A stretch of DNA of 28,475 nucleotides from a virus. The notes under the pieces were generated by a model, which was not told the origin of the DNA, made no database searches, and worked only from the letters and a program-made list of their open reading frames with translations. The stretch is taken from the IMG/VR virus record IMGVR_UViG_3300032893_002468, positions 1-28,475 of that record; one strand, 5' to 3'. Positions within the stretch are counted from its first letter, which is position 1. Every line of letters starts with the position of its first letter. A program made the translations under genes and the position numbers. Below are positions 1 to 28,475 of this stretch, in pieces.

Positions 1-346
1 ATTCTACTATACTTTTTCTATCTATTTTAAATGTTTTTGAATATTCATTAATTAATTCATTGCTAACATTTTGTTTCTTTTCCTTAGTTTCCTGCAATTT
101 TTTTACACCTTTGGTATAAATCCACCCTGGAAGTTGTCTATACTGTTTTCTAAGAAAATTTTGCCAGAAATCAACAACTGCAGCCTGATTTATCTTTAGG
201 TGCTGCAGTGCATTAGCTTGCATAGGATATTGTATCGAAAATCTTCGATTTATCATAAAATATTGCTTTCGCTTTTCTCCAGGTGTAATAGCAGAATACT
301 TTTCAGGGTCTACAAAAATAATTTTTATAAAATCAAATAATTCCAT
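1..346 (-). CDS. Partial protein, possible clamp-loader small subunit (gp62-like)
   Basis: An open frame reads leftward from ATG at 346 and runs off the window edge, so only the first 115 residues are visible. It begins MELFDFIKIIF and contains YFMINRRFSIQYPMQANAL near residues 29-47 and a basic RKQYRQLPGW stretch near 66-75. The pattern (FxF at the N-terminus, an (M/V)NRxxS block, an AN motif, then R-K-rich and W) resembles, from memory, the gp62 clamp-loader subunit of marine T4-like phages. The clamp-loader ATPase lies about 3 kb upstream on the same strand, which fits. The family call is a guess by eye; the frame itself is secure. Confidence 0.5.
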   Translation of the reverse strand, partial: MELFDFIKIIFVDPEKYSAITPGEKRKQYFMINRRFSIQYPMQANALQHLKINQAAVVDFWQNFLRKQYRQLPGWIYTKGVKKLQETKEKKQNVSNELINEYSKTFKIDRKSIVE

Positions 347-401
347 AGCAAGGGTATATAATTTAATTTATATGAAAAACTATTAAAAAGTTTTAACATT
401 T

Positions 402-623
402 TCAGAGGTTTCCCGAAGGGTATACGAAGGGATCAAGTATTTCTATTTCTAAAAAAAGTATATTGGTTAACTCATCTAATTCAACTACAGGAATATATCT
501 TCTTTTCAAAATATCGCACAACACTTTACTATTAAATGGAAATAAATCTTTTTCTAATTTTGAATGAAAATTTATATCAGATTTATTAAATTCAACCCAA
601 AACTCAGTATAATTAATAATCAT
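402..623 (-). CDS. Hypothetical small acidic protein, 73 aa
   Basis: Starts at ATG 623, three bases after the stop of the exonuclease gene, so it is almost certainly co-transcribed with it. The product is acidic, with a C-terminal half rich in Glu, Leu and Ile (VVELDELTNILFLEIEIL near residues 45-62). No signal peptide or membrane segment is evident. The ELDELxxxLxxEIE pattern loosely recalls the C-termini of the small Glu/Leu-rich ORFs at 9907-10116 and 14441-15053, but that similarity is low-complexity and may mean little. No function is recognised. Confidence 0.6.
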   Translation of the reverse strand: MIINYTEFWVEFNKSDINFHSKLEKDLFPFNSKVLCDILKRRYIPVVELDELTNILFLEIEILDPFVYPSGNL

Positions 624-626
624 GTG

Positions 627-1808
627 TTAAAATAAAGATTTTCCTTTAAGATTATCAAGTTCCTTAAATATACTTGCTTCATTTGCGCTTTTTCTTTCAG
701 AAAGATAGCGAGTTCCTCTCAATAAATCCTGCATATTTAAACTTCCATATAGTTGGCGGGGTTTTTCAAATTCTTCATTTTTTAATTTATTAAATTCTTC
801 TACAATTTCTTCAGGAAATTGAGAAGGATCTAAAACTACCAATTTAATTTGTCTTTCAAGCCTAGTTTGCATATCAAAAGGAACTTCATCCTTTTTTACA
901 ATTTTTTTAATAACCTCTAAAACCTTATCTTTTCTTTCTACTATAGTTTTCCAGGTAATTTTTTCATTGGGATCGTTTAAAACTTCTTCATAAATTTTTT
1001 CAAATTTAGAATTTGTTATGCGTACTTCTTTATTTTCTCCATTTTTATCTGCGACAATCCAAGTATAAATAGCTGGGACATTATCACCATCATCTCCACA
1101 AAATAATTTTCTTAAGGCAATCATTCTTCCATCTATCACTTCCATTTTTGTTCTTTCTGAGGTAATAATTTTTTTAAAATCTTCTTTATCAACATTCATA
1201 GTATTTTTCATGTGAATAAAATCCACTGCATCGGGTTCATTAATCCAAGTTTCAAAATAATCAGAAACATACAATTTTTTAGATGCATTTTTACCTTGCA
1301 TAAAAGGATTAAAGACTGCTATAAACACAGGTTTTTCTTCATAAATTTTATGAGAAACCAATTGTCTAATATCCTCATCTCCTGAAACTATAATTACATT
1401 TTGATGTTGATTTTCCTGAATTTCTTTAGACCATAAACACATTACATCATCTGCCTCTGCAGAATCGATTTTTGTTACAATCATTCCTTGGCTTTTCACT
1501 ATGCCACAAAATTCATTTAACGCTAAATAAACTTTATCCCAATTTATTTGGCCTGATTTAACTCTTTGCCCCTTATAGCCTTCATTTTCTTCAATTACTA
1601 TAGATTTTCTCCAGGATTTAGAGTCTACAGCAAAAATAACACGGGAAGGATTAATGCTACGAATGATATATGAAATATCCATTACTATTTTTCGCATTAG
1701 TTGATCTATTTCTCCCTGATCATCAAAAGTCATTACTGAATTATATCCTGAAACTATAAACAATGAACGATGTAAAATATTATTTAAATCAAATATTAAA
1801 TTTATCAT
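627..1808 (-). CDS. FEN/RNase H-type 5'-3' exonuclease (T4 RNase H-like)
   Basis: PIN/FEN-superfamily nuclease. The acidic metal-binding signature is present in order: FDLNN with D7, AVDSKSWRKS with D62, the YKGQR substrate-binding motif at 78-82, AEADD at 117-121, VSGDEDIRQL around 141-150, and GDDGDNVP at 238-245, which marks the helix-three-turn-helix side of the family. At 393 aa it is longer than T4 RNase H (305 aa), the extra length lying between the acidic motifs and at the C-terminus. In T4 this enzyme removes RNA primers from lagging-strand fragments; that role is inferred here. Its start ATG overlaps the stop of the upstream GIY-YIG gene as ATGA, so the two are translationally coupled. 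Confidence 0.9.
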   Translation of the reverse strand: MINLIFDLNNILHRSLFIVSGYNSVMTFDDQGEIDQLMRKIVMDISYIIRSINPSRVIFAVDSKSWRKSIVIEENEGYKGQRVKSGQINWDKVYLALNEFCGIVKSQGMIVTKIDSAEADDVMCLWSKEIQENQHQNVIIVSGDEDIRQLVSHKIYEEKPVFIAVFNPFMQGKNASKKLYVSDYFETWINEPDAVDFIHMKNTMNVDKEDFKKIITSERTKMEVIDGRMIALRKLFCGDDGDNVPAIYTWIVADKNGENKEVRITNSKFEKIYEEVLNDPNEKITWKTIVERKDKVLEVIKKIVKKDEVPFDMQTRLERQIKLVVLDPSQFPEEIVEEFNKLKNEEFEKPRQLYGSLNMQDLLRGTRYLSERKSANEASIFKELDNLKGKSLF

Positions 1809-2527
1809 ATTTTTTTAAATTTACAATTATCAAAATGATATCGTGTCATATTTCCCCCTTTTCCTTTTAAATTACAATGTGGACATATTACTTCTCTTAA
1901 ATTATGAGATTTTCCTATTAATGATTCACTTACATGTTTTTTATGTTCTTCTGTTTCTGGAATTCCTTTATTCCAAACAGGGTTTTTTAATTTAATTCCA
2001 ACTTTTTTATTTCGTTGTTTTTGTTTAAATTCTTCAAATCGTTTTAATCCTTCTTCTTCTCCATAAACATTTATTAATAATTGTTTATGCCCTATTCCTT
2101 TTACTGCTGATTTACACCCCTTTTTAGCTTTGCTTAAATTATCTTTATGATTTTGAGTAAATTTTCTTCCAGTTAAAATTTTACTCATAGTTTTACTTAA
2201 TTTCTCCTTTGATTCCTTAGACCAACAACCAGAAATATTCATTCCTCCGGTTGGGCATAAATTATATCCATTAGGTACTAATGTATTATATTCATTTATA
2301 TACTTTTCTTGGGCATTAAAGGCTTCTTGTTTTGTTGGAAAGAATTCAAGAATTTCTCTTTTAAAATTTTCTTTTCCATATTCTTTAATTGCATTTTGAA
2401 AATAAGGCCTTCCACTTCCTAAATAATTTTTATCTAAATCATCATTATTTGTACTATGTTCACCTATATATTGTTTTTTATTAATTAAATTTGTTGTTAT
2501 ATAAACAAAATTAAATTTCTTTTCCAT
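1805..2527 (-). CDS. GIY-YIG homing endonuclease with NUMOD3-like repeats and a C-terminal zinc finger
   Basis: The N-terminal GIY-YIG catalytic domain (about residues 5-95) shows FVYITTN followed by KQYIGEH, the family's GIY and YIG elements, then YLGSG and the catalytic-type Glu context NAQEKYINEYN. The centre has three NUMOD3-like DNA-binding segments (SKESKEKLSKTM, TQNHKDNLSKAKKG, TEEHKKHVSESLIGK). The C-terminus has a CPHC...H...C zinc finger (about residues 214-236). This is the architecture of free-standing phage homing endonucleases such as the T4 Seg family. It lies directly upstream of the exonuclease gene and overlaps it by four bases, so the replication operon hosts it. The catalytic half resembles the second endonuclease at 13162-13950; the DNA-binding halves differ. 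Confidence 0.9.
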   Translation of the reverse strand: MEKKFNFVYITTNLINKKQYIGEHSTNNDDLDKNYLGSGRPYFQNAIKEYGKENFKREILEFFPTKQEAFNAQEKYINEYNTLVPNGYNLCPTGGMNISGCWSKESKEKLSKTMSKILTGRKFTQNHKDNLSKAKKGCKSAVKGIGHKQLLINVYGEEEGLKRFEEFKQKQRNKKVGIKLKNPVWNKGIPETEEHKKHVSESLIGKSHNLREVICPHCNLKGKGGNMTRYHFDNCKFKKI

Positions 2528-2634
2528 TAGATTTTATTCTATATATTCCCACATTCCTATCTTTATTGTAAGGAGTTATGGTTATATTCTTCAGCCTGAA
2601 TTTTAAACGCATTACATTGCAACTTATGAAAAAT

Positions 2635-2892
2635 TCATAGACTTATATTCAAATCTCTATCCCATAGATTAACAATCCTTTCTGCATTCCATTCTGCAGT
2701 ATGATTATGTTTAACATGGTATAAATATTTTTTGGCGACTGCCATTGCAGTGTAGCCGTCATCATCAATATCATAGCCATATTTTAAAATTAATCCTATG
2801 GCTCCACTTAATTTTCCAAACTCAGTTCTTTCAGTAAATTGGACTCCATTGTTAAAACTCTTAATTGCTGGATTTCTTGTAAATTGTTTCAT
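2635..2892 (-). CDS. Hypothetical protein, 85 aa
   Basis: Starts at ATG 2892 and ends at TGA 2635, in the minus-strand operon between the 163 aa protein and the GIY-YIG gene. The product (MKQFTRNPAIKS...) has a DIDDDGYTAMAVAKKYLYH stretch followed by a region rich in His and Trp. No domain is recognised. The approximately 107 bases between its stop and the endonuclease start hold no convincing gene, which fits insertion of the endonuclease at this point. Confidence 0.65.
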   Translation of the reverse strand: MKQFTRNPAIKSFNNGVQFTERTEFGKLSGAIGLILKYGYDIDDDGYTAMAVAKKYLYHVKHNHTAEWNAERIVNLWDRDLNISL

Positions 2893-2914
2893 ATTATAAA
2901 ATTTAAAATTATTT

Positions 2915-3406
2915 TTATGATCCCATACTTATATGAATTCTTCTATTATCATATATTTCTATTCCCTCAAAATATAAATCTCTTAAATCATGCCCCCATA
3001 TTCCATAGGAACCATTAGTTGTATTGCGATTTTGCAAACCACCTCTTTTACATCTATCTTTCGATGATATTTCTTTTATTTTAGATGTAGAATTTTCTTC
3101 TTTATAAATTTTCTTATATGCCCGAGAAATAATCCAAAGTAATTCACCCGTAGTTCTACAATTTTTAATATCGATTTCTACAACAACATTTAATGGATAT
3201 GTTATATAAGCTTTTCCATCTAAACTTCCATTGTCTTTTTCTACATAGTTTTTTGCGTTATAGCTAAAATAACGCTCACCATTATATGCATGTAAAATAC
3301 GACTAGCAACATTTTTTGAAATTTTTGCTAAAGATTCTACATGAACATTAAAAGAATACTTTTTTAATAGTTTTCCTGTTTTAGGTTCTTCTTTTACTAT
3401 TTTCAT
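2915..3406 (-). CDS. Conserved-looking phage protein of unknown function, 163 aa
   Basis: Starts at ATG 3406, four bases from the stop of the clamp-loader gene, and sits within the replication operon. It is a mixed alpha/beta protein with a basic, Cys-containing centre (SSKDRCKRGGLQNRN) and a distinctive C-terminal block, SYGIWGHDLRDLYFEGI (about residues 133-149). That block looks like a conserved motif; similar GIWGHD-type tails come to mind from other Bacteroidota phage proteins, but this was not checked. No catalytic motif is recognised. Confidence 0.7.
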   Translation of the reverse strand: MKIVKEEPKTGKLLKKYSFNVHVESLAKISKNVASRILHAYNGERYFSYNAKNYVEKDNGSLDGKAYITYPLNVVVEIDIKNCRTTGELLWIISRAYKKIYKEENSTSKIKEISSKDRCKRGGLQNRNTTNGSYGIWGHDLRDLYFEGIEIYDNRRIHISMGS

Positions 3407-3410
3407 AAAT

Positions 3411-4367
3411 TTATGAATTTATAATTAATTGAATTTTATATACTGCTGAAAGTAATGTTATTAACGGATCTATTACCATAGTTCTTTGGGCCTGATGTTC
3501 AGCCACTGCTATAATAATCATGGGAATTTTATCAATTTTATCGGGTTTATTATTTTTAATATATTCTATTAAATCTTCTCCCAAAGCCATTAGAGTGTCA
3601 TCTATTTTACTGGAGTATTCCCCCACGATAAATTTATAATTTTCATAGGGTTTATCTGGCTTATTTAAACAAATTTTAAATAAATCTTCGAAATCAAAAT
3701 TAATATTAAAATTCTTTATGCTAAGTTCTTTAATTCCTCTTAAATAAAAACTTTGAAGTTTATTCATAACCCTTCTTAAAGAGGGAAAATCATTTTTAAT
3801 AAATTTATTTAAAATATCATCAGTATAGGTTATTTTAGTGGCATTAAGGATTAAAATTACTCTCTTCTTATATTCTTCCAACAAATATTCTTCTTCTTCA
3901 GCATTAATGGGATCAAAGGGTATAGGCATAAATCTATCTCTAATGGCTTCAGGAATAGTTTCGATAAAATTTGTTGCTGCTAAAAATCTTGCCACATTTG
4001 AATATTTTTCAATGGGAACTTTCATGGCATCAAGAAATCCTTTGGTGGCTCCATCCAATTCATCTATAACTACACATTTAAGCTTATCCTTTCCTCCTTC
4101 AAGAGATATGGTTGAACAAAATTTAGAAATTTTATTTCTAGCCATATCAATATTTGCTTCTTCTCTAGCATTGATATACAATGTAGTATAAGGTTTGGAT
4201 AAAATTAAAAGAGCACTCGTTTTTCCAGTTCCCGGAGATCCATAAAAAAGTAAATTTTGAATAAGCCCATTGCGTAATTCCTTTTTAATTCTTTCAGGAG
4301 CAATAAGTGTATTAAGTTCTTTTGGCCTAAATCTTTCTGTAAATAATTGTTCAATGGGATTATTCAT
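3411..4367 (-). CDS. Sliding-clamp loader ATPase, large subunit (gp44-like)
   Basis: AAA+ clamp-loader ATPase, which opens the sliding clamp and loads it on primer-template junctions. Visible elements are the N-terminal ERFRPKELNTLI motif typical of RFC/gp44 proteins, Walker A GSPGTGKT at 43-50, Walker B CVVIDELDG at 98-106, sensor 1 ATN at 131-133 and an arginine-finger-like IRDRF at 142-146. A C-terminal helical region (FPSLRRVMNKLQSFYLRG) corresponds to the collar-side part of T4 gp44. Length (318 aa) is almost identical to T4 gp44 (319 aa). It is part of the minus-strand replication operon with the 163 aa protein and the exonuclease. The Asp in the Walker B region is followed by Glu as needed for ATP hydrolysis. 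Confidence 0.92.
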   Translation of the reverse strand: MNNPIEQLFTERFRPKELNTLIAPERIKKELRNGLIQNLLFYGSPGTGKTSALLILSKPYTTLYINAREEANIDMARNKISKFCSTISLEGGKDKLKCVVIDELDGATKGFLDAMKVPIEKYSNVARFLAATNFIETIPEAIRDRFMPIPFDPINAEEEEYLLEEYKKRVILILNATKITYTDDILNKFIKNDFPSLRRVMNKLQSFYLRGIKELSIKNFNINFDFEDLFKICLNKPDKPYENYKFIVGEYSSKIDDTLMALGEDLIEYIKNNKPDKIDKIPMIIIAVAEHQAQRTMVIDPLITLLSAVYKIQLIINS

Positions 4368-4430
4368 ACTTATACTTATATTTTTATTTTTATGAAAAAA
4401 TTTATATGTTGTTTTTTAAAAAAATGTTAA

Positions 4431-5573
4431 TTATGAATACCAATACATTTCTTTTCTAAAATCATGAAGAAAACCTAATAACTTTTCTTCATCTACTTTA
4501 TCTGGTAAATTAGATTTTGAACAAGCTTCATCCAATCCATCTTTCATTGCTTCAGCTTCCCTAAGTAAATCTTCATATTCATATTCTCCCTTACGAATTT
4601 TCATAAGTTTTTCTATTTCTTCAGGATTTCTACGTACTCTAAGTTCTCCATTTAAAAGTTCATGAGCCATAAGAAGTAAACGATAGGTATGCATCATGTT
4701 TTTTGAGTCATAATTTTTTCCATGAGCCTTATTCATCCTAAATCTATTTTCATTTCTATTCTTAAGCCAATCCTGATATTCTTTATATTTTTTACAATGA
4801 GATGAATAACCGTCTTTATTAAAAGAAAGATAGCCCAAAAACCAAGTTCCTTTGGGAACCGATGTTAATTTAACATCGTTTGCTTTTTCTTCATCAGAAA
4901 CTATGCCCCATTTTTCATTGGATGTTATGGGTAAAGCATACATTCCATATAAATCATGTGCATGATCTATGGCAACCAATCCAATTTCTTCCTGTTTAAT
5001 TCTTGGTGCAATTAATCCATTAAATGGATTAGGAACTTTTTCCCATCTTATTTCATCTTTTAGCCACTCTTTAAAAGGAAGGCTCTCTCCTCTATCATGT
5101 TTAAGAATATAGCAAAAATCAAGAACTGTTTTACGAGTCATAGACTCCTGTTCCCAATTAATTTTTTTATTAAGTCCCCTAGCTTTATTTATTTGATCTA
5201 TTGCATAGCCTGCAAATGTCCAACGAACCTTTTTACTTAATATAAATTCTTTATTATCAATAAAATATTTTTTAAATATAGGATTACAGAATAAAACACA
5301 ATCATCTGGAACAGCTAACATTTCAAGAATATTGGGATTATTTCCTATTAAAAGCTCAGTAAATCTTCCTATTTCATAAAAAATTATATCATTTTTTTCA
5401 TCAGAAACCTGCGCCACAAATCCATACTTAAGAATATCATCAAGAGGTTGAATAAACACACCTCTAATATCTGTATCAGATTCAGGAGTAGATGTGCCAT
5501 ATGCATGAGAACCCATGATGGCTTCAAAAACTACTAAATTTTTATCTTTTATATCTTTTAATGTATAGTTCAT
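4431..5573 (-). CDS. RlaP-like nucleotidyltransferase (Pol-beta fold, COG3541 type)
   Basis: Predicted nucleotidyltransferase of the DNA polymerase beta superfamily. The active site is clear: GSHAYGT at 21-27 followed by SDTDIRGVF, with metal-binding Asp residues D33 and D35. Length (380 aa) fits the large phage members of this family. The family includes RlaP, described as an RNA-ligase-associated Pol-beta protein in RNA repair operons, which fits the RNA ligase 1 encoded at 11971-13113. The C-terminus contains a helical region rich in His and Arg (MMHTYRLLLMAHELLNGELR). It lies ten bases downstream of the 60 aa gene. A second, smaller protein with the same active-site motif is at 11246-11974. 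The substrate is unknown. Confidence 0.85.
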   Translation of the reverse strand: MNYTLKDIKDKNLVVFEAIMGSHAYGTSTPESDTDIRGVFIQPLDDILKYGFVAQVSDEKNDIIFYEIGRFTELLIGNNPNILEMLAVPDDCVLFCNPIFKKYFIDNKEFILSKKVRWTFAGYAIDQINKARGLNKKINWEQESMTRKTVLDFCYILKHDRGESLPFKEWLKDEIRWEKVPNPFNGLIAPRIKQEEIGLVAIDHAHDLYGMYALPITSNEKWGIVSDEEKANDVKLTSVPKGTWFLGYLSFNKDGYSSHCKKYKEYQDWLKNRNENRFRMNKAHGKNYDSKNMMHTYRLLLMAHELLNGELRVRRNPEEIEKLMKIRKGEYEYEDLLREAEAMKDGLDEACSKSNLPDKVDEEKLLGFLHDFRKEMYWYS

Positions 5574-5583
5574 TCATTAAGTT

Positions 5584-5766
5584 TTACATTCTATTTACGG
5601 TTTTACCAATATCTTTATTAAGGGCATTTTTAATAAATTCCCAACTTTGCATAACATCACGATCTAAACAGGTTTCTTTGCTTCTTGAATGTAGTAGATT
5701 GGCAACAAGTCTAAGGGTATCTTCAATACGTTTTGCCTGAAATTCATATAATTCAATTTTTTCCAT
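5584..5766 (-). CDS. Hypothetical small helical protein, 60 aa
   Basis: Starts at ATG 5766, overlapping the 3' end of the HAD phosphatase gene by 14 bases, and is followed ten bases later by the RlaP-like gene. Overlap on both sides of the operon and the absence of any alternative frame support it. The product is charged and probably all helical, with one Cys and no recognised motif. Confidence 0.6.
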   Translation of the reverse strand: MEKIELYEFQAKRIEDTLRLVANLLHSRSKETCLDRDVMQSWEFIKNALNKDIGKTVNRM

Positions 5767-6160
5767 TTTCTAATATTTTTAATGCAGTTTCTATACTATT
5801 GGGTGCCAATGACATTACAGCCTTGACATCAGTAAATTCATTAATATCGTCCACCTCAACATTATCATTATCCATATGTAAAATAAATCCCTTATCTTTA
5901 ATAGATAACCATTTAATTTCCATATTTGTAAAAATTATATGTTCATTTGGAATATTTAATTTTTTAGCAATTTCATAAAGATCTTTATTATATGTTGGAA
6001 ATGTTAGAGGATAATGTACTTTATGATACATTTCAGTACTCCACCTTGCAGTAACAATCCAAATTTCATAGCCTAGAGATGAAAGATCTTTAGCAAAATT
6101 TTGCATATAATCAAATTCTAGGCATTCGTCAAAATCAAAACTTATTTTATTTTTTTTCAC
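5753..6160 (-). CDS. HAD-superfamily phosphatase-like protein, 135 aa
   Basis: Small HAD-like protein with the four family motifs recognisable: motif I ISFDFDECL with D9 and D11 (nucleophile and acid/base positions), motif II WIVTARW with T37, motif III Lys in IKWL (K83), and motif IV HMDNDN with D97 and D99. Retention of the second Asp of motif I favours a phosphatase over a dehalogenase or ATPase. T4 polynucleotide kinase has a phosphatase domain of this superfamily, so with the separate P-loop kinase at 8099-8503 this could be the 3'-phosphatase half of a split end-healing enzyme; that is inference. Other small HAD nucleotidases remain possible. It overlaps the response regulator gene by 14 bases. 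Confidence 0.75.
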   Translation of the reverse strand: MKKNKISFDFDECLEFDYMQNFAKDLSSLGYEIWIVTARWSTEMYHKVHYPLTFPTYNKDLYEIAKKLNIPNEHIIFTNMEIKWLSIKDKGFILHMDNDNVEVDDINEFTDVKAVMSLAPNSIETALKILENGKN

Positions 6161-6857
6161 CTTCTATTTTTTCATATTCTAGAATTAAACCCACTCCTGA
6201 AATATTATTAATTGTTAAACATATACCATTGGTATTAAATGATTTTCTTATATAGGTTATAAAAACATCCATAGATCTTCCTGCAAAATAATCTGTTTTT
6301 CTCCAAACTTTTTCTAAAATTACTTCTCTTTTAATTATTTTGCCGTAATTTAAGGCAAGTATTTCCAATATACCTCCCTCTTTTGGTGAAAATTTCTTTA
6401 TTTCTTTATCATTATGAAATAAAATTCTTCTACTTGGATCATAAACACATTGACAGCTATCCTCGCCAAAATATATTTTGTCTCTGGTTTTGGTTGTTAG
6501 TTTCTTTAAAGTAATAAAATTTTTATTATAGGAAACAATATTGTTTATAACAATTTTTACAAAATTATTATAGGGTTCTAATACAGGCATTTGAATATCT
6601 GCTTGTGAAGATGTTAAACTTCCAATTTCCAAAGAAACAACGGGAATATAGGGAGTGTTTTTCTTTATAAAATCTACACCTTTTTTGAAAAAAGGAAAGC
6701 TACTTTCTATTACAAATGCATCTACATCTGAAAGTTTTATGTGTTCAAAAAATGTGGTTTCAATCTTAGCATTAACAATTTCATGATTTAAGTCCTTTCC
6801 AACCAACCAAAAAGTGTTATAAAGATCTATGTTTTCTGTGCATATTGCAATTCTCAT
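6147..6857 (-). CDS. Atypical OmpR-family response regulator (phage-encoded)
   Basis: Two-part transcription regulator. Residues about 1-110 look like a degenerate receiver domain: MRIAICTEN at the start, a beta strand VDAFVI ending in E51 where receivers carry the phospho-accepting Asp, and E94-P95 where the conserved Lys-Pro is expected. Residues about 125-230 form an OmpR/PhoB-type winged helix: FSPKEGGILEILALNYGKII, the REVILEKVW segment, then GRSMDVFITYIRKSF (193-207) and a GVGLILEY wing. The recognition-helix sequence is very close to that of Bacteroidota regulators, so host acquisition is likely. Loss of Asp and Lys suggests phosphorylation-independent action. A promoter-like box (6877-6885) and an 11-base-period direct repeat (6929-6948) lie upstream, suggesting autoregulation. 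Confidence 0.85.
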   Translation of the reverse strand: MRIAICTENIDLYNTFWLVGKDLNHEIVNAKIETTFFEHIKLSDVDAFVIESSFPFFKKGVDFIKKNTPYIPVVSLEIGSLTSSQADIQMPVLEPYNNFVKIVINNIVSYNKNFITLKKLTTKTRDKIYFGEDSCQCVYDPSRRILFHNDKEIKKFSPKEGGILEILALNYGKIIKREVILEKVWRKTDYFAGRSMDVFITYIRKSFNTNGICLTINNISGVGLILEYEKIEGEKK

Positions 6858-6876
6858 AACCTATTTTTAAATGTGG

Positions 6877-6885
6877 TTAAATATA
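6877..6885 (-). promoter_or_regulatory. Promoter-like box upstream of the response regulator gene
   Basis: On the minus strand this reads TATATTTAA within TGTTATATTTAACC, 20 bases from the ATG of the regulator gene. It is close to the Bacteroidota -7 element TAnnTTTG and to near-identical boxes at 8961-8969, 9197-9204 and 10521-10530. No clear TTTG at the -33 position is present. Assigned by pattern only, in a very AT-rich genome. Confidence 0.4.
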
Positions 6886-6928
6886 ACAAAAAATCTTGAA
6901 ATAAAAAAATTAATTAAAATTTAATGGT

Positions 6929-6948
6929 GTTAAAGTTATGTTAAAGTT
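6929..6948. promoter_or_regulatory. Candidate operator: tandem GTTAAAGTT repeat with 11-base period
   Basis: GTTAAAGTT occurs twice, at 6929 and 6940, exactly 11 bases apart. This is the head-to-tail geometry known for OmpR/PhoB-family operators. It sits about 70-90 bases upstream of the phage response regulator gene, over the last codons of the glycosyltransferase gene. A copy matching at 17 of 20 positions lies at 9129-9148 in the divergent control region. Binding by the phage regulator is inferred. Confidence 0.45.
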
Positions 6949-7717
6949 AAAAACCTAAATTCTTTTTTCTTACATAATCCAAATCATAGCTAGTAAATGA
7001 TATGGGAAAAGATTTATTATCAAAAGGATATTCATATGGCCAAGTCATTCTCCATTGGGGCCCCCATTTTTGCGTAAGATATTCAAAATTAACTATATTT
7101 GCCGCATTTAATTTTTCAATTAACTCAGGCTCTCCTTTTTTTGTTTGTTCTCCACTTTCATAATAATTTGTTCCTTCACCGTGATAGTAAACTTTACTCA
7201 CACTATAAATTCTCTTAAGTGGATGATGCTTAATGCGCATAATATAATCTACATCTTCACCATAGGCAGGATAAAGATTTTCATCAAACAACCCATATTG
7301 TTTAATAACCCAGTCCTTTATGAGAAATAAATCCCATGCTCCATCCTTAAAATCTCCTTCACTTCCATGAACTATGCCAATTTCTGGATCTTCCGCCTTT
7401 TTAACCATTTCTTCTAAAAATCCTGGTGTAAAAGCCACATCATGATTAGTAATAATCCAATAGGGTGAATTCATGTAACATTTAATAATCAAATTCCATG
7501 CGCCTGAACACCCCACATTTGCTGGCATATGACATACCACAATTTTATTAATAAATGGATGAGGAGTTGAAGCAATCTTATCCAATTCTTCAACCAATTG
7601 TCCTCTGCCATTATTATCAAATATCACAAAAATTTCTGTGGGAAAATCGACACTATCTACCAATCTTTTAACCCAATAGGGAGAATTTACTATGGCTGTA
7701 CCTATAACAGGTATCAT
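6947..7717 (-). CDS. Family 2 (GT-A) glycosyltransferase
   Basis: Single-domain GT-A glycosyltransferase of 256 aa. It begins MIPVIGTAIVNSPYWVKRLVDS, then has a nucleotide-binding core with ANVGCSGAWN (about 75-84), the DxD-equivalent WIITNHDVAFTPGF (about 97-110) and a later acidic motif, YGEDVDYIMRI, typical of the catalytic base region of family 2 enzymes. No membrane segment is seen, so it is probably cytoplasmic. Phage enzymes of this type glycosylate modified DNA bases, virion proteins or host surface sugars; nothing here decides which. It overlaps the 64 aa gene upstream as ATGA and precedes the response regulator. Confidence 0.85.
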   Translation of the reverse strand: MIPVIGTAIVNSPYWVKRLVDSVDFPTEIFVIFDNNGRGQLVEELDKIASTPHPFINKIVVCHMPANVGCSGAWNLIIKCYMNSPYWIITNHDVAFTPGFLEEMVKKAEDPEIGIVHGSEGDFKDGAWDLFLIKDWVIKQYGLFDENLYPAYGEDVDYIMRIKHHPLKRIYSVSKVYYHGEGTNYYESGEQTKKGEPELIEKLNAANIVNFEYLTQKWGPQWRMTWPYEYPFDNKSFPISFTSYDLDYVRKKNLGF

Positions 7718-7908
7718 CTTACTTTTGTATTTAATGTATGCCTTTCAAAGCGAATTAACATATTGCATTGTTCACTTATGTTAAAAAGATAAAGTTCTCT
7801 TTTTATGGTATCTATTCTTTTTACTTGTACTAGATCACGCTTAAAATTTCTATAAACTCCGTTAATTTCAAGTTCCTCTACGGGAATAATTGGCAAGGTT
7901 TCTTTCAT
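7714..7908 (-). CDS. Hypothetical protein, 64 aa
   Basis: Starts at ATG 7908 and overlaps the glycosyltransferase start by four bases (ATGA), indicating coupled translation. The product is largely beta-strand by appearance (INGVYRNFKRDLVQVKRID, then RELYLFNIS), possibly a small SH3-like barrel. No family is recognised. Confidence 0.6.
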   Translation of the reverse strand: MKETLPIIPVEELEINGVYRNFKRDLVQVKRIDTIKRELYLFNISEQCNMLIRFERHTLNTKVR

Positions 7909-7928
7909 ATATAAATTTATTAAACTGT

Positions 7929-8102
7929 TTATTTAACATATATAAATTTCATGGTGTGAGAAAGATTAAATTCATTTTCTTTAAATGCATGATAACATTT
8001 AAGAGAACAAAAATCTTCTATCCAAACTTTAGGATAATATTTTAAATAATAAGACTCTTCTGTTTTTTCAAAATTTTTTCGGCAATGTTTACAAGTTTTC
8101 AT
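7929..8102 (-). CDS. Small zinc-finger protein, 57 aa
   Basis: A short gene starting at ATG 8102 and overlapping the stop of the P-loop kinase as ATGA. The product begins MKTCKHCRKNFEK and carries two Cys pairs, CKHC at residues 4-7 and CSLKC at 32-36, spaced like a treble-clef or TRASH/MYM-type zinc-binding fold. Translational coupling and the intact Cys pairs support a real gene despite the length. Its partner and role are unknown; proteins of this type usually bind nucleic acid or another protein. Confidence 0.75.
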   Translation of the reverse strand: MKTCKHCRKNFEKTEESYYLKYYPKVWIEDFCSLKCYHAFKENEFNLSHTMKFIYVK

Positions 8103-8503
8103 AGCAGTTTTATATTAAATCTATTTTTCATTGCTTCAATGGTTTCATTTGGCACATTATGTACATTTATATTGCCATGCCTATTTTCCACCACAATGGA
8201 AAAAACCATATAATCATATTTTGCAGCCATATCAAAATAAGGCTGCATTTCTTTTTCTGTGGTAAAAGTATTGGCAACAAATATTTTTTGAACACCATTT
8301 ATCATGTGAATTACCGTGTTATTCTGACACCAGAGATGTGCAGAGCCAAGTCTTGTTTTATCAAAATTGTATTTTCCATCCTGCATAAAAAAATTATCTG
8401 CAGATAACACAGGAAACTCATTTCCATAAGCCATTGCCTCTGCAAATTCAGTTTTGCCTGCGCCCGGAATCCCGCGAACTAATATCAACATTTTTTTATT
8501 CAT
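8099..8503 (-). CDS. P-loop nucleotide kinase, N4BP2-like polynucleotide kinase fold
   Basis: AAA_33-type P-loop kinase of 134 aa. Walker A GIPGAGKT is at 11-18, followed by SADNFF with D36, then KYNFDKTRLGSAHLWCQ (44-60), the block typical of N4BP2-like 5'-polynucleotide kinases, VANTF with N78, and VHNVPNETIEAMKNRF near the C-terminus as the Arg-bearing lid. Start ATG 8503 was preferred: it gives the 8-base ATG..TAA overlap with the upstream gene seen elsewhere in this genome, whereas an in-frame TTG at 8527 would overlap by 31 bases. With RNA ligase 1 in the same genome, a 5'-OH end-phosphorylating role is plausible; a nucleotide kinase role cannot be excluded. Confidence 0.8.
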   Translation of the reverse strand: MNKKMLILVRGIPGAGKTEFAEAMAYGNEFPVLSADNFFMQDGKYNFDKTRLGSAHLWCQNNTVIHMINGVQKIFVANTFTTEKEMQPYFDMAAKYDYMVFSIVVENRHGNINVHNVPNETIEAMKNRFNIKLL

Positions 8504-8939
8504 CCAATGATTTTTTAAATTCTTCAAGATTAATGGGAATTATTTGCATTTCAGCTCCGATGTTAAATATTTTTTTGGATGCCAAATCTTTAGCTTGAAT
8601 TGTAGGAATTTTTGATTTCTTTGTTTTATGGCCAATAAACATAAAAGTTTCTTTACATCCTTCCAAAGCAAAAATATCTCCTTTCTTTAAAAATTTGGGA
8701 TTAAGAGTAGGTTCAAGAACTGTTTCATCTCTTCCTACAATTGCTTTTGCTGTTGGCAATCCATGAAATTTTCCATAAAAAGAAACCACTACATTTTTAC
8801 CATTAAATTTACCTAGCCATTTGGTGCGTCTTGTTTCAAGAAATACAATTTTTTCTCCTGATACAAGTTCGATTACATCACCCTTGCTAACTAGCTTTGA
8901 ACCACCTTCATTAAAGGGAAAAAAAGTTTTAGTTTTCAT
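8496..8939 (-). CDS. Hypothetical protein, first gene of the left minus-strand operon, 147 aa
   Basis: Starts at ATG 8939, 22 bases from a TATATTTAC promoter-like box, and overlaps the kinase gene at its 3' end. The product looks beta-rich and basic, with two similar halves: KLVSKGDVIELVSGEKIVFLE and LKKGDIFALEGCKETFMFIG both have a K-G-D-(V/I) turn, so a duplicated SH3-like or small barrel fold is possible. No catalytic motif is visible and no family is recognised. Confidence 0.7.
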   Translation of the reverse strand: MKTKTFFPFNEGGSKLVSKGDVIELVSGEKIVFLETRRTKWLGKFNGKNVVVSFYGKFHGLPTAKAIVGRDETVLEPTLNPKFLKKGDIFALEGCKETFMFIGHKTKKSKIPTIQAKDLASKKIFNIGAEMQIIPINLEEFKKSLDE

Positions 8940-8960
8940 TATGTATAAATTTTAAGATAT

Positions 8961-8969
8961 GTAAATATA
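8961..8969 (-). promoter_or_regulatory. Promoter-like box for the 8939-6947 operon
   Basis: On the minus strand this reads TATATTTAC within GTTATATTTACATATC, 22 bases upstream of ATG 8939. The core TTATATTTACATAT is repeated exactly at 10521-10534 before another first gene of a transcription unit, which is the best evidence that it is functional. It resembles the Bacteroidota TAnnTTTG element. Confidence 0.45.
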
Positions 8970-9012
8970 ACTATATTTTTGGAAATAAACACAATTTTTA
9001 AAATAAAAAATT

Positions 9013-9099
9013 CATATAATATTACTATATCGCGTGCGGGCGAGCACGACTAGAGCTCTAGAGATATACATTCCTTGAATCTCTAGCCTTTATTATATG
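9013..9099. ncRNA. Candidate structured RNA or DNA element in the divergent control region
   Basis: A GC-rich island within the 269-base gap between divergent genes. An outer 9-base-pair helix is formed by CATATAATA (9013-9021) and TATTATATG (9091-9099). It encloses a hairpin CGTGC/GCACG (9033-9037 with 9044-9048, loop GGGCGA) and a hairpin CTAGAGAT/ATCTCTAG (9058-9065 with 9079-9086, 13-base loop). A 12-base palindrome CTAGAGCTCTAG (9050-9061) could compete with the second hairpin. No tRNA cloverleaf, hammerhead core or ORF fits. It could be a small RNA, a leader for either flanking operon, or a DNA site such as an origin; strand and function are open. Confidence 0.4.
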
Positions 9100-9128
9100 G
9101 TTCTCTCATTTTTGGTTTTAAACATTTA

Positions 9129-9148
9129 GTTAAATGTATGTTAAATTT
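9129..9148. promoter_or_regulatory. Second candidate operator: GTTAAAT repeated with 11-base period
   Basis: GTTAAAT occurs at 9129 and 9140, 11 bases apart, in a 20-base block matching the repeat at 6929-6948 at 17 of 20 positions. It ends 48 bases before the TATATTTG box at 9197. The first half also lies in an inverted repeat ACATTTA/TAAATGT (9122-9137 region). The likely binder is the phage OmpR-family regulator, by inference. Confidence 0.4.
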
Positions 9149-9196
9149 TTTTGTAAATAAATATAGAAACTATTTTTTTATTTGAATAATAGTGTT

Positions 9197-9204
9197 TATA
9201 TTTG
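9197..9204 (+). promoter_or_regulatory. Promoter-like TATATTTG box before the plus-strand operon
   Basis: TATATTTG is an exact match to the Bacteroidota -7 consensus TAnnTTTG. A TTTG is present at 9181-9184, but the 12-base spacing is shorter than the usual 19-20 to a -33 element. The box ends only five bases before ATG 9209, so if it is used, the 49 aa gene would be leaderless or translated from a minimal leader. Confidence 0.4.
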
Positions 9205-9208
9205 CATT

Positions 9209-9358
9209 ATGAAAACTAATTTTAAAATATATCAGGAAATAAATCGTAAAAATGCAGTAAAGGCAGGTTTCTATGACGGGAGATTTAAATCCCGCATTAT
9301 TATAGATAAAAAAAAGAATGAGCATAGGAAACTTCGTAAAAATAAGAATATAGAATGA
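9209..9358 (+). CDS. Small basic protein, 49 aa
   Basis: A complete short frame from ATG 9209 to TGA 9356-9358 that opens the rightward operon. The product is strongly basic, beginning MKTNFKIYQEINRKN and ending in a Lys/Arg-rich tail (KKKNEHRKLRKNKNIE), with AVKAGFYDGRFKSR in the centre. It sits 17 bases before the RNase H-like gene. Codon use matches its neighbours. It may bind nucleic acid because of its charge, but no family is recognised. Confidence 0.6.
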   Translation: MKTNFKIYQEINRKNAVKAGFYDGRFKSRIIIDKKKNEHRKLRKNKNIE

Positions 9359-9375
9359 TATAAAATTTTATTACA

Positions 9376-9894
9376 ATGGAAGAACTTAAGAAATTAGAAT
9401 TCAAGAAAATTGACGGAACTCACATTGAAAATGTGGAACAATATGTTAAGAATTGGATAAAGGAAAATCCTCATGGCACCATTACACTGGGTTGCGATAG
9501 CCAGGTACATGGCCGTAGAATAAAATTTTCTGTGGTTATTTGTCTTCATTACATTGATAAGCAAGGTGTAGGACATGGAGCACATGTTATTGCAGCAGAT
9601 GTATGGGAAAAAAGGATGAATAAAACTTCCATTGAAGAAATGCCATCAAAACTTTGGAGAGAAGCAGAATATGTTTTGGTTGCTGCTGAAATGGTTGATG
9701 GAAAGGATGAGGCCTTTAAGAAATATATTACTGTTCATCTTGACTATAATGAAGAACCCGGTGAAGCAATGCAAAATAAATCCAATGTTTTATTTGCTTC
9801 AGGCATAGGCTATATTAATGCCTTTGGCTATCATGCAGTGGGTAAGCCATTTTCCTGGGCATCAACCCACACAGCGGATGCATACTGTAGATAA
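9376..9894 (+). CDS. RNase H-fold protein of the YkuK/DUF458 family
   Basis: The sequence ITLGCDSQVHGRRIKFSVVICLHY (from about residue 36) is the hallmark first strand pair of this predicted ribonuclease H-like family, with the Asp of GCDSQ in the usual catalytic position. Further family features are GHGAHVIAADVW, a Glu-rich helix EAEYVLVAAEMV, VHLDYN with an Asp on the fourth strand, and a C-terminal GYHAVGKPFSWASTHTADAYCR with H and D near the end. The length of 172 aa is normal for the family. A nuclease role is predicted from the fold only. It lies just downstream of the 49 aa gene on the plus strand. Confidence 0.85.
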   Translation: MEELKKLEFKKIDGTHIENVEQYVKNWIKENPHGTITLGCDSQVHGRRIKFSVVICLHYIDKQGVGHGAHVIAADVWEKRMNKTSIEEMPSKLWREAEYVLVAAEMVDGKDEAFKKYITVHLDYNEEPGEAMQNKSNVLFASGIGYINAFGYHAVGKPFSWASTHTADAYCR

Positions 9895-9906
9895 TATTAA
9901 AAGACT

Positions 9907-10116
9907 ATGCCAAAAAATTTTATATTTGAAATTATTTCAGAAAATAAAAAATCACTTAATTTAGAATATGAACTTAATTTAGAATATGGACTTAATATTA
10001 CTGTTTGGGATGAATTAAGAGATGAATTAGATACTGAAATTTATTTGGAATTAGAGGAAAAATTTATTTTGGAAAATGAATTAAATGAATTAAAATTAAG
10101 ATTTCTTCAGGGATAA
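9907..10116 (+). CDS. Small Glu/Leu-rich protein, 69 aa
   Basis: Starts at ATG 9907 directly after the motif AAAAGACT, 12 bases past the RNase H-like gene. It contains an internal near-repeat, NLEYELNLEYGLN, and an acidic heptad-like C-terminus (WDELRDELDTEIYLELEEKF). The DEL..EL pattern recalls the small ORFs at 14441-15053, suggesting one paralogous family, though such low-complexity similarity is weak evidence. Probably helical; no function recognised. Confidence 0.6.
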   Translation: MPKNFIFEIISENKKSLNLEYELNLEYGLNITVWDELRDELDTEIYLELEEKFILENELNELKLRFLQG

Positions 10117-10131
10117 ATATAAAAAAGACCC

Positions 10132-10464
10132 ATGAAAAAATTTATCTTAATTTTTTTAGTATTTTTATTAAGTTGCAATGTATACGTGGTAAAGAACATA
10201 TATCAAAAGACCTACCCCATTTCTGATTCCACGGTATTTGTACAAGATATTTATACTCAATGCAAAAAATATAATGCAGATTCAATACCTTTAAACCAAT
10301 GGCTGGATAATAAATTTTTAAGTGGTGATTCTGTAATTATAGAGCAAAAAATGTTAAGAAAAATTATAGATGATAAAACCTCTTATACATTTATTTGTAC
10401 CAAATATTCTTTGGAAATTCCTTATTATCAATTTACCATAAGATATAAAGGCAAAAGCAAATAG
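10132..10464 (+). CDS. Small lipoprotein, 110 aa
   Basis: Begins MKKFILIFLVFLLSCNVYVV: a short basic start, a hydrophobic segment and a lipobox-like LLSC with Cys at residue 15, so an export signal with lipid attachment is likely. The mature part is soluble and charged, with two more Cys residues. Phage lipoproteins can act in superinfection exclusion or lysis, but nothing here identifies either. GATAAATA (10112-10119) and AAAAGACCC precede the start. A strong hairpin follows the stop, so this gene ends its transcription unit. Confidence 0.7.
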   Translation: MKKFILIFLVFLLSCNVYVVKNIYQKTYPISDSTVFVQDIYTQCKKYNADSIPLNQWLDNKFLSGDSVIIEQKMLRKIIDDKTSYTFICTKYSLEIPYYQFTIRYKGKSK

Positions 10465-10484
10465 AATTAATTTTTTTAATTTTT

Positions 10485-10518
10485 AAATGGCTTGAAATTT
10501 TTTAGTTTCAAGCTATTT
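10485..10518 (+). terminator. Hairpin terminator after the lipoprotein gene
   Basis: AAATGGCTTGAAA pairs with TTTCAAGCTATTT to form a 13-base-pair stem with one G-T pair and an 8-base loop. It lies 20 bases past the stop codon and only two bases before the next promoter-like box. The 3' tail (GATTATATTTAC) is T-rich but not a clean T run, so termination efficiency is uncertain. Confidence 0.6.
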
Positions 10519-10520
10519 GA

Positions 10521-10530
10521 TTATATTTAC
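10521..10530 (+). promoter_or_regulatory. Promoter-like TTATATTTAC box
   Basis: Lies between the hairpin at 10485-10518 and ATG 10565. TTATATTTACATAT here is identical to the box before the divergent leftward operon (8961-8969 on the minus strand). Position right after a terminator and before the first gene of a new unit supports a promoter. No matching -33 TTTG was found. Confidence 0.45.
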
Positions 10531-10564
10531 ATATCAATTTAAAATCTAACTAAATTTAATTTTT

Positions 10565-11011
10565 ATGCTAAATGAAATTTTAGGTGAAAGTAAAAAGTTA
10601 GGTGAAACCAATGATTGTGTAGTAATTGCTTTATCAATTAGTTGTAATATTCCTTATTCTATTGCTCATGAGTATTGTAAGCAAAAAGGAAGAAAAAGTA
10701 GAAAGGGATTTAATTGTTTTGATCCATTAAGTGGAGATGATAGTTCACTTTTTTGGGAATACCGTATTTCCAATATAACCGTTGGAGATAAAAATTTTAC
10801 GATATATTATCATGTAAAACCACATATGACCATTAAAACTTTTAGTAAAAGATTTTCAAAAGGGAGATATGTAGTAGTTAGAAGACGTCACGCATTAAGT
10901 GTAATTGATGGTAATGTTATTAATGAACGTAGTAGTTTAAATCAACATGTTAATTATTTTTTTGAAATTGTTGAAATTCCTCAAAGTAGTGGTGAAGAAG
11001 TAATATATTAA
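10565..11011 (+). CDS. Papain-like cysteine-protease-fold protein, 148 aa
   Basis: First gene after the hairpin and promoter-like box. It has the layout of small papain-like proteins: GETNDCVVIALSI with C18 at the start of a helix, IPYSIAHEYCKQKGRKS as the second helix, then a beta half with GRYVVVRRRHALSVIDGNVIN giving H109 as the likely catalytic His and D115 or N120 as its partner. Similar NDC...H-A-x-x-V-x-D-G proteins are found in several large phages, as far as memory goes. Peptidase, deubiquitinase-like or transglutaminase-like chemistry are all possible; no substrate is suggested. No signal peptide is present, so it acts in the cytoplasm. Confidence 0.6.
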   Translation: MLNEILGESKKLGETNDCVVIALSISCNIPYSIAHEYCKQKGRKSRKGFNCFDPLSGDDSSLFWEYRISNITVGDKNFTIYYHVKPHMTIKTFSKRFSKGRYVVVRRRHALSVIDGNVINERSSLNQHVNYFFEIVEIPQSSGEEVIY

Positions 11012-11022
11012 ATCTTATATAT

Positions 11023-11253
11023 ATGAAAAATATTTTATTGAAAAATGGCTATTCTCCTAAAGAGTATGGATTTGTAAAAGTAATGAGTGAAAATACTCAT
11101 TGGATTACATTGTTTAAAGAAAATGGAGGACTTCAAATGTATGCATATTTTTCAGAGGATACGGAATTTGAAAAAATTTATGATACAGGAATCATATCAG
11201 TTAATGAAAAAGAATTGCAGACATTAATTAATATATTAAACCAGCATGATTAA
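11023..11253 (+). CDS. Hypothetical protein, 76 aa
   Basis: Starts at ATG 11023, 11 bases after the papain-like gene, and overlaps the nucleotidyltransferase start by eight bases. The product looks like a small alpha/beta protein (FVKVMSENTHWITLFKENGG, then LQMYAYFSED) with a C-terminal helix, ELQTLINILNQHD. The C-terminal E/L-rich helix is common among small ORFs here. No family recognised. Confidence 0.6.
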   Translation: MKNILLKNGYSPKEYGFVKVMSENTHWITLFKENGGLQMYAYFSEDTEFEKIYDTGIISVNEKELQTLINILNQHD

Positions 11254-11974
11254 TTATAAAAAATATTATCTTAATGGAAATAAGTTTACATTTCAATTTA
11301 AGTTTAGCTTAGAATCTGTTTGGAATAATTATTTATATAAATTATCTATAAAACAATATAAAAAAATGAAGGCAGAAGAAATTTGTGAAGCCCTAGGAAT
11401 TGATCAATCTAAAATTTTAAACATATATCCCTATGGCTCTAGAGTTTATGGAACGGCAAAAGAATGGTCGGATTATGATTATGTTATAGTTTTTAAATCT
11501 ACTTTACCAAGTGGTGCATTTAAAGATAATGCAATTTCTTCAAAAAATAAAATGATCCAAGGTACATGCTATTCCAGAGCGGGTTTTATTGATGCTCTTA
11601 ATAACTATCAAATAAGCGCTCTTGAATGTTTTTTTCTTCCTGAAGATAAAATAATTCAAAAGAAAATGAATTTTTCTCTAAAGCCTTTGGATAAAAGAGC
11701 TTTGGTTAAAAATATTATTGCCACGGCCTCTTCATGCTGGCATAATGCTATTTTATCACATCAAAATGATAATGAAGAATTTGCCAAGAAAAATGTCTAT
11801 CATGCCATAAGAATTCTCCATTTTGGCTTGCAGATTTTAAGAGATGGAAAAATAACCAATTATGGAAGGATGAATGATTTTAAAGGTGAAGTTTATGGTG
11901 ATAAGGATTTTCATGTAAAAACATATTTTAACAAATTTTTAACATTAAGTGATAAATTAAAAGGATTACAATGA
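11246..11974 (+). CDS. Second Pol-beta-fold nucleotidyltransferase, 242 aa
   Basis: The active site motif is YPYGSRVYGT at 61-70, followed by SDYDYVIVF with metal-binding D76 and D78, the GSxxYGT...SDxD pattern shared with the RlaP-like enzyme at 4431-5573. The C-terminal half is helical (NVYHAIRILHFGLQILRDG), which recalls HEPN-like or substrate-binding helices of such enzymes. It starts inside the 76 aa gene and ends overlapping the RNA ligase start by four bases (ATGA), so it is translationally coupled to the ligase. This coupling is the best hint that it takes part in RNA end repair, perhaps by adding nucleotides. Confidence 0.8.
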   Translation: MINYKKYYLNGNKFTFQFKFSLESVWNNYLYKLSIKQYKKMKAEEICEALGIDQSKILNIYPYGSRVYGTAKEWSDYDYVIVFKSTLPSGAFKDNAISSKNKMIQGTCYSRAGFIDALNNYQISALECFFLPEDKIIQKKMNFSLKPLDKRALVKNIIATASSCWHNAILSHQNDNEEFAKKNVYHAIRILHFGLQILRDGKITNYGRMNDFKGEVYGDKDFHVKTYFNKFLTLSDKLKGLQ

Positions 11975-13113
11975 ACTATTCATTAACATACGAAGATGCT
12001 TTAAAACTTTGCGAAGCCTATAAAGATTTTAATTTTTATAAGACTGAACATATGTTTGGGAATTTTAAAGCTGTTACTTTTAATTATTTTATTTGTGATT
12101 TTAATACTTTTAATAAGCCTATTGAAAATTCCAATATAAATGGCTTTGAAATGAGAGGAGTTACCTTTGTTTTTAATGAAGATGGCTCTTTATTTAAAAG
12201 ATTTTTAATGCTTAAGAAATTTTTTAATGTTAATCAAATTGAAGACACTCAGCATAATGTACTTAAAAATAAAAAAATTAAGTATGTTACCATAAAGGAA
12301 GATGGTTCATTGGTGGCATTTATGAATTTACCAAATGGAGCAGTTTTTGCAAAAACTCAAGCAGGTTTTACCAATGAACAGTCATTGGCTGCCATGAGAA
12401 TTTATAATTCTAATAAAAATATCAAGAAATTTGTAGATGAAGCTCTTGAGTCTGGTTTTACTCCATTATTTGAATATGTTTCCTTTGATAATCGTATAGT
12501 TTTGAAATATGCAAAGGAAGATTTAATTTTAATAGGTGTTCGTGATAATAAGTATGAAACTTATTTTTCTGCTGCTGAGCTAATTGCCAACGGTAAAAAA
12601 ATAGATATTTCTTATGTAAAACCTTTTTACACCAAATCTATTGAAGAGTTGGAAAATATAATGAATACTTCTGAAGATTTTGAAGGAGTTGTGGTGGAAT
12701 TTGATGATGGCCAACTGGTTAAATGGAAAACTAAATGGTATTGGAACGCTCATCAAGTTAGAGAAAATGTTAATAGAGAAAATATTATTATAAAATTAAT
12801 ATTGGAGAATAAAATAGATGATTTTTTATCTACTATAGATAATACAGATTATATAAAACAAATAAATAATATTCAAATAATTATTAATGAATATTTTATA
12901 CATAAAAAAGAAGAAATAGAAAATTTATGTAAATTATATAATGGTGATAAAAAAAATTTTGCAATTTTATATAAAACAAATAAAAATTTTTCTTTAGCTA
13001 TTAAATATATAATTGGAAATAAAGATATTAAACTTATAATAGCAGATTATTTAAAATTAAAAACTTCAAAATTATTAGTAGCAAGAAAATTTTTAAACGA
13101 TAAATATATTTAG
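11971..13113 (+). CDS. rnlA: T4 RNA ligase 1-like ATP-dependent RNA ligase
   Basis: Rnl1 family enzyme that seals 3'-OH and 5'-phosphate RNA ends, in T4 used to mend tRNA cut by host anticodon nuclease. Length (380 aa) matches T4 Rnl1 (374 aa). Motif I is TIKEDGSLVAF with adenylated Lys K109. Upstream is GFEMRGVTFVF with R62. Motif III/IIIa is LFEYVSFDNRIVL with E168. Motif IV is FEGVVVEFDDG (EG at 238-239). Motif V is VKWKTKW with K251 and K253. The C-terminal Rnl1-specific domain is present, but from about base 12775 the DNA drops sharply in GC (about 38% at 12661-12720 to about 8-13% at 12781-12900), leading into the adjacent homing endonuclease. Coupled to the nucleotidyltransferase upstream. 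Confidence 0.93.
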   Translation: MNYSLTYEDALKLCEAYKDFNFYKTEHMFGNFKAVTFNYFICDFNTFNKPIENSNINGFEMRGVTFVFNEDGSLFKRFLMLKKFFNVNQIEDTQHNVLKNKKIKYVTIKEDGSLVAFMNLPNGAVFAKTQAGFTNEQSLAAMRIYNSNKNIKKFVDEALESGFTPLFEYVSFDNRIVLKYAKEDLILIGVRDNKYETYFSAAELIANGKKIDISYVKPFYTKSIEELENIMNTSEDFEGVVVEFDDGQLVKWKTKWYWNAHQVRENVNRENIIIKLILENKIDDFLSTIDNTDYIKQINNIQIIINEYFIHKKEEIENLCKLYNGDKKNFAILYKTNKNFSLAIKYIIGNKDIKLIIADYLKLKTSKLLVARKFLNDKYI

Positions 13114-13142
13114 ATGTAATTTACAATACCAATATATGAATA

Positions 13143-13150
13143 TATAAATA
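13143..13150 (+). promoter_or_regulatory. TATAAATA box, late-promoter-like, before the second GIY-YIG gene
   Basis: TATAAATA is the exact T4 late-promoter core and ends 11 bases before ATG 13162. Free-standing homing endonuclease genes in T4-like phages often carry their own late promoter. In sequence this AT-rich the octamer can arise by chance. Confidence 0.35.
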
Positions 13151-13161
13151 AAAATATATTC

Positions 13162-13950
13162 ATGGAAACAAAAATTCATTATGTTTATTTAACAACTAAT
13201 TTAATAAATGGAAAACAGTATATAGGAGATCATACTATAGGAGCAAATGGAAACCAATATTATTTAGGAAGTGGTTCATATTTTTGTAATGCTGTTAAAA
13301 AATACGGTGAAAATAATTTTTTTAAAGAAATATTAGAATGGTTTGAAACAAGGGAAGAGGCCAGTGTAGCACAAAGTAAATATATTAAGCAATTTAATAC
13401 GTTAAAACCTAATGGGTATAATATAAGCCCAACAGGAGGATTAGGTATTCAAGGATGTCATTCTGAAGAAACTAAAAAACAAATAAAAATATCTTGTAAA
13501 GGAAAAACCTGTAAAAAAGTTTATACTTTAATAAATCCAAATGGAGATATATTTGAAAATGTTTCATTAATGGATATGTGTAGAAAATATCAATTAAATT
13601 TTGATACATTAAGAAAACATATTAATTATGGAAAAATTAAAGTTAATAAAACGTATAATATAAAACAAATTACACTTAATTGTGAAAATTGGCAAGTAAA
13701 AAAATTAACAGAATCTAAACAACGAAGAAATATATTATGGACTTTAATAAGTCCTACTAATATTTACCATAATCTTTATAAGCATGAATTATTTAAATTT
13801 GTAACTGATAATAATTTAAATTGGAGGCTTTTGACCACATGGAAAAATAAAGGAAAAATTAAAATAAAAAATAAAAAATTATGTACTCAAAAAACATTAA
13901 ATACCATTGGATGGGAATTTATAAATTATACTAAATGGAAAAATAATTAA
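13162..13950 (+). CDS. GIY-YIG homing endonuclease with C-terminal helix-turn-helix repeats
   Basis: The catalytic domain (about residues 4-95) has YVYLTTN and KQYIGDH, then YLGSGSYFCNAVKKYG and ASVAQSKYIKQFN. It is clearly related to the first endonuclease at 1805-2527 (shared TTNLIN.KQYIG.H and LKPNGYN.SPTGG-type blocks). The C-terminal half differs: no zinc finger, but two copies of a pattern starting YTLINPNGDIF...MCRKYQL.FDTLRKH and WTLISPTNIY...FVTDNNLNWRLL, resembling the NUMOD1/IENR helix-turn-helix motifs that bind homing sites. It separates the RNA ligase and phosphatase genes and is very AT-rich, both consistent with insertion by homing. Its start follows a TATAAATA box. Confidence 0.88.
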   Translation: METKIHYVYLTTNLINGKQYIGDHTIGANGNQYYLGSGSYFCNAVKKYGENNFFKEILEWFETREEASVAQSKYIKQFNTLKPNGYNISPTGGLGIQGCHSEETKKQIKISCKGKTCKKVYTLINPNGDIFENVSLMDMCRKYQLNFDTLRKHINYGKIKVNKTYNIKQITLNCENWQVKKLTESKQRRNILWTLISPTNIYHNLYKHELFKFVTDNNLNWRLLTTWKNKGKIKIKNKKLCTQKTLNTIGWEFINYTKWKNN

Positions 13951-13956
13951 TGAATT

Positions 13957-14457
13957 ATGAAAATTTTAATATACGGAAAAAGAGAATTTAATAAATTTAT
14001 GGTTTTTAATGGAATTGATGATATTAACGTAGAAAGTCAAGATACTATGTTTGTTTCCATAAATAATGTTTATTTGCCTGAAATGTATTTGGGAAAAGAG
14101 GGGATTAGATCTTATTTTAAACGTAATCATTCCAATGTCTTAATAATGAATTTTGGTGATTTTTCTGAAACTGCAGCAGACAATTTATTAAAAGAAGGTT
14201 ATACAGGTGTATTTAATGATTTTAGAGCTAAAAAATTATATGAATTTATTAAGAAAAATAAGAATAAAAGCTTAGCTGTTATTCACTGTGGAGCTGGAGT
14301 TTCTCGTTCAGGAGCAGTGGGAACTTTCATATGGGATTTATATGGAAAAAACTCAATGACATGGGATGAATTTATAAGAAAAAATCCTAGAATTGAGCCA
14401 AATCAACATATCCTTAAACTTTTACATAAACAAAGAGAAAATGATAAAAGTATATAA
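13957..14457 (+). CDS. Dual-specificity (cysteine-based) phosphatase, 166 aa
   Basis: The signature VIHCGAGVSRSGAVG at about 108-122 is the Cys-based phosphatase active site HC(X5)R(S), with C111 nucleophile and R117 phosphate binder. A likely general-acid Asp, D68, lies in NFGDFS. The following helices (GTFIWDLYGKN, RIEPNQHILKLL) match small dual-specificity phosphatases of the kind found in many large phages. Targets could be phosphoproteins, RNA 5' ends or small phosphorylated molecules. It follows the homing endonuclease by six bases, and the next small ORF starts inside its 3' end. Confidence 0.85.
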   Translation: MKILIYGKREFNKFMVFNGIDDINVESQDTMFVSINNVYLPEMYLGKEGIRSYFKRNHSNVLIMNFGDFSETAADNLLKEGYTGVFNDFRAKKLYEFIKKNKNKSLAVIHCGAGVSRSGAVGTFIWDLYGKNSMTWDEFIRKNPRIEPNQHILKLLHKQRENDKSI

Positions 14458-14611
14458 CAGTTATGAACTAATTCCAAAAGCATTTTTAACAGATTTAAGA
14501 TTGAAATACATGGATTTTCCCAATGTAGAATTAGTGAGTTATTTTTCTAATAATATAAAGGATGAATTAATGAATGAATTAGATGCAGAATTGGAAAATT
14601 TACTAAAATAA
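14441..14611 (+). CDS. Small Glu/Leu-tailed protein, copy 1 of a local ORF family, 56 aa
   Basis: ATG 14441 was chosen over an in-frame TTG at 14393 because the ATG is preceded by AAAGAGAAA and overlaps the phosphatase stop by 17 rather than 65 bases. The product starts MIKVYNSYELIPK and ends KDELMNELDAELENLLK. The same tail is repeated almost exactly in a frame-broken copy at 14763-14819, and a similar tail ends the 74 aa ORF at 14829-15053. It is probably a short helical protein. No function recognised. Confidence 0.6.
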   Translation: MIKVYNSYELIPKAFLTDLRLKYMDFPNVELVSYFSNNIKDELMNELDAELENLLK

Positions 14612-14625
14612 TAGAAAATAAAGAT

Positions 14626-14819
14626 ATGTGGCATTTTACTATAGAAAAAGACTTAAGAAGTTTAACATCATAATATGAAAAAGACTTACGCCTGCATGAT
14701 ATTTCTAAAGAATTAGGATTAACAAAAGAAACAGAATATGAAATAGTAAAATGTAAATAGATAATACATTAGGTGAATTAATGGATGAATTAAATACAGA
14801 ATTGGAAAATTTACTATAA
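14626..14819 (+). pseudogene. Decayed copies of the small Glu/Leu-tailed ORF family
   Basis: No intact gene spans this stretch, but pieces of the neighbours are recognisable. IEKDLRSL (from 14641) and EKDLRLHD (from about 14675) match QIEKDLRLIDV in the ORF at 14829-15053, each followed by a stop. NTLGELMDELNTELENLL ending at TAA 14817-14819 matches the tail of the ORF at 14441-14611 in both protein and DNA. At least two partial copies are therefore present, broken by stops and frame changes. Confidence 0.65.
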
Positions 14820-14828
14820 AATAAAAAA

Positions 14829-15053
14829 ATGATAAAGATATTAAATATAATATTAGATACAAATGATTTTAGTGTTAAATTGTTGAGAAATAAATTATCA
14901 CAAATTGAAAAAGACTTAAGATTAATTGATGTTTTTGCAAATGCAGGATTATTTGATAATAAAAATAAAAATGAAATAGATCATGTAGTGAATAAAATGC
15001 AAATAGGTATGCTAATTGAATTAAATAATGAATTAAACAATATTTTGCAATAA
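14829..15053 (+). CDS. Small protein, later copy of the local ORF family, 74 aa
   Basis: Starts MIKILNIILDTND at ATG 14829, ten bases after the decayed copies, and ends MQIGMLIELNNELNNILQ. The QIEKDLRLIDV segment (about residues 26-36) is the intact version of the fragments in 14626-14819. It is acidic and amphipathic, probably helical. It differs enough from copy 1 that the relationship rests mainly on the shared segment and tail. Confidence 0.6.
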   Translation: MIKILNIILDTNDFSVKLLRNKLSQIEKDLRLIDVFANAGLFDNKNKNEIDHVVNKMQIGMLIELNNELNNILQ

Positions 15054-15068
15054 AATCAAATTAATTTA

Positions 15069-15078
15069 TTATATTTAT
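15069..15078 (+). promoter_or_regulatory. Promoter-like TTATATTTAT box
   Basis: Matches the TTATATTTA core seen at 8961-8969, 9197-9204 and 10521-10530 and lies 16 bases before ATG 15095, following the small-ORF cluster. A weak call, because the surrounding intergenic sequence is almost entirely A and T. Confidence 0.3.
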
Positions 15079-15094
15079 ATATAAAATTATAATT

Positions 15095-15547
15095 ATGCCA
15101 ACACCTCAAGATTTATATTGTGATACCTGTAAAAAATATACATCTCATATGCCCGGTGGAAGCCCGCTTGGTATTCATTGTATTCATTGTGGTTCGCTAT
15201 ATGATAATACTAAGAAACGTTATATAATATGTGGGCCAGAAGATAATGAAGAAGTAATTAAAGCTAAAAAGGAACTTTTAGAAAAAGAGCCTGACGCAAT
15301 TATTATAAATGAAGATGTTGCGTTAGAAAATAAATTTAAGGATATGTCATATAATTCTCCTTATAATTCTCCTTATATTAATTTTATTGAAAGTTTACCA
15401 TTAGATGGTTTAGGTTATCATAAACATCATTATACCTATAAAAGAGAAGGAAAAAAACTACAACGCAATGATAAATGTTCCTGCGGAAGTGGAAAAAAAT
15501 ATAAAAATTGTTGTATAAATAAAGAAAATGAGAGCAAAAATGATTAA
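15095..15547 (+). CDS. Zinc-ribbon and SEC-C motif protein, 150 aa
   Basis: Two metal-binding modules are visible. The N-terminal zinc ribbon has CDTC at 9-12 and CIHCG at 29-33. The C-terminus carries a SEC-C motif, NDKCSCGSGKKYKNCC, with C128, C130, C139 and C140 in the canonical CxCx8CC spacing, the same module that ends SecA and binds zinc. The linker is acidic and contains a short NSPYNSPY repeat. SEC-C modules serve as adaptor or nucleic-acid-linked domains, so the protein may recruit a partner. Its 3' end overlaps the HD-domain gene, which may be that partner. Confidence 0.8.
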   Translation: MPTPQDLYCDTCKKYTSHMPGGSPLGIHCIHCGSLYDNTKKRYIICGPEDNEEVIKAKKELLEKEPDAIIINEDVALENKFKDMSYNSPYNSPYINFIESLPLDGLGYHKHHYTYKREGKKLQRNDKCSCGSGKKYKNCCINKENESKND

Positions 15548-16049
15548 ACATATTTCTTGGAATGAGCTATATGCCATTTTACCTAAAAGTATTAAAGATA
15601 TTTTTTTAAAATTAAGAGAATTAAAAGAAGATCCTAGGTGGCATCCTGAAGAATATGAAAATATTGAGTCTATTTATCCCAATACAGGTGGAGTGCTTAA
15701 TCATATTAAAAAAGTTTATGATAAAACCATAGCATATGATGATATAGATCTATGTATGGCTGCACTATTTCATGATTTGGGAAAAGCAGAATGCGCAAAA
15801 TTAAAACCTGGAACAGAGTTCTATACTTCTCATGGTCATGAAATGGTATCTGCTAAAATAACATATTTTCATAAAGATTTTATAGAATTAAATGGAGCAA
15901 ATTATGAGGCAGTTCATTTTATAGTTTCTAATCACATGAGAGCTCATAAATTGAGTGAAATGCGTCCCTTTAAACAAAAACTTCTAAGAGATAATCCTTA
16001 TTTTGAAAAATTAATGATATTTGAAAAATGCGATGATATGATTAATTAA
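15528..16049 (+). CDS. HD-domain phosphohydrolase, 173 aa
   Basis: The HD metal-binding signature is complete: H59 in VLNHIKKV, AALFHDLGK with H82-D83, SHGHEM with H102/H104, and SNHMRAH with H126. This arrangement (H...HD...H...H) resembles the HD domain of CCA-adding enzymes and related RNA or nucleotide phosphohydrolases. In RNA repair settings such domains remove 2',3'-cyclic phosphates or phosphates, so a link with the RNA ligase set is possible; nucleotide hydrolysis is an alternative. ATG 15540 is an equally good start because it gives the 8-base ATG..TAA overlap used by other genes here. Confidence 0.85.
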   Translation: MRAKMIKHISWNELYAILPKSIKDIFLKLRELKEDPRWHPEEYENIESIYPNTGGVLNHIKKVYDKTIAYDDIDLCMAALFHDLGKAECAKLKPGTEFYTSHGHEMVSAKITYFHKDFIELNGANYEAVHFIVSNHMRAHKLSEMRPFKQKLLRDNPYFEKLMIFEKCDDMIN

Positions 16050-16055
16050 AAAATT

Positions 16056-16292
16056 ATGAAAAAAGATACTATTATATTTAAAAATCAAGAAAAGCAATTT
16101 CCCTATATTACAGTGGAAAAATTGGCTAAATTTTTTAATGTAGAATTTGATTATTCTTTTGTTAGACAAAAATTTGATTTAATGGACTCACTTTTTTTTC
16201 AAAATCCTATAGCTGAATACATTATTTTTGTAAAATATGAAAATGAAAGTGATTTTATTAAATTTAAAGACGCATTAGAAAATTTACTTTAA
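16056..16292 (+). CDS. Hypothetical protein, 78 aa
   Basis: Starts at ATG 16056, six bases past the HD-domain gene. The product has alternating hydrophobic and aromatic residues (FPYITVEKLAKFFNVEFDY) and ends SDFIKFKDALENLL, a tail similar to the ENLL ends of the small ORFs at 14441-14819. A small alpha/beta fold is likely. No family recognised. Confidence 0.6.
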   Translation: MKKDTIIFKNQEKQFPYITVEKLAKFFNVEFDYSFVRQKFDLMDSLFFQNPIAEYIIFVKYENESDFIKFKDALENLL

Positions 16293-16308
16293 CAACTGGT
16301 ATTTAAGA

Positions 16309-17064
16309 ATGATTATTACCGATAATCAACTAGAAATTCTTCATAGATGTATAGGTGGAGGTCCCATAGCTACGGCCTCCATTGTGATTTTTGGCAATGA
16401 ATTAGGATCAGCAGAAACAGGAAATTTAGAAACTACCATTGATACATTTATTAAAACCTGGACAGAGGGACCAAAATTTGAATTTTCCAATGGTTTTTCA
16501 TCTTTAAATATTTCCACACCACCAGTTTCCAGTACATTTTTACAATTCATAGGAAGAATGGCATTGGGTTTAAAATATAAAGATGAAAGATTTTTTGATA
16601 CATTAGCCGGGCCCGGAAAAGCATTTCTCAATAATTACATAATGAATGAGTTATATAGAAATGAAACCTGTGTTATAAATCTTAGGCCTCTTCCCCAAAG
16701 CACAGAAAGAACGTGGGAGTATGAAAATATTAAAGAAAAGGAATATTATAAATCTTATAATTTTATTCTTCGTAGGGCTTCCAGTGATTTGTGGAGAGAT
16801 ATAAGGGTTAAAGCTTTGGAAGAAGCTTTTAATATTTGTAAAAATTCTTTAATTTTGGGAACGGGGGATAAACACAATAAAAAAGCATTTTTAGAAAAAA
16901 TTTTTAATATAACTTTTGAAACCATTGAATTACAGAATATTCAAATCTTTGTGTCAAGAAATCCAAAGATAATTCTTTCCAATTACTATGATAACTATAG
17001 TGGAATAAAGTTAAATGGTTTAAAGGAAATCTATAGGTTTATAATTCAAAATTCTCTTTTTTAG
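16309..17064 (+). CDS. Protein of unknown function, possible uracil-DNA-glycosylase-like fold, 251 aa
   Basis: An intact 251 aa frame ending just before the virion genes. The N-terminus reads EILHRCIGGGPIATASIVIFGNELGSAE. The IVIFGNELG element after a first helix recalls the GxxPG-type motif of uracil-DNA-glycosylase-like proteins. Near the C-terminus IQIFVSRNPKIIL could correspond to that fold's last motif, but the His expected there is absent. The centre contains PLPQSTERTWEYE and a Trp/Arg-rich helix. The fold suggestion is weak; the frame and its conservation-like blocks (GGGP, GNE, RPLP) are solid. Confidence 0.65.
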   Translation: MIITDNQLEILHRCIGGGPIATASIVIFGNELGSAETGNLETTIDTFIKTWTEGPKFEFSNGFSSLNISTPPVSSTFLQFIGRMALGLKYKDERFFDTLAGPGKAFLNNYIMNELYRNETCVINLRPLPQSTERTWEYENIKEKEYYKSYNFILRRASSDLWRDIRVKALEEAFNICKNSLILGTGDKHNKKAFLEKIFNITFETIELQNIQIFVSRNPKIILSNYYDNYSGIKLNGLKEIYRFIIQNSLF

Positions 17065-17077
17065 AAAAAATCTTTTC

Positions 17078-17115
17078 GTCTTTATTTTATTGAATAAATA
17101 GATAAAATAAAAGAC
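17078..17115 (+). other. Hairpin in the leader of the first virion operon
   Basis: GTCTTTATTTTAT (17078-17090) pairs with ATAAAATAAAAGAC (17102-17115) to give 13 base pairs with one bulged A around an 11-base loop that contains AATAAATA. It ends seven bases before ATG 17123. There is no T run after it, so it is more likely a leader hairpin or processing site than a terminator. Confidence 0.4.
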
Positions 17116-17122
17116 CTAAAGA

Positions 17123-18700
17123 ATGCAATTTTCTAATTTTTCAAGACTTGAAGAAGGTCTAATCATTACACTATACAATAAATATCCAATAGAAAATGTT
17201 GGAGCAATTAAATATTATTCAGATAATGCTTCTGGTGTATTTGCTCGTAAAGATTTTCGTTGGTCATTTAATAATGAACATTGGTCTTCTTGGTCTCCTT
17301 TAACACAATCCAATATCTCCTATGTAAATACCTTTAGTAATTATTACTTTTTTATACAAATACGTTATACACTTAGTGCTTTAGGCTCTGGAACTGTAAC
17401 AAATTTTGTTTTAAATTATACTTTAGGTTCTGCCACTCCAGCAACTCCAAGAATTCTTACCGAAGATATCGAATCTGCAGATGCCTCTGCAATATTAATT
17501 CATGATATTCTTCAATCCTATGAAACTATTTCTATAGTTGATGCTCAAACATTAAATGGCTATCCTGGAAGTTGGTATTTAAATAGAGCAAATCATACAG
17601 GTTATCAACCCATTGGAACCATTACGGGATTACAAAGTATATTAAATAATTTGCAATCTGCAGCAGGAGTTTCCTATGCTTATGTAGATGGTTCATTTGC
17701 ATCAAGAGATTTATCTATTAATTATATAATAAATAATTATTTACCTAATGCATCCTTAGGATATACATTTTATTGGGACTCAAGTGGTTATCTTGAAGCA
17801 AGTGGAACAGGTGCAGGAAATTATGATACTTCTTTGGATCCTTCTTTAGCAGTTCCAACCACAATAGGTGGAATTACTGCAGGAACAACTGTATATCAAC
17901 TTTATGGATTAACATATACACAGTTATTTGATGATCTATTATTTCCTACAATTAATCCTACATTTGTGGCGCCTTCCGCTACATTTGCAGATAATATAGC
18001 ATCTTTAATAGAAATTGGTTCTGCAATAAGTGGAACATTTACAACTACATTTAGCAGGGGATCTATTTCTATAGGTGCAACGTTCCAAAATTATAGAAGT
18101 GGTTTACCTGTTTCTTATTATTTTAGTGATCCTTCCAATAATACTTTATTGATAGATGTTTCATCAGCAAGTTTAACTAATATTCAATCTATAAGCGGAT
18201 ATGTTGTTAAAAAAGGTATACAATATTTTTATAATGATTCTGTAGTTTATGGAGCAGGTCCTCAACCTTTAGATAGTAAGGGAAATGTTTATGGATCCCC
18301 TTTAGCGGCAGGAAGTACAGGATCTTTAAATACAAATTTTGAAGGTGTATATCCTCTATATGCCACAACTGTTAGCATATCCACACAAACAAAACAAAGT
18401 TTAGTTTCTATGATTTCTGGAAATAGTATTCAATTAAATATAGTTCCTGAATCTGGAGGTTATAAAGGATCATTTGAAATTCCTACAACTTGGATAACTA
18501 GCAGACCATTAGTAGGAATAGAAACCTATAATACAGTTAGTAGCCAATGGGCATATGAAGGAGGAAGCGCGGCAGCTTCATTAACATTTTGGAATTTAAC
18601 CTCTGATACTCAAAATATTCAGGGAAATTTAATTAATTATAATAAATACACATATAATGGAACTGATAGAAGTTCTGTTAGCATTATGTTGCAGTTTTAA
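17123..18700 (+). CDS. Tail-fibre adaptor or baseplate-wedge-type virion protein, module 1, 525 aa
   Basis: Begins MQFSNFSRLEEGL. A beta-rich N-terminal domain (to about 110, with FNNEHWSSWSPLT) is followed by a helical linker, then YVDGSF...YLPNASLG...WDSSGYLEAS (about 185-225) and a large C-terminal domain (about 245-525). The C-terminal domain is strongly similar to that of the 551 aa protein at 25186-26841: shared blocks include FQNYRSGLP, GPQPLDSKGN.YG, EGVYPLYATTV, TKQSLVSMI.GN.IQLN and YNKYTYNG.DRS. Both proteins sit immediately before a collagen-repeat fibre, so they probably anchor the fibre to the virion. No enzyme motif is seen. The role is inferred from position. Confidence 0.7.
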   Translation: MQFSNFSRLEEGLIITLYNKYPIENVGAIKYYSDNASGVFARKDFRWSFNNEHWSSWSPLTQSNISYVNTFSNYYFFIQIRYTLSALGSGTVTNFVLNYTLGSATPATPRILTEDIESADASAILIHDILQSYETISIVDAQTLNGYPGSWYLNRANHTGYQPIGTITGLQSILNNLQSAAGVSYAYVDGSFASRDLSINYIINNYLPNASLGYTFYWDSSGYLEASGTGAGNYDTSLDPSLAVPTTIGGITAGTTVYQLYGLTYTQLFDDLLFPTINPTFVAPSATFADNIASLIEIGSAISGTFTTTFSRGSISIGATFQNYRSGLPVSYYFSDPSNNTLLIDVSSASLTNIQSISGYVVKKGIQYFYNDSVVYGAGPQPLDSKGNVYGSPLAAGSTGSLNTNFEGVYPLYATTVSISTQTKQSLVSMISGNSIQLNIVPESGGYKGSFEIPTTWITSRPLVGIETYNTVSSQWAYEGGSAAASLTFWNLTSDTQNIQGNLINYNKYTYNGTDRSSVSIMLQF

Positions 18701-18713
18701 ATAAAAATATAGT

Positions 18714-21700
18714 ATGGGAAGAAATAAAGGAACTTTTAATTTTTCATCAAATTTTGAAGTCTTAAAAAAATCACCTTTGGATGCACGCCAAATAGTAGAT
18801 TTCTATAGTGATTTAATAAATCCTTCTACATGGGCAGATTCCAATGGAAATACCTGGCTATATACAGGAATGCCAGTATTTGTTTCTAATGATCCTTCCA
18901 AAGGAAATTATGAATTATATGATAGTTCTAATTATACATTATATTCATCTTGGAAAAAAATTGTAAATATTGATGATATAAATTCCACAATATTATATGA
19001 TGGTAATTATATTAATATAGATCCAAGCAATAGTATTAATTTAGGTGGTTATGCTCTTAATACTGATGTTTGTTTAAATTCTATTTATATAACAGATATA
19101 AGTATAGGATATTTTAATAATGAATTGTTTTATTTAAATAGTGATTCAGAAGAAAGAATAATTGCGGTTGGTCCATTTAGTTCATATAGAGATGTTTCAG
19201 TTGCAAATAGCATTGTAAGAATAGATAAAAATGGAAATTTAGATTCTTCATTTAATTCAAATATAGGTACGGGGTTTCTTTCTTATGTCAATGAAGCGCC
19301 TTCTTATTTTACAGAAGATTCTTCAAAAAGACTTTTATTTGTTGGTCTTTTTTATTCATTTAATGATATTAGTACTTATAGTATTTTAAGATTAAATGAA
19401 GATGGAACTATAGATAATGAATTTAATATTACTCCTTTTATAACAGCTTATGAGGTTGTATTTAATTATCTTTGTACAGATGCATCTAAAAATATTTATG
19501 TAGGGGGGTATGATGTCTATAATAATCCAAGTTCAAATATATTTTTTAAATTAAATGATAATGGAATTGTAGATAATACATTTAATAATGGAATTATAGG
19601 ATTTAATGGGTTAAATCACATAGTAAATATATCTTTAGATTCTTCCTCTTCTAAAATTTACGTTGGAGGAGTATTTTCTTCTTATAAAACAATAAGTGGA
19701 GATGTATCTGCGAATGGATTAATATCTTTAAACAGTGATGGAACTGTATACAATACATTTAATAACATATTAAATTCTTTATCTAAAGTAGCAGTTATTA
19801 AATTTGATAATAAAAATAGAATTCTTCTGGGAGGAATTTTATATTTACCTGATAGTTCTATTTATAGTTTAATAAGATTAAATGAAGATGGAACTATTGA
19901 TAATACATTTTTAAAAGGAGTTGCTATTGATCAATATAATAATTTAACAAGTATATCGCGGATTGAAATTGACGATAATAATAAAATTTTATTATCATAT
20001 TATTTTGGTATAGGATCCAATAATCCATTTTTCTCTTATAATAATATTAATTGCAATGGAATTATAAGATTAAATGAAGATGGAACCATTGATAATACAC
20101 TACTTAATTCTTATTATATTAATTCTTATGGATCAAATAATTTTGGGGCTTTTAATTTTAATAATAATATAATAGTTTATTCTGCTGATTTAGGAGTAGA
20201 TAGTAGAAATGTTGTTTTAGATTATAATGGTGATGTTATAGAAAATTATAATAGTTCTATATTAATAAAATCTGGAGGTTTATATTATAATAATGATTAT
20301 ACAAATAAAAATTTATATAATCCAAGATGGATTCCAGATCAAGGTACTATATATAATAAATTTATTCCTAATGTTTCTATAGGATTATCTTCTACTCATA
20401 CAGTATATTTTAATAATGGATATTTAGAAGCTAGTACAGGAGTACAAGGTATTCAAGGTACACAAGGCATTCAAGGTAGACAAGGTATTCAAGGCAGGCA
20501 AGGAACCCAAGGCATACAAGGAATTCAGGGAATTCAAGGTATTCAAGGCAGACAAGGAACCCAGGGAATTCAAGGTAGCCAAGGAACTCAAGGCATACAA
20601 GGAATTCAGGGAACTCAAGGAACAACAGGAACTGGAACTCAAGGCTCTCAAGGTATCCAAGGAATTATTGGGACAGGTACTCAGGGAACACAAGGTATTC
20701 AAGGAACTCAAGCTTCACAAGGAACCCAGGGTTCACAAGGAACGCCTGGATCTGGTTCACAAGGTTCTCAGGGAATTCAAGGAATTCAGGGAATTCAAGG
20801 TATTCAAGGAACTACGGGAGCAGGAACGCAAGGTTCCCAAGGAATACAAGGTGTTCAGGGTATTCAAGGTTCACAAGGAACTCAAGGAACAACAGGAACT
20901 GGAACTCAAGGTAGCCAAGGAATTCAAGGAGTACAAGGCATAAAAGGAGACCAGGGTGCCCAAGGTAGTCAAGGAACCCAGGGTACTACAGGCACAGGTA
21001 CTCAAGGAGCTCAAGGTATTCAAGGAATTCAGGGTATTCAGGGAACACAAGGCAGCCAAGGAACACAAGGAACGCAGGGAACTCAAGGAACATCTGGAAG
21101 CCAAGGTACCCAAGGCATACAAGGTATCCAGGGAATAAAGGGAGATCAAGGCGCTCAAGGTAGTCAAGGAACCCAAGGTACTACAGGCACAGGTACCCAA
21201 GGAGCCCAAGGAATTCAAGGAGTTCAAGGTATCCAGGGTATTCAAGGAAATACTGGTACAGGAACTCAAGGTAGCCAAGGAATTCAGGGAACACAATCTT
21301 CACAAGGTATTCAAGGTGTTCAAGGAAATCAAGGAACAACCGGTTCAGGAAGCCAAGGTTCACAAGGAACTCCAGGAACTGGAACTCAAGGTTCTCAAGG
21401 TATCCAAGGTATTACAGGTAGTGGTTCTCAAGGTATTCAAGGTATTACAGGTAATCAAGGAGCATCAGGTTCAGGAGGAAATATTACAGGTTCTTCCACC
21501 ACCAGTGCTTCTACTGGCTATGAGCCCTTAACTTTTTGGAATTCAAATACAAATTTAACCTACGATCCATGCGTTTGGTGGGATGGAAAAACTATTAGAG
21601 TAGGCAATGGCGCAGATATTCAAAATCCTGCAGCACCTTCAAAATTAAGAATTCATCAGGATAGTTCTACATCATATGATATAGCAAGATTTACTGCAAA

Positions 21701-22469
21701 TCTTAATAACTATGCTCAGATTTATGTTCAAAATAAAAGCAATGCATCCACTGCATCATCAGATATTGTAGCCACAGCAAATAATGGAGATGAAAATTCC
21801 AATTATATAGATCTTGGAATAAATGGCCAAAATTATAATGCTGCTGTAGTAGGTAATGCAGATGATGCTTATCTTTATTCAACCGGAAATAATTTAATAA
21901 TAGGTAATGCTTCTCCAAGACAATCTTTGATTTTCTTTACAAATTCATCAACAAATGTATTTAACTATAATCAGGTAGCATTTCAATCATTAATAATTTC
22001 TCCTGATGGTAGCATATTTGTTAATAATCCCTCATCAACTAAATATGCATTAGAAGTAAATGGAGATGTTAATGTTCAACAAGGCTATAATTATAGATTA
22101 AATACAAATATTTTTGGAACAAAAAGCATAGGATTAGTTATTGATGGCCAAGGAAATGCCATTACAACAGGAAATAAGGGATTTAGAGAAATAGAAAATA
22201 ATTATACCATTATTGGATGGACTTTATTATCAGATGTTGCGGGAAATATTGTTATAGATGTTCAAAATAGCAATTATGCAACCTATCCAACATCCTATAG
22301 CATTGCAGGTACACAATTGCCAACATTATCTGGAGTAAAAGAAAATCAAAATTTATCTTTAACCACATGGACAGCCAATGTAAGTACTGGAGATATATTA
22401 CATTTTAATGTTAATAGTGCTAGTACAGTAACAAAGATATGGTTATTTTTAAGATTAACACCAAGATAA
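18714..22469 (+). CDS. Collagen-like tail fibre with a delta-60 repeat propeller, module 1, 1251 aa
   Basis: Four regions are visible. Residues 1-85, MGRNKGTFNFSSNFE to the YSSWKKI segment, match the start of the fibre at 26848. Residues about 140-560 hold six delta-60-type repeats of the form (I/L)xRLNEDGTIDNTF, at about 167, 222, 277, 337, 386 and 449, which suggest a beta-propeller. Residues about 576-921 are an almost unbroken collagen-like Gly-X-Gln repeat with X mostly Ile, Thr or Ser. Residues about 925-1251 are a beta-rich C-terminal receptor-binding region (WWDGKTIRVGNG, then a terminal sandwich ending WLFLRLTPR). The Gln-dominated triplets are those of phage fibre shafts. It binds the host surface by inference. 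Confidence 0.88.
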   Translation: MGRNKGTFNFSSNFEVLKKSPLDARQIVDFYSDLINPSTWADSNGNTWLYTGMPVFVSNDPSKGNYELYDSSNYTLYSSWKKIVNIDDINSTILYDGNYINIDPSNSINLGGYALNTDVCLNSIYITDISIGYFNNELFYLNSDSEERIIAVGPFSSYRDVSVANSIVRIDKNGNLDSSFNSNIGTGFLSYVNEAPSYFTEDSSKRLLFVGLFYSFNDISTYSILRLNEDGTIDNEFNITPFITAYEVVFNYLCTDASKNIYVGGYDVYNNPSSNIFFKLNDNGIVDNTFNNGIIGFNGLNHIVNISLDSSSSKIYVGGVFSSYKTISGDVSANGLISLNSDGTVYNTFNNILNSLSKVAVIKFDNKNRILLGGILYLPDSSIYSLIRLNEDGTIDNTFLKGVAIDQYNNLTSISRIEIDDNNKILLSYYFGIGSNNPFFSYNNINCNGIIRLNEDGTIDNTLLNSYYINSYGSNNFGAFNFNNNIIVYSADLGVDSRNVVLDYNGDVIENYNSSILIKSGGLYYNNDYTNKNLYNPRWIPDQGTIYNKFIPNVSIGLSSTHTVYFNNGYLEASTGVQGIQGTQGIQGRQGIQGRQGTQGIQGIQGIQGIQGRQGTQGIQGSQGTQGIQGIQGTQGTTGTGTQGSQGIQGIIGTGTQGTQGIQGTQASQGTQGSQGTPGSGSQGSQGIQGIQGIQGIQGTTGAGTQGSQGIQGVQGIQGSQGTQGTTGTGTQGSQGIQGVQGIKGDQGAQGSQGTQGTTGTGTQGAQGIQGIQGIQGTQGSQGTQGTQGTQGTSGSQGTQGIQGIQGIKGDQGAQGSQGTQGTTGTGTQGAQGIQGVQGIQGIQGNTGTGTQGSQGIQGTQSSQGIQGVQGNQGTTGSGSQGSQGTPGTGTQGSQGIQGITGSGSQGIQGITGNQGASGSGGNITGSSTTSASTGYEPLTFWNSNTNLTYDPCVWWDGKTIRVGNGADIQNPAAPSKLRIHQDSSTSYDIARFTANLNNYAQIYVQNKSNASTASSDIVATANNGDENSNYIDLGINGQNYNAAVVGNADDAYLYSTGNNLIIGNASPRQSLIFFTNSSTNVFNYNQVAFQSLIISPDGSIFVNNPSSTKYALEVNGDVNVQQGYNYRLNTNIFGTKSIGLVIDGQGNAITTGNKGFREIENNYTIIGWTLLSDVAGNIVIDVQNSNYATYPTSYSIAGTQLPTLSGVKENQNLSLTTWTANVSTGDILHFNVNSASTVTKIWLFLRLTPR
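20440..21475 (+). repeat. Collagen-like Gly-X-Gln coding repeat 1
   Basis: About 345 residues of 9-base units encoding GIQ, GTQ, GSQ, GVQ, GRQ and occasional GTT-G-TGT interruptions. Many units are identical at DNA level (for example CAAGGAATTCAAGG and CAAGGTATTCAAGG recur). The second collagen tract starting at 27238 uses the same units. Gaps in the triplet pattern (TGTGTQG, GSGSQG) recur at intervals. Confidence 0.9.
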
Positions 22470-22474
22470 AGATA

Positions 22475-22482
22475 TATAAATA
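22475..22482 (+). promoter_or_regulatory. TATAAATA box, late-promoter-like, before the 786 aa virion gene
   Basis: An exact TATAAATA lies just past the stop of the fibre gene and 22 bases before ATG 22505, a spacing that fits a T4-type late promoter with a short leader. It lies in an AT-only stretch, so chance occurrence cannot be ruled out. Confidence 0.4.
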
Positions 22483-22504
22483 AAATAAATAAAAATAAAG
22501 AGAT

Positions 22505-24865
22505 ATGGCAAGATTAGCAAGTGAAGTTTTGGCTTCTGCATCAACCAATGTAATTAATGCATCAACATATAATTCTGCAACATGGAATTTAGGTAGTTTA
22601 ATTAAACAAAGAAGTGATGTTCCCTATTCATCACCTTTTATAGGCCCTATCATTAATTCTGTTGCAAGGCCAGTAGAAGCTCAAGGAGGATCTTATGCAG
22701 GTGTTATGCCGTGGACAGTTAACTGGTCTTCCAATATAGACTGGATATTTTTACATGATGGCACTGCTGCAGCAAACCAAAGAAGATTAAAATTTTTTAC
22801 ATTTAATAAAACCAATAGCCAATATACTTGGGTTGGAGATGTATGTATTTTCTATCCATCTCTTGGTGCTGGTGGTAACTATACTGTGCAAGGCTGGGCA
22901 ATGGATTATCAAAAATATAACAATGGAATGGTTACCGTTACAGGCAATACTGTTAATGGCTATCAAAATGCAGGAGATAGTTCCTTACAATGGAATATTG
23001 ATGGAATGTGTGTATCTACAAGAATTGGCTTTGGCTCAAAGGATCCTACACAAATTGCTCCAACTAACTGGTATACCATTGCAAGTATTTTAACTGATAC
23101 CAGTATTTTATTAACTACACCTATTTCGGGTAATATAAATAGCTCTACACCCTACGTAATAGAAGATTTAAGAGCCTATCATTATACATCTTCTTCAAAT
23201 GCTTCTATGGGAGGTTTATTTGTTACTAAAGGATTATCATATAATAGCTTTGGTACCACTGCTCCCTGGCCAATGTGCCCCTCTGCTGGCTATGCTAGTG
23301 GTGATGGTAGCATGGGAACCTATTGGTTAACTTCAGTTCCATTTCCTGTAGGTGCAGTTCAAACATATGTATCTGCAGATATTTCAGCAGCAGGAATGAC
23401 AATTCTCCCCATGCAAAACTGGCAAAATCATTTTGTATATACTTTAAATTATGCAGGTTCAAATAATAACGTAAGAATAGCTCGTTATAATGTTAGAAGA
23501 AATTTATCTCCTGCAGGAACTCTTATTGCTCTTGGAACAGGAAGATCATTTCAATCTATAGATATTTGTACCAATTATCAGAGTATAGGTACAGTTCCTG
23601 CTCAAAAAACTAATAATTTAGTATTTGCAGTTCATAATGATTCTAGAAATCAAATAAAAGATCCAAGTGGAGCTCTTTATTTTGTAACACCAACTAAATT
23701 TTTTGGAGCTCCAATAAATGCTGTTAATGGAAACTCGGGAATTGTGGCTGGTGCTACTACATTTGTAAATGCTGTGCCTGGCATGTCTGAAACACCTCCC
23801 GGAACAGCATCATACATTGCAGCCGGTGGTGCTTTGCAGTGCATAGATTATGCAGAAACTCTTGATAGATTTGTAATTACTTCTACTGGTGCGGCAGGCA
23901 TAAGATCTTATGTTACACACTATGGCACCGATGGAGAACAATTTGATCATGTATTTTTAATTGATGATAAAACTATAGATCAAGCAGCAGCCTTTACCAA
24001 TAACGTTAATATAACTGTACCTGGAGGCTATAGCATAGCTCCCCACCCTTCGGTTTTGGCAGAATATCAAACTGTAGTTGCTTCAGGGGGAATATGTTAC
24101 ATAGCTTGTACTCCAGCAGCATTTGGTGGTTCTGCAACAACTAATATGATACATTCCATACCCATTGGAGCAGAGTGGACTTATTCATCTTCTACTAATA
24201 CTTTGGGACAAGCCATAACACCTGTTATTTCAACACCTAATGCAAACAAATATGTAAGAGCTTATATTAGTAGACAGCATTATTTGGGAAATGATGTAAT
24301 TGGCCAAAAAACAGATGCCATAAGATTATCATACAGAACTAGTTTAACTGGAACAGATTTGGCAGCAGATTGGTATACAACACCTTGGACTATTTTAAAT
24401 GAACCCTATGATATGTCAAATGTTTCAGGTTCTAATTATATTCAATTTAAAGTAGAATTTAAAACAATTACAGACCTATGTGTTCCTGCTCGTGTATATG
24501 TTGTAGGAGTGGTTTATGATGATAATACTTCTGATTCTCACTTCCAACCTTCTGTGGGAACCTCAAGCACCACATCAAAGCAATTTGGCTGGAGATTTTC
24601 AACAGCATTTGGTTCTTCTCCTTTACCTGCATTTAAAATTATTCTTAATGATGCGGTAACAGGCTCAAACTATATTACAGATTATACTGATGTATCTTCA
24701 TTTGGAAGTTTTACAAAATCCTATGATGGTGTAAACTTTGGATTATATGATACATCAGACCTTAACTGGAGTGGATTAAATAATACAACATATATAAAAT
24801 ATACTCCAGCTGCAGGCCAATTGGGAGACAATATTAAGGTTAAAGCTTCATTTTTACGTAAGTAA
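22505..24865 (+). CDS. Large virion-type protein, 786 aa
   Basis: Begins MARLASEVLASASTNVINAS. The sequence is beta-rich and low in charge, with many Ser, Thr, Asn, Gly and aromatic residues (WTVNWSSNIDWIFLHDGT, VQGWAMDYQKYNNGM), like phage structural proteins. The pattern of repeated short strands in residues about 90-560 would suit a beta-propeller or solenoid; the C-terminal 150 residues look like a separate sandwich (SNYIQFKVEFKTIT...RVYVVGVVY). It lies between two fibre modules and is preceded by a TATAAATA box, so a tail or capsid-surface role is likely. No enzyme motif is recognised. Confidence 0.7.
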   Translation: MARLASEVLASASTNVINASTYNSATWNLGSLIKQRSDVPYSSPFIGPIINSVARPVEAQGGSYAGVMPWTVNWSSNIDWIFLHDGTAAANQRRLKFFTFNKTNSQYTWVGDVCIFYPSLGAGGNYTVQGWAMDYQKYNNGMVTVTGNTVNGYQNAGDSSLQWNIDGMCVSTRIGFGSKDPTQIAPTNWYTIASILTDTSILLTTPISGNINSSTPYVIEDLRAYHYTSSSNASMGGLFVTKGLSYNSFGTTAPWPMCPSAGYASGDGSMGTYWLTSVPFPVGAVQTYVSADISAAGMTILPMQNWQNHFVYTLNYAGSNNNVRIARYNVRRNLSPAGTLIALGTGRSFQSIDICTNYQSIGTVPAQKTNNLVFAVHNDSRNQIKDPSGALYFVTPTKFFGAPINAVNGNSGIVAGATTFVNAVPGMSETPPGTASYIAAGGALQCIDYAETLDRFVITSTGAAGIRSYVTHYGTDGEQFDHVFLIDDKTIDQAAAFTNNVNITVPGGYSIAPHPSVLAEYQTVVASGGICYIACTPAAFGGSATTNMIHSIPIGAEWTYSSSTNTLGQAITPVISTPNANKYVRAYISRQHYLGNDVIGQKTDAIRLSYRTSLTGTDLAADWYTTPWTILNEPYDMSNVSGSNYIQFKVEFKTITDLCVPARVYVVGVVYDDNTSDSHFQPSVGTSSTTSKQFGWRFSTAFGSSPLPAFKIILNDAVTGSNYITDYTDVSSFGSFTKSYDGVNFGLYDTSDLNWSGLNNTTYIKYTPAAGQLGDNIKVKASFLRK

Positions 24866-24871
24866 TAAATT

Positions 24872-25123
24872 ATGGCTCTTGGTGATATATTATATGATAG
24901 TTCCTTAGGCCAGGGAACATATGGAGGAGCAATGGATTTTTTTATTGTTGAATTTCCGGTTGTTTCATATTCAGGAACCTTGGCAGATATTTTAGAAGAT
25001 TGGCTTTTTATTGCAGAATATCCTAAAGTTTTAACAACCTTTGATATTTTACAAGATAAATTTGAAATAGAAGAATTAAAACTAACCGGAGGTGGAGGAA
25101 AAGAAATAAGTTATATATTTTAA
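24872..25123 (+). CDS. Small virion-operon protein, 83 aa
   Basis: Starts at ATG 24872, six bases after the 786 aa gene, and ends at the base of the intrinsic terminator. Acidic and hydrophobic, with repeated short patterns (GTLADILEDWLFIAE and LTTFDILQDKFEIEELK) that may be two versions of the same D-I-L unit, and a GGGGKE turn near the end. Probably a small structural or assembly protein; no family recognised. Confidence 0.65.
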   Translation: MALGDILYDSSLGQGTYGGAMDFFIVEFPVVSYSGTLADILEDWLFIAEYPKVLTTFDILQDKFEIEELKLTGGGGKEISYIF

Positions 25124-25126
25124 ATA

Positions 25127-25157
25127 AAGGGGATAAATAATTATCCCCTTCTTTTTT
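25127..25157 (+). terminator. Strong intrinsic terminator after virion module 1
   Basis: AAGGGGATAA pairs perfectly with TTATCCCCTT around an ATAA loop (25127-25150), followed by CTTTTTT. This is a textbook Rho-independent terminator, three bases after the stop of the 83 aa gene. It separates virion module 1 from module 2, which must then have its own promoter; GATAAATA at 25161-25168 is a candidate. Confidence 0.9.
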
Positions 25158-25185
25158 GTGGATAAATAAATTAAATAGAATTTTA

Positions 25186-26841
25186 ATGCAATACGTATTT
25201 AATGAACGTCGCGTAAATATCTCTTCAATAGAATTTAAAAATACTTCTCCTATATTAAATATAGATAGAATTAGATTTTTTAGGGAAGAGGGTGTTGTAG
25301 GAAATTTTATAAAAAAACAATTTTGTTATTCCTTTGATAATGTTACTTGGTCACCTTGGCAATCATTTACAACAGATAATTTAACTTCTATAAATTTTAA
25401 TGATTATAATACCTTTTTTCTTCATATAGTTTATTATAGAGAAAAAGCCATAAGTGGAAATATAGAATCTATTTATATTACCTATGAAGCAAAAACTATA
25501 ACTCCTTATACTCCCTCTGACACATCAATAATTGATGCAGATTTATTGCAAGGAGAAAATGGAGCATATTATTTAAATCTTTATAATCAATTCGGAGGTT
25601 TACCACAAAATTCTATAGCATTTAATAATGCAGATAGCATAGGAGTTTTTGATTATTTAACATGGGATCCTTCCATAACAAATGTATGGTTTAGGGGAAT
25701 AGGAGGAAGCGGAGCTGCAACAGTTTCACTTCAAGGAGATCAAATAATTATAGGAGTGGATCCTTCACTTTTTGGAGAAGTAAATGCAGGTCAAAATGTA
25801 GGATCAGGAGATGTAAGCATTTATGTTGGAAAAAGTCTTAATGATCTTCTTTTTAGGACATTTAAGGCAGGAAATGGCATAACACTCTCATATAAAGATA
25901 CAAATACCATACAAATAGATGTATCTGTTTCAAGTTCAAGTTTTACAGGAAATGTTAGTACATCCTATGTATTTTATTCTACTGCATTAAATTCTTCTTT
26001 GGCGATGCCTGCATCAGTTGGAGGAATTTCTGCAGGAACTTTGGCTGGAACACTATATGGAGAATCATTAACAACAATATTAGACAATTTATTTTTTCCA
26101 ACAGTTTATCCTACCTATGTTGCTCCAACTTTAACATTTACCGTTGGGCCTTCAACCACACTATATGAAATTTCTTCAAATATTTCACCAGCATTTACAT
26201 CAACATTTAATAGAGGCCAAATATTAATTGGAGCAATATTTCAAAATTATAGAAGTGGATTACCCAATAATTATGATTTTTCAGGAACAGGATTGGTTGA
26301 TGTTTCTTCATCATCTTTAACAAATAATCAAACTGTTTCAAATTACTCTGTAAAATCTGGCTATCAAAATTGGAGTGTTAATGTTGGCTATAATATTGGT
26401 CCACAACCACTTGATAGCAAAGGAAATAATTATGGTACTCCCCTTTCACCTGGAACTTTATCATCATCAATTATAACACTAGAGGGTGTTTATCCTCTAT
26501 ATGCAACCACAGTAACCATAGGAACATTAACAAAGCAATCATTAGTATCTATGATTACAGGAAATAATATTCAATTAAATTTGGTGGCAGAATCAGGAGG
26601 AAATAAAGGAACATTTGAAATTCCAAATGCTTGGATATCAAGTAGACCACTTGTTGGAGTACAAACCTATAATTCTTTAACTAGTCAATGGTCATATCAA
26701 GGTGGAACGGCTGGAATATCTTTAACTTATTGGACAGTTACATCTGATGTTCAAATTATTCAAGGAAATTCTGTAAGTTATAATAAATATACATATAATG
26801 GCGTGGATAGAAGTACTGTATTAATACAACTAATTTTTTAA
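25186..26841 (+). CDS. Tail-fibre adaptor or baseplate-wedge-type virion protein, module 2, 551 aa
   Basis: ATG 25186 was chosen; an in-frame TTG at 25156 lies inside the terminator T run and is unlikely. The product begins MQYVFNERRVNISS. The N-terminal beta domain contains CYSFDNVTWSPWQSFTTDN, the same layout as FRWSFNNEHWSSWSPLT in the 525 aa protein. The middle carries LNDLLFRTFKAGNGITLSY, a turn-rich segment common in phage fibres. The C-terminal domain (about 270-551) is strongly similar to module 1 (FQNYRSGLP, GPQPLDSKGN, EGVYPLYATTV). It precedes a second collagen fibre gene by six bases, mirroring module 1. Confidence 0.7.
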   Translation: MQYVFNERRVNISSIEFKNTSPILNIDRIRFFREEGVVGNFIKKQFCYSFDNVTWSPWQSFTTDNLTSINFNDYNTFFLHIVYYREKAISGNIESIYITYEAKTITPYTPSDTSIIDADLLQGENGAYYLNLYNQFGGLPQNSIAFNNADSIGVFDYLTWDPSITNVWFRGIGGSGAATVSLQGDQIIIGVDPSLFGEVNAGQNVGSGDVSIYVGKSLNDLLFRTFKAGNGITLSYKDTNTIQIDVSVSSSSFTGNVSTSYVFYSTALNSSLAMPASVGGISAGTLAGTLYGESLTTILDNLFFPTVYPTYVAPTLTFTVGPSTTLYEISSNISPAFTSTFNRGQILIGAIFQNYRSGLPNNYDFSGTGLVDVSSSSLTNNQTVSNYSVKSGYQNWSVNVGYNIGPQPLDSKGNNYGTPLSPGTLSSSIITLEGVYPLYATTVTIGTLTKQSLVSMITGNNIQLNLVAESGGNKGTFEIPNAWISSRPLVGVQTYNSLTSQWSYQGGTAGISLTYWTVTSDVQIIQGNSVSYNKYTYNGVDRSTVLIQLIF

Positions 26842-26847
26842 AATTTA

Positions 26848-28475
26848 ATGTCAAGAAATAGAGGAACATTTAATTTTTCAGAAAATTTTGAAGGAAATTT
26901 AAGAGGTCCCATTGATGCTAAAATGTTAGTATCAATTTACGATGATCTTACTAATCCATCTACATGGACAAATAGTGGCTATGAATGGACGTATGTGGGA
27001 ATGCCCGTGGTAGTTTCTTCTGATCCTTCATCCTCTAATAATGGCATTTATATTTTAACTGCAACAGATTATACCAATACTTCCAACTGGCTAAAAATAG
27101 GAGGCGGAACTGGTGATGTAACTAAAGTTTATGTTGATGGTTCATTAAATTATATAAAGGCTGCGTATATACCCAATAGTTCATTAGGAATAGATTTTCA
27201 ATGGGATAGTAGTGGATATTTAAAACTTAGTATTAGTGCTCAAGGAATTCAAGGAATTCAAGGTATACAGGGTATTCAAGGTACTCAAGGAACTCAAGGT
27301 ATCCAGGGTATCCAAGGAACCCAAGGTTCACAAGGAACTCAGGGAACAACTGGAAGCCAGGGTTCTCAAGGTAGCCAAGGATTGCAAGGACGTCAAGGAA
27401 CTCAGGGTATTCAAGGAGTTCAAGGTATACAGGGCGCACAAGGTACTCAAGGAAGTCAGAGTACCCAAGGAACAACTGGAAGCCAAGGTTCTCAAGGCAT
27501 TCAGGGCATACAGGGTATTCAAGGAATTCAAGGTGTTCAAGGTATCCAAGGAGCTCAAGGTTCTCAAGGAACTCAAGGTAGTCAAGGAATAACTGGAAGT
27601 CAAGGTGCCCAAGGAATTCAAGGTAGCCAAGGAACTCAAGGTTCTCAAGGAACTCAAGGTAGCCAAGGAATTCAGGGAGTTCAAGGTGCTCAAGGTAGTC
27701 AAGGAACACAGGGTACACAAGGTATTCAAGGAACTCAAGGAACTCAAGGAATACAAGGTAGCCAAGGAATTACAGGAAATCAAGGAGCTCAAGGTTCTCA
27801 AGGAACACAGGGAACAATTGGAACTCAAGGAACACAAGGTGTTCAAGGAATTCAGGGACGCCAAGGAACGCAGGGTTCTCAAGGAATACAAGGTATTCAA
27901 GGAAATACTGGTTTGGTAGGTTCACCTGGATCTCAAGGAACTTCAGGTTCACAAGGAAATTTAGGTTCTCAAGGAATTCAAGGATTACAAGGAACCTATG
28001 GCCAAAAAGGTGATGCAGGAACAGGATTAAATAATAGAGGTACATGGGAACCTTCTATCTATTATCCTGGAGATTACGTTTTTTATGAAGCATCTGTAGG
28101 AAGTACAGTAATTTCAATGTGGATATTAGAATATGATTCTTCATATAATTCTATATATGAACCTGCGTTAGATAGTTCAGTTTGGGCTGAATTTACTGCA
28201 CCGGCAGGAGCTCAAGGAACTCAAGGTAGTCAAGGTAGTCAGGGTATTCAAGGAATTCAAGGAACTGGAACTCAAGGATCTCAAGGTTCTCAGGGAAATA
28301 CAGGATCTGGAAGCCAAGGTAGCCAGGGAATTCAGGGATCTGGAACTCAAGGATCTCAAGGCTCTCAAGGAAATACAGGATCTGGAAGTCAAGGTAGCCA
28401 GGGAATTCAAGGTATTCAAGGAATTCAAGGAGTGGGAACTCAGGGTTCTCAAGGAATTCAGGGTATTCAGGGTAT
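26848..28475 (+). CDS. Collagen-like tail fibre, module 2, 3' end beyond the window
   Basis: The frame opens at ATG 26848 and is still open at the window end (542 codons seen). Residues 1-85 (MSRNRGTFNFSENFE...NPSTW...YVGMPVVVS) match the start of the 1251 aa fibre. A linker with YIPNSSLGIDFQWDSSGYL (about 110-128) leads directly into Gly-X-Gln collagen repeats from about residue 131, with no propeller domain between. The repeat is interrupted at about 392-450 by a non-collagen insert, RGTWEPSIYYPGDYVFYEA...SSVWAEF, which resembles a CBM5/12-type carbohydrate-binding fold, and then resumes. Host-binding parts should lie beyond the window. Confidence 0.85.
   Translation, partial: MSRNRGTFNFSENFEGNLRGPIDAKMLVSIYDDLTNPSTWTNSGYEWTYVGMPVVVSSDPSSSNNGIYILTATDYTNTSNWLKIGGGTGDVTKVYVDGSLNYIKAAYIPNSSLGIDFQWDSSGYLKLSISAQGIQGIQGIQGIQGTQGTQGIQGIQGTQGSQGTQGTTGSQGSQGSQGLQGRQGTQGIQGVQGIQGAQGTQGSQSTQGTTGSQGSQGIQGIQGIQGIQGVQGIQGAQGSQGTQGSQGITGSQGAQGIQGSQGTQGSQGTQGSQGIQGVQGAQGSQGTQGTQGIQGTQGTQGIQGSQGITGNQGAQGSQGTQGTIGTQGTQGVQGIQGRQGTQGSQGIQGIQGNTGLVGSPGSQGTSGSQGNLGSQGIQGLQGTYGQKGDAGTGLNNRGTWEPSIYYPGDYVFYEASVGSTVISMWILEYDSSYNSIYEPALDSSVWAEFTAPAGAQGTQGSQGSQGIQGIQGTGTQGSQGSQGNTGSGSQGSQGIQGSGTQGSQGSQGNTGSGSQGSQGIQGIQGIQGVGTQGSQGIQGIQG
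27238..28475 (+). repeat. Collagen-like Gly-X-Gln coding repeat 2
   Basis: 9-base units encoding Gly-X-Gln run from 27238 to about 28020, stop for a roughly 190-base non-repeat insert (28021-28209), and resume to the window end. In the second part a larger unit of GTGTQGSQGSQGNTGSGSQG type recurs. Unit sequences are shared with the tract at 20440-21475. Long open frames on the opposite strand here are artefacts of the repeat. Confidence 0.9.

Follow-up and report, generated by a model that had tools for sequence, protein, structure and literature searches.

Candidate operators of a phage-encoded RprY-like regulator in an uncultured virus and its relatives

Two direct repeats with an 11-base period in the window (the whole stretch of DNA analysed here, a virus record of 28,475 bases) are best explained, with a probability of roughly 0.6, as operators of an RprY-like transcription regulator that is encoded in the same window and would control its own gene. 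Comparison with related phages allows us to assign both repeats, with high confidence, to a genuine phage-wide set of operators of the OmpR/RprY type. We infer that this particular protein is the binder, that its binding is activating and that autoregulation is the process involved.

A directional tandem repeat in the window and its relatives

Site A (GTTAAAGTTATGTTAAAGTT, 6929–6948) and site B (GTTAAATGTATGTTAAATTT, 9129–9148) are identical at 17 of the 20 positions, and each contains two copies of GTTAAA exactly 11 bases apart, precisely as described in the original prediction; a third GTTAAA directly follows site A (6946–6951). The features around the two sites, as read from the sequence, are the following.

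6929–6951, minus strand: putative operator A, with TTTAAC half-sites at 6946–6951, 6940–6945 and 6929–6934; repeat kept at 9 of 11 orthologues
6940–6945 and 6929–6934, minus strand: the last two half-sites of operator A, together making TTAACA-N5-TTAACA
6879–6885, minus strand: putative -7 box of the regulator promoter, TATATTT, 43 bases past operator A
6147–6857, minus strand: regulator gene, 236 aa, with a receiver-like N-terminal domain and an OmpR/PhoB winged helix with an RprY-like recognition helix
9129–9145, minus strand: putative operator B, reading TTTAACATACATTTAAC, with positional counterparts in the related contigs L001 and L002
9092–9099, minus strand: putative leftward -7 box, CATATAAT, 29 bases past operator B, with AAAAC in between
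8940–9091, minus strand: untranslated leader of the leftward operon, containing a G+C-rich patch (~9029–9050) and CTAGAGAT/ATCTCTAG repeats
8963–8969, minus strand: putative second leftward -7 box, TATATTT (GTTATATTTAC), without an operator ahead
8496–8939, minus strand: opening gene of the leftward operon that lies behind operator B; its 147-aa product matches no Pfam family
9197–9204, plus strand: putative promoter box of the rightward, RNase H-like operon, TATATTTG, present also in L001 and L002 as a conserved element; operator B stands, inverted, 51 bases ahead of it

Taken by itself, the window is not decisive: with at most one mismatch, it holds three repeat pairs against 0.93 expected, which is barely above chance given that 8 of 100 shuffled sequences reach this count, and the third match (11927–11943, minus strand) lies within coding sequence. 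No tRNA was found in the window, and the phage collection contained no close relatives of it. The count against shuffled sequence that had been proposed as a check is thus weak for the window, and it is the relatives that make the case. We used 12 phage contigs from IMG/VR that encode the regulator (1.18 Mb, the longest contigs measuring 405 kb and 323 kb), all uncultured and with genes called simply as open reading frames. When TTAACA-Nk-TTAACA was counted in this set at each spacing from k = 0 to k = 30, 51 copies were found at k = 5 and 15 at k = 4, compared with mostly 0–6 (typically about 2–3) at the other spacings, two of which reached 11; the reversed TTTAAC control yielded a single copy at k = 5. 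This peak corresponds to the tandem geometry with a period of about 10–11 bases that characterizes OmpR/PhoB operators and that had been proposed from the two sites of the window. Although intergenic DNA makes up 12% of the sequence, 41 of the 51 N5 copies are intergenic, so that the repeat is concentrated outside genes rather than being as frequent within them as chance would have it; sites in related phages are not independent events. Nine other contigs contain 29 exact copies of TTTAAC-N5-TTTAAC against one in the reversed control, three of the 29 being counted in two assemblies of one phage. The half-site deduced from these sequences is TTTAACA and the period is 11 bases.

Boxes of the -7 type (TATATTT, TAnnTTTG, CATATAA and similar) were scored by their distance from the second TTTAAC on the same strand. 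Such a box is located 29–33 bases downstream of 24 of the 41 intergenic sites in the relatives, compared with 3 of 41 for mirrored placement and 152 of 7440 random intergenic positions (2%). The motif therefore has a direction, and the promoter served is the one downstream of it. The distances peak at 31–32 bases for TATATTT, 29 for CATATAAT and 33 for TATATAA, and the operators accordingly stand before two types of -7 box, TATATTT and CATATAAT/TATATAA. At 20 sites, TATATTT(G/A) follows the operator by 31–32 bases, in agreement with the TAnnTTTG consensus of the flavobacterial sigma-A -7 box, which occupies positions -12 to -5 (PMC9723704). Given this position of the box, the half-sites would come to lie near -61 and -50, immediately before the -33 region.

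The regulator and its own promoter

Site A points toward the regulator gene, and its location upstream of this OmpR-family gene, noted in the original prediction, is conserved among related phages. An operator (at most one mismatch, same strand) lies within 130 bases upstream of the start codon in 9 of 11 orthologous regulator genes, whose products share 35–55% identity, against a background of 41 of 1224 genes (3.4%; binomial P of about 2e-10 for eight or more orthologues, with shared descent ignored). In a tenth orthologue (L012/G007), the regulator is part of a two-gene operon with a canonical operator at its promoter. The regulator gene of L017 is not preceded by an operator, which counts against the proposed reading. 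Conservation of the operator at its gene makes the phage regulator the best candidate for the reader in the clade of the window, and we consider it probable that it binds these sites and controls itself.

The window deviates from the canonical arrangement in that site A lies 43 bases from its box, outside the 29–33 range, and this also speaks against the reading proposed here. In the L007 contig, the regulator promoter carries two pairs of half-sites, at -101, -90, -77 and -66 from the start codon, and other orthologues have two pairs or remnants thereof. The operator-to-box distance is 29–32 bases for the proximal pair in orthologues and about 53 in L008 and L014, against 43 for the distal pair in the window. 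The window retains the distal pair, with about ten bases, i.e., one half-site turn, gone.

The regulator contains a Trans_reg_C domain (PF00486; E-value 1.9e-11, 44.3 bits against a cut-off of 26.2), which was matched also in G005, G007, G009 and G012, and all 12 orthologues have RprY and the PhoB of Bacteroidota among their best profile matches, although far under the cut-offs. Against the RprY equivalog (NF051850), its best NCBIfam match, the regulator scores 51.1 bits compared with the curated 370, and only in the winged-helix part; it is thus RprY-like rather than an RprY. Among PHROGs, it matches a single family, phrog_731, of unknown function, and in named phage records it was found only in one 5-kb faecal contig. 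The predicted structure, built on an alignment of 12 sequences only, consists of a receiver-like domain with alternating strands and helices in the N-terminal part, followed by a winged helix (pLDDT about 90 over residues 1–60 and 82.5 overall; with a pTM of 0.51, the domain arrangement is uncertain). The top Foldseek matches of this model are full-length OmpR-family proteins, including the phosphorylation-independent HP1043, RitR and CosR, which agrees with a receiver fold in the N-terminal part; sequence matches to known structures cover mostly the winged helix only.

Comparison of the phage orthologues with ten host RprY proteins revealed two contrasting patterns. The recognition helix of the RprY family, RSMDVYIT-LR, is common to both groups (RSMDVYIT(K)LR in the hosts, RSMDV(F/Y)IT(Y)(L/I)R in the phages). 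In contrast, the host residues D12, D13, D55, T83 and K105 are mostly replaced in the phages by E, N, S/E, I and other residues, respectively; no orthologue has Asp at 55 and the receiver thus lacks the residues needed for phosphorylation. The protein is therefore of the pseudo-receiver type, with the usual phosphorylation route lost, and the residue loss is consistent with activity in the absence of phosphorylation. In combining a receiver fold that lacks the phosphorylation site with an OmpR-type winged helix, it resembles the atypical regulators HP1043, RitR and CosR, which are cellular genes with unrelated regulons; we know of no phage member among the phosphorylation-independent OmpR-family regulators.

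Additional support comes from Riemerella anatipestifer PhoP, an OmpR-type response regulator of Bacteroidota: the most conserved bases of its DAP-seq motif are TTTAACA, it binds unphosphorylated, with a Kd near 30–40 nM, and it binds upstream of its own gene (PMC9603813). These data fit an RprY/PhoP-like phage protein as the reader, PhoP being at most a possible RprY orthologue. The phage protein shares the YFxxRSMDV(Y/F)I recognition helix with the host RprY family and differs from the RprY/PhoP proteins of Bacteroidota in lacking a phosphorylatable receiver and in its low score against the RprY profile (51 bits against a cut-off of 370); furthermore, the phage sites are near-perfect and stand at a fixed distance from the box, unlike those in host genomes.

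Site B and the direction of control

The original prediction placed site B upstream of the rightward operon and described the two sites as opposite in orientation relative to transcription. Neither claim is supported. On the minus strand, TTTAACATACATTTAAC is followed, after 29 bases that contain AAAAC, by CATATAAT at 9092–9099, and exactly the same distance separates a CATATAA box from eight other operators, one of them in the corresponding intergenic region of L001/G001. The counterpart of operator B is found at 1614–1630 in L001 and is degenerate in L002. Site B is thus predicted to face a leftward promoter at 9092–9099, in which it differs from the sites with a TAnnTTTG-type box, and because it points left at CATATAAT, sites A and B are oriented alike, each with respect to its own promoter. 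The apparent opposition arose from choosing the rightward TATATTTG box (9197–9204) as the partner of site B; the distances themselves (43 bases for site A, 48–51 for the rightward box) were correct, but the pairing was not. Nevertheless, the rightward TATATTTG promoter is conserved at 49–51 bases from site B in L001 and the window, and B may have an additional effect on it.

The leader behind site B possibly encodes a small RNA in the relatives. No Rfam match was found for it, and in the window the leader shows no excess of folding over shuffles (z of 0.25). In one relative, G012, the leader does fold more stably than its shuffled versions (z of -3.15).

We propose that a head-to-tail dimer of an RprY-like regulator of the OmpR/PhoB family, encoded by the gene at 6147–6857, binds both sites. 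At site A, it would act on its own promoter, resulting in autoregulation; at site B, in the divergent region, it would serve the leftward promoter at 9092–9099. In the relatives, it would serve a regulon of scattered promoters with half-sites at about -61 and -50, an operator just upstream of -33 being in the usual position for recruitment of RNA polymerase. With the usual phosphorylation lost, the activity of the regulator would probably be set by its amount.

Many OmpR-family proteins both activate and repress, so the regulator might act as a repressor, with site A for autorepression and site B blocking a promoter. The location of site A one turn off the canonical position and of site B also 51 bases upstream of the rightward promoter would suit this mode. 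We nevertheless consider it unlikely because a fixed distance upstream of -33, rather than overlap with the -33 region or the -7 box, is the pattern of an activator, and activation by the regulator appears more likely than repression. Of the autoregulated switch originally envisaged, autoregulation is supported by the operator at 9 of 11 orthologues and nothing supports two states; a small regulon with autoregulation fits better.

The same unit in other phages and its possible readers

Unforeseen in the original prediction, the operator-promoter unit is common in large phages without this regulator, many of them unrelated to the phage of the window. The 236- and 234-kb assemblies G024 and G025, probably complete because the two are circularly permuted, contain 21 sites and no reversed controls; G331 has 29 sites, and many are found also in G332, G334, G032, G026 and G340. 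In five contigs (G024, G331, G332, G333, G334), the box lies at 29–33 bases in 80 of 85 intergenic sites, a tighter arrangement than in the clade of the window. Searches in which positive controls detected the regulator found neither PF00486 nor phrog_731 in G024 and no phrog_731 match in G331, and profile-profile comparison found no hidden OmpR-like domain in the ORFs of either (best probability 12%). Such an abundance of the unit in phages in which no PF00486 or phrog_731 protein was detected argues against the regulator as the sole reader, and in view of the 21 and 29 sites in G024 and G331, the sites need not have this protein everywhere. G333 and G338 encode another OmpR-like protein, of the phrog_731 type.

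Host genomes show no enrichment (23 sites against 43 in the reversed control in 32.6 Mb), which speaks against a host-wide operator, and a search of 296 Bacteroidota genomes yielded only three copies of the full unit. Being abundant in phages and practically absent from host genomes, the operator-promoter unit is a class of phage promoters, which may be read by host RprY-type proteins or by phage proteins.

The sites could instead be read by an RprY/PhoP-type response regulator of the host if large Bacteroidota phages had put near-perfect copies of its operator ahead of their promoters, in which case the phage regulator of the window clade would replace, boost or compete with the host protein. 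That the architecture is tightest in phages that lack a regulator of the window type speaks for this possibility, as do the presence of RprY-family proteins in 50 of 60 host-class genomes (E <= 1e-60) and the TTTAACA half-site of R. anatipestifer PhoP with its 583 DAP-seq peaks (PMC9603813). The scarcity of the repeat in host genomes and the lack of any strong repeat upstream of host rprY genes weigh against it, and conservation at the promoter of the phage regulator points to the phage protein in its own clade; we consider a host reader unlikely. Somewhat less probable still is that an unrelated, unrecognized phage protein or a phage-modified RNA polymerase reads the repeat, with the OmpR-like regulator not being the main reader. 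Such a reader would accommodate the failure to find an OmpR-like DNA-binding domain in G024 and G331 by profile and profile-profile searches, and the two types of -7 box behind the operators; however, 11-base direct repeats built around TTTAACA are a typical signature of OmpR-type regulators, and the motif occurs in phages with either kind of OmpR-like protein (the window clade and the phrog_731 type of G333 and G338). Chance repeats in A+T-rich DNA, compatible with the shuffles of the window alone, are practically excluded by the excess in relatives and by the conservation, orientation and fixed distance of the repeat.

The phage-encoded RprY-like regulator thus remains the preferred reader of sites A and B. 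The Lak megaphages of Prevotella, the nearest named phages by the clamp loader (42% identity, for this protein only), fit this reading: no regulator was detected in them, and Lak-A1 and Lak-B1 have 0 and 1 sites, respectively, in 540 kb each. Isolate PAU has no sites and the uncultured LR756500 has one.

Among known systems, a similar layout is seen in the Pho boxes of Bacillus subtilis PhoP, with TTAACA-like repeats about 5 bases apart, and of Escherichia coli PhoB, which likewise are head-to-tail hexamers with an 11-base period before promoters, sometimes in two pairs as in the L007 phage contig. These systems belong to other hosts and sensors, and in E. coli the Pho boxes take the place of the -35 element, whereas the phage sites lie upstream of it. 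T4 MotA, an activator of middle promoters, is comparable in that a phage-encoded protein serves a set of phage promoters of its own; it has a different fold, recognizes a single -30 box and works by sigma appropriation. The literature searched contained no RprY motif for P. gingivalis and nothing relevant on TTTAACA as a phage promoter motif.

Little is known of how large uncultured Bacteroidota phages control transcription. A motif recognizable from the letters alone locates promoters, tells their strand and outlines a candidate regulon across hundreds of contigs. The findings suggest that these phages either rely on a response regulator of the host or encode one themselves that no longer responds. 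As a broader scenario, which we put forward tentatively, a widespread undescribed class of promoters in large Bacteroidota phages (TTTAACA-N4-TTTAACA, about 31 bases, TATATTT) might run on host RprY-type regulators, with some lineages (the window clade and the phrog_731 type) having captured such a regulator that lost phospho-control and that, in the window clade, was put under its own operator. If this is the case, the captured regulator would make the phage programme independent of host signalling.

Promoters and terminator-like hairpins in other phages

Many intergenic regions of the related phages carry a second promoter type, AAAACTT-N13..15-CATATAAT. This type, which the operator accompanies in some cases and not in others, differs from the sigma-A box of the host (TAnnTTTG) and may be served by a phage-specific sigma factor. 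Two examples, from loci (L numbers) of related contigs, are:

G012:192377 (L068)
G009:58258 (L041)

In three large phages, the DNA separating the operator from its -7 box frequently contains a hairpin resembling an intrinsic terminator, and the terminator of one gene is thereby interleaved with the promoter of the next:

L401-L409 (G331)
L412-L415 (G332)
L264-L275 (G024)

Possible non-coding RNAs

Transcripts from the CATATAAT promoters could begin with a hairpin, UACYU...AGGUA, at the 5' end:

window 8940-9091 (-), the leader behind operator B
L056:11587; L039:2879; L043:3133; L065:11880; L076:7674

Folding of window 8940-9091 (-) gives no support for this hairpin. Given that no same-strand gene follows the stretch in G012 and part of G005, the transcript may, judging from gene order, be a small RNA.

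A conserved non-coding stretch, TTGTGGTAAG...GAGTTACATCG, is located downstream of operator-driven TATATAA promoters:

L042:9380-9680 (G009)
L036, ~349039 of G005
L047, ~34645 of G007
L280:19635

In G009, this stretch precedes a gene for a TROVE (Ro60-like) protein (PF05731, E 1.7e-12), which suggests that it is a Y-RNA-like partner of this protein; an Rfam search of G009 returned no Y-RNA match.

tRNA and RNA-repair genes

At least 11 tRNA genes are clustered in G005:340001-360000 (L036), and a separate tRNA-like stretch (G005 62605) immediately follows an operator-type promoter. The window itself encodes two proteins that, by domain assignment, are a predicted RNA-repair set:

4431-5573 (-), RlaP-type nucleotidyltransferase (PF10127)
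11971-13110 (+), T4-type RNA ligase (PF09511)
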